Of a stretch of 64,000 nucleotides of DNA, positions 1 to 64,000 are shown piece by piece; within the stretch, counting starts at the first letter, position 1, and the number at the start of each line of letters is the position of its first letter. The notes below the pieces were generated by a model. The model worked only from the letters and a program-made list of their open reading frames with translations, ran no database searches and had not been told where the DNA came from. This DNA comes from Maylandia zebra (lineage: Eukaryota; Chordata; Actinopteri; Cichliformes; Cichlidae): the NCBI RefSeq assembly GCF_041146795.1, contig NC_135167.1, forward strand, positions 4,988,454 to 5,052,453, written 5' to 3'. Both the position numbers and the translations under genes were made by a program.

Positions 1-2340
1 ATGCCCTACAAGGGCGTGAGGGTAACTGCTGCCCTGCTGGTGGCCATTTTGTCGCTCGCTTTATAGGGATGGAGCTTGACACAACAGCTGCAGGCAGGGT
101 GGGGACATGGTGAGCCTCCCCCATCCTGTGCCTCTAAGGAGAGCAGGCTAAAATGGGGATGATGGCTGCAGTGTTCCCTCCCATGGCTCCGCCTCTGTGA
201 GGCCTGAGCCGGTGGAGGTTGATTATCGTGAGGTGGATGTTGAAGAAGCTTCCTTCCCATCTGGCTGCCACTGGAGTGTGTCCCGGACGGGTGAACCCAT
301 GTCTGGGTTGCCTGATTCCGGGCCCCTCCCACAGTGTTCCCTCCCATGGCCCCGCCTCTGTGAGGCCTGGGCTGGTGGAGGTTGATTGTCAGGAGGTTGA
401 TGCTTATGACGCTTGGCTCCAGTCAGACGACCAGAGTTGCCTCATGGGACTGCCTGTCTACCCTGCAGCCACCTCGCTGTGCTGAGGGGCCTATACAGGC
501 GTGTGGAGACAGCCGTGTTCAGTTGAGGCGGGTAGGACCTCGGAGCTTAGGCTCAGCTGTACTCCAGCCACCCTCCTCCCTCCTGACATCTTTTGAGTTG
601 GGCCTCGTGGCCAGGACTGCTGAAGGCTGTGTTCCCCTGGCATATTGCCCGCGCTTCACCAGTTTATGCGCCAGTTGGCTCGGCCACCAGTTGACAGTTC
701 TCCGGCCTGCGGCGCTGGCTCTCTGTCTGGGAGATTGCCCAACTGTTGCGAGTCTACGTGGCCAGCAGGGCCCACTCAGTGAGCTGACACCCATGGTGAG
801 TCACTTCCCTGGCTTCACTGTAGCTCCAGGCTGTCTTCCCCTGGCGTGTTGCCCGCAGTTGCCGACTTACGCGCCAGTTGGACCTCGCTGCAGCGAGTGA
901 GCATTCTCCAGCCTATTTTAGACGGATTTTCTCTGGCATGTCAGCTGCTGCAACTCCTGGCTGTGTTCCCATGGAGTATTCCCTGCATTTGCCGGTTTAC
1001 ACGCGAGCTGGACCTTGCTGTGTTTGATTCTTCAGCCGGCAAGTGAGTGTTCTCCAGCCTGCAGCGCTGTGCACGAGTGTCTTGTTTGAAGTTCACTCTT
1101 GCTGCTCCCCTGTCTGCACACAGTGCTAGCGACCGCTCAGCCCTGGGGCAGACCTTTGGGTTAAGTCCCCGCTTGGCCTTCAGTGGGCTAGACCGCACCT
1201 CCGTCTGTGGACAGCTGGGCGGCGCCGTGGCTGTGTGGATGGACCCTTCAGGTCGCATCCCTGCCTTGGCCCTTCATCTTTGCAGCTGTACTGCTGCTGC
1301 GGGCTGTGTTCCCCTGAGTGAGCTGACACTTGACCCTTGACTGTCCGCCAGTGTCTCGTCAGGCCCACTCTTGCTGGCCCCCTGTCTACGGATGGCTCAG
1401 AGTGGCTGCTATGCCCTGGTGGCGAACCTTGGGTCGCTCCTCACTTGGGCCCTCAATGGCCTGAGCCACCAGCCCCTCCCCTGTCGTGGATGATGCAGGT
1501 TGGCTGCTCAGCTCCTGGGACAGGCCCTGGGCCTCGTCCTACCTCGGCCATCCACTGAGTGGCCGAGATGCTGCGAAAGGCTCTTTTCCCCTGGCACTGT
1601 GTCACTGCCTAGTGCCAGGCGGGGATCTGTTGTGACTTGGCAACTCCAGCCGGTGGCTACGACTTCCCGACTGGAGCGTCATCGCGGATTTCGGTCACGG
1701 CGATAGCCAGCTGCTGTGCACGAGTGGCTTGGTAGGTTGTGTTCCCCAGGCGTATTGCCCGTGTTTGCTGGCTTTCATGCCAGTCTGACCTCGCTGGGGC
1801 GAGTGACAGTTCTCCAGCCTAGTGTAACTTCAGCCAGTGAGTGAGAGCTCCCTAGCCTGCTATGCTGGCTCCCTGTCTGGTGCTTTGCCTGTGTGTCACG
1901 GGCTTACATGGCCAGCACGGGGACACCCAGTGAGCTGGGACTTTGTGTCTGACCTCGAGTGTCTCGTTTGCGAGTTCACTCTTGAAGCTGTAGTGACAGT
2001 GCTGGGGCAGCTACTTGGCAGCTCGGTGTGCTGCGCTCCCTGGCGGTCTGCTTTGCGGTTCCCGGGCTGACCTTAATCGGCCAATCACTTGCGGTCCTGC
2101 ATGACTGATTCAGGCCAGTCTGGGGTCTGCAGACTGCTGCCTCCACCCCTTGGCTCAGGCTATGCGTCTGCGAAGCCCTGACCAGGGTGGTGTGCCTGTT
2201 GGTGCGTGGTCACTGACTCCCAGCACTTTCACTCTCAGCGGTTCAGTTGCACTGTCTCCTCGCAGGGTGTCTTACAGAGTTACCCTGTACATATGGAATA
2301 TGTAACGGTGTGGAGAGAGTCTCTGACTAAGAGAACCAAG
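1..2340. repeat. GC-rich degenerate repeat tract
   Basis: This stretch is clearly richer in G and C than the rest of the window and is built of diverged repeats. A segment at about 170-255 recurs at about 330-412, with the shared phrase GTTCCCTCCCATGG followed by GCCTCTGTGAGGCCTG. A second motif, TTCCCCTGGC followed by TTGCCCGC and a GCGCCAGTTGG-like block, recurs with changes near 631, 835, 964 and 1741, each time followed by a phrase like TTCTCCAGCCT. Open frames here look like by-products of high GC. No known protein or transposon domain was recognised. It may be a satellite-like array or part of a large retroelement; it ends near a G-run and a T-run at 2359-2402. Confidence 0.6.
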
Positions 2341-2446
2341 GTTACACCGTAGCCTTACGGGGGGGGGGGGTTGTGTTGCTTTTTTTTTTTTTTTTTTTTT
2401 TTGTGTATGAAGACCTTTTTCTGCTCATTGCACTGTCCACTTGTAG

Positions 2447-2563
2447 GACCTGAAGCCTCGATCAGTGTGCCAGCCCCTGGAACTCACTGCTATTCGATAT
2501 GTAGGCTGTGCTGTATCTGTGATCAGCAGTTTTGCTCTTATAATTTATCTTGGCAGAAAAAAG
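2447..2563 (+). pseudogene. Orphan copy of adhesion-GPCR TM1 exon
   Basis: Translation gives 39 codons beginning DLKPRS and including YVGCAVSVISSFALIIYLGR. This matches the first-transmembrane exon of the adhesion GPCR gene at 21763-21878 on the other strand (DLNRQP, YLGCAVSLISCVALIIYLCR). A 3' splice site (TTGTAG) precedes it and a donor (AAG|GTATGT) follows it. About 30 bases of upstream intron (GCTCATTGCACTGT) also resemble the real gene, so the copy is fairly recent. It carries one extra A in the A-run before the donor, which changes the exon from 116 to 117 bp and breaks the exon phase used by the parent gene. No neighbouring exons were found within several kilobases. It is probably a duplicated fragment, or one exon of a paralogue broken up by repeats. 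Confidence 0.8.
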
Positions 2564-3312
2564 GTATGTGTGCATACAGTCTATGGAAACAGTTTTTTGA
2601 TTTTTATTTTTATTTTTTTTTAATTTACACTTAGGTAATCTGTTTATCTTTTCAGTACTCCCATGCAAATATCTAGCAATGACTATTCCATTAGACACAT
2701 GCCAGTATCTTCAAACACAAGGAGTTTGCATTGTATTTTGTATTCTTATACTATAACTGCATTTCTTGCATTATATAGTTCTGCTTCTAGATGTTATATT
2801 TCAACACTGTCATCCAATTAAATACACAGTACATACAATACATAGATTTGAGGATTTCAGTTTTTTGTACTTTCTCTTAAACTGGCTGCTGTAACAAGGT
2901 ATTTTCTTACGTTTTGGAATAAATAGTGTTTTTGTCTTATCTTATTTGAAGAACATTTGGGGTATTTAAGTATAGTATACATATTAATATTAATATAGGA
3001 TTACTGAATTATTGTAAGTGCAAGCAACAATAGAACAAGTTCATACAAAAACTTGGTGGCATTACTGTGATCTTGTGGTTAACTTGCTGAAAATAGAGAT
3101 GCAGCTCATGTACCAAAATATGTGAGCCGTATCACCCTTGATGTTAATAACAGAATCGTATTACTGTTTTCTCACCACATTCTTGTCATTTAAAAACTGG
3201 AAATGTTTCTTTGTTTTGTTATGTTTTTTTTTTTTAACAATTTCTGGACATGTGAACCAAATTTATTTTCAGATTAAAATACCTTTGCATGGTCTGGCTA
3301 TGTTTGCACAAC

Positions 3313-3400
3313 TGATTGTCGAGGTGTCTTAACCTCACACTATAAAGTGCTTTGAGATGACCGTTGTGTTTTACTGCTATATAAATAAAATGTATTTGAT
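3313..3400 (+). repeat. LINE/SINE 3'-tail fragment
   Basis: The sequence TATAAAGTGCTTTGAGATGA followed by CTGCTATATAAATAAAAT matches the common 3' tail of fish L2-like LINEs and of SINEs that borrow that tail. Only the terminal part is present. The family call rests on recognition of the tail. Confidence 0.55.
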
Positions 3401-5995
3401 CTCAAGTACAGCTGCAATCTGCAAAAAGTGAAAAAAAAAAAAAAAAAAAAAGCACTTTTCTTTGTTTCATCTCATCATAGATTATGCTGCCATTTGTCAT
3501 TTTGGCTGTTTTTTGTTAAAATCTTTCAGGTTTGGTAAGCAAGAAGTGCTGTTTGTTGACATCATGCAGCACCCTTCACCCTACCTGAGGAACAGGTACC
3601 TGGCCACAGGAAAGACTTCAGCTTCAAATCATAATCCAACTACTCCCACAGTTAACTATGAAGAAAACTTCATGGTTAACTGTGTATTATGCAGCATTTT
3701 AGAGGCAAACAGTTTATTTATATGTACAGCAGTATGACTCTTTCTTTATCTCATACCAACTGTTGCACCTGTGTTTCAGTTTGGATCTCATATCCAGTAG
3801 ATGTTCTTGTACACTGTGTCATCTTTATAAAGTCTCACAATCCAGCTTGTCACTTCAGCGTTTTCAGCATACCAAATCTAAGTGATCTGCAATTTTATAC
3901 AAGCTGGAACAGCTGAGGTAGGTTTTGTTGCACACAGGTGAAACAGCTGTGGTCAAAGGTTTTGGTTTAAGTGTCACTAATGCCAAAAAATGTATTTATT
4001 TGCCATTAAAAGTCTTGAATGAATAAATGAATGAATTGCTCATGACTGCTTTTCACTGTGTCACAGAAACATGTATTAAAAAATAAATAAACAACTTGAA
4101 TAAAAATGTAAGCAGCAAAGTGTATGAAACAAGGCCATGAGCGAAGCTGGTTTGGACCACGTAGTTGTTTTGGACCACGTAGTTGTTTGCCAACAATATA
4201 CCCACCAATACAACATCACTGTAGTTCTCACCAAAGGGAGGAAAGCAGCAGTAAGATGAGCTCAGTAGTAGAACAGAATCAATACAATACCCATAGTTCA
4301 TTAGATCAGAATTGTACAGCTCATGCAGCACCACCTGAGGCAAATGTTCCAATAGCTCGACTACCATGGTGAACATGACATCAATGATGATGATGACAAT
4401 GACAGTGGAGACAAATATAATTTAGATCAATTACCCCAGTTGCTAAGAAAGCTTTCTACTTCCCTTTCCAAAAATAACCTTTTACTCTGTATGTTGTGTA
4501 GCTGAGACTAGACGGAATATAAGCCAAGAAAGAAATCCCATCTTATGAATGCTACGTGTAGCAGACTACATGTAGCATGCATAACATTTTATGACAGTTC
4601 ATAAATTCATGTAAAAGTATCCTGATAACACCTGGAAGCTTTGAAAATAAACATGACCGTTTGTGCTTTTGTTCTGTGCCATAAATGTAATGTTGTTGAT
4701 TCAAAATAATGATTAATAACTATATATTATGATAACTTGTTCGAAAATTCCTGACAGTCATTTTGATTGCTTAGAAAAGTCTCCAAATGAACAGCCACTA
4801 TACTGTAGTGCAATTATAAACATCTGGATTAGAAATCAAGTAAAAACAGATGGTTTAAAATACTAAAGAATGTATATCTAATGCTCATCCTGTAATTTTT
4901 GTCCTGCTTCACTCAATTTCTCATTTTGCTTTTAGTTACTTACATTTGCTAGTCGAAAACATGTGGTTTAATGTTAAAATGCAGTGAGTCAAAAATAGCT
5001 ATGAGACTAAACAGGGCACAACAGGATTGGACTCCTGTGCAGCTGCTGGAGCTGATCAGGCCCACTGAAAATTTAACTAAAAATGCTAATCAATCTTAAT
5101 GAAACTAACTTCAAGCTGCACAGAGCAGATGAAACAGCAGGACGTCTGCTGAACATTTAGTCTAATTTCAAAATGGAAGACCCTGAACAGACTGAATGCT
5201 TTGCTTATGAAATGTTCCCGGTGTTTTTCAAGCCAGGCAAAAGATGTCACATACACAGACACACCCTTTATATTCCTGGGATAAAACCAGTCTCAGGATC
5301 ATACCTCTGAGACAGGAACCGCTTTGACTAAACAGCAGTATTTGATGTACTCAGAATTAGACTGATCAATTGAGCTTCTTTTATCCATATCGCCCTGTAA
5401 AAAAAAAAACAAAAAAACAAAGCAACCTCTATTATAAAACATCTACCTTGCCAAGTCACACATATTTCTACATATAATTCCACAATTCGCTACATCTTGC
5501 TTAAGATGATGGCCATTGCTGTGCAGCAAATCAATAACAGTGATCGCTCTGTGATGTTTACTCAGAATGTCCCAGGTTTATATCTGTAAGCCAGCTAGAC
5601 TAGCTGTTTTTTCTGCAACTTTTCTCATTTGCAGTCAGGTTTTGACAGGACAGATCATTTAAAATAATAATTATGGAATTTTACAGACAATTTTCAAAAG
5701 CCATAAAGCAGCTACGTGCATACAACAACAGCTAGCAGACTGGACTAAAACTAAAGCTCCAAATCTGACCAAGGCACAAATCTGAAACTAAAAGGTTCTC
5801 TTTTGAGATGAAATGAAGATTCTGAGATACAAGATGTCTGGAGCATAGTTTACTTTAGGAGACAGGATGTGCAGAAGTTCCACAACTGGACTAAAGATGT
5901 GGAATGAACAAAGTGTCTGTGTGGACATGATTAAGAACAAAAAGAAATAGTGCATATTAGTTATGTGTTTCAAAAATAACAACAGTGGGTTTAAA

Positions 5996-6027
<32 letters not shown>

Positions 6028-6612
6028 TTACAGCATCTCATACTGTGAAACAGGGTGAATTACACTAAACCCACCTCAGCTGGTCAGCTTGAAACACTCA
6101 AGAGTCACTGAATTCAACACATGGAAAACATGTTATGTTGGTTGAAAAAAAAAAAAAACAGCAAGAAACTGCAAGCAATGAGGCCAAGAGTAAATAAAGG
6201 CAATGACATTACAGGGATGAGTCACTGTCCTCAAATAGCAGCAGTAGTATTTTCTCCCCTTCTTCATTAGAAAATAAATAAGACCAATAGTTTAGATCAA
6301 TGTTAAACACACTCACACCTTTTAGTTAGAACCCAGGAGAGAATATTAACCTGCATTATGCTCTGGTCCCTGCAGTCATGTTCATAGCACCAGTGAAGTC
6401 TCAAAGGCATATACTGTTTAAAAGGCATATAGTATATAAAATTACCTGCTAAACTTAATAAGGATTAATAATAAATAAACTGCATAACCACCTCTCTACT
6501 GCACCTTGAAATGTTTTCCCAGAACAAAAATCTTTGTTTGTTTTATACAGCTGAAGGCCACATCTGTTGGCTGTGAGGATGCACAAACTCCTGGGTTTTA
6601 AAGTGTAACAGT
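3401..6612. other. Non-coding stretch downstream of slc7a6-like gene
   Basis: No convincing gene is seen here. It holds long A-runs near 3430-3452 and 5998-6024, a small tandem duplication of about 18 bp near 4150-4187, and a short imperfect hairpin at about 4549-4578 built on GCTACGTGTAGC and CTACATGTAG. An open frame at 3462-3737 ends in a peptide with no family I recognise. The 3'UTR of the transporter gene should extend into the upper end of this stretch, but no clear poly(A) signal for it could be fixed. Confidence 0.5.
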
Positions 6613-9600
6613 CTATTGACTTTTGTCCATCTCAGTCAGCACACAGAAGCAGGTGTACTGGGTGAAGTCAGTCAGAGAACCTGCAGAAAACAGACAACAC
6701 CATGTTGGTTAGTTGACTCAGGTGAAGTTAAGTGAAAATGACAAATCCTTCTTGCTTCCCATGTAGTGCACTCACGCAGCAGCTTAGTGATGACAGGTGG
6801 TCGTTTGGACTCTGGCAGGTAGACACCCAGGAAGTAGACTGGAACACCAGACAGGGCAATGGCAATGCCGATCAGGGAGTTGATGGTGTCGCTGTAGAGA
6901 GGAACTGCCACCAGGAAAATGGTACAGAGGCAGAACACCACCGGGTATAATAATGAGAGCTGCAGAGAGAGTCACGAGTTCAAAAACAGATCCTCCTAAA
7001 TAAAAACATAGTATGAAAATATTTGCTTCATCATTATTATTTTGGATTTTATATGAGTAAACCTACACTGTGACATTCTTCATACCTCAGCATAACATCC
7101 ATCCAGTTACTGTAACTTTACTTATTAGTGAAACAGTCAGCCTAATGTTGGCAAAGCAGAAAAGTGTGTGTAGAAGCTGTTTTTTTTTCCTAAAGCATTA
7201 AATAAAACCAAATTAAATCTGTTTCATTACTTTTAATACTATAATTACATATAATTAAAATGAGTCACCCACATTCTAACATTACATGCATTATATTCAA
7301 ACTGAACATGGAAAACCTGAGATACCTTAAGAGGTCTGGGTCTGTCTGGCTCCTTCAAGCGGAGGTAGATCTGGCCAGCGATGGACAGCCCCATGAAGAA
7401 CCAGTAGCTAAAGCTGTAGTAATTGATAAGCTGGAAGACGTCTTCCACTGTCAGGTAGATCAGTGACATGACACACTGGACAGCAGACGGGGAAAATGAC
7501 ACCAGAATCTGAGTTTGTGTCATAGTTTGAGCAAGTACAATAGAACAAGTGTGCCAAGGGCCCCTTATGGTTTACGGCCTATGATAGCAGTTTGTATTAT
7601 ATCCTTTTATTTCCCAACACAAGAAATGAAACTGACACCCTTGAGTTTCAATAATGCAATCAAGGAGTAGTAATCACAGGATTCCCAGTGAGCTGTTATT
7701 AAGTAGGAGTTTCTTCCACCACTATAATCTGCATTTCTATTTACATACATTGAAGATCAGAGCAGGAATCGGAGTGAATCTCTGTATATGGATCATGGAC
7801 AGAGCATCTGGAAGGTGACCCTCACGAGATCCCACAAAGAACAACCTGGACACAAAGGATACCATTTCTGCCATTTAAAGATAAATCAACCCGTAAAAAT
7901 AAATGGTTAAAAAAAAAGAAATCACCACAGTATATTTATTGCACTTCTTAAATCATTGCATATTTGTTTGTTCTACCTGGATGCAGCTATAATAGATGCA
8001 TTGAGGCCTCCATAGCAGGACAAAGCCACAGCAATGGGAATGGTCCAGCTCATTACACCAAGCGTGTGATCAGCAAACGTCTAAGCAGTAAACAGAAACT
8101 GGTTCAACAACTTAAACTCAAACACAAGCATAGTTTTCCATTTCATTAGCTACTTTTCAGTTTGTTTACTCACCACTGCAACTGCATCACTGGCCAGTAT
8201 AGCACTGACATCCAGAACAGCATAATAGGCAACATTAGTGAGGATGTAAATAATGGTGACAATCGGCATAGAGATGGCAATCGCCATGGGCAGGTTCCTG
8301 GAAAAACGGGGTATTTGATCAGGCTGAGTATTTTTGTCACATCTTTTCTACTGAGGAAAATAATAATAATATTATTAAAATAAAAAAAAACACTGAAAAG
8401 AAAATGTACTTTTCAGGACTTTTGATCTCCTCAGTTACAAAGTTGAGAGTGTCCCAGCCAGAGTAAGAGAACAGGGCAGAGTACAGCGCCAATGCAATGT
8501 CACCGGGGTCGGTAGATGATCCCTGAAAGGATGATTCGAAGTTGCCTGTGTAGCCTAAAATGGAAACATGACAATCAAAGCAACAGTCTGTGAAATCTCA
8601 TTGCATTCAAATTAACAGTGATAAGATGCCACAGATACACAGCATTAGGTGTTCTGGCGAGAAGTATGTTGATGGTTCCCGAGATTTCAGTTTGGTTTGT
8701 AGCACCAAGCAGTTATAAAAGGATTCTGAGGACACATTCGTATGGTAATTAGTAGCTGACTTGAGGTAGCCCCTGCTTTATCACTCACTTTATTCTAAAT
8801 GAACCTGTAATTTTCAAAATTTTATACCATATTCATTACGACATTGAACTTGCGATTAAGACCATAAAGTCCTTAGGAAAATGTTTACTGAAGCAATATC
8901 CAGAGTCAATTTGTCATAAACTTTCATGCAAAGATCTCTGCTTTACTCCTAAGCAGAAGTGTTATTATTTCTGAAGGCACTGCTGACCTTCAGAAATAAT
9001 AACAATCTAAAGCAATCCATTAATCAGGATTAATGCATATCAATATGATTATACAGACCTTATCATTAATTGACTTTTTCTTTGGAACTGGAAGGATTCT
9101 CGTTTCTGTTTATAGTTTGGGTTTGTTCACCAAACACATTACAGTAGACTTTGTGTGGATGAAGTTAATCAGTCTTTGTACTGATCAAAAGAAGGACTTG
9201 AGACTGGTGGCTGCCATCTGATGATTTAGATTTTTTTTTTAACAGTGTGCATTTGCAGGCGATGACCACCACAGAGAAGAGGAAGACATCTTGACTTTAC
9301 TTGAAGACTCCATAAATAGTTGTTGGCCTGACCAGGTAAACTAGAGAACTATCCAATGAGTTCCAAGACTGCTTTTGCATTGGGTTTGCTTTAAAACCTG
9401 GAGGATACATTCATTTTTATGAAAGTTCTGTACTATTTCAAGAATGGGTTTACAGCTACACTGTTAACTTTCTTCAGCTGCACTGATAATTCAGGACTGA
9501 AGTCCTGATTTAAAAGTTCCTAACTGACAAATAGACATTCCATGAATTATGCGTCCAAAACAAAATTAATTTTCCTGACACCTAGAAAACCTCCAACAAG

Positions 9601-10397
9601 CACTAAAGCCAAGGGATCATCTGTCTGTGGATGTTATTTAATCATAATTTCCAAACTACATGAAAAGGTGAGTACTGTCGTCACCACTCACCTTGGCATA
9701 GCTTGACGATGCCAGTGACTATAATGACGATCAGGGCTGCCACCTTAGCGTAGGTGAAAATGTCCTGAACACGGGTGCCCCACTTTACATACGCAGAGTT
9801 GATGAATGTCAGCAGGCCTGGAAAGAGAGGAACACTTACTACTGCAGAAAAGGCTAGATAGATATGAGCAGACAGAAGTTGGATATAAACAGAACTAAAG
9901 TACTTACAAACACATGCTGCAGCAATGAGCCTGGATGCCGCATACGGTGGCTCACATGTTGGAAAGAGCGGCTGCACCAGGTAGTTTGCAAATGTGATGG
10001 CTATGACTGCCTGGCTCGTGGGCTCAATAATCAGCAGAGATGTCCACAAACGAATAAATGCAATAAAACCACCAAATGACTCCAGTATGTATGCATAAGA
10101 GGCTCCTGATTTGGTGATTGTGGTGCCCAGCTCAGCATAACAAAGGGCCCCAATTACTGAGAACAGACCTCCAATCGCCCAGATGACTAGTGAGAGTCCG
10201 TAAGAGGCACTGTAAATGAGGACACCCTTCGGGGACACGAAGATCCCAGAGCCTATCATGTTTCCTACGATCAGACTGACTCCATTAAGCAATGAGATCT
10301 CTTTTTTAAGCTGCATGCTCACTTTGGGTGTTTCCAAAAAGGTAGAAGAGTCACCAGAATTGCCATTCATCTTCTTGGACTCTTCACGGTTGGCCAT
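6613..10397 (-). CDS. slc7a6: y+L amino-acid transporter (SLC7A6/SLC7A7-like)
   Basis: Light chain of a heteromeric plasma-membrane amino-acid exchanger. In the family it pairs with SLC3A2 (4F2hc) and exchanges cationic for neutral amino acids with sodium. Nine coding exons, in transcript order: 10397-9908, 9817-9692, 8554-8410, 8297-8174, 8080-7977, 7845-7749, 7475-7326, 6959-6776, 6680-6613. All have GT/AG borders and sum to 1488 nt (495 aa). Seen: [13 protein letters not shown] near residue 30, the TM1 motif GSGIF at 49-53, [18 protein letters not shown], and a Cys at about 148 in FPTCEPPYA where this family links to the heavy chain. KLCQG and [12 protein letters not shown] favour SLC7A6 over SLC7A7, but the paralogue call is less sure than the family. 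The start is the ATG in a good context (CACCATGG), 10 bases after a clean acceptor, so a 5'UTR exon must lie upstream. Confidence 0.93.
8961..9003. repeat. Perfect 17-bp hairpin in slc7a6-like intron 2
   Basis: GTTATTATTTCTGAAGG at 8961-8977 is exactly complementary to 8987-9003, with a 9-base loop (CACTGCTGA). It lies in the intron between exons 9817-9692 and 8554-8410. It could be a remnant of a small inverted-repeat element; the stem is short for a microRNA precursor. Confidence 0.7.
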
Positions 10398-10407
10398 GGT
10401 GCCGCTG
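10398..10407 (-). promoter_or_regulatory. 5'UTR end and acceptor of slc7a6-like coding exon 1
   Basis: On the minus strand a pyrimidine-rich tract ending in TTGCAG is followed by CGGCACC and the start ATG. This is a standard 3' splice site. It explains why the longer frame reading upstream (through GTG) is not the protein start. Confidence 0.7.
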
Positions 10408-10543
10408 CAACAGGGCAAAACCAGCACGAACTGAAGACCGGCTGTGTGTGCTACAGTCCCTTGTCAATTTCTGAGAACCTCTGAAACAACCTGTCCAACA
10501 GAACCAGAAGAAGAAAATTCTTATTGGTAAAGTAGAGAGTAAA

Positions 10544-11360
10544 TAAGATAAGATAAGATAAGATAACCTTTATTAGTCCCACACGTGGGAAATTTGTTTT
10601 GTCACAGCAGGAAGTGGACAGTGCAAAAGTTATGACGCAAAAATTAGAATACAATAAGAATAAATACAGTACACAACTGTACAGAATAGAATAAAATAAT
10701 ATACTATATACAGTAGAATAAAATAGAATAAAAATATACAATAAGATAAAAATAGAATACGAATGCTATATACAACTGAGTAAAAATACAACGATGCCAG
10801 AAAAGATTATTGCACTTAGTGTTATTGCACATGTGTGGATGTGTGTGTTTGTTCAGTTAAAGTCTTTATTATGGAGTCTGACAGCAGTGGGGAGGAAAGA
10901 CCTGCGAAATCTCTCCGTCCCACACCGTGGGTGCCGCAGTCTCCCACTGAAGGAGCTGCTCAGTGCTGTCACAGTCTGCTGCATGGGGTGGGAGACGTTG
11001 TCCAACAGGGATGACAGCTTAGCCGCCGTTCTCCTGTCACTCACCACCTCCACTGGGTCCAGAGGGCATCCTAGAACAGAGCTGGCCCTTCGGATCACCC
11101 TGTTCAGTCTCTTCCTGTCCCCAGCAGAGATGCTGCCGCCCCAGCAGACCACACCATAAAAGATAGCAGAAGCCACCACAGAGTCATAGAAGGTCTTCAG
11201 GAGTGGGCCCTCCACCCCAAACGACCTGAGTCTCCGCAGCAGGTACAGCCTGCTCTGCCCTTTCCTGTAGAGGGCGTCTGAGTTATGAGTCCAGTCCAGT
11301 CTATTGTTCAGATGAACACCAAGGTACCTGTAGCTGTCCACAGCCTCAATGTCCATACCC
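10544..11360 (-). mobile_element. Rex1-like LINE, 5'-truncated copy A
   Basis: Non-LTR retrotransposon fragment lying in the first intron of the transporter gene, in the same orientation. It encodes the last about 170 residues of a reverse transcriptase protein, with SRLYLLRRLRSFG, which fits the fish Rex1 family. The 3' end has the tail ACTAATAAAGGTTATCTTATC-like pentamer repeats (AGATA on the plus strand at 10544-10566). It is cut off at about 11360, just upstream of the codons for GMDIEAVDSY. The sequence is almost identical to copy B at 17.5-19.06 kb, with only a few amino-acid changes, so both are young. Confidence 0.88.
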
Positions 11361-14090
11361 AAAATAAATTCTCAGCAGTCAGAGAAATGTCCAGTGATTG
11401 ATTTTCAGGGTATCACTTATTGCCAGAGATAGTCAAGTGGAGGAACATAATTTATAAGGCTATGACATGGACCTTTTTCATTGTGCATGGAGGATGCTGA
11501 AGGTTGTTCAGCCTTTAACTTCTGTTAAAAGGGAAATAATTATTTAAAAATAAAAACCAAATTAGAAATTATAAGGCTGCAAAAGTAGTCTGAATATGGG
11601 AGAAGCAGTTTAGAATATCAGTGGCTTTCTGTATTGTCAGTGTGGAATGTGCAATTTACAGCTCAATTACATGACCACAACTTGATATGATGAGCTGCTT
11701 ATTAACTCTTATTATATTCTGCATTAATCATCATTAATGGGCAGCTGCTTGTGCCTGTGTGCATGCGAGGTACATGCTTCACTTCAATCATTAGGCATCT
11801 GTTCCTCACGCACAACCTGGCCAGCACACCACCTGTTTACCTCATGATAATTTAACAATCAATGAGTCAAACAAGGTCACAGCTGTTGACTCATCACTCA
11901 ACAACAGAGGAGATAGAGCTGCCTTCATGGCTGCGTTAAGCTGCCTGTGCCTCATTAAAGCAAAGGGTGACGGTGGTGTGAATCTCCATATGTGCGAAAT
12001 GCAACAGGTATCATGCAACTCTGCTAACGATCCTGAAGATTACACAACACAAGAAGGATTCAGCATTCAAAGAGAGTTAAAACTAAACAGGCATCCCTTG
12101 GAGATCTTTTCATGCAATGGTGATATTCTGGATTTCAACTGACTTTCTCCCTGTGGTTTCAAAAGAAGGCTAAAATATAAAAATAACAACAAAGTACACT
12201 GCGTAGTAGGTCAACTGTCCAATGTTAAGAAACACTTGACTACTGTATATACAGAAGATTTTTCCAAGCACAATATATCCAACTGTTAGATTGTTTGACT
12301 GAACTGAATCCATATCCATGTTATTTTTATCCATTAGATAATCAGTACTGTACATCAAGCTTCAGTAACTGCAACCCCAAAGCTGGTTTAAAATCGGTAG
12401 CATTCAAATCAAATCACATCTAATTTATTTCTATAGCACATTTAAAAGCAACAGAGTTGACCAAAGTGCTTCACAATTAGTTAAAAACATGAGAAAACAA
12501 TAAAAAAAAACAAAAACAAATACAGATGAATTATGTAAGGCAAAGACAATGTATAACATAAAAACAAAATAAACATATTGTTTTGTTTTCCACATTGGAA
12601 ACGGTGGCTAAAAAATAAGGTTGGTAACAAAAATGTTTATTGTTCAGGAAAATCGCTGCATTTCAGAGGAAAATTGTGTTCATGAACCAAGTAGTTGCAT
12701 CCTCATTCACTTCATATTCTTTTGATTAACAGACCCAAAAAACCATAACCAATAGTTAGCCGAATCCTGCTTTTGAAGATCTGTTTTGTAAAAGAATCAA
12801 GAAATATTCCCATGAGAACTATTTCAAAATTGCTTCCAAGCTTTCTTATATTTTGCCTTACAGTTGTACATTGCGCAACAAAGACGTGATGGCAAGGAGG
12901 GTAGTTTTTATAGAAGAAAAATGACCAGGAATTAGTAGGTGAAATGAATCATACTGAAATCTATCTGTACACATCATGTATTCTACTGGTCTCAACAAGT
13001 ATGTAAGCATGCCAGCATGTTCTGCAATTACAACAAAAAAAGGTTTTATCTGTCCTTGCATTCCATTCAAGATGTGTGTTCAGCAGTGCAGGAGGAGCTA
13101 CAGGCAGGTAAACACGATAACAGACAGTCCCTAGTAACAAAAGCAAGCAGGGCTTTTAGGGTTTGTTTGTTTTTTTGTTTGCTGTAGTCACAATATGTCT
13201 ATTGTTTTATATAATTATTAGAGTGGACCACCGTAACAATCTTTAATTTTGGTTTTTTGGTTTCTAAAACGCGGTACTGTTGTGCTGAGCAAAAGCAGCA
13301 CGTTCAATAACACGTTATTCCCTCCTTTGTGAAATACATTTGTTGGAAATCTAATAAATAATGATGTGAATTTTTTTTCTTCTTAAATTAAATCTGTAAA
13401 ATGTTGTTTTTAAGGCTAGAGAATTAACCTATATACGGATATGATCTAATAGCTCTCTTGCCAGTCCCCTGCCTACCTCAAAGTCAAAATAAAACATCTG
13501 TCAACGCAAAACAGCAGCAGCCGGTGTTTTCTTCCTAAAACAATAACCTTACTTCCGCTTAAGACTTTCAAAATAAAGTTACAACCATCTAGTGCATCTC
13601 TGGTAGAAAAGGGCTTTCTCTATTTTCTCGCACATTCTCTCTTTATTTTTCAAGGCAACCTTGCTACATTTTGTTGTCAATTTTATCAGTCAAATCCACG
13701 TTCATCAGGTTTTTCGTTACTAAGAATTTACCTCAATTCAAAAACGAAAATGCGTGCGCGGTGAATAATGATATATAGTAAACGAACAAAAAAGTGTAAC
13801 AATTAATAAAATGGAAAAAATTGGTCTAGTTTACCTTAATGTTAAAAACAGTTAGAACATGAGACTATCCAAATTATATTAGCCTGTTAGCTTATTGTTT
13901 GAGCCGACTCACTGCATATCATAGCTTTGATTTCTTTGAGAAAAACCATGAAGTTGCTTTTTTCTTTGTTTTGTTTTTCCCTAACAGCAGAAATTCCCCA
14001 TCTTTTATCAAGCGACACAGCTTTAATTTCTCACGAATTTAATTGGCTAATTGTAATTTAGGCTTTAATTTTGAATGCGGAGCTTCTTAC
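11361..14090. other. Probable first intron of slc7a6-like gene
   Basis: No coding exon was recognised. The stretch is AT-rich with scattered repeat remnants, including the LINE tail at about 12405-12600. If the donor at 14091 is the transporter's first exon end, all of this is intron 1. Confidence 0.5.
12405..12600 (-). repeat. LINE 3'-tail fragment
   Basis: The plus strand reads ATTTCTATAGCACATTTAAA then AACAGAGTTGACCAAAGTGC, the reverse complement of a common fish LINE/SINE 3' end. It is followed by an A-rich stretch. Only the tail is present; the exact family is not resolved. Confidence 0.55.
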
Positions 14091-14260
14091 CTCCTGTACC
14101 GTCTCGCCTCTTTGCGGCTAGCTTGTAGCAAACGGACTCCCCCTTTCTCCCGTTTCTCTGTCTAAATTCAGATAGTGCTAAAACTTCCGAACACGAACAC
14201 ATTTAACATAAACTATGCCCGCTAAGTGACGACGGGTTCAGAGCCGTGCTTCCCAGTGGT
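14091..14260 (-). promoter_or_regulatory. Likely non-coding first exon and promoter of slc7a6-like gene
   Basis: On the minus strand GGTACAGGAG|GTAAGAAG is a strong splice donor at 14091. It is preceded by a locally CpG-richer stretch reaching about 14380 that includes CACGTG (about 14364) and GACGTC. The downstream coding exon begins with an acceptor, so an upstream exon is required and this is the best candidate. The transcription start is not determined. Confidence 0.5.
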
Positions 14261-14399
14261 ACCTGTGCTGGTTTTCCTCCTGTCTAATGATTTTGACAGC
14301 TGGCCAGCAGTGCGTCCTCATCACCCAGTAAACAACCGGCTGCTGCTCAGGAGGAGACGTCGTCACGTGATCTTGCAGTATTTTTGGCTCTTCGTATAC

Positions 14400-17149
14400 A
14401 ACTGCGCATACCCATGATCGACATATCATTGTTCCGATACCAAAGAGGGACTAATTGTGTTTACACTGAGGCAAAAAAGATGACAAAAAGTCATCACAGG
14501 ATGCTACAAATAATAGTATCATCAAGTTGTTGCTGTCATGTTCCTAATCACTTCTCTCAGTTATATTGGCCCCTTGGCACTTGATGTGAGTGTGTAAAAA
14601 GCACATGTGTAATTAGAGCATTCCTGTTAGAAGCATGGGGCAGAGGGGTACTTGAACAGAATGTGCCAATATTCTGTTAGTGAGATGTCAGGTGATGAAA
14701 CAAATGTATCCATGTCAGCACACCCGCAAAAATCCAGGACACATTCATAGCTGTAGACCTTTTGTGCAATGCATAAAAAACAAAGTAGTGTATTACAAAA
14801 TAACTTTAAGTGATGGGTCTTGTTTCCTAAACAGCAAAAACCATGAAAGGCTCACCACAGAGCAAGTAACTGCTGGCAGCCAAAAACAACCAGTCATAAG
14901 TTATTTATTAATGCAACAGTACCGGTAACCTTTTGAGCTCTGATGCCTCACATCACGAGGGTCCTGGGGAGTTTGCATATTTTCACCATGTGCTAGTTTC
15001 AAATTCTTTGATTAAACTCAAAATGTGATCTTTTAAGCTTCAAGGAATTATACATGCAATTTCAATAATCGTTTTATCCTTTAAACACTAAAATTGACCA
15101 ATTATGAATTTGAACAATGATTTTAAGACTTGATTTTGGCACAATGTGTATATATAGCAGCTGGATGGCATAGTGGTAACACTACTTCCCTCCTGACCAG
15201 GGTGTCTGTATCCAATAGGGGTCGCCAGGCTAGGGCCTGCATATTTAATATAATGTATTATTATTCCTTTCAATAGGGAAAGTCAGTGTGAAGTGTTCTG
15301 TTTTATTTAGTTTATTATGAATATATTACATGTTAAGGATGATGAAATAATGTTTCCATTGAATCTTTGGAACAAAGACCTGTCCTCTGAAAGACACCAT
15401 GTCTGAAAAGACAGAATAATGTGACATCCATATGCTAGGAGCAAGGATGTATTTTATTGCTATGGTGCAAAAAAATGTAAAACACTATCATGAAATTTAT
15501 TAATGAAAGTCTTTTGAGGCATTAAGAAAAGCCATGAATTTTTTCTTCGAAGTATCAGGCTGGCTTCTTCCACCAAATACGTACGCACTGTATCACAATA
15601 GAGATGGAAAACAAGCAGCAAGAAAGCAACAATTAAGAAAAAACAAAACCCAGGGGAGGAAGCAGATAAGAGGGAGGGAACAGGAAAACAGCAAGCTGCA
15701 AATGTTCTTGTTGTGCAGTGTGGCATGCATCTACACAAACACACAGCAGTTCGACATTTTTAACCAAAAGATTTTTTTTAATTAAAAGTCAATATATATC
15801 CAGAAAACCAAAATATACACATTAAATTGAGTGACATATATTTTAGTTTTAAAATTTTGAAAAAAGTGCAAACATCACAGTATCTAAAAGCTTACATATG
15901 TGAGTTCTGCTGGACATGACTGAAACATAACGCCAATGAAATACATGACAATTTTACATTTCTATTTAATACTGGAACGCATCCAACCAAATAAATGCAT
16001 TTTGGCCCATTTTAAAGACAAAGGTCTGATAATCAGGTTTGAAAAAAAGAAAAACAGTCACTCTGGATTCATTTATAAAATATTCACTTATTAATTTACA
16101 GTGTGGACAAATGCAATATGGAATTTACCATCTGCACATTAAAACAGTTCAAAAGAAAACTCACTGAGGCTCAACAAGTACATGTTTAAATGACCGAAAA
16201 TCTAAAGTGCTACTTTAAACAACTTAGGAAGCAGCTATAAAAAAGCATACATGATACAAAATATAAAATAAAAAGCTTATCTAAAGTTCAAAACATCGTC
16301 AATAGTATTATATAGCTTTCTTTTTTTTATATACAATAGAACAGTAACCTGCATCTATTCCTGCTCGCAATTTCCGTGTTGGGAATAATTCATAATTATT
16401 TCCAACTTACAATTTCTAATTTCACATACGTTAGTTTGAACTTTGACATCCCCCTCCTGTACAACTAGAGCCAGTCTAGCTTTTCTGCAAACGCAGGCTT
16501 TAGGCCTGATTAAGGAGTTCCTGAGTGATACTGTCATTTCTTTGCCACGGGCCTAAATTAAAAGAATCAAGTGATTAAATGCCTTTTTGTAATGCAACTT
16601 GAGTGAATTATTGATATATAATATTTAGCTAATCGCCACCAAAATTAATTATAACTCAGAATGTGTGACATATAGAGCTATAAATAAACAGCAAATATAT
16701 TTTGTAAAATGTTTCTTTTTTCTCCTGTTGTAATGATTACTAAATAGAACACAAGCTCAAGAATAAATAATTTAGAGTGAATAAAAAAGGTTTGTACACT
16801 CAAAGTTTGAGAAGTTACAGCAGCTGGATTATGTTTGGGAAGGAATACTGACCCATCTTCACTTTTACAGTTACACAGCAGGTCATATTTGTGTTTGCCC
16901 GTACAGCTAACTTGTGCTCGTTACTACCGAGTTACAGAGTTAAGAAACGTAGGATATATGGAGAACCTGCTGTACCTTTTTTTTTTAGCTGTAGCTCATA
17001 TTCTCCTGCAGTTACCACCCCTGACAGACACATTTCATCAGAACACTCCTCCAGGAGAAACGTCCTGGTCAACCTCCAGCTCCTCCATCACTGGTGGTAT
17101 ACTGGCATTATTTTTACATTCAAAGTCCGGCTTCTGCATCTTTGTTCAT
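14400..17149. other. Intergenic stretch between slc7a6-like 5' end and GPCR 3' end
   Basis: No gene was recognised. It is AT-rich and should contain the 3'UTR of the adhesion GPCR at its upper end. A possible degraded SINE lies at about 15155-15245. Open frames here have no recognisable domain. Confidence 0.5.
15155..15245 (+). repeat. Possible decayed tRNA-like SINE
   Basis: GATGGCATAGTGGTAACACTA resembles the A-box part of tRNA-derived SINE heads. It is followed by a phrase GACCAGGGTGTCTGTATCC. No full cloverleaf or B box could be shown, so this is a weak call. Confidence 0.3.
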
Positions 17150-20100
17150 TTAACTCTTCTCCTGGGCCTGGAGCATGTGCTGCCTGGTAGATCCGGTGCT
17201 GCTGCTGCCAAGACCAGAGCCACCAGCCTGCTTCTGCATCCAGTCCAGCATGCAGAATCGCAGCATCAGGAAGAAACCTGTGAGCGACAGACGAGAAACC
17301 AAGATTCAAAATGGATTGTTTTTACTCAGTTGCCACAGTATCTGATTGTTTTAAAAAATCTTTGACGTGAGTGTGATAGGGACAGAAAATTTGCAGTAAA
17401 TATGCTAGCAGGAAACGAGCATGATTTGCAGTAAGAATAAGTCAGTGCCAAAACGTTCTCAGATATACTACATAAAAAATGAGCCTTTAATATCTGTTAT
17501 TTGCAGTAAATGCCACCACAGCTCTGGAAAACCTCCTGTGTTGTACCAGTGCCAAAGACTTCACGCCCCAAGGACCTCAACAGCTACAGGCCGGTGGCTC
17601 TGACATCCCACCTGATGAAGACCCTGGAGCGGTTGGTCCTGGCTCAGCTTCGGCGCCTAACAAGCTCATCACTGGACCCACTTCAGTTTGCCTACCAGCC
17701 TGGCATTGGAGCGGATGATGCCGTCATTCACCTCCTACATCGTTCCCTCGCTCACCTGGAGACCGCTGGAAGCACTGTGAGAATCATGTTCTTTGATTTC
17801 TCCAGTGCCTTCAACACTATTCTTCCCTCGGTTCTGAAGGACAAGCTGGAGAACTCTGGAGTGGACCATCACCTCACTACCTGGATCCTGGACTACCTCA
17901 CCGACCGACCACAGTATGTGAGGACTCAGGGCTGTGTGTCGGACAGGGTCGTCTGCAGTACGGGGGCCCCACAGGGAACGGTTCTGGCTCCGTTCCTCTT
18001 CACCATCTACACTGCAGACTTCTCCCACAATTCCACCCAGTGCTTCCTGCAGAAGTTCTCTGATGACTCTGCAATAGTCGGCCTCATCACTGATGGGGAC
18101 GACAAGGAGTACAGAGGACTGACTCAAGACTTTGTGGACTGGTGCCAGCTGAACTACCTCCAGATCAACGCCAGTAAAACCAAGGAGCTGGTGGTAGACT
18201 TCCGCAGGCACAAGCATTCTCCACTGCAACCACTGAACATCCAGGGTATGGACATTGAGGCTGTGGACAGCTACAGGTACCTTGGTGTTCATCTGAACAA
18301 CAGACTGGACTGGACTCATAACTCAGACGCCCTCTATAGGAAAGGGCTGAGCAGGCTGTACCTGCTGCGGAGACTCAGGTCGTTTGGAGTGGAGGGCCCA
18401 CTCCTGAAGACCTTCTATGACTCTGTGGTGGCTTCTGCTATCTTTTATGGTGTGGTCTGCTGGGGCGGCAGCATCTCTGCTGGGGACAGGAAGAGACTGA
18501 ACAGGGTGATCCGAAGGGCCAGCTCTGTTCTAGGATGCCCTCTGGACCCAGTGGAGGTGGTGAGTGACAGGAGAACGGCAGCTAAGCTGTCATCCCTGAT
18601 GGACAACATCTCCCACCCCATGCAGCAGACTGTGACAGCACTGAGCAGCTCCTTCAGTGGGAGACTGCGGCACCCACGGTGTGGGACGGAGAGATTTCGC
18701 AGGTCTTTCCTCCCCACTGCTGTCAGACTCCACAACAAAGACTTTAACTGAACAAACACACACATCCACACATGTGCAATAACACTAAGTGCAATAATCT
18801 TTTCTGGCATCGTTGTATTTTTACTCAGTTGTATATAGCATTCGTATTCTATTTTTATCTTATTGTATATTTTTATTCTATTTTATTCTACTGTATATAG
18901 TATATTATTTTATTCTATTCTGTACAGCTGTGTACTGTATTTATTCTTATTGTATTCTAATTTTTGCGTCATAACTTTTGCACTGTCCACTTCCTGCTGT
19001 GACAAAACAAATTTCCCACGTGTGGGACTAATAAAGGTTATCTTATCTTATCTTATCTTATCATTCCTCAGCAGAACAGCTCACTTCACGTGTTTCTAAA
19101 ATCATTCAAAAGCCTTAAAATATTTTTTTAACTCAAAGATATTGCATAATTTTAATATTTTTTTATTTAAAGAATTTTTGAAAATAAATTATTTTACAGT
19201 GTACAGAGGTGAACCAATACACTCGTGTTTTTATCAGCTGCCTGGATGTAGCTGAACAATGACTCTAAAAATGATGAACAGAAAATGAAAAATTATATTC
19301 TGTTTTGTAAAAAATAAACCATATTATTTACAACAACTTCTGCTGACAAAAATATAATACAATAAATAATCTGTGGTATCATTTATGTGGTAGTTCTTAC
19401 AATGATATCATAACGATTCAGTTTAAAAATAATCTTTAATCTTGTTTTACTGTTACGAGACATAGTTTAGTCATTTCTATGCTGCCTGCCTTTGCTTGGA
19501 TCAGATGGTCTTTGTGTTCGTACCATTCCAAGCTTGTGTGCTAGCAACAAGGAAGTTGCAGAGAATCCTATTCTATACAAACGTACAGCCATTATAAATG
19601 CAGATAATGTCATGTCAGCAAACAGCTAGATTGGGCTCTAAATTGTTTCTATGTTTAAGAAAATAATACACCTGTAGGTAGGGTCATTTACAGACGTAGC
19701 ATTTAGCCACTGCATGTTATATGGCTGGCATAGAACACATTCTGATACCACTATGCAGCAATAATGGGGTTAATAAATCACATATTTGGTGCTGAATCAA
19801 AAACAAGCATGCTGCATGTGAGCGGAAACAGCTTTGTCTCTGATAGGCAACAGCAACTGAAGGCCTTGATTAATCATGGCCATTGTCTCATTCCCACACT
19901 GATACAATAGGCCACTGGCTCCACATGTACAGTCACAGTGTATGAGCCAACAATGAATATACTCCCATCTAACAACCGACTATAAATAGTTAAAAGCTAT
20001 AAAAGCACGTGGAGGTTATTCCAAGTCACTTTTTCTTTGGATCTGTGTATTTATTAGATGACAATGATGTAATTTAATGTTGAGAAGCATCATCATCCTC

Positions 20101-23100
20101 TTTTGACAGCTTTCTGGAATGTATTCATAAATAAGAACAAATGCAAAGTAGTTCATAAACATGAGCTCATCATGTTTGTAAAGCCAATGGCATGTGTCCA
20201 AGGAGTCTGTCATTTCCATTGTTTCCATCTACTGTGCTACAAAAACATCTACATAACACACTGAGGTAAAGTTGCATTGTGTTACAGGCTATGTGGTGTT
20301 GAGGTACACATTCCTTATTTGCATAAAGTTGAGGTGTAGGGTTCTATATGCAAATTAGGGGTATCCAGCATAATATAATGCCTCTGGAAACTCCCGAAGG
20401 ATTTTGAAAGATGAAGATGCATGGCATTTCATGCCTCAGTTTAATTTTTTTTTCCTTTTTTCTTTTGCTGGATATTTACAAGTGAGTGGCCATGTTGGTT
20501 TTTGTCTGAAAAGCAAAGAGTCCATGTGAGCTGTATTATCAGGAGCAGTTCAGTGTTCGCACAGCTGTAGGAGAATGTATGAGAGTGAGAGCATCTCTCA
20601 GTCATCATGACTGTCGAACTGCTCATCTATCACGTGATGGTCTGCAAAATATCCTTATGGTACTTGTCCTTAAGTATAACATCTCATTTTAAACCTGGAG
20701 TGTAATCTGGAATCACTGTACAGCAAAAGCACTGACCTTGAAATGAGTTGAGGATACAGGTGATGAAGAGAATAAAGGTAGAAATGGGCTCAAACTTAAG
20801 GAAGGCCAGACCCCAAGTGGTCCCATATAAGCAGCTGAGGCCCCAGATGCTGAGAAACGCCACTCGGTTCTGTTTCCATTCATCCCTGGTGCGGATCTGC
20901 CTGTAGACCAGGAACAGCATCACAAGGCCAGATGACACCAGGAGGGCCAGAGTCATCATGTTGGTCAAACAGAAAGCTAGCCAGCCTTTATTCTCATTTA
21001 TATCCATCCAACACCTGGAAAAATCAAACAGTCAGAAGACAAAGAAAAAAAAAATCCAGAATAAAAATGCAAATATAAAGGCCAAATGATGTTCAAAATA
21101 TGCTCAGCATTTTATTAACGATTCCCATAATCCCCTTGAAATGTTTTGCTGTTGCCTTGAAAGCATGATTTTAAATACAAGCATGTGCTTGTATTTATTC
21201 ACTTTCCAAATAATTTTAGATCAGATAAGGAAAGGCTTACATCTTATATGGATTCTCAGGGTCTTCGCTTGGTGGCACCTCTATGAGCCCATAAATATCA
21301 CCTATTGGAGCCAGGATGACAACGGGAACAGCAGGAAGAGCTGGAAAAGAATAATCAAGAGTCTTACATGTGCTTTACCTTTATGTGTCATGAGATACAT
21401 TTCAGAAATGAAACTCACCAAAACCAACTAGGTTCCAAATGTAGGGCTTCAGACGGGGGGTGAAGACCATGTAGACCAACCAGAAAGTGTGCAACACTTC
21501 GATGCCCATCCAGGCGAAGGAGCAGAGGAGGGCGTAGTGAAGTACTGCTCCTACCCAAGTGCACACACTTTCCCCTCCCACGTTAGCCAGGACTCCATTG
21601 AAGAAAAAAATCAGGCTGAGGAAGGCGAGGGACACAGCTAAGCCCACATGGATGGGCAAGGACTGCTCCTTTGATCGCCTCCTTGAAAGTTAGTGGAAAG
21701 TTAAAATAATAAAATAATAAAAAAAATATCTATATTGTATATTACATTAATAACATCTGTACCTTTTCCTGCAGAGATATATTATAAGAGCAACACAGCT
21801 GATCAGAGATACGGCACATCCCAGATATGTAATGACAGTAAGCTCCAGCAGGTGGGGCACTGGTTGACGATTCAGGTCCTGCCATAGGAAACAGTGCAGT
21901 GAGCAACATGGCCTTCACAAGACACACTGGTACAATGAAGACTGTTGATTTCTGTGTATCTTTTAAAAATCATTACTAATCTCATCACTATTGGTTTCTG
22001 TCTGTTGTTTATTTGTTGTATGAAAAGCAGTGTATCCGCATGTCTCACCACCAGCACAGTGAAGTACGTCAGATGGTTACACTGACACACAGTGTGGTTT
22101 ACCCCACTCGGTTCTGTCTTACATCCATCCTTCGACCAGTTCACCTGCAGAGAATCTGCAACAGGGAAATATCAAATCAATCCGCATTGCTGAAAATTAT
22201 GATAAACGAAAATACAGATAAATATGTAAAGTAGCACATAATATTCATCTCTAAATGGTTCCAACCTTTTCTGGTGTCCCATGAAACACATGCCCTTGTT
22301 TTTCTTTTCTGAAATAAAGAAGGAGGGGAGAGACATGAGCTGCAATGTCACCACAATGTCAAAGAATATCCACGTCACAGGTGCTTTTATGTGTTGTTGT
22401 GTGCATTGCACAGATGCAATAGACAGCCTCATAAATTGCATAAACAACAGTCTGTTTCTGCCAGACATAAGGTTAGAAAAGAAACCTATAAGTGGTTTCT
22501 GTGTGTTTGCTGCACCGTGGAGGTAGATATGCAGACGTCACGGAAGTAAAAACCATCTTGTTTGTCTTTTAACAGCATCCACACCTGAGCCACATTTGAC
22601 AGCCTGTGTGTGTATTGACATCTGTACTGCTGCACATTGCAGTCAATTTCAGCAGTTACTATTTGGTACAGTAAGTGTCAGTTTAAGGAAGTAGCTTTAA
22701 GTAATATAAAGTGGGTGGGGAGCGTACTGATACAGGCTAAACGCCACAGAAACACACAAACTTACAGATACGGCTTCATGGTAAAAATCTACATTTTAGT
22801 TCCTTTAAAGTTGTTTCCTATTTGCTGCATACATAATCTGGCTTACTGTGTATCGCCATAATGCTAAAGAATGTTTAGATCACAGTTAACATAAAAACAG
22901 GGAGTTTCATGTGTCACCATGACTACTTCACAGAAACTATGCGCATTAAGACCGCAGTCTATTTTTGCTACACATGGTTTCTGTGCTTGTTGCACCTTTG
23001 AGGTCAACAGGCTGATATTACAGAACTTAACAGCATTTTGCTTTTGTTTTCTGCACCTAAGCCATATTTGTCACCCTGAGTGTTTACTGATATTTGCACT

Positions 23101-26100
23101 GCAGCACATTGCAGTCAATTCAGCAGTTACTATTTGGTACAGTAAGTGTCAGTTTAAGGAAGTAGCTTTAAGTAATATAAAGTGGGTGGGGAGCATACTG
23201 ATACAGGCTAAACGCCACAGAAACACACAAACTTACAGATACGGCTTCATGGTAAAAATCTATCCTAATGGGTTCAGGCAGATTTCTGATGATCTCGTTC
23301 TCCACCGTGATTTCCACCACATCATTGATAGGCTTGGCAGTTTTGTGAGCCTCCTGAAACAAACACACACAACTTGACCTTCATCTTACACAATGCAGCA
23401 TAAATATTTGCACACAAAGCAACAAAAGTATTCCAGATAGAATCGCAAATGTGAACACTGGAAAAAATTGCAGGCTGACAGCTAAATAAGGTCACCTGAA
23501 ATCCTGTCATATGTGCCTGTATCGACTGAAGGCAAACAGCCTTACCTGTAACAGGGAGATGTTCTTGAAGAAAGTGCAGGCTACATTGCTAACATTTTTC
23601 ACAGCTTGTTTTAAGGCAGCAGGGAGGTGGACAGTGATATTGGACTTGACAGGTCTACCAGCAATGGCCTGGAAAAGACAGCACATATAAGAACTGTGAG
23701 TTTTTACAATGTAAGCAAAACCTGCTTCACTCTGCAGCTCTGCTTGTGGCTCTGCTTTGAGATTGTTGGGTTACTAAATGACTCTATTTTAGGGTCGTTT
23801 AGAGGAAAAAAAAAGTCAGCTTTCAACACCATCCTGTAATGGTCAGTAGAATGCTGCCATCAGTCACTTTTATGTGACTAACCTCCCACCCTATTTTCTG
23901 TACTACATCACTTCTCCCCTCTACTTGCATGAATACTCTAGGTTATTCAAAAATGTGCTGTAAAGTAAGTCTGGATTAAAAATGGAAGCACACAGTCTCA
24001 GATGCAAAGAAGGTTTTTTGCTAATGTCAGCAGTGCAAACTCTAAAAATATGAATCTTCATCCCAGTCGTATGACTGAAAGTGAAACCTCACTTCTGCAG
24101 ATGTGTGATTCAGGTGAAACCTACAGAAACCTAATAATTGGATTTAAGAGGTGATATTACTCTGCAGAGCGGGACATTTTTGTGTGTCTAAGGAGGAAAG
24201 GTTGCATTTCATCACAGCCTGAGCACTAAAGAAAGCAAAGGTAAGGCTAACTTCATTCTTCACTCCTCCAGTTTTTAAACTCATTACTACACCAAATAAT
24301 AACTGACACTACTGAGTGTACACAAATCCAAAACCTGACATGTTTTCTGCCCTCTGTGTTCCTCTTAACCTATAAAAATATATCTGTGTGCCACAGTGGG
24401 CGACATAAATGAATTACAATGAACTGCAAATGTTTTTTTGAAAAATAATTGAAATTTAATAAATTTCATTTTGTTTCAGTATAGTTTATTACAAATAAAA
24501 TTTTGTTCAATTTTATCTTTTTTATAATGTAGCTATAATTAAATGAGATTGTAAGATGAGGTAGTTCAGAACAGTAACACTGCAATACAACAGCTGACAC
24601 ACTATCACAAAGAGCATCCACTCTCTAAAAATAAATCATCAAAGCCTTCTCACACTGGTTGGTTTGAAAAAGAAAAGGTTAATCTGAAGACAAGTCTCTT
24701 TAACTTTTGTGTGTTTGTCTTACAGGTGATGTGACGCTGTGGCCTTTGAAATCTTCCTTCATCTCCACATCAGATTTGTGAGCGTATGGAGGCTCAGCAC
24801 ACCTGGACACAAACATCAGGCACAGCCATGATTATAAGTTTGTCATGTTTCATTTGAATGGAGCAATATTACATCAGACAGCTAATGTCTTCACTCCTCG
24901 TTTGTAATCAAAGTTTGTGTACTTCAGTCTACAACATCCTGCCATGATATCCCTGCAATAAACTGGTGCATGTGAGGAAAAGAGAGGAAATTACTTGTTG
25001 GGGCCGGATTCCCGTTTCGCCTGTTCACATAATTCTGCTGCAAAAACAGAAAAGAAGAGAAAGTTCTGATTCTGACATGCTGCACTTGATAACAGAAATC
25101 TGAAATGCTGGTTCAGCAAAGCTAAATATGAACAACATTACAGACAAACTGAGTTATTGGAACAAATAAAACAGTACAGAACATCAATTTTATTTTTTGC
25201 TAAATATATTTCATTCACAGATTTTCTATCAAGAATATGCTGACACAATATGTGTAATCTTCCTTACTGTAGTTGGTGGAATGTGCTTGAAAGTTGTACG
25301 CCATCCGTGTTTTGTCGGTGATGAAATCATGATTAATCTCGGTATTGAGGATGCCGTAGTCTGCTTCTTGTGTGTTTTGGCCATCACTCAGGTCAGTGCA
25401 GCAGTTACCCTGCAGGCTTGCAGGTGAGCACAGAATAAGCTTCTTCTCTCCTACCTGAACATCACAACAGGAAAAACAAAAACAAAAAACAGAAATTATC
25501 ATAATAATCTTGAATTTAGCTAGTGTAGTGTATGCAGTGTACAGAACATCATATAAATTTTACATTTTGTTATATGGCTTTTAGAATGTGGTGGTGGTAT
25601 ATTATTATACACATGTGCTTTTTCCACATCTTTCATTTAACTACCTCACGCTCATTTTTAGTTGAGTTCTCCTGAACTTTAATGTTATTGAGTAAAATAA
25701 TGGGTGTCAAATGATGAAACAAAAAAAAAAATAGCATTTAGAACCCACACTTAAATTTAAAAATTGTTATCACTTACTGTCAGCATTAACTGGTCCAGCA
25801 GTGGCTCCCAGTCCAGACAGAACTTGATGTCCTCCCCTGACTCAAGTCCAAGGTGCTTGAAGGTAATCACTTCAGATCGCCTACACTGGGCTGTGATCTG
25901 CCCGTTGATGGACAGAAAGCTCTCATTGGCTGAAATGGAGATTCCTTTACAGCCAGTAGAGATGTTGAGGTTCAGGCTCAGGGGGTTGTTGCCATGGTGC
26001 CATGTGCCGCAAAAGTTCCAGTCCAGGTCATTGTCATTGTTACTGGAAACTGTTAAAATACAGCACACAGTATTAAAACATAATTAACACATTTAGCTAA

Positions 26101-27098
26101 TTGGTTCTCCCACTTGTTTTGAAAATGAAAAATTTCGTCTACTTCACAATGGTATTAGTGACCAGTCCAGATGATAAAAACAACCCTCTTGCTGCACTCT
26201 ACTGTATGTGCTTTCATCCTGGTGGTAGTTTAAGGGCAGGGATTATTCAAGAGAGAGAAGTTAAGCATTTCTAAAGTAGACCTCTTGCAGGGACTTTGCA
26301 ATGTGGACTACAAGTGCTCAAATAATATTTTTCACTTCTCTTCACTGAGGTGATTTAAATATTTGTGGTTTGAAGCTACTGGGAAACTTAGTGGGTTGTA
26401 TTGCAGTTCTATAGTACTGAGTGTTTCCTAGCATGTTGTCGCTATATTATTTTCCTCCTCCAGGGCTTTGCTTTGGTTACATGACTGAAAGCAATGAATA
26501 CTACACCTCCGCATTCAGTAACACAATCCTGCCATCTACCTGCATTGTTTGCTAAAATGTCACTACTTTGGCTAGACTTTAGGTTCAGGGCAGAAAACTG
26601 ACATGTAAATGAATGTGTGTCTGCCAGCACTTGGGTAATAGGTCACAGTTACAATTTACAAATTTTAAACTTATGATCAGTTCATGAGCTCGGCGTTGCA
26701 TTGATTCCTATTGGAGCCCATGTGTCCTGCCTTGCTTTATGATACTGACCGAAGAGTTCTTGTGGTAGTGGAAGCTTTAACTCTCCTGTGTCAGCAAAGT
26801 ATTTCCTTACTATCTGAGGCACTCTAGTTGTCTAATGCTCACAAACAGAGGTCACATAGAGAAAAATACTATAAAGGAAATGCTATGAAAAACTGATAAT
26901 CTAATATATTTTTGAGAATTCTGTCATGTTCATTTAATGTCTCTTCTAGAATATCTATAAAAAGGGCAACATAACGTATAATGTAGGAAGTGGCACAACA
27001 TGAATGCAGTTTGCTTTATGATGAACAAGATAAAGTATCTCTAAGATCTTACCAGTGGTGAGGATGATTAAGAAGAGCGCAAACTTCAGATTATCCAT
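17150..27098 (-). CDS. Adhesion G-protein-coupled receptor, group G (ADGRG1/3/5-like)
   Basis: Surface receptor with a large N-terminal region, an autoproteolysis site and seven membrane spans. Fourteen coding exons, in order: 27098-27053, 26049-25778, 25454-25268, 25037-24995, 24802-24724, 23668-23546, 23353-23237, 22308-22266, 22155-22049, 21878-21763, 21681-21419, 21340-21241, 21014-20737, 17277-17150. They sum to 1902 nt (633 aa). Seen: signal peptide MDNLKFALFLIILTT; a PLL-like N-terminal region (KFCLDWEPLLDQL); ACVSWDTRK then GPS motif NHTVCQCNHLTYF, where cleavage would fall between L332 and T333, exposing TYFTVLV as the tethered agonist; spans from about residue 345. TM7 is split: NSFQ|GFFLMLRF is completed only by the distant last exon, which adds a Ser/Gly-rich tail ending QAQEKS. 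The tail and ELC-type details resemble ADGRG3 or ADGRG5 as much as ADGRG1, so no symbol is given. Confidence 0.92.
17506..19063 (+). mobile_element. Rex1-like LINE, 5'-truncated copy B
   Basis: Non-LTR retrotransposon in the last intron of the adhesion GPCR, antisense to it. An intact 413-aa frame (17510-18751) covers most of the reverse transcriptase: [50 protein letters not shown] (in place of the usual FADD) and SRLYLLRRLRSFG. The DNA TTCTCCAGTGCCTTCAACAC at 17806 is the well-known Rex1 forward priming site. The 3'UTR ends in ACTAATAAAGG plus TTATC repeats at 19044-19063. The 5' end, including the endonuclease, is missing. No clear target-site duplication was seen. Confidence 0.9.
19064..20736. 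other. Remainder of the last GPCR intron
   Basis: AT-rich intronic sequence with no recognised exon. Read-through of the exon ending at 20737 would add GQCFCCTVIPDY and stop at 20684. The GTCAGT donor at 20736 and the perfect phase match of the exon at 17277 make that read-through unlikely. Confidence 0.55.
22494..22791. repeat. Intragenic duplication, copy 1 (with ectopic splice donor)
   Basis: This segment duplicates about 22975-23261. The last about 150 bp (22641-22791 against 23111-23261) differ at only a few bases, and the earlier part is more diverged. The parent copy contains the 3' end of the GPCR exon 23353-23237 and its donor. The duplicate therefore carries a pseudo-exon end and a GTAAGT donor at 22765 inside the following intron. 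Confidence 0.85.
22975..23261. repeat. Intragenic duplication, copy 2 (parent, spans true exon end)
   Basis: Partner of 22494-22791. It spans the functional boundary of the GPCR exon (exon end 23237, donor GTAAGT) and intron sequence beyond it. The two copies are in direct orientation, with an offset of about 470 bp. Confidence 0.85.
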
Positions 27099-27117
27099 CG
27101 GCTGCAGCTCGGTTGCT
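27099..27117 (-). promoter_or_regulatory. GPCR coding-exon acceptor and 5'UTR end
   Basis: On the minus strand a T-rich tract ending TATTTCTGCAG is a strong acceptor. It is followed by about 30 bases of leader and then the start ATG at 27098. It implies one or more upstream 5'UTR exons. Confidence 0.6.
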
Positions 27118-27235
27118 AACACCTGTTCTGCAGAAATACAAAAAGTGAAACGGTTTTAAAAGGGGAACAAATTTATAACTGCGTAAATGCTTATGCAAGG
27201 AGAACAGCAATTTAGCACCATTAAAATCAGTGGCT

Positions 27236-27240
<5 letters not shown>

Positions 27241-27289
<49 letters not shown>

Positions 27290-27290
27290 A
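27241..27290. repeat. (GT)n microsatellite
   Basis: An uninterrupted run of about 24 GT units lies upstream of the GPCR start codon, in the predicted 5'UTR intron. Confidence 0.97.
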
Positions 27291-28429
27291 TGGTTAAATG
27301 AAAGAGCACAGTGTTAATTTGCAGCCAATTTTAACCACATATAGAAAATGTTAGAACAAATAAAAAAAGCATATCAATTACATTCTTTTTACATGAAGTC
27401 ATAAAAAAACGAAACAAAAAGTTCCCAGTTTAATGTAATGACATTTTCTTAGTGATACCATTCTCATTTGGACGCCTGGTTTGTTATCTGTCCTTATATA
27501 TCAGTGAACACAAATGAGTTCAGCCTCAAAATAAACACAGCGACCTTTCTAAGCTCTTATCAATGGAAACAGTCTTCCCCTTGTAACGGGAATGAGAACA
27601 CATACACATGCATCAGCAATTCAGTCTTTCCATAACCCTACAGTGAGCTGCTTTTCCTCCAAGGTCAAGTGCTGAATAGTCAAGCAAGCTTATACTGACA
27701 GTTTCCATGTCCACCACCAGTTAGTGTCTAAAGCAGAAAAATATACAACTGGGAATTTTCTTTGAAAAAAATCCACTTTGCATCATATTAGAGAATCACA
27801 TGACTGTCAACAGACGGACATGTCTCAAATAACCACAAATGCATTTTTGTCATTTTCAATTTCAACCAAAGACGGAAACTCATCCTAGTCTGGTGTCATT
27901 GCTTTACATCACCACATCCAGACAAGCTCATAGCGTGGAAGTTAAAACCTAACAAATACTAGATCTGTGACCACGTCGCGTGGGTTTACTGCATGGTATG
28001 CGTGACAGTGAGAATGTCTGGAAAATAATCAAAAAAGCAGACAGGAACCTGTTGAACCACAGACAAAGCAGGCAGACAGACAGAAAAAAGAACAATAGAA
28101 AGACAGGGAAATATCACACTGCATATCCTGAGAGGACAGCTTGCTATTTATAACACCCACACTCGATACTTGAGAAAGATATAAGCCTTGCACAACCCAC
28201 CCATTAATGCACAGAGACATACAAATAAGCAAACAAACACACACAAACAGGAGGTTTATTTGATGAACACACAAAATGCTACCTTACTTTTTTGCATTAT
28301 GCGGCACTTTCACTGATGCTCTATTGGCCTGGCTTCAGTTTTAGAGTTTGATAAGTCGGTGATGTTAACATGCTCAGTTCTTTGTTGTTTTTTTGCCTCT
28401 ATATCTTCCTCTTTCCTCCCTTTTCCTTC

Positions 28430-28665
28430 TCTTGACACCCAAATTGGTCAATGCAATTGGCTGCCCCTCCCAAGGCCTGGTTCTGCTTGAGGTCTCCTCG
28501 TGTCAAAAGAGAGTTCTTCACCCCCACCATTGCCATATACTTACTCATAGAGGATGTCTGTTGTTAGGATTCTCTCTATAAAAACAGTAGGGTTTTTAGC
28601 TTACAGTACAAATTGCCTTGAGATAATAATCTGTCATGTAAATAAAGTCATATTGAATTAACTGC
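28430..28665 (+). repeat. L2-like LINE/SINE 3' end
   Basis: The sequence matches the very common fish repeat end: CCTGGTTCTGCTTGAGG, then GAGAGTTCTTCACCCCCACC, then a TAGGGTTTTTAGCTTACAG phrase, and finally a tail like TGTAAATAAAGTCATATTGAA. The copy is diverged. It lies in the predicted 5'UTR intron of the GPCR. Confidence 0.65.
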
Positions 28666-29650
28666 ATTTTCTTATATATACCAACATGAGAATGCTCTAA
28701 ATTTTAGAGCGTTAGTCTGTTCTATCGTTATCTGTGTCACATGTCTTCACTATGGTCATCCCAGTCAACACACAAGCCTCACCACTTGTTACTCAAGCAT
28801 TTAGTTTGAGAGCGACAGCTGAACATTAGCTTTCCTGTGAAGATGCCACGTCACACCAGCCAGTTCTCTCAGCTGCGACACTTCTTGTGATGCAGAACTG
28901 TGGTTTGACATAAGATATCTTCTTGAAATGAAGCCAAGAAGACAATATCAAAATATCCCACAGTTTACTTTTCAGTTCAGTTATCTAACACAAAGACGTG
29001 TGAAAATGAAACCTTTGTATTTTCCGTGTCAAAGTGTGGTTTTGGCATTTCGTTCTCTGATAATTTAAAAGTGACAAAAGCAAAAAAGTTGCTAAGGTGT
29101 AACTTCAAGCGGTGCATGCTTGAGAAACTAATGTGTAATATAGTGACCTGCCAGGAAGGAGTGCAGTAATATTTCTCTGCCTCAGTTAAACAGATATTGT
29201 AGTTTAAAATATGTTACTGTCTTTTCATTTATCAAGGCTTTAGGATCTTTAGAAAACTTATTTATCTGAATTACAACTTTTACTAGAATAGCATGATACA
29301 ATATGATATAATAACATGATTCATTGTGGAGCTCTGTATCATAATTTCAGCCTCTATGTCAGGAAAAAAGTGATTTATGAGATATTGAAAACGATGTGAT
29401 TGGTGGTGTCAATTTACTGTATTTTTTCCACCCAACTATCTCTACGGTTAACCTTGAATGGTCAGAAAAAGAGAAAATATCCACTGAGCGGCAGTTCTCT
29501 GTGTAAAAATATCTTGTTGTTCAGAGGAGGAGCTTGCTTTGAACTGATAAGAAGGCAACAATTACTCAAATAACAATCCACATATGTTCACCAAAGGTAG
29601 ACGATAAACTGTTGCAATAGTTTGATGGGTGAGAATTTGGTGTTAATAAA
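28666..29650. other. Intronic stretch without recognised features
   Basis: AT-rich sequence inside the predicted long 5'UTR intron of the GPCR gene. No exon, RNA gene or repeat family was recognised. Confidence 0.5.
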
Positions 29651-30075
29651 AGCATTCTGTCCTGTATCAACAGGTCAGCAGGTCAGAGTGGTAGTGGTAG
29701 AGTCTTTGTACATAACTTCCAAAATGCCACTGACTCCCTGAGTATTGTTGCTATGGTTGTCCATCCCTTTACAATCACAGAACAGCCATCATCTAATGAC
29801 TGATTTCAGGATGATGATGCACCGTTTCACAAATTCAAATGGCCTCTTCATTCACTAGATCTTAATCCAACAGAGCACATGCAAAATGGGAGATTCACAT
29901 CACGCATTTGCAACTGATAAGTCTGCAACAACTGTGTAATATCATCATGTCAATATGCTCCAACACATCTGAGGAATGTTTTTTTGTTGAATATGTTACA
30001 ACAGTTCTGAAGGCAAAAAGGATCCAACCTTGTAACACCAAGGTGTGCTTAATGAAGTGGCTTAAGAAGAAGTAA
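29650..30075 (+). mobile_element. Decayed Tc1/mariner-type transposase remnant
   Basis: Broken coding traces include QDDDAPFHKFKWP and HSLDLNPTEHMQ, which correspond to the QDNDPKH and [11 protein letters not shown] motifs around the third catalytic residue of Tc1-like transposases. Stops interrupt all frames. The segment ends in AACACCAAGGTGTGCTTAAT then GAAGTGGCT, a typical end of this degraded repeat in fish. A second piece of the same repeat lies at 31850-32005. Confidence 0.7.
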
Positions 30076-31849
30076 GCTTGAGCATGGGATAATTGCTGTT
30101 ATCAGTGTGTCTCATGAGAGAGACATCTGTTAAGGAAAAACATCAATTCCATCGGTCTGTTTCATGTATGTTATTACAACGGAAACGAAAGCTCAAGAGA
30201 CCAAAGCTTTGATGAATCTTCAAAAGCAGTAAGTGATGAGCTTGTTTGGTGGCCCTTGTACCATGGTACCATGCTAGGACAGAAATGAGCTGTTGTGGTA
30301 CCTTAACCTAAACACACACCTCTGTCTCTCCTGGTGGACTCGGAGGAACAGGAGTCCCTCCCTCTGTAGATACAAAAGGATCATTCTAAGGTTATAAAAA
30401 CACGACAATAGTGTCATCAAAGTCCTACATATGACCTTTACACCTACACACCAATTTGGACTTTTTCGAGCTAAAATTCCCAAAATGATCCTTCCACAAA
30501 ACCCTAATTTAGTTTGGCTCAAAATGTCAGCTGATCTCCTCCTACATATATACATATAAGCTGAAATAATGAAGTTGTGAATAAACATGGGTGTGGTTAC
30601 TTTGTCAGCTGTTCCATTTCTCATGAAAGTACATTTTAGAAACTACCCATATCATCAAAGAGAGTTCCTATTTATATAAATAAATAAATAAATAGGTAAG
30701 AAGGCCAATCTTGAGGCTTTAAAATGTTTGTCTTAATTTGTTATGTCTTATTGTTTGCATCTTCATAATAGAGTCCATGGTCCCAATACGTACTTAACAC
30801 AATCCCCAAACTTTAAATTTAGAGTTGGGGTGAAATATCAGGTGCATCGCAGTGGTGATGAATTCACACACAGCATTAGTGTATGATTTGTAGCAGCATC
30901 ACCCACGAACTGCTCATTACAGTTTTCTCATTATATCTACGAAGAGATCAGAGGTTAAAAATAAATGGCCACTGTCACCACACCCAGAGCTACAAGAGTG
31001 AACACACACTGTAAGCTTAGTTAAGGTGACAATGATGCCTATTATCAAATCTTTTATGTGCAATTATATAATTGGGTTCGAGTCTTTGCAAAGTTTAAAC
31101 AAATATATCCACTCTCTCTTACACAATATTTCAGCTTGTCGTGTAAACTATCTCTAATTCTGCACTCACTCTCTATTGTTCATGTACACTGGCCAGGGAT
31201 CAATTCAGCACAAGAATTTCCCCTTTTCTTTCACTTCCTATGCTTGTGTGAATGTGGGTGTGAAAGAGATGCAATGACCAAAGCCTGGCATACGTGGAAG
31301 TGTGTTAGTGAGACGCAGTGCTCGCATACCGTAGCAGTCTTAGAATTTCTCACCTTTCAGCACAAAGACTCCACACATCCAGAAACTAAATTCACTCCAT
31401 TTGTCACTCCTACACATTTATAAGATGATATGATAAGAGCCTTTGCCTCAGCATTTATGTGAACACATGCATCCATTCAAACTACCCACAACTGTGTTAA
31501 CGAGACAACACTTGTGATTCCCCCGTCTGCTTGATTCTGTTTTCCTGTAATGACATATGTGGGTCTGACTCACCTGCCTATATGAATCATCTTTACAAGT
31601 TCTCACACTATGGCACAAAAGTCAAAACAATGTGTGACACAGATGGCAGAAAATGATACCAGACGGAGTACGCAATCTGTGTTCCAAGGTACATGGATAT
31701 GTAACACTTTTATATTTGCTAGTGAATTATCCAAACCTAATATATTTTGCCACAAAAGTTTGAAACGTTTCTGCTCATCAAGGCCGACTGTCTTTGCCGT
31801 TCTTCATTCTCATTCATCAAACATAAACTACACTGAGAAGTGGACATGA

Positions 31850-32005
31850 GAAGTCTGCAACAAATGCGTTATGCTATTGTGTCAATATGGACAAAAATCT
31901 CTGAAGATTGTTTCTCTAATGTTTAACACGCAAATTTTAGGCAATCTGAAGGCCCGAGGGCCCAACCTTGAACTACCAAGGTGTTAGTAATGAAGTGGCT
32001 GTGAA
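31850..32005 (+). mobile_element. Second decayed Tc1/mariner-type fragment
   Basis: It contains AGTCTGCAACAAATGCG, then CAACCTTGAACTACCAAGG and TAATGAAGTGGCT, which parallel the end of the copy at 29650-30075. It is cut directly by the hAT-type element whose target duplication begins at 32006. Confidence 0.6.
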
Positions 32006-32013
32006 GCTTGAGG

Positions 32014-33457
32014 TAGGGCTGCTCGATTATGGCAAAAATGATAATCACGATTATTTTCACTGAAATTGAGATCTCGATTATTTGACGATATTTATTTAAC
32101 CCTTTAAGACCTACCATAGAACCAAGTCCACCAGAGCTTATATTATTTTTTTTTACATGCTGTAGTGCCATTTTTGGGAGCATTTCAAGTTGCTATACAA
32201 CTGTTATAGCCCATATTTTAATAATATGTATGCATTAAGTCCATAGTAATTACATTAATTACAAAAAAGTGCAATAAACTACAAAACAATTGAAAATCTT
32301 TTTTTTTTTTTTTTTTTTACATATATTTCTACTTGGGGAAATTTAAGAGGCTTATCCCTCAAAACTTTAAATACAAAAAAGTTGCAAAACATAGTTTCCC
32401 ACCACAGTAAATTTATTTTGAGTGTCTTCATAGTTTTATTTTGGAGATACATCAATTTTTATATACTGCAGGAAAAACAAAAAACAATCCTATGATGCAA
32501 ATTTGCAAAGAAAGCAGCATGTGCATCAAAATAAACTATTTCCAGCAGTGCAATTCGAGTTCTAAGCATCACAGAAACTATTCAGAAAAGTCAAACATGA
32601 CTTATAAAAACACCAGTATAGGCTTTTAAGGCCTACAAGTAAAAAACTACATTTTCCGTGAAAATGAAGTCGGTTTCGGACAGGAAATGGCGGACATGCG
32701 ATAGTTCGCGTTGACGTCTTGTTCAATGTGGGAAGTGTTACGAACAGCTGATCGGATCGGCAAAGCGTGTTTCTGGAATATTATTTTTTTGTTCCTGCAA
32801 GCGCTTTTTATGCAATTTTTGCAAAGCTTTATGTGGAAGGGAACCGTGACCGAGGACAAGCTGATGGCATAAGATGTAAGTACAACTCCTCTGGTTTCAT
32901 ATGCAAAACAAATTATTGCGCTAGCTTACGCGGTTCAGGTTCTACAGGGATTTAAAGGGTTAACAATAACAATGTATTGAATAATGACTTTAAAAAATAA
33001 TATAAAATAGTGTGCAAATACTGATAACAGTGCAAATGTTTGCAATATAAAAAATAAATGAAAAATGTAAACATCTATGTTTAGTGAACTTTGCAGTGTT
33101 GCTCTCAGTTACGACACTGTAGCAAAGTGTACACACTATGTCTACTTGATCCACGTCAAGTAGAACCCATAATGTTTCCACACCACTGAAGTTTTTTTTC
33201 TTTTACCTCTCTTTTCAACCAACGGCAGTCACTCTCCTCCCCAAATAACTTCTGCATAGCTTTCCGAGCTTCCCTTGGGTCTTCTTAATTGTTGTGACAC
33301 ATGTTGGAAATGCAGAGAGGTGCGCTTGATTTGCCACACGGAGCAGCGTGAGAGTAAAGCACGAGGGAGGGGCTAATAATCGGCTCAGTCATTTTTAATG
33401 ATCGTTGAAAGCCCAGATCGTAATCGTGATTAAAATTCGATTAATTGAGCAGCCCTA
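32014..33457. mobile_element. Non-autonomous hAT-type transposon with 8-bp target duplication
   Basis: The ends are inverted: the left begins TAGGGCTGCTCGATTA and the right ends with the complement of TAGGGCTGCTCAATTA. Identical 8-bp duplications GCTTGAGG flank it at 32006-32013 and 33458-33465, as expected for the hAT superfamily. No transposase is encoded. A second, piggyBac-type element sits inside at 32100-32959. The insertion lies within the decayed Tc1 remnant, in the predicted GPCR 5'UTR intron. Confidence 0.9.
32100..32959. mobile_element. Nested piggyBac-type non-autonomous element
   Basis: TTAA at 32096-32099 and 32960-32963 flank a segment starting CCCTTTAAGACC and ending in TTTAAAGGG. 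The inverted ends agree over about 24 bp with several mismatches (TAGAACC matches inside both). A TTAA target and CCC/GGG termini are hallmarks of piggyBac. No transposase was seen; a 62-codon frame near 32767 has no recognised domain. It is inserted into the hAT-type element 32014-33457, so it is younger. Confidence 0.78.
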
Positions 33458-33465
33458 GCTTGAGG

Positions 33466-36400
33466 ATAGGTAATTGTAATAATAATAAAGAGACAAATCT
33501 GTTTCAAAAATCCAGTAGTTTAAATTTGTTTTATGTATGCCTTTACAATAGAGACTACCGCTTGGTTATCAAGCAGGGTTATAGTTGTTATACTTACAGT
33601 TGCGGTGTATGTTTGGTAGCAGTTTACTACCACAAATACACTGTGCTAGAGTACCAATAAATCTGCTGCGGTTGTACTTTGACCTACATAACCAACCTGG
33701 TTTACGCTTGTACTACAATATAAGGTAGTCTAAGGTAGTGATCAACATTGTGGCCAGCGCTTCCAACTGTATGGGCTGCGTTGACAGCAATGTGTAGTTA
33801 CCTTTCTAGGCAGGCATAATCTTGTTTTGGTTCTGGCATATGTGAAAACGAAGTACTGACTACTGGTACTTTTTGGTGTGGGTGATATAAAGCAAAAGAA
33901 CGAAAACCAAAAAAGTGCCATCTACATCTAAATCAGACACATGGACTTATTTTTTTCTTACAAGGGCAAGACAAAGTAGATGGATTTGTAAAGAGTACTG
34001 TATGATAGTAAAAAGTCTGAAAATAATCAGCCATGGATGCCAAAGTAAACACTAGAGCTACCTCCCAATTCAGAGTGAGCTAAGAAGATAACATATCGAT
34101 CACCTGGTCTTGATGAAGACAATGGGATCCAGATATTTGACACCATCTCAATGCTTTTTCATGTATACAGCCACACCTAGGTTCTACAGAGAAGGGAAGT
34201 GCAAAGTTGAGGAAAGGTACAGCAGAAAGGGTTGCATTAACCTGACACATGTGGACATCACAGGCACTGGATTCATACAACACCTCACATCTCAGAAATG
34301 GTGATCACTCTCTAGGTTCAAGACTTATTTAATGGTACAATAGTCTACATGTTTGCATTGAATTGGTAAGTAAATAGAAAGTATTTTAGTTAGTCAGTAA
34401 ACTGGACTAGATTGCAATAGAAAAAGTTCAGTTTGTCAGGTGCATGCAACTTTAATTACAAGTTTGAATAAACTGTGTTGGTCAGTCTGGCTGATTAACA
34501 ATCACACTTTGCTGTAGAAAAAAATGACTGAAGACATCATTTGCAACAGAAAATATATGATAAAACACAATATATCACAATAACTTATTGCAATATTTAG
34601 CAAAAGTATCAGAATCACAATAAATTGTATCATTGAGTTGGGTATTATGATAATATTGCCCCTTTGGGTCTTTGGTAATTCACACCTCTAGCAGATGAAC
34701 TGAAACGCGTTGCATCGCCTCAGACAAAGACCTGTGCAATGTGGGCTAGATGTTAAGTGTGTTGTGTTATTTTGGGACACAGCCCACGCCACGACTTCTA
34801 GCATCTATGCAGCACACACATTTGCTAGATATAGCCATAACTGAGCAACGAAGTATACCAAAAGTATCTTAATGTAAATGCGTGTGACAGACTTATCTTC
34901 TAGTGAATTATAATTTACTTGTCAGTTGGGTTGATTTTCAACCAAACACGAAAAGATGAAGCTCTGACGACAGTAGACGAAACTGCTAGGATCAGCATTT
35001 CAGCGTTGCCACTGAGGGCATGCTAGGATGCTCACATTAGCATTTCTCTTCAAAAGTAAATGTTTATTTCATATACACATCTCACAAGACTTAGGTATCA
35101 CATTATACAATTCACTTGTGAAAAGGGGCAACATTTACATTTTTAGTCTATTCTTAGTTTAATCTTTCATGAGTTAATGAGAATGTTTTCTACAAATGAT
35201 AAGCACCTCCTATTAAACCCTTTGATATACGTGACCTGGTTTCAGTAAAAGTACCTTGAAAATACCATTTCCTGTCATTCTCAAAGATTTAAAGTACCTC
35301 AGGGTAACATTTTCTGTCACTGCTTTTCATGTCTGTCCTTCTATTCTGCTGACTAGTCACCTGAGTTAAATATGTGAAAAAAAAAAACGACCCATCCAGT
35401 TTCACCATTTCTTTTACCCTCAGTCTTGGAACAAGCTGGAGCATTTTAAATTATAGACATATTAACATATTTATTATGAATGTGCCTTTAAAGTAGCCTG
35501 AGTTTGTTTCCTGTGGCAGTTTTCAATCTAAATTCACCCCACTCGTCTACAAGCAGCAGAGTGAAGCAGCAAAGAATGTGCATGGAAGAAGAGTAAGCCA
35601 GGGAACAAAAGCTGCTCTTTGTTGTCAGGCTTTAGAGCTGAAGTGACAGCGAGCATGAATAAGGGTCAAAGACCACTGGCTGATTCAGAGGCTGGTTCAG
35701 CCAGTGGTTAAAAGAACTGTGCACACCCATACTGACAGCTTACACTTACAAAGCTGTCACTTACTTTTAAATTAGAATATTCGCTGATTGCATTGAAACG
35801 TACGTATGTGTTTGGATTTACTTATTTTATGGCTCTATATGATTTTTCATCAAGAAAAATGACAGAATCAATTAAGGGACAAAAAAGGGGTCCTTAATAA
35901 GCATTTCAAGCCTTTTCTAACACTGGCTTAAATGGTGCTGCTAGGAGGAGACTTCACTGGGCTACACTTTTGTGCAACCGTTTCCTAAAAGATAAGACGT
36001 TTTTGTTTTTCTGAAGCACATTACATGAAGCAACGGGCCCAGCAGTGCTGCTGCTGTCATGTTGATTTACAGCACTAACGCTGAGCGGCTACTGAATGAG
36101 TCTCAAAGTGAGATTCTATTTGTAATAAGTTGTTTGTTTTTTCTCATCTCACCACATGCAGCAGACACTCAACTAAACCCCAGGAAAGCTGAGTCAAAGC
36201 AGGAATGCGGAGATATTTTTCAAGGTTAGGTGGAATATGGGTCGTGGGGAATGTTCCTGAGGGTACATTTGCATTGGACCTTGCATACCTTCCCATAGCA
36301 CCACAGTGATGCAGGGTGCATGTCTGTGCATGTGATTACATGGCTCCTTTATCTGTATCTCGACATACTCTGCGAGGAAATTGGAGGAGCAGGTGGAATG

Positions 36401-36887
36401 CTGCACACATTTCCTTCGGGGATATGAATAAATCAATAAAACAACACACATACGAACTCTGGCACGGACAAAAGACTGCATATTATTAAGTCTAAATCAC
36501 CCCCAGTGTGGCCTTAGGTGATCGCCAAGGGCTTTGGTTCGCCATCAACGGCTTTCTTTTCCTCATTATTAAAAAAAAAGAAGTCAGCACAAAGGAGAAG
36601 CGCTTTCTGCAATGAGTCACACAACCACAGCAGCATTTGCATTTCTCAAGATGAATGGTTAAAAAAAATACCCTTCTCATTTGTTACTTTATCACTTTCA
36701 GTTTCCAGTAGTTCTCATATCTGCATGTGCTGCTTTATCTAATTTAATTTGGGCCATTGCCCATCTTCTGTTGTTCAGGAGTTTTTTTTTTCTACATGAG
36801 TGAAGTCTTTTGATTGTGCATCTCATCACTGACAGGAAACCGCACGCTACAGCTGTAAGGAGAGCAAGTTCGAGCTGTTATCACTAC
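33466..36887. other. Intronic stretch without recognised exons
   Basis: AT-rich sequence between the hAT-type element and the predicted 5'UTR exon 2 of the GPCR. Open frames such as that at 34110-34304 have no recognisable domain and no convincing splice context. Confidence 0.5.
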
Positions 36888-36950
36888 CTTTGATGGCTGC
36901 CTTCAGGCAGCAGCATGAACCCAGACATCACCTCTTTGTACAGATACAGG
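36888..36950 (-). promoter_or_regulatory. Predicted 5'UTR exon 2 of adhesion GPCR, with uORF start
   Basis: On the minus strand a pyrimidine tract ending CACCTCTCTCAG is a strong acceptor, followed by a 63-base exon ending AAAG|GTAGTG. It contains ATG in the context GAGGTGATGT. Joined to the coding exon at 27117, this ATG opens a frame of about 22 codons (MSGFMLLPEGSHQ, then TGVSNRAAADG) ending in TAA that overlaps the main start codon. No other gene on this strand offers partner exons, so assignment to the GPCR is by position. Confidence 0.45.
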
Positions 36951-37319
36951 CTGAGAGAGGTGAAGAAAATGGTAACCAATGTCACAACCTTTTTACTGTA
37001 AACAGCGCACTGATGTATTCCTAGCTCAAGCACGCACATAAGCAATGAAAAAAGAAATTAATGTGAAATAAACAAGGCAAAATAACACATTAAAAATGGG
37101 TCGACCACTGTTAACCAAGCCATTTATAATAAATACTAACACTGAACCACCATTATTATCTTACAGGGCATGTAACAAATGAGCCTTAGTATCTCTCTCC
37201 TTTTTAATGTTTTTGTAAATTAATTATCACTTTATAGCACAAAGATTATTTAGTAAGATTATTTTAGTTTATATTTTATTCACAAAATGTTTTCATAAAT
37301 TAATTGAGGTGCAAATGTA

Positions 37320-37490
37320 TATCAGAGATACTCAAACGCATACATAAATAGATACACACACGTCTATCTAGCTATCTATAATGTGATATATACATATCTC
37401 TCTGTCTCTCTATACACACGCACACATACACATATATATATAGAGAGAGCGAGAGATAATGTGATATATACATATGTGTGTGTGTTTAAC
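37320..37490. repeat. Compound microsatellite
   Basis: Low-complexity stretch of TATC, TC, CACA, TATA, GAGA and TGTG short repeats. The phrase ATAATGTGATATATACATAT occurs twice (about 37378 and 37456). Confidence 0.85.
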
Positions 37491-37557
37491 TTTAGCCTAG
37501 GTTTCTAAAGCCAACCAACATATGCAGCATTATTCTTCCATGAGCGCGTAGGCTTAC

Positions 37558-37960
37558 CTTGAATATTTCCCCCGTCAGTATTCGAGGTTTCAGGTCTCCT
37601 CGTGAAAATCACCACCACGCTTTATGATGTTCAAAGTCTTCACCTAACACTTTCGCCCACTGTTCCACTCGCAGTGAACCCACTAAAAATGGAAAAGTGT
37701 AGTTCCACACGCCCGGGATTCTCCAATCAAAGAAGCGAAAATGTTAACCGGGATAAGGAAAAGTTCATCCTGGACCGTTGCTGCTATTTTTTTTTCCCGG
37801 TAATTGCGGCAGCAGCAGTTCGAAACCGTGAAAACGTTTTTTGTTTTGTTTTTTAAAGGAAAGTGAGCGATTAAAAAAAGTGTCCCAGTAAAACGATAAT
37901 TGAAGCCGACCACCGCGAAGCCTGTCCACAGATAACTAGGTGTCCGCGCCGGCAGCTGTC
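37558..37960 (-). promoter_or_regulatory. Predicted first exon and promoter of adhesion GPCR
   Basis: On the minus strand AATATTCAAG|GTAAGCC is a strong donor at 37558. Upstream is a locally CpG-containing stretch (near 37910-37960, with GTCCGCGCCGGCAGC). It fits a transcription start region feeding the 5'UTR exon at 36950-36888. The exact start is unknown, and the link to the GPCR is an inference. Confidence 0.4.
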
Positions 37961-39400
37961 GAGTTTACTATAATAAGGGAACTTTTCCTTTAGACTTTCA
38001 AAATAAAACCTAAGCAAAATAAATAAATAAATAATAATTAAATAATGCAAAAAACTAATCTTGTAATCTCAGACAGATTCTATGTGTTTGTTAAAAGCAT
38101 ATGCATCTTTAAAAAAAACAAGAACTAAATTTAGCCATAGAGTAATTTAGTTACCTATATTTTTTAGGAAACTGAACTTGACTAAGTTTCAATTTCACAC
38201 TTTGGTCATTGGTGCTTTTATTTTGAAGCCACGCAATTTTGTCCGTATTTCTCTCTCCCTCTCTTTAAAATTCCGAGTTTCACTTGACTGCTGTCACAGC
38301 AGCAAGGTGTTCAACGGAAAGCCAGACAGAGTGACTATCCCTGGATCTTGGGGGGAGGGGGGGAGCAGAAGAGAGCGAGAGAGAAAGAGAGGGCTGAACT
38401 GAAGAGGACAGGCGAGAATCCAATTACTCATTCTACTTCTAAGAACATTCTCAAGGGGACAAACCTCAGCACTGCATAGCTTTATTGAATAACTACCCAC
38501 TTAATGCGATTGTTATTGGCATATAGACATTTATTACATTATGCTTTGTTATCACATCTTATAAACCTCCTAAAATTTATAATTTTATTCATATCGATTT
38601 ATTTTGTTCACTGTGGGAAGGTTTGTTCTGAGTTGGGCATTGCTTAAAAGCGCAAATCAGTTATTCTATGCGTGCTTAAATGCCACTTAAGTAGGCTACT
38701 TCTTAAGTGCCTGAACACTTGAAAAGGCAGGCCTGTCTCCACCTTATCAATAGATCAACATGCCATAAAAGTGACTTATTTTTTGTGATACTGATATCAG
38801 GAAGGCAGTTATGACTGTACAACGTCAATGCCACAAGCAGCTGGCATGCTTTTAGACTTCAAATATCACCACAAACCACAGCTTCACCTTGGAGATGCTT
38901 TGAACAGAGATGCAAAGAAATCAATGAGAAAACCCCACAGGTGAAGTGCAAAAGACTAAAATTTTGTTATAATGTGATATTTAGCATGAACAACAGACAA
39001 CCAAGGCCCTCGGTGTCCTTAATTACAAAAAACAAAAGTGTAACATTACGAACAGCTGTAACACTGTTCCTTCCTTGTGGTGTCCAAGATAGATTACATT
39101 CTATCAACTAGTTTATAAAATAATCTTCAGCTGCATGAGACTAGGAGAAGTATTACTCTACATATTTGAGCTGAGTTTATGACTCAGCAGGCAATTCTTC
39201 CTAATCGCGAGAAATTTTATGTTGCAAGATATCAAGCAACAAAGGCTTGAGTGTCTTACTACTGGCAACTTTCAAGAAACCCCAAAGCTGCACAAAATAT
39301 AGACATAACCTTTTTTCAAGGTGCACACATGCACAAAGTGTATGCTTGTATATGTTCAAAATCTTTTTTCGTGCACTGTCTTGTGTGGAAGTATTATATG
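37961..39400. other. Intergenic stretch
   Basis: AT-rich sequence with a purine-rich run near 38348-38400 (GGGGG and GAGAGA). No gene was recognised. Confidence 0.5.
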
Positions 39401-40069
39401 CAGTGGCTTGCAAAAGTATTCAGCCCCTTTGAACTTTCCCACATTTTGTCACATTACAGCCACAAACATGAATCAATTTTATTGGAATTCCACGCGAAAG
39501 ACCAACACAAAGTGGTGTACACGTGAGAAGTGGAATGAAAATCATACATGATTCCAAACATTTTTTACAAATAAATAACTGCAAAGTTGGGTGTGAGTAA
39601 TTATTCAGCCCCCTTTGGTCTGAGTGCAGTCAGTTGCCCATAGACATTGCCTGATGAGTGCTAATGACTACATACAGCGCTCCTGTGTGTAATCTAATGT
39701 CAGTACAAATACAGCTGCTCTGTGACGGCCTCAGAGGTTGTCTAAGAGAATATTGGGAGCAACAACACCATGAAGTCCAAAGAACACACCAGACAGGTCA
39801 GGGATAAAGTTATCGAGAAATTTAAAGCAGGCTTAGGCTACAAAAAGATTTCCCAAGCCTTGAACATCCCACGGAGCACTGTTCAAGCCATCATTCAGAA
39901 ATGGAAGGAGTATGGCACAACTGTAAACCTACCAAGACAAGGCCGTCCACCTAAACTCACAGGCCGAACAAGGAGAGCGCTGATCAGAATTGCAGCCAAG
40001 AGGCCCATGGTGACTCTGGACGAGCTGCAGAGATCTACAGCTCAGGTGGGGGAATCTGTCCATAGGACA

Positions 40070-40940
40070 ACTATACTAGATCTCAGTGCATCGTTCGATA
40101 CTGTTGACCATAATATCCTATTACAGCGATTAGAACATGCTGTAGGTATTACAGGTACTGCACTGCAGTGGTTTGTATCATATCTATCTAATAGACTCCA
40201 ATTTGTGCATGTAAATGTTGAGTCCTCTTCACATACTAAGGTCAATTATGGTGTTCCACAGGGTTCAGTGCTAGGACCAATTCTGTTTACATTATACATG
40301 CTTGCCCTAGGCAATATTATTAGAAGACATAGCATACATTTTCACTGCTATGCAGATGACACCCAGCTCTATCTGTCCATGAAGCCAGATAACACACCAA
40401 TTAGTTAAACTGCAGGAATGTCTTAAAGACATAAAGACCTGGATGGCCGCCAACTTTCTGCTTAATTCAGATAAAACTGAGGTTATTGTACTCGGCCCTG
40501 AAAAGCTTAGAAATATGGTATCTAAGCAGATTGTTACTCTGGATGGCATTACCTTGGCCTCCAGTAATGCTGTGAGGAACCTTGGAGTCATTTTTGACCA
40601 GGACATGTCCTTCAACGCACATTAAACAAATATGTAAGACTGCTTTCTTCCATTTGCGCAACATCTCTGAAGTTACAAATATCCTGTCTAAGAGTGACGC
40701 TGAAAAACTAGTTCATGCTTTTATTACTTCCAGGCTGGACTACTGCAATTCGTTATTATCAGGATGTGCAAAAAACTTGCTGAAAAGCCTTCAGCTAATC
40801 CAAAATGCTGCAGCAAGAGTCCTGACAGGGACTAGAAAGAGAGAGCATATTTCTCCTGTATTGGCTTCCCTTCATTGGCTTCCTGTTAAATCCAGAATTG
40901 AATTCAAAATCCTGCTCCTCACATACAAGGTGTTGTGTCC
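40070..40940 (+). mobile_element. L2-like LINE reverse transcriptase fragment inside Tc1
   Basis: Encodes reverse transcriptase palm motifs ([32 protein letters not shown]) and the downstream block [24 protein letters not shown] and LASLHWLPV, typical of L2-like fish LINEs. A frameshift near 40408 and another near 40622 break the frame. Neither end is natural: the 5' part is missing and there is no LINE 3'UTR or tail. The fragment replaces about 100 bp of transposase rather than simply being inserted. The right junction falls at GTGTCCC|CCACAAGCCATG. Confidence 0.85.
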
Positions 40941-41698
40941 CCCACAAGCCATGTGGGGGACACAGCAAACATGTGGAAGAAGGTGCTCTGGTCAGATGAG
41001 ACCAAAATGGAACTTTTTGGCCAAAATGCAAAACACTGTGTGGCGGAAAACTAACACTGCACATCACTCTGAACGCACCATCCACACTGTCAAATATGGT
41101 GGTGGCAGCATCATGCTCTGGGGGTGCTTCTCTTCAGCAGGGACAGGAAGCTGGTCAGAGTTGATGGGAAGATGGATGGAGCCAAATACAGGGCAATCTT
41201 GGAAGAAAACCTCTTGGAGTCTGCAAAAGACTTGAGACTGGGGCGGAGGTTCACCTTCCAGCAGGACAACGACCCTAAACATAAAGCCAGGGCAACAATG
41301 GGATGGTTTAAAACAAAACATATCCATGTGTTAGAATTGCCCAGTCAAAGTCCAGATCTAAATCCAATCGAGAATCTGTGACAAGATCTGAAAACTGCTG
41401 TTCACAGACACTGTCCATCTAATCTGACTGAGCTGGAGCTGTTTTGCAAAGAAGAATGGGCAAAGATTTCAGTCTCTAGATGTGCAAAGCTGGTAGAGAC
41501 AGACCCTAAAAGACTGGCAGCTGGAATTGCAGCAAAAGGTGGTTCTACAAAGTATTAGTGATGGGTCGGTCGCGAACGAAATGGCTCTAGAGCCGGCTCT
41601 TCGACGTGAACGACGCGAGCCGGCTCCTTATCTCGAGCAGCAGAGTGAAGCTGACCCCCCACCCACTTGAAACGTAAAGGCAAATAGGCGGAGCGGTT

Positions 41699-42722
41699 AG
41701 TGCTACGTTTGTGCTGATTTGTGCAGGTAAAATTAGCGTTTGTGCTGCTACGGTTTCCGAGATATTAAACTTTATTTATAGGTCATTCAAAGGTCACCAT
41801 CCCCCCAGACTGCTCCAAAACAAACCAAAATGGTCTACTTTTTTAGTGCTACGTTTGTGCTGGTTTGTGCAGGTAAAATTAGCGTTTGTGCTGCTACAGT
41901 ATCTGAGATATTAAAAGTTATATTTTTTGCTGATGACATCACCATCCCCCCAGACTGCTCCAAAACAAACCAAAATGGTCTACTTTTTTAGTGCTACGTT
42001 TGTGCAGATTTGTGCAGGTAAAATTAGCGTTTGTGCTGCTACGGTTTCCGAGATATTAAACTTTATTTTATAGGTCATTCAAAGGTCACCATCCCCCCAG
42101 ACTGCTCCAAAACGGGCCAAAATGGTCTACTTTTTTAGTGCTACGTTTGTGCAGATTTGTGCAGGTAAAATTAGCGTTTGTGCTGCTTCTGTTTTAAAGA
42201 TATTAATGAAAATGTAAAGGTCAACCAGCCCCCCCACATTACCCAAATCCAACAAAAGTGGTATCAAACGTTTGTGCTACGTTTGTGCTGGTTTGTGCTG
42301 CTATCATTTTAAAGATATTAATAACAATTTCTAGAGGTCATCAGAGGTCAACCAGCCCCCCCACATTAATTAAATCAAACAAAATGGGTGTCAATCAACT
42401 GTGCTACGTTTGTGCTGGTTTGTGCTGCTAAAATTTTCGTTTGTGCTGCTTCTGTTTTAAAGATATTAATGAAAATGTAAAGGTCAAAAGGTCAACCAGC
42501 CCCCCCACATTACCCAAATCCAACAAAAGTGGTATCAAACGTTTGTGCTACGTTTGTGCTGCAGAAATTTTTGTTTGTGCCGTTATTATTTTAAAGATAT
42601 TAACAAAAATTTCTAGAGGTCAACCAGCCCCCCCATATTAATGGAATCAAACAAAATGGATGTCAAACGTTTGTGCTGGTTTGTGCTGCAAAAATGTTTG
42701 TTTGTGCTGCTAACATTTTAAA
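41699..42722 (+). repeat. Left-arm tandem array (GTTTGTGCTG-rich units)
   Basis: Units of roughly 100-150 bp share the header GTGCTACGTTTGTGCTGGTT and an internal GTTTGTGCTGCT, then ATATTAA. Two unit types follow each other. The outer type (41.70-42.13 kb) carries CCCCCCAGACTGCTCCAAAA; the inner type (42.13-42.72 kb) carries AGGTCAACCAGCCCCCCCAC. The outer type is repeated three times here but once in the right arm, so the left arm has expanded. Confidence 0.9.
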
Positions 42723-42723
42723 A

Positions 42724-42893
42724 TGTTTAATAAAATAACGTCTTGATGCGTGCTTAATCATCCAGGTAAGTAAATCCCAAAAGGTTGATTCTGTTCATCT
42801 GGACATTTTCAGTTGGAGAAACGTTTCGTCACTCATCCAAGTGACTTCTTCAGTCTCAGCTGACTGCAGGTTTCCCCAACCTTATAAACACCC
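42724..42893 (-). mobile_element. Penelope-like terminal sequence, inverted copy
   Basis: The reverse complement of the segment at about 44880-45046, with few differences. It contains, on the minus strand, the blocks CTGAAGAAGTCACTTGGATG and AGTGACGAAACGTTTCTCC. I associate this kind of sequence with the terminal repeats of fish Penelope-like elements, supported by the Penelope-type reverse transcriptase trace at about 43030-43220. Inverted terminal copies are a known habit of this group. Confidence 0.65.
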
Positions 42894-43029
42894 GTGAGTG
42901 AAGTTGCCCCCCCTACCTTCTTCAAATCGAACAAAATTGATGTCAAACATTTGTCCTGCAAATTATTTTGTTTGTGCAGGTTATGTTTCCCTAATTTTAT
43001 AAACAGTACATGTACAGTGAGAGAGAGAT

Positions 43030-43225
43030 GTTACATCTGTCTTCACTTGCATCCCAGACATAGAAGCGTTGGAGGTCGTTCATAAGAGATTACAGGATCA
43101 TCCCAACCTCAGCAACAGGACCACTCTCAGCACTGATCAGTTGTGTTTGCTTTTGGAACTGTCTTAATTCCACCTATTTTGCATAAGGGTCAGTACAGGC
43201 AGAAATCTAGGTGTGCCATGGGTTC
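43030..43225 (+). pseudogene. Penelope-like reverse transcriptase fragment
   Basis: Conceptual translation gives VFTCIPDIEALEVVHKRLQD, then LSNRTTLSTDQLCLLLEL, and after breaks YRQKSRCAMGS. This follows the order of Penelope reverse transcriptase motifs (FTxIP, LLxLCLxxTYF, YxQxxGxAMGSP). The frame is interrupted by a stop, and the match ends abruptly where Rex1-like sequence begins near 43225. Confidence 0.65.
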
Positions 43226-44700
43226 CCACAGGCCCCTGGTCAAAGTCACCAAACCAGTTCGTAAGCAGGTACAGGTGTGGCCAGAAGGGTCCTCAGAGGC
43301 ACTGCTTTTCCACCACAGGCCGCCACACACGACAACACCACAGACTTTCAGGAATATACAGAAACTGTCACTGCCTACATCCCAAAATGCATCGATGATG
43401 TCACAGAGACCAGGACTATCACTGTCTGGGCCAATCAGAAACCATGGCTCACAGGTCAGGTTTAAATGCTCCTAAAGTTGAAAAATGCAAGCCTTCAGAG
43501 CCGGGAATTAGGTGAGTCTAAGAACAGCAAGGGCAAACCTGTCACGTGGCATCAGCTACAGCAAAGCTTCAGCGACAGCAGAGATACTTGGAGGCAGTGG
43601 CAAGGAATACAAACCATCACAGACTACAAGCCCACTCTACAGACCGTGGTGACACAATCCCCAGACAGTGTGTGGAGATCCCTCCACCATCATTACTGAA
43701 CCCAAGAAGTCATCTATCTCCTGCTTTAAGGACTACCGTCCTGTCAAACTCACCTCCATCATTATTAAGTTAAGTGCTTTGAACGGTTAGTCATGCATCA
43801 AATCAAATTATTGCTTTCCCCCAACCTGGATCCATTTCAGTTCACATACCGGTCAAAACGCTCAACCGATGATGGAATTTCAACTGCCCCTCACTCAGCC
43901 CTCACACATCTGAACACTAGAGACTCATATGTCAGAGTGCTGTTCATAGACTTCAGTTCAGCATTCAACACCATCATTCCCCAGCAACTCATTCACAAAC
44001 TGGATCTGCTGGGGATCAGCACCTTGCTGTATAACGGGCTGCTAGATTTCTTGACAGGAAGACAGCAGACAGTACGGGTCAACAGCAACACCTCCAGCCC
44101 AAGAACACGGAATACGGGGGCTACCCAAGGATGTGTGTTGAGCTCCCTTCTCTTCACTCTGCTGACCCACGACGAGATCTACTACAGGGGTGAAGTTAAC
44201 CATCTGCCAGAGTGGTACAGCAACAACAACCTGTCCCTGAATGTGGAGAAGACCAACAGTGACTCTACTTCCTCTGCAAACTGAGAAGCACAAGAGATTC
44301 AACCCCCATTATGAGCACCTTTTACAGAGGCACAGTTGAGAGTATCCTCACCAGCTGCATCACTGGTGTGGTATGACTCCTGCATTGGGTTCTGCAGGAA
44401 AAAATGACAACGGGTAGTGAGAGCAGCCGAGAGCATTGTGGGGACCTCTCTTGCCTCCCTCCCCAGGAGATCTACTGCACCTGCCTCATCTGGAAGGTCG
44501 TCTCCATTACAGGTGACTCCACTCATCCCTTCAACAGCGTCTTCAGTTTGCTGCCATCAGGAAGGATACTGAAGAGCCTCCGGGGCAGAACCAGCAGACT
44601 GAGAGACAGCTTCGTCCATCGGGCTGTCAGGATGCTGACCATCTCTGGATCGAGAAGGGGGGCCCAAGGGTACATCTTTCGCCATCCTACAATGCTGTGA
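43226..44700 (+). pseudogene. Degenerate Rex1-like LINE reverse transcriptase
   Basis: Traces in several frames include [89 protein letters not shown], then SLLPSGRILKSLRGRTSRLR. It is a Rex1-like family different from copies A and B, with internal deletions (the FADD region is missing after LTHD) and frameshifts. It sits in the core of the foldback element. Confidence 0.75.
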
Positions 44701-44879
44701 TTGTAGCCATTCCCCACTTTCTGTGAATGGTACTCATGGCCATTGATCAATAGGCTTTGATTAGTTGTCATTGATCAATGGTCATAAGAATTTGCATACT
44801 AACAATCATGGAATTAACCCCCCGGCACATTGTTCATTCAGTGGCGCTAGTTTCCTTCACTATGCAAATGTACTGTTTA

Positions 44880-45046
44880 TATGGTTGGGGAAACCTACAG
44901 TCAGCTGAGACTGAAGAAGTCACTTGGATGAGTGACGAAACGTTTCTCCAACTGAAAATGTCCAGATGAACAGAATCAACCTTTTGGGATTTACTTACCT
45001 GGATGATTAAGCACGCATCAAGACGTTATTTTATTAAACATTTTAA
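44880..45046 (+). mobile_element. Penelope-like terminal sequence, direct copy
   Basis: Partner of 42724-42893 in opposite orientation. It includes a hammerhead-like block at 44907-44948: GAGA, CTGAAGA, an extra A, GTCAC, an 8-base loop, GTGAC, GAAA, then CGTTTCTC. GTCAC and GTGAC are complementary, as are GAGA and TCTC. Sequence from about 44700, just upstream, probably belongs to the same terminal repeat. Confidence 0.65.
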
Positions 45047-45690
45047 AATGTTAGCAGCACAAACAAACATTTTTGCAGCACAAACCAGCACAAACGTTTG
45101 ACATCCATTTTGTTTGATTCCATTAATATTGGGGGGCTGGTTGACCTCTAGAAATTTTTGTTAATATCTTTAAAATAATAACGGCACAAACAAAAATTTC
45201 TGCAGCACAAACCAGCACAAACGTAGCACAAACGTTTGATACCACTTTTGTTGGATTTGGGTAATGTGGGGGGGCTGGTTGACCTTTTGACCTTTACATT
45301 TTCATTAATATCTTTAAAACAGAAGCAGCACAAACGAAAATTTTAGCAGCACAAACCAGCACAAACGTAGCACAGTTGATTGACACCCATTTTGTTTGAT
45401 TTAATTAATGTGGGGGGGCTGGTTGACCTCTGATGACCTCTAGAAATTGTTATTAATATCTTTAAAATGATAGCAGCACAAACGAAAATCTTTGCAGCAC
45501 AAACCAGCACAAACGTAGCACTAAAAAAGTAGACCATTTTGGCCCGTTTTGGAGCAGTCTGGGGGGATGGTGACCTTTGAATGACCTATAAAATAAAGTT
45601 TAATATCTCGGAAACCGTAGCAGCACAAACGCTAATTTTACCTGCACAAATCAGCACAAACGTAGCACTAACCGCTCCGCCTATTTGCCT
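45047..45690 (-). repeat. Right-arm tandem array, inverted
   Basis: Inverted counterpart of the left-arm array, with CAGCACAAACGTAGCAC-type units. It has the inner unit type and one copy of the outer type, so it is about 400 bp shorter than the left arm. Confidence 0.9.
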
Positions 45691-46231
45691 TTACGTTTCA
45701 AGTGGGTGGGGGGTCAGCTTCACTCTGCTATCACGAGCCGGTTTTTTTGTTTGTTTGTTTTTTTTCTTTCTTTCTCTCACCCTCTCTCTCGCGCTTTTTT
45801 TCCGCTTCATTCAGCACGCGAGCCTTGTGCTTTACGCTGGGCAGAGGGGGGAGGGGCGGTAGTTACACTCAGTAGCACAGGAACAGAGCAGGAGGGAGAG
45901 ACAGAGAAAGAGCCAGGGATAACAACGTCACATTAGAAAGGTATAGTAATCATCCACAACTATTTTCAGTTGCAGATGATAAAGGATTGAGAAAGTTTAT
46001 TCATGCAGGTCCATATGACAGACAATATGCATGTTCTTTTTGTTTTCATATTATAATTTATATTTAATTGTGTTGTGGTTTGCAGTGTTTTGTGTTGTTT
46101 CACTTTAAATTTGTAAAAGGAAAAAGCTGAAAATTTAAATAGTTAAAAATTGAAATGTGAATAGTTGACTTTTGTATTATATGATTTATTTATTACATTT
46201 TATGTGGAGTGAATAAATAAAAGTATATTTA

Positions 46232-46689
46232 CGGTGGCCCCTACAGACAAAGCACATACAAACTTCAAATCACGTACAAACCCTGAAGCACGTACAAACT
46301 CCAAAACACATAAAAAAACACGTACAAACTCCAAAACACGTATAAACTCCAAAATACGTATAAACTCCGAAGCACATAAAAACTCAAAACACGTACAAAA
46401 GGCAACAGAAGTGCTCCAGGATGCTAGGGGCAGTGTTGAACTTTTGTTACCTAGTGGCTACACAAGCCAGCCAGTACCAACGACCGGATTTGGTTTCTGG
46501 TAAAAACTGTTTTTTTATTATTTGACTATATATGAATGCTTGTGTATAAATACACAAACAATACACATATGCTTTCATGCTTTCAATTGTGTAATTTAAG
46601 TGATCTAGGTAGCTCTGTTTTGGAAGTTCAGTTCATGCTAGAAATGTGTTTTGGAGTTTGTACGTGTTTTGTCTCTAGGGGCCACTGCA
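46232..46689. mobile_element. Small hAT-type MITE with minisatellite core
   Basis: TATATTTA lies at 46224-46231 and again at 46690-46697. The ends are inverted: GGTGGCCCCTACAGACAAAG at the left and the complement of CAGTGGCCCCTAGAGACAAA at the right. Inside, a minisatellite of about 19 bp (CACGTACAAACTCCAAAA with variants, about 46250-46400) extends the left end. It is nested in the hAT element 41556-46852. Confidence 0.75.
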
Positions 46690-47083
46690 TATATTTATAT
46701 ATAAACATATATAAATAAAACCACTTTTTTTTTTACATTAGTAATTCCTTTTGTGCATAATTTTATATTATTGTTAATAATAAATTAATTAAAGCAACAA
46801 AACAACCTGAAGAGCCGGTTTGGAGCCGAAAGAGCCGGAAATCCCATCACTACAAAGTATTGACTCAGGGGGCTGAATAATTACTCACACCCCACTTTTC
46901 AGTTATTTATTTGTAAAAAATGTTTGGAATCATGTATGATTTTCGTTCCACTTCTCACGTGTACACCACTTTTGTGTTGGTCTTTCACGTGGAATTCCAA
47001 TAAAATTGATTCATGTTTGTGGCTGTAATGTGACAAAATGTGGAAAAGTTCAAGGGGGGCGAATATTTTTGCAAGTTACTGTA

Positions 47084-50000
47084 ATATCCAAAACAAAAAA
47101 AGAAGTTGTGGTTAAAGCAGCATTTCCTTCTCAATGCTGTTTCCTTGTTAATAAAATTAGGTTTGAATGAACTTGACTCTGATTTGCATTGCACAAAACT
47201 GAGAAATCCAGGAAATATCTTGAGCTGCAGGTTAATGTTTAAACCCCCAGCACTGATATCTGATACCATTTCTTGTACTCACACAACAATTTAAAACCTA
47301 TTTTCCACTGCAAACCTCTTAAAATATCAAATTTAAGCTTTTGTATTCCTCTGAAAAGACAAATATAGAAGAATAAGAAGGGAGAAAGAGAGAAGGAAAT
47401 GGCTTGGTCGAGCACCTGGCTCCTATTTTCAGTTTAACTGTCTACATGATTGGTTGGTAATACGTGCATGTGTGTGTTCTTGTCTGGGGCTGAGTTTGTC
47501 AGCTGCATTGCGTGGGTTAAGGTAATAAAGGGCTCACTGTGTGTGCAGTGGCAGGTGTGCTTGGAATCACGCACACACCCAAAGACAAACACAAAGGACA
47601 AACAGGAATAGAACTAAAAGTGAGAGACCTTTGTCATCTAGAAGAAGTGCAGTGCAGTTTTGAAAGTAGAGGTGAAAGTGCAAGTCCGGCTGGTGAATGG
47701 GTGCCAGACAGACAATTGAGAAGAGGAAGAAAATGCTGATGAAAGGCAGCAGTGTAAGACCATTACGCATCTGCGCAACTTAGCTATCTTATCTTCCATC
47801 ACCATGCAAAACCATAACAGACTACTCGAGTGGCTGAAGTCCTTCCTTAATACATGACCTATTAAAGGCTTTGTGCTAAACGGCTAAGGTGCAGCAGAAG
47901 AGAAAATATTTGATCATGTTTGCCAACATCAAATAATGTCCTGCGTATTCTGCCTCCTGAGTGTATTGGATATACACTGAATAGTATCCCCTGTGGAACG
48001 CTCCAAATGCAGTCAGAATCTAGGCTGAACTGCAAGACAATTACTTTTACAATGCACGCGGTGATGTCACGTTGTGCAAATGTCAGCTTCACAGGAAAAA
48101 CAGACAAGCAAAAAACTGTGTTTCAGTCAATCGTACTGCAATTATGGTTTCCCACCAGCAGCTACCAAAGAATGAGATCCAAAAGAAAATCCTCTTCAAG
48201 CTCAAGTATTATTTTGGAACAAACATGTTGCCAACACAATAAAAAGTAACTGTGCAAATACTCAGTAGTGGTAGGGGAAACACACACACCACTTTGGAAT
48301 GAGACACTTGCTAAGGCATTCTGTTGCACTGTGCACACAGAAATGTAAGGCTCTAACAACTGTAACACATTTAGCTACATGTGAGGCCTTGACAAGTTTT
48401 TTCTTGTTTCACATCTTGTGTGACGTTTCACTGGTTCGACCATCTTGACCTAAATCTGAAGTGTTCTGAAATGTAATTCTCACTTTCAGTCTTGCTCAGA
48501 CTATGTTAGCTTGTGATCTCTTGGTAGGTGTTTCTCACGGGGGCCCCTTTCTTGTTAAATTAAGAAACAATGGTCAAAGCTTTCTGGGGTTCTCAATAAT
48601 TACTTTATAGCTCTGTCATAAAAGAGAAGCTAGCTTTTGCAGCAGAAACAACAGGGTCCTGAATCAGCTCTACTTGCCACAAGTTCATCTGACCTCGGTA
48701 CATTTCACACCATTTTAAAACAATTATTCAAATGGGTATACAACAAAGATAGTTTAACTTAAAGTTGTTAGTTCCTGACACATAATTAGCTAATTGGATG
48801 GGGCTAAGGCACTTGAATTCTCTGCTTTGTCCCAATTGACTCTGAAGGCAGATGTTGGCGGTGGGAGTGATGTCACTCACAAGTTCAGAAAAGACGCCTG
48901 GTCACAACTGTGCAACAGTGGTAGTGCATTGTACAAGTTTTTACAGTTTTGGTAATGTTCATGTGCACGACTACCATTTTGGACTGTGAAGTTGGGGTTT
49001 GTGGAGCTGAAAGTCCAACTTGAGGGAAACTGGGACTCAGAAATTCAGAGATCAAATGCAGCAGATCCATAAACAGCAGTAGAACTTTAAAACTTGTAAT
49101 CTCTACTGCAACCTTTGTGTATTTCGTGTTATTGTGACTTGCTAAATAAGTTATAGACATGATCCATGAATGTGCTACAGGGGGGTTTTAATCACAAAAT
49201 CAAGCACTGTGCTGTCTTTCTAATGATGCGCTACCTTGCTAAAGCACAAAACAAATTCTATTTTTTCTTGCTTTTCTCACTTCACTGCTAGAATCGAGTC
49301 ACTGAGTGGAAAGTGGACAACTTGCAAATGACTCCCAGATCAGACATCCAACTTCTGGGGGAAATGGAAATCAGCACTGCATACAGGCTTTCTGGTTGTA
49401 GGAAAAGTGGAACAGACTACACAGGGTACCGCTGGCTGGAATGCTAGCCTGGAATAAAACAAACAATAACAAACTTGTCAGATATGAAACTATATCTATC
49501 AAAATGACTGAGCACAACTTTAAACCACTTACTTCCTTTTAGAAACAACCAGAGAGAATGAAGCAGCAGCAGGTCCTTCCCCAATTGATGCGACATCAGG
49601 TGAAATCATATAATAGCAACCTAAGGTTTTTCCAAGCAATCATTTGCATTGATAGCAGTTTCAACAATACTAAAAGTATTATCCTCAACTGTATGCTGGA
49701 CCAATGGTTCTCAACTAGTGCACAATAATGTAAGCATAACTTCCTTAGGAAGCCAGTGTGCACAGCATATTGAGAAAAAAAATAAAAATAAAATAGAAAT
49801 ATTACAGTATAACTTCACTCCATTGGGCACATTTCTGGAAACTCAAAGGAGCTCATACAAAACTCTATTGTTAACCTGCAAGACACACTAACTCACTCAG
49901 GGGGCAATCGGAACAAGTCACATGTAATAAAACATCTACTTCAGGTGACATTACGGAAATCAGAAAAGTCAAAATCTTTAGATTTGTCAGTAAGCATGTG

Positions 50001-53000
50001 TTCACCATTTTTTAGCTCCTAAAAGTCTTATTTTACACATTTTTCTTGACAATAGCAAAATATTGCTGACAATCACCACACATAGCGCCAGATCAACAGA
50101 TTCTCATCAATCCTTCCTCTTACAATGCAAGAAGTGAAAATATGCTGTTTGTCACATCTGTTGTTTGCACGCTTTTCCATGCTCGATCTAGATGTTTGTC
50201 TTGCAAGGTATGGAAGTATGTTTAACAAAAATCATATCTTAAAAATGTTCTCTGCATATCCGATTGAATACTGTGATGATAACTCTTGGAGAATAAAGCT
50301 ACTTAGCGCATAATAACTTGTCACAAAGTGACAAGTCACAAATTGTTTGCACAATCAACAAAATGTGAAAATGTTTGCTCATCGTTCTAACAACTTGAAC
50401 TCTAATTTCAGAATTGCGCTAAATAAAAACTGTAATAAGTAGCACCATATGTGAAACCAGCCACAGCTGCAGTCCAACCACCAGACAAGTGTGTCTGATG
50501 ACTGAAAGGAAACCTTGTGTCTAGAAAGATAACTTACAGTTTACCACGTTCCTTGCTGGGGCCCCTGGGTGTCTCTGAGTGAAGACTTATCTTTGACATA
50601 TGTGCACATTTAGCACATGAAAATTGGGTGTTAGGGATTTTAGATTAGAAGCTGCACAAGATGCTTCAAGTCCAATTATGAAAGCAGATAATGGTAAAGG
50701 ATATTCAGACCATATATGTATAAAGGTTGACATTTGTGTTAAGTGTCTGTCCCTGGTTTTCTCACCTTTACCTCATTCTAAAAGCCTCTAGCTCCTGATT
50801 GGTTAGTTCATGGACAAGGGCTCAGAGGGAGGAAATTTACATGGTGGTAGAGATGAAATGTGAACAATAAAGATGCTTCTTCTAAAGTTATCCATCTCCC
50901 TCTTACTGATTCTTCTAGATAAGACAGAACTGCATGTGGACCCACATATAACAACAGGAGTTCAACCTTATCAACTAAAACAGTCATGTTTGATTACTGA
51001 TTTAATCTCCCCCAGCCTATTACAAAATAAATATGGTCACTGTCTTTGTAACACCACCAAACAAATCAATAAATGAAAGCATCTTATTTTATTCTGTGAA
51101 GGTGAAGTCAATGCTGAAATGCATTATGCTTAGAGACAAGGTGGGGGAGGTTGACGGATTAAGGAAGTGTGAGAAGAGACACAATAGACAACATGCACCA
51201 CGATAATTAGTATTGTGTAGTAGAGTGTGTATTATGTATAGCAAAACAATCACCTTACCACTTAAATAAATGAAAAATAAAAATTAACTTATTCACTTGG
51301 AACATTCAAACTGAGGAATTCATTTGTGAGGTTTTTTAAAGAAAAATATGCTTAGGAAATATTTCTATGCTAACATGAATTCAGTGGTGGTATACTTTCA
51401 AAACAAACAAACAAACAAAAAACAAACAAACTTTCTTTGTTGTCTTTGTTTGATAGCAGCCTCCACCCTTTAGCAGACGATTGGGAGTACAGTACCTCCT
51501 CTGTATGTTTCTTTCTTCTGCAGTCCTCACCTAGGATGTCTGAACACCAGCAGTAAAATGTAATAACAGCATATTGTGTGCTGCACATGAAGTGTGAAGT
51601 GCAGTTCAGAGAGTTCAATGGGGTTTTTCTTCATTTCTGTTTCTTCTTCATCCTCTTTATCTTGAAGTCAGACAGAAGATCTGCAGGCTATGGGGGCTAG
51701 ACACACAACAACACACATACGCACAGACAAGTCTGCCCCTATGCATTATTAAAACACTATTAAAGCAGCGTCGCACACAAGCAGTAAACCACACACATGG
51801 GTCCTCATCTGCTGGGCTTTATCACCATGGTGATGGTTGTGCAGCTGACTTGAGGCCAGCTGGTGGAGTCTAGCTGTGATGATGTGATGTGAGTGACATG
51901 TATGTGAATTAGAATGAGAGACAGAACAAAGAGAGAAGACATCACACAGCAGCACTGAGAATGAGCCTACCCATAAAACTGCCTGGAAGCACCTCAAACA
52001 CAAGGCACAGCTCACATACAGGGTTTATTGATTCTTGTATTGATTGCTAGTCCCAATGAGCATTCATTTTGCAATTCATTTCAGCATCCTTAAAGTGGTA
52101 GGAGTAGCATTAACACTACAGACAGTGTGGCATCTGTTCCTTCCAGTCTCATATAGACTGTAAGGAGCGTGCTGGGGCAGGTTTGCTGTCTGGTTGGCAC
52201 AAGCAGAGATATGTGTTTGTTTCATTTCATGATTACAGACTTTCTACTACCAAACATCCAGGACATCATTCCACGCTGACTGAATCACTCTTTTGAAGGA
52301 CTTTCTTTTCTCACCTTACTCCGAATTCCACTTCACATTTGGCTAGGACAAGCATTGTTTGTACATAGAAACAACACATTATATTGCAAGTACTTTAACT
52401 CAGTTTTGAGGGGGTACAGGTATGGGCATTTCTGGGAATTCAAAGGGCTTCAGAACTTCCATTTTATTCTCGTGGGAAGAATGTAAGAATGTGGCATAAT
52501 TGCAAGGTCAACACTGTGGACCTCTGAAATTATATTGAAGTGGAAGAAAAGAACATTTGAAAAGCACTTGACCTGGTACTGAAAAGTTAGATGAGAAATT
52601 TGAATTGGATTGCCATGTTTCTCACACGACATTTAGTACAAAAATGAAATTATTATTCGTTAGGATCTCACAAGAGACTGAAAAAAAAATCTATTCATCT
52701 GCAATAATTAATATTTGGTGGCATGTTTCTGTTTTGGAAACTCTCTGCATTCTACACAAATATAGCATAGAAAAGAACAGGCATCAGTGACAACAAATAC
52801 AGCATCAAGTGTACTATAGGATTAAAAAGTCAGACACTGTATGAAAGCAGAGGCTGGCCTCCAATACTAATGATGTACTTGAATGTTCATTTAGTTTACT
52901 GGAGGGTTCTCTTGAGTTTTTAAGACTGTACTGCAAACAAAACAAAACAAAACAAAAAAAAGATCACTGACTTCTACCGTCACTGACAGTGGAAAATAAA

Positions 53001-54340
53001 ACTTTTCACATTTTTGTCAGAATGGATTTAGTGGATTTTATTCCTCATCATTTAAAAACTCCCCCAAAACCTCTATGTTATAGACTTCTAAGTGGCATGA
53101 CTGTATGAAATATTTCGAAACATTTCAAAAGTTAGGCTGAAAGCTGAAAATGATAATACTGTAGGACGTGTAAAGCACACCGATCATGTGAGTTTGATGT
53201 TTACAACAAAGGTTACATGACTGTGTCGGTTGCACATCTTTCCTGTCTGCGGTCTTTGTCTTCATTTGTCTGTGTGTTTGTTTTTTATACATCTCTTGCT
53301 GTTTTAGACTGATGGCTATTATGAATGCCTGTTTTTTTCTGCTGAAATACTCGTGTTCCTCCCCCCAGTTTAACAAAATTATTTTTAATGTTTCATAACT
53401 TTCTTTAAACAAACATTTAAAGAAAACTGTATTTTTTTAAGCACTGAATATAAATTACTGTTGAGGCAGGAATGACTCTAATAATCATGCAGTTAACTGA
53501 TAAAGCCTTAGACTTTGATGTATTGATTATTTTCTTTCCTTTTTCGTAATCCAGCAACCTGAGATTAGTCTCAATAGAATATCTAGACTTTACTTTCAGT
53601 TAATGAGCATGAGATAAACTGATATGTGGTTGCTAACACCATTGTTGTAGCTCTGGCTCCACCCTGAGGCTGAACTGTGTTATCTGCTCTGGATACTCTT
53701 CAGCTGGGTGTAGACAGAAAGTGCTGAGTATATGGTATTTCAAAACTGTTTAATATGCAGGACTGCTTTGTTTTTTCAACACAGGATTAAATATTTATAG
53801 TGATTTGCAAATTGCTGTTTTCTTTCATTTATATTCTAAAGACTGTACCAGTGATTTTGGAACTGGATTATAAAGCGTGACCACTTGTGTGAAAAGCAGT
53901 AGGAATGTATATACAAATGAATCCATTACCTGTCACTGAAAAGTGTCACCAGTGTTCGATCTGGGTGAGGGGGCACTAAATCCTCACTGAAAGTCACCAA
54001 ACATACCTGCGACTGTGCAGACAGTCACAAAACATAAAAGTAAAAAAACATAGTCAAGTCATTACACATAAATATTTTAAGGTAGAATAACGTTATATGT
54101 AGTAGGTCAGAGCTGATTTAAAAGATTTGTAACATAGTTTAGAAGTTTCCAAAGGAAGGTTTTCAGGTTATCAGCTGCGGTTATCAGTTTTCCTTGACTT
54201 TGTGTCCACCTTGAACATGAGGCATAATTTTCCATAACAGATGCATTTTTATTAAAGGCTGACATATAAAACAGAATGACACAGCAGTAGCAGCAAAACA
54301 CACAGACAGATATAATTAGAGAGAAATGCACCTGGCAGTT
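47084..54340. other. Intergenic stretch between Tc1 nest and syap1
   Basis: About 7 kb of AT-rich DNA with no recognised coding exon or RNA gene. Open frames are short, and none has a recognisable domain or splice context. An AAACAAAC-type run lies near 51400-51430. Confidence 0.5.
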
Positions 54341-54356
54341 TAGTGTTACAGTCTTC

Positions 54357-54362
54357 TTTATT
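54357..54362 (-). terminator. Candidate poly(A) signal of syap1
   Basis: AATAAA on the minus strand, about 460 bases beyond the syap1 stop codon. A reasonable 3'UTR end, though not proven. Confidence 0.4.
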
Positions 54363-54821
54363 TACATACATGTTACTTTACATTTGACTTTGACTAGTAC
54401 TCTGTACTAAGATTATAGCAAGACGTATATACGACTGTCCAAGCCACCAGGAACCAGCAGTGAAAAACTAAGATTAAAAAACAAACAAACAAAACATAAT
54501 AAAGACCATTTTTCTCCATTATAAAATTCATAGTACTTGTACTGGAGTATCATCTAGTGATATTTCTCATCAAAAACACAGCTGATTAGGAGAACCAAAT
54601 AGAGGAAACTCATTTAGGAGGGAACAATGAACTCACTAATATGCCAGAAAATGACTGCTGCCTCCAGCAGAGGTGACACATTCTTGCTATAATTGGATCT
54701 ACGACACTTCATCAGATACGAGATAGAAATGAGAGTCGTGTAAAGTTCCTCCCCTTGTGCATCAATGGTCACGATTCATTAATTTCAGCCCAGACAAGTG
54801 ACTATAAACGCATCAAACACA

Positions 54822-60009
<5,188 letters not shown>

Positions 60010-61002
60010 GTTGGTGGAAAAACACCGATCGATTAAATTAAAGATACGGAAAAACAATCTGCACGGACTCTCCTGACTATACAACCAGGAAATAAACTGA
60101 CGTTTTCTTCTTCTGCGTTCTCGTGTGTGCACTTGTGCGATACTGCCACCCGGAGGCCAAATATGGGAAGTCTGGTTTGATGGGTTGTTGTTAGTGCTAT
60201 GGTGGAATATATGAATAAAAAAAACGGTATTTATCAGTAAAAACTATCACAAAAGTGTTGCACGTTGAAAGATCTACACCTTTCCTAAAGTAGAAAAATG
60301 GTATGTCTTATAAAGTACGTGCTCATTGTTGGCAGTAGAGGAACTACTACGTTTTAACGCAACATCCAAAAGAAGCTGCAGGTGGCGGTAATGAGCTGAG
60401 ATTTGTTCCACTTTTTGCGGCAAAGCAAGATAAGGAGAAGGAAGATAAGGAAGATCGGTGAATTCCTGACGGAGGACTCGTACCGGTAATTTTGCAGTTG
60501 CTCAAAATTTTACATTATTATTATGTGTTTTATGTGTATTTATCTTGGGTATAGTTTACTACAGTTTATTACAGAAAGCTATGTAATCCCAGTCACGTGT
60601 CTTCAGCACATTAGGAACCGCTGTGACTGACTGACTAGCTCTACCCGTGGGCTGTTTACTTGTAAGGGGACGAGTTTACACCACACTTCCTTTAAAAAAT
60701 AAGGCATTTAAAAGTTCGTTAGTTTTAACGTAGTTTTGATGGAGAAAGGAATAATAAATATTGTTAAATAAATGTTATTTGACATGTCAAGTAAGGATCG
60801 GCTTTAATGGGAAGGGTAATTTTTTAGAAGCGGAAGTGTGGGCTCAGTTACTTGTGTTTTGAGCTGATAAGACGTAAATAGACCGGTTGAGAGCAGTATC
60901 CGTTACCAAACGAAATAATAGAAGGGTGGAGCTTAAAAATAACTATTATCTTGCTTAATTTATTAGTTAGTTTTGTGTGCTATTTTGCTTTTAAGGTGCC
61001 AA
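60010..61002. promoter_or_regulatory. Shared upstream region of syap1 and phospho2
   Basis: The two genes are divergent, with start codons 993 bp apart. The region should contain both promoters. A possible phospho2 5'UTR exon ends near 60485 (CTCGTACCG|GTAATT), and an acceptor TTTTGCTTTTAAG lies just before the phospho2 start, at about 60994. No TATA box was evident. Confidence 0.5.
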
Positions 61003-62016
61003 ATGAAGATTCTGATGGTGTTTGATTTTGACCACACCGTGGTCGATGCCAACAGTGACACTTGGGTGGTCAGGTAGGTCAAGAAAGTTTTACTTCAGCT
61101 CTTTCCATGTTTCTTTGTATTTATCTGTATGTATTATCTTGACAAAGATTTTCTGTTGCACTGCTCCTGCTACTACTCTGTAATTACTGTTTTATACTAG
61201 GACCTTAATACACCATTAGAGAAACACTATAGCTGAGTTATCCTGATTTCTCTTATTTATATATTCCTTGTGTCAGGTGCCTTCCTGATAAGACACTTCC
61301 TGGCTCTGTGGAGAATTCGTACAGAAAAGGCTACTGGACTGAGTACATGGGCAGGGTGCTGAACTACATAGGTGAGTCTGTCATGCTGTTTGTTTTTGTT
61401 TTACTACTTCCTGAAATCTGCCTTCAACATTTTCTAATCTATGCCCGCAGGTGAGCAGAAGGTGAGCCCAGACAGGGTTCGCAGTGTGATGGAGACCATC
61501 CCCTTCACAGCTGGAATGACTGAGTTGCTGACATTTATAGCAGAGAATAAAAGTGCCATTGACTGCATAGTCATCTCTGATTCCAACACCTTGTTTATAG
61601 AATGGATTCTCCATGCTGCAGGACTCCAGGCGGCTGTTGACAAGGTTTTTACCAACCCAGCTAAGCTCAATGAGTTGGGCCACATTGAGGTGCAGTGCTA
61701 TCATTCTCACGCCTGTGATCAATGCCCTGTCAACCTCTGCAAGAAAAAAGTCCTGGAGCTTTACCTTTCTCTGCAATCTGATGCCGGCGTGGAGTATGAG
61801 CAAATCTTTTATGCGGGGGATGGGGGGAATGATCTCTGCCCTACTTCCTGTCTGAGAGGCCGTGATGTTGTGATGCCAAGAAAGGGATACACTCTGGAGA
61901 AGCTGCTAGCCAAACTGGAAGGTCAGGAGGGCAACTTTTCTGTAAGAGCTAAAAACATTGCCTGGAGCAGTGGCACTGACATTCTCCGGGAGCTGAAAGC
62001 AAGCATGCAGTCGTAG
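61003..62016 (+). CDS. phospho2: Pyridoxal phosphate phosphatase PHOSPHO2
   Basis: HAD-family phosphatase; mammalian PHOSPHO2 removes phosphate from pyridoxal 5'-phosphate. Three exons, 61003-61073, 61277-61371 and 61451-62016, with GT/AG borders, give 732 nt (243 aa, the usual length). Seen: catalytic motif I DFDHT at residues 8-12 (Asp8 the expected nucleophile, Asp10 the acid/base), motif II SDSN at 98-101, a Cys/His-rich CYHSHACDQCPVNLC stretch at about 138-152 as in PHOSPHO1/2, metal-binding motif GDGGNDLCP at 178-186, and PRKGYTLEK. It has no signal peptide, so it should be cytosolic. The ATG lies just after an acceptor, so a 5'UTR exon is likely. Confidence 0.95.
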
Positions 62017-64000
62017 CCGTGGCACATGAAATATTACAAATATTGAGCCTGCACTGCAGGATCCATTGTGCCGCCTGTATTCTTTTTTTTTTCATATTAT
62101 AATTCAAAATTTTAGAATAGTTTATGAAATTTTTAACTTATTTAAAACGACAGCATTTGCACATGTAAACCAGTCTTTTAAAAAGGGTAATTCGTCTGCA
62201 GGGAAATTTACCTTTATCTTTTATCTTCATGATCTTTACAATTTTTCTAATTTTCCGTGGTGATCGAAAATAGAGGCGCCTGAAACCACTAACAATACAT
62301 AGGCAGTGTGTCACAACATGTGCAGTGTATGTTAAATACTACGTAAGAATTCAGTTAAGATTATATTTAGTATAGTATTCAAGATCTGTTGTTGGGGCTG
62401 ATCCAAGAAGCAGAGATGAACCAGCAAGTTAACTTGATCTGATAAAGTAGAAGTCAGGGAAATTTCTGAGCAGATTTGAGACATGGATTAATTTTAGTCC
62501 CAGACTACAAGAAAAATTAAAAGATGTCTCCATTGAAATGTTTCTGGACTAGGGTTTCTAGAAAGGTTCATGTTAAAGGCATTTTATTAACCTGAAAACC
62601 TTAAATCAGTGTACTTCATGCAGTCTGCACTATATCTAGCCACAGTACTGTGCAAAAATATTGTATCAATATTTGATACGACCTTTACTTTTCAAAATTT
62701 TTAAGGTATTAATTTATTTTATTTTTTATTTTCCCCAAACCACGAAAGAGCCTCCTGTTTTACACACTGACTGATGTGGATTTCTTCTAAAACACTTTGG
62801 AAATCAGCTCACTGGTACTATAATGCAAATTCATGCCTGTCAAACTGTGTCATCTTTGGTGTTTTTTACTACAGAAGTGGGGACATCATTGTGTTTTTGT
62901 GACAGGCTGCTAATAAACATGTTCTAATAATAGGCCAAAAGATAAAAATTTTAATTCGTTCTTTGTTTTGTGGGTCTCAACACACACTTGCTCAATTTCC
63001 CAACCTTGAATTAAGCCTGGTGATTAAACTCTTTACTCAGTGAAGACCTTCACTGATGTTCTTTTCTTTCTTTTTAAAATTTTATTCATTTTGTGAGCAC
63101 CAGACTGTGTTTGGGAAACTGGCTGACTGGATATATGTTAATATTTCCAAACCAATGAACAAACAATGGGTTCTGGATATCGCATTTAATTAAATTTGGT
63201 TTGTAGTTTACAAATGTTAGTTGTCTCTTCACATTATGACCGAAAGCTTAAAGCACTCCTACTAACTTGAGTAATTTTTCTTTATGAATCTGAGAAAAAC
63301 ACTATACCAGTTCTTCCCTGCTATATTCTGTGTAAGACATTTTGATTTCTGAAAAGAAAAGCACTGATGTTACTGATGGCATTATGGTGTGTTATATTTA
63401 AATGCTCCAGACAGTGTTACAGCATGCACCATACCAGGAACTTGAAACTGCCAAATGGCATGAAGTTGTCTGTCTTAGTGTAAACTGACTAAAAATACGT
63501 CTGTAAAAGGCACATTATAATGTAACTAATACATACTTTAAATAAGGTGCTTTTGTCAACATTTTGAATGTAACATTTTTACATGAACTTACCTCAGCTG
63601 ATATCTGCCTCATTTAGGATTTTGCTCAGGTTTCTTGTGGCCAGTATGCATTATCTGAATAGACTATTCAGTTTTTATGTACAATTTCAACAGCCGTGCT
63701 CATGGAGACATATATATGTATATATGCATTGATTGACTTTCTGTTGCCACTGTCAAAAGCCAGTTTGATAAAATAATATTTTGTGTTGTTAATGTGTAAT
63801 TCCAGTGATTAAATCAAATTAATTACCTCTTTGATTATTTTTTCTCAGGTTTTACTCAAATCCTTCTAGAGGCAAGTCTTACATCTCACCAGCAGTGATA
63901 AAATATTGGGGCCATATCTTTAAAGTATTATCTCCAATATATTTCCAAATTAATGTAGTGCAAATATTTTCCACTGCAGTAATTAAGATGGTTTTGTAAC
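62017..64000. other. phospho2 3' region and downstream DNA
   Basis: AT-rich, with no further gene recognised. A candidate AATAAA for phospho2 lies at 62912-62917. The 65-codon frame at 62066-62263 has no recognisable features. Confidence 0.5.

Follow-up and report, generated by a model that had tools for sequence, protein, structure and literature searches.

Described foldback systems and the window element

Drosophila FB and FB-NOF transposons have repeat-array arms, with a large gene in some copies and 9-bp target duplications; we know of no FB element with composite arms from two families. Target duplications of Mutator-like elements (MULEs) are about 8–11 bp, typically 9, and by rule their transposases have a DDE triad with a C/D(2)H motif. 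The Phantom/Tm1 group is marked by a MULE domain together with a FLYWCH domain. FB-NOF was called non-autonomous in a title cited by PMC8277862. Excerpts of further papers describe comparable systems. Rehavkus-1_TC, a Repbase family of the red flour beetle that others have grouped with MULEs, contains 164-bp units, mostly as five and eight monomers (PMC10218199, PMC6446971). In Tm1, a Mutator/foldback element of root-knot nematodes, duplications are 8–10 bp long, with 9 bp in 45 of 53 (PMC3169594). Footprint evidence identified binding sites of a transposase domain in the arm repeats of Galileo (PMC3688188). A teleost "MULE-NOF" repeat class, with 1159 copies in one table column, appears as a label, and the excerpts give no structure, gene or foldback arms for it (PMC4746887, PMC11184842). 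The excerpt of PMC6446971 leaves unsettled whether MULEs are truly absent from vertebrates and what their very long, variable terminal inverted repeats (TIRs) mean.

In a stretch of 64,000 nucleotides (the window) from a vertebrate, probably fish, genome we found a foldback DNA transposon that is non-autonomous and was recently mobile. Our reading as a whole, to which we assign a probability of about 0.8, is that a transposase-less foldback element with composite arms was moved in trans, with a 1054-aa protein as its partner. One vertebrate genome would then hold both partners, recent non-autonomous copies and uninterrupted frames for the probable transposase. The closest known anatomy is that of FB-NOF and Rehavkus-1_TC. 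Like FB and FB-NOF, the element folds back on repeat-array arms and has one large gene in some copies. Like Rehavkus-1_TC, it has long TIRs with tandem satellite-like units (PMC10218199), here about 147 bp each and up to nine in number as counted. Unlike the excerpted description of Rehavkus-1_TC, no PHD finger was found here in Pfam at E ≤ 1, which a diverged finger could escape, and the host is a vertebrate, whereas the excerpt of PMC6446971 gives only insect and annelid hosts for Rehavkus. Tm1 shares mostly 9-bp duplications, composite TIRs with variable repeat number, and a transposase copy beside copies without one, but its units are about 14 bp and its transposase is of the Phantom type (PMC3169594); neither a MULE nor a FLYWCH domain was among the families listed in Pfam searches of the 1054-aa protein and the alignment members. 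Galileo of Drosophila likewise has long, internally repetitive arms but belongs to the P-element superfamily with a THAP domain (PMC3688188), for which the same searches gave no match.

Ends, arms and core of the element

The element (copy L010) spans 41639–45729 on the forward strand (4091 bp), as defined by end pairing, both-end matching and target duplication. An initial annotation had recognised it correctly as a foldback element but placed its limits, 41638–45728, one base too far left. The 9-bp target duplication consists of ATCTCGAGC (41630–41638, forward) and ATCACGAGC (45730–45738, forward), 8/9 identical with one mismatch; the flanking repeat had been given as TATCWCGAG, which is real but shifted by one base. 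The left TIR (41639–41777, forward) begins AGCAGAGTGAAGCTGACCCCCC and is 100% complementary to the right TIR (45591–45729, reverse) over the outermost 139 bp, in agreement with the match of 80 bp or more given in the initial annotation. Additional arm blocks of 339, 292 and 226 nt were complementary at 99%, 97% and 93%, respectively. Very long inverted arms of this kind can cause rearrangement, and inverted flank copies were seen beside an element at two places.

We then searched the genome with the end pattern, allowing up to 2 mismatches. The results showed 75 matches (41 forward, 34 reverse), compared with 0 for the reversed control. Around the first 40 end matches lay 28 loci, 21 with both ends and 7 with one. 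Among 25 end pairs, 13 had perfect 9-bp duplications, 5 had one mismatch and 7 lacked a duplication, so that 18 of 25 pairs carried a constant-length duplication at ≤1 mismatch. A genome search for the ends, as proposed in the initial annotation, recovered consistent ends and duplications, and the differing ends or inconsistent duplications that it had named as grounds for refutation were not what we found. Empty relatives of the target sites were detected for 5 of 23 sites tested among the collected loci, the best being L053 (36/36 bp in the L021 flank). The element had no match in plasmid records, one protein query found no relatives in viral contigs, and no title listed in the literature searches described the family.

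Two unit types, A outside and B inside, are arrayed in tandem along each arm, in mirror order. A regular expression, which overlooks some diverged units, read A-A-A-B-B-B-B on the left and A-B-B-B on the right, so the excess of outer units on the left given in the initial annotation was borne out. The three left A units (41655–42092, forward; about 147 bp each) are 98–99% identical to end units of L019 and L023, copies of the type carrying the 1054-aa frame. The left junction unit (42093–42228, forward; 136 bp) starts A-like and finishes B-like by eye and shares 99% identity with units of L011, L021 and L031, which are themselves 98% identical to one unit in the frame-bearing L023. Further inward, B units (42229–42735, forward) match array units of a second transposon family, winL_5 at 99% and winL_4 at 96% to copy L037. 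The innermost left part (42552–42890, forward) pairs with the innermost right part (44874–45212, reverse) at 99% over 339 nt. On the right, unit comparison placed B units at 45137–45418 (reverse), a 148-bp junction unit at 45419–45566 (reverse) and, together with the regular expression, a single A unit at 45567–45713 (reverse). The right join differs from the left one, and its unit (winR_1) has ≤90% identity to units of other loci. Across 21 copies, each arm has 0–5 A and 0–5 B units, with only 0–2 A units per arm in frame-bearing copies, and unit comparison showed clear recombination between A and B. Homogenisation between the arms of one copy was unsupported: own-arm identity was slightly above random (outer P = 0.036, inner P = 0.069), and the mate was the nearest in 15/34 outer and 5/28 inner cases.

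The core contains a reverse-transcriptase relic of a retroelement (43769–44284, forward; PF00078 RVT_1, E = 3.3e-15). An adjoining core probe (43130–43530) gave nine full-score matches in the genome, the window's included, and core divergence among 11 copies was 0.49%. Second-family end-like sequence, GTGAGTGAAGTTGCCCCCCC, lies inside the element at 42894–42990 (forward), and at 8 places a pair of second-family ends encloses the core; four of these places amount to a single duplicated segment. Since the outer units match ends of the 1054-aa family and the inner units match the second family, and since copies of the core are also bounded by second-family ends only, the sequence comparisons identify the element as a composite whose unit types were drawn from two distinct transposon families. 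The case illustrates how the exchange of end arrays can bring a transposon under a new owner.

The 1054-codon frame and its predicted product

Window-type ends also enclose a long internal region in L013, L019, L023, L032 and L034, and they flank a frame-bearing copy on C20 with a perfect duplication; longer copies with a transposase-type gene, as anticipated, therefore exist. The frame is uninterrupted over 1054 codons in L019 and in C3:59485820 (L040). L019 shares only 6/9 flanking bases between its sides and the left end of L040 is damaged, so we saw no copy in which frame, ends and clean duplication are all intact.

The 1054-aa protein is probably the transposase of the window-end family. 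Candidate DDE-type motifs picked by eye, CFDATG, SDFSLA, VDVAH and VEAEF, align with counterparts in the second family, which is about 58% identical in protein; the D(2)H-like VDVAH sits between the second D (404) and the E. Between the families, dN/dS was 0.13–0.18 in the N-terminal region, 0.11–0.14 in the DDE region and 0.17–0.30 in the protease-like region, with dS of 1.3–2.6, near saturation. L019 and L040 gave an N-terminal dN/dS of 0.79 from few changes. A third family, about 53% identical, was dismissed at the one locus checked (C3:49753450–49758520), a disrupted second-family copy.

The 9-bp duplications fall within the MULE length range, whereas a Pfam search of the 1054-aa protein at E ≤ 1 returned 0 families and hence no PF10551 (MULE) domain. 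In a search of 9 alignment members, MULE was absent among the 4 families listed, and the genome's listed PF10551 matches, at least 24, all lie elsewhere than this protein. PDB held no match to the whole protein. The proposal of Mutator-like mobilisation thus stands as to a mobile foldback with consistent 9-bp duplications and longer gene-bearing copies, but not as to sequence; because a Pfam transposase match is absent, the label "Mutator-like" rests on anatomy.

The C-terminal domain weakly resembles ubiquitin proteases. UCH (PF00443) was matched by 5/5 members with a best E of 0.0084, which falls short of Pfam's cut-off and with unrelated models reaching E 0.07–0.1 alongside, and by 3/5 and 2/9 members in two further scans. 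In PDB at E ≤ 10, USP4 and USP8 took 3/4 rows (E 1.4–2.3) behind a chance RNA polymerase row, and USPs took 3/3 rows in a second scan. A Cys box and a His box could both be aligned with USP8, and each is conserved in the two families. The excerpt of PMC2836005 describes transposases with ubiquitin/SUMO protease domains in Ginger1 (OTU or Ulp1) and Mutator (Ulp1), and a peptidase C19 on Trichomonas transposase_11. A C-terminal ubiquitin-type cysteine protease domain would recall Ginger1, but here the resemblance is a weak one to USP/C19-C98, on a foldback-family protein. The probable transposase would thus bear a ubiquitin-protease-like tail.

Within the arm units, a GTTTGTGC block whose boundaries were drawn after the alignment was inspected is conserved between the families (43/47 identical, vs 52/95 in spacers; P = 4e-6), with motifs at positions 53, 63 and 84 of each family's consensus. 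Such conservation is as expected of binding sites and gives indirect support to putative transposase-binding repeats. We propose that the window element, having no transposase, would be mobilised in trans by the 1054-aa family protein, which most likely recognises the repeated motifs in the roughly 147-bp units, and which would pair both ends, excise the element and insert it with a 9-bp staggered cut. Outer units of the 1054-aa family may have been joined onto an older foldback element of the sister family; the older element would thereby have gained ends usable by the first transposase, and its copies would then have spread.

Alternative readings and mismatches in target duplications

An accident of this locus, whether a chance palindrome or a local duplication, has next to no probability: the one mismatch in the window's duplication is all that could be cited for it, and the 75 ends against 0 in the control, the 18 duplications in different flanks and the empty site relatives rule it out. 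A reading in which the arrays play no part in transposition, being satellite DNA that expands by unequal exchange within an end region, and in which the GTTTGTGC block owes its conservation to chance or to inter-family exchange, is rather unlikely. The freely varying unit number, the few A units of frame-bearing copies, the recombination of A with B and the drawing of the block after viewing the alignment are compatible with this, but conservation is concentrated in the block, the motif spacing is equal in both consensuses, exchange would homogenise the spacers as well, and Galileo offers a precedent for a transposase THAP domain binding in arm repeats (PMC3688188). Returning to the transposase, placement in a separate DDE superfamily outside MULE/Rehavkus, with the 9-bp duplication and satellite-like arms convergent, seems doubtful. 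Pfam gave neither PF10551 nor another transposase family, and a long stretch of about 218 aa separates the second D from VEAEF; the candidate motif VDVAH, picked by eye, would agree with the MULE motif rule. The 9-bp duplications and minisatellite arms also fit the MULE/Rehavkus group (PMC6446971, PMC10218199), although the foldback arms of Galileo arose in another superfamily, P (PMC3688188).

The single mismatches in target duplications admit two readings. All 8 among 26 duplications are pyrimidine-left/purine-right near the centre, a class noticed after the first five, into which three found later also fit. Ordinary later mutation has a real but minority chance: the counts are small, the class was spotted after the fact and second-family copies may be older, yet transitions make up 0/8 mismatches vs 29/48 biallelic core sites, and 11 low-divergence first-family copies together carry 4 mismatches where 0.48 would be expected (P = 0.0015). 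Tentatively, mispaired DNA may instead be the preferred insertion target of the transposase of both families. On the assumption that one target strand templated each flank copy, all 8 would correspond to a purine–purine mispair (A:A, G:G or A:G) close to mid-stagger, arising for example from recombination heteroduplex. Mismatch-targeted transposition is known in vitro for phage Mu; if the preference were true, these duplications would be a natural genomic trace of it in a eukaryote, from which the state of target DNA at the moment of insertion could be read.

Foldback structure and genomic distribution

The foldback element L010 (window 41639–45729) is part of a real, recent and well-formed transposon family that is composite in origin and for which a probable transposase is identified. 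The outermost 139 bp of its two ends are fully complementary, and the arms continue for 857 nt in three blocks with complementarity of 93–99%, bearing out the long inverted arms described in the initial annotation. The element is flanked by ATCTCGAGC and ATCACGAGC, a target duplication with one mismatch between its copies. Another repeat, beginning AGTGATGGGTCGGTCGCGAACGAA and possibly of hAT-type origin, hosts the element (window 41557–41629 and 45739–46729); parts of both flanks are also matched by the flanks of L013, a copy discussed below. A minisatellite with a unit of ~18 bp (CAAAACACGTACAAACTC) lies directly right of the element at window 46248–46399, and long perfect CA/AC dinucleotide runs occur at window 57127–57261 and 58288–58378.

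The host genome gave 76 matches to the MHC class I domain, whereas 14 control genomes gave none, which identifies a jawed vertebrate; its size and repeat content suggest a fish. We searched the genome (962 Mb, 63 contigs) with the terminal probe suggested in the initial annotation and obtained at least 40 matches, with 99–100% identity among those listed (40 of 84 candidates scored). The end pattern of the first family, to which the window element's ends belong, was found 75 times with up to two mismatches, versus 0 for the reversed control. Among 28 loci fetched around the 40 probe matches, 21 had two facing ends and 7 a single end; with four pairs from short flank fetches, 25 first-family pairs were compared. 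The results showed a perfect 9-bp duplication in 13 and a one-mismatch duplication in five (L010, L012, L020, L023 and L026), confirming the consistent 9-bp duplication that had been proposed; seven pairs had none (L013, L015, L019, L021, L022, L033 and L034). Other lengths between 4 and 13 bp gave no consistent match across copies (21 pairs). Comparison within the fetched loci revealed element-free relatives for 5 of 23 target sites of both families: L053/L054 (flank of L021, 36/36 bp, 9-mer present once), L016 (93.7%), L060 (94.4%), L091 (87%) and the window site (arms flanking L013, 81–83%). A 401-bp probe from the core, the DNA between the arms, gave at least nine full-score matches including the window's (40 of 286 candidates scored), and the mean difference over single-copy core was 0.49% in 11 copies with duplications. 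These core-bearing copies are recent.

Composite arms and their motif block

From the tip inwards, each arm reads A(n)B(m). Units were counted by regular expression in 21 copies, which misses some diverged units, giving 0–5 A units per arm. For the 14 copies that share the window's core the count was 1–5 B units per arm (four in 18 of 28 arms), and for five copies carrying a 1054-codon frame it was 0–2 A and 0–1 B units. The A units of the window element were 98–99% identical to the end units of these frame-bearing copies, and its B units matched, at up to 99% identity, units in the arrays of L037, a member of a second, sister family whose protein is ~58% identical to the 1054-aa protein. This second family is bounded by ends of its own (ATGTGAGTGAAGTTGG..., 190 matches versus 0 in the control) and likewise has 9-bp duplications. 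A 136-bp junction unit with an A-like start and a B-like end was 98–100% identical among L011, L021, L023 and L031, and the window's left-arm junction matched it at 99%; this near-identity across copies points to a single event joining the A and B arrays. The right-arm junction is unlike the left.

The window's core was also found between paired second-family ends at eight places: C2:26915157, C3:6391456, C3:6976570, C3:7170025, C3:7519814, C3:61606806, C7:68227405 and C22:39232188. The four between 6.39 and 7.52 Mb on C3 have common flanks and represent one duplicated segment. In our reading, a foldback element of the second family came first and later acquired ends of the first family, giving rise to the window element. 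Five second-family copies across C3:6391426–7523296 had common flanks (30 bp read) and the same target duplication, CAGCAAAAC, indicating that insertion came before the duplication of the segment. Adjoining the core probe is a reverse-transcriptase relic (PF00078, E = 3.3e-15).

The A and B consensuses are each 147 bp long, with TTTGTGC at positions 53, 63 and 84. When frame-bearing members of one family were compared with those of the other, identity was 43/47 in this motif block versus 52/95 in the spacers (Fisher P = 4e-6), and with more units 42/47 versus 57/99 (P = 6e-5), the block limits having been drawn post hoc on an alignment already seen. Such conservation looks as putative binding sites would, and Galileo, in part of PMC3688188, offers an experimental precedent for transposase-domain binding in arm repeats. 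The transposase would bind the TTTGTGC motifs, pair the two arms and insert the element with a 9-bp stagger, and the family works like an FB-type foldback system. The arms differ by whole units, which fits in-register unequal exchange; no convincing homogenisation was seen between the two arms within one copy.

Two copies lie beside inverted copies of their flanks. L013, with L058 and L059 (C18:2776655–2784916), is a frame-bearing copy exactly central in a 1.35-kb inverted flank duplication (98.5% identical), whose left border is marked by a 26-bp fragment of a family end; a template switch between inverted ends fits this arrangement, which was found in 0 of 20 other copies within the fetched flanks. 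At C4:19211593–19215364 (L083, L084 and L085, a second-family copy), the 28 bp read beside an inner end are the left flank reverse-complemented, another inverted flank copy.

Frame-bearing copies and the probable transposase

Five fetched copies with the window's ends (L013, L019, L023, L032 and L034) share ~5 kb of different internal DNA, within which L019 has a single open frame that starts at an ATG and spans 1054 codons; a longer copy of the kind that the initial annotation suggested looking for thus exists, and its protein is the probable transposase. A genome search with this protein gave at least 58 matches (44 of 154 candidates scored), and among those listed only L019 and L040 were uninterrupted over 1054 codons. 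L019 has both ends with flanking bases matching at 6/9, the left end of L040 is damaged, L023 combines its ends and an 8/9 duplication with a split frame (858 + 210 codons), and in a C20 copy a broken frame goes with a perfect duplication (CACTTTCTG). Each ingredient exists, though no single copy combined ends, clean duplication and intact frame.

The suggested Mutator-like mobilisation agrees with the 9-bp duplications, but the Pfam MULE domain and PHD finger were not found in the 1054-aa protein, and for this reason we did not file the family as Rehavkus or MULE; it was set beside Rehavkus/NOF by description, not by sequence. The closest described anatomy found was beetle Rehavkus-1_TC, with 164-bp satellite units in inverted ends (in part of PMC10218199). 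The repeat label 'MULE-NOF' occurs in portions of two teleost papers (PMC4746887, PMC11184842), against a passage of PMC6446971 that restricts Rehavkus to insect and annelid hosts. PF10551 (MULE) exceeded its cut-off at at least 24 places elsewhere (e.g. C20:16066821, C6:27352348; open frames up to 312 codons), probably another MULE-type family of this genome.

The whole protein matched no Pfam family at E ≤ 1 and no PDB chain. By eye, we noted candidate DDE residues at D334 (CFDATG), D404 (SDFSLA) and an E in VEAEF at 621, and a D(2)H-like VDVAH at 449; these motifs have second-family counterparts. At 727 there is a basic stretch, PPKKRKR. The C-terminal ~280 residues weakly resemble ubiquitin-specific proteases. 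In one domain alignment all 5 members matched UCH (PF00443), the best E of 0.0084 falling short of Pfam's cut-off, and 2/5 matched Peptidase_C98; UCH was also found in 3/5 of another and in 2/9 of the whole-protein alignment, and one second-family member matched C98 alone. The margin is small, since the unrelated models Mus7, ZFYVE26 repeats and SopD reached E 0.07–0.1 in the same scans. Against PDB at E ≤ 10, three of four matches were USP4 or USP8 (E 1.4–2.3), and the top one, an RNA polymerase subunit (E 1.2), is surely chance; a smaller alignment gave USPs in 3/3 (E 1.6–3.6). USP8 aligned at the His and Cys boxes (the Cys box alone is not significant), and both boxes are kept between the families. 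Between-family dN/dS was 0.17–0.30 in this domain and 0.11–0.18 in the rest, rough values because dS is 1.3–2.6; near-identical L019 and L040 gave 0.10 (protease-like domain) to 0.79 (N-terminal part) from few changes. Transposases with ubiquitin or SUMO protease domains are described in part of PMC2836005: OTU and Ulp1 in Ginger1, Ulp1 in Mutator and C19 in a transposase of Trichomonas.

Single mismatches in target duplications

The mismatch pattern is the finding on this family most worth testing. Exactly one mismatch was present in 5/18 first-family duplications. For the second family, 21 end pairs were read, from the core places and among the matches listed of the 190 ends; they represent 12 distinct sites, because duplication has left five copies of one site and six of another flank set. 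A perfect 9-bp duplication was present at five sites (among them L101/L102, which has a mutated end and was read by eye), three had one mismatch (L060/L061, L076/L077 and L095/L096) and four had none. All eight single mismatches pair a pyrimidine in the left copy with a purine in the right copy (four T/A, two C/G, one T/G and one C/A), a class independent of the strand read (P = 2.4e-6 under the core substitution spectrum of 29 transitions and 19 transversions; P = 1.5e-4 with all changes equally used). The rule was suggested by the first five, and the three read later all fit (P = 0.008 or 0.037). Pairs differing at two or more positions did not enter this count; in the nearest, L019 (T/A, C/G, A/C), A/C breaks the rule. 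Eleven first-family copies had 4 mismatches versus 0.48 expected (P = 0.0015), while a 26-site rate test is not to be relied on, as it uses first-family divergence for both families.

A pyrimidine misinserted opposite a pyrimidine during gap filling after insertion fits this class. The mismatches, however, lie at positions 3, 4, 4, 5, 6, 6, 6 and 6 of the 9 bp (central clustering, P = 0.006), and this central position favours a target containing a purine-purine mispair. We propose, tentatively and with a probability of about 0.3, that the transposase inserts into purine-purine mispairs. In phage Mu, as described in part of PMC5357137, strand transfer is guided to a site that has a mismatch at its centre; that study employed a G:G mismatch. 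The empty relative of L060 carries the right-hand base, which is compatible with mispair targeting and gap-filling misinsertion alike. At the window site, the diverged empty relative has G, differing from both duplication copies.
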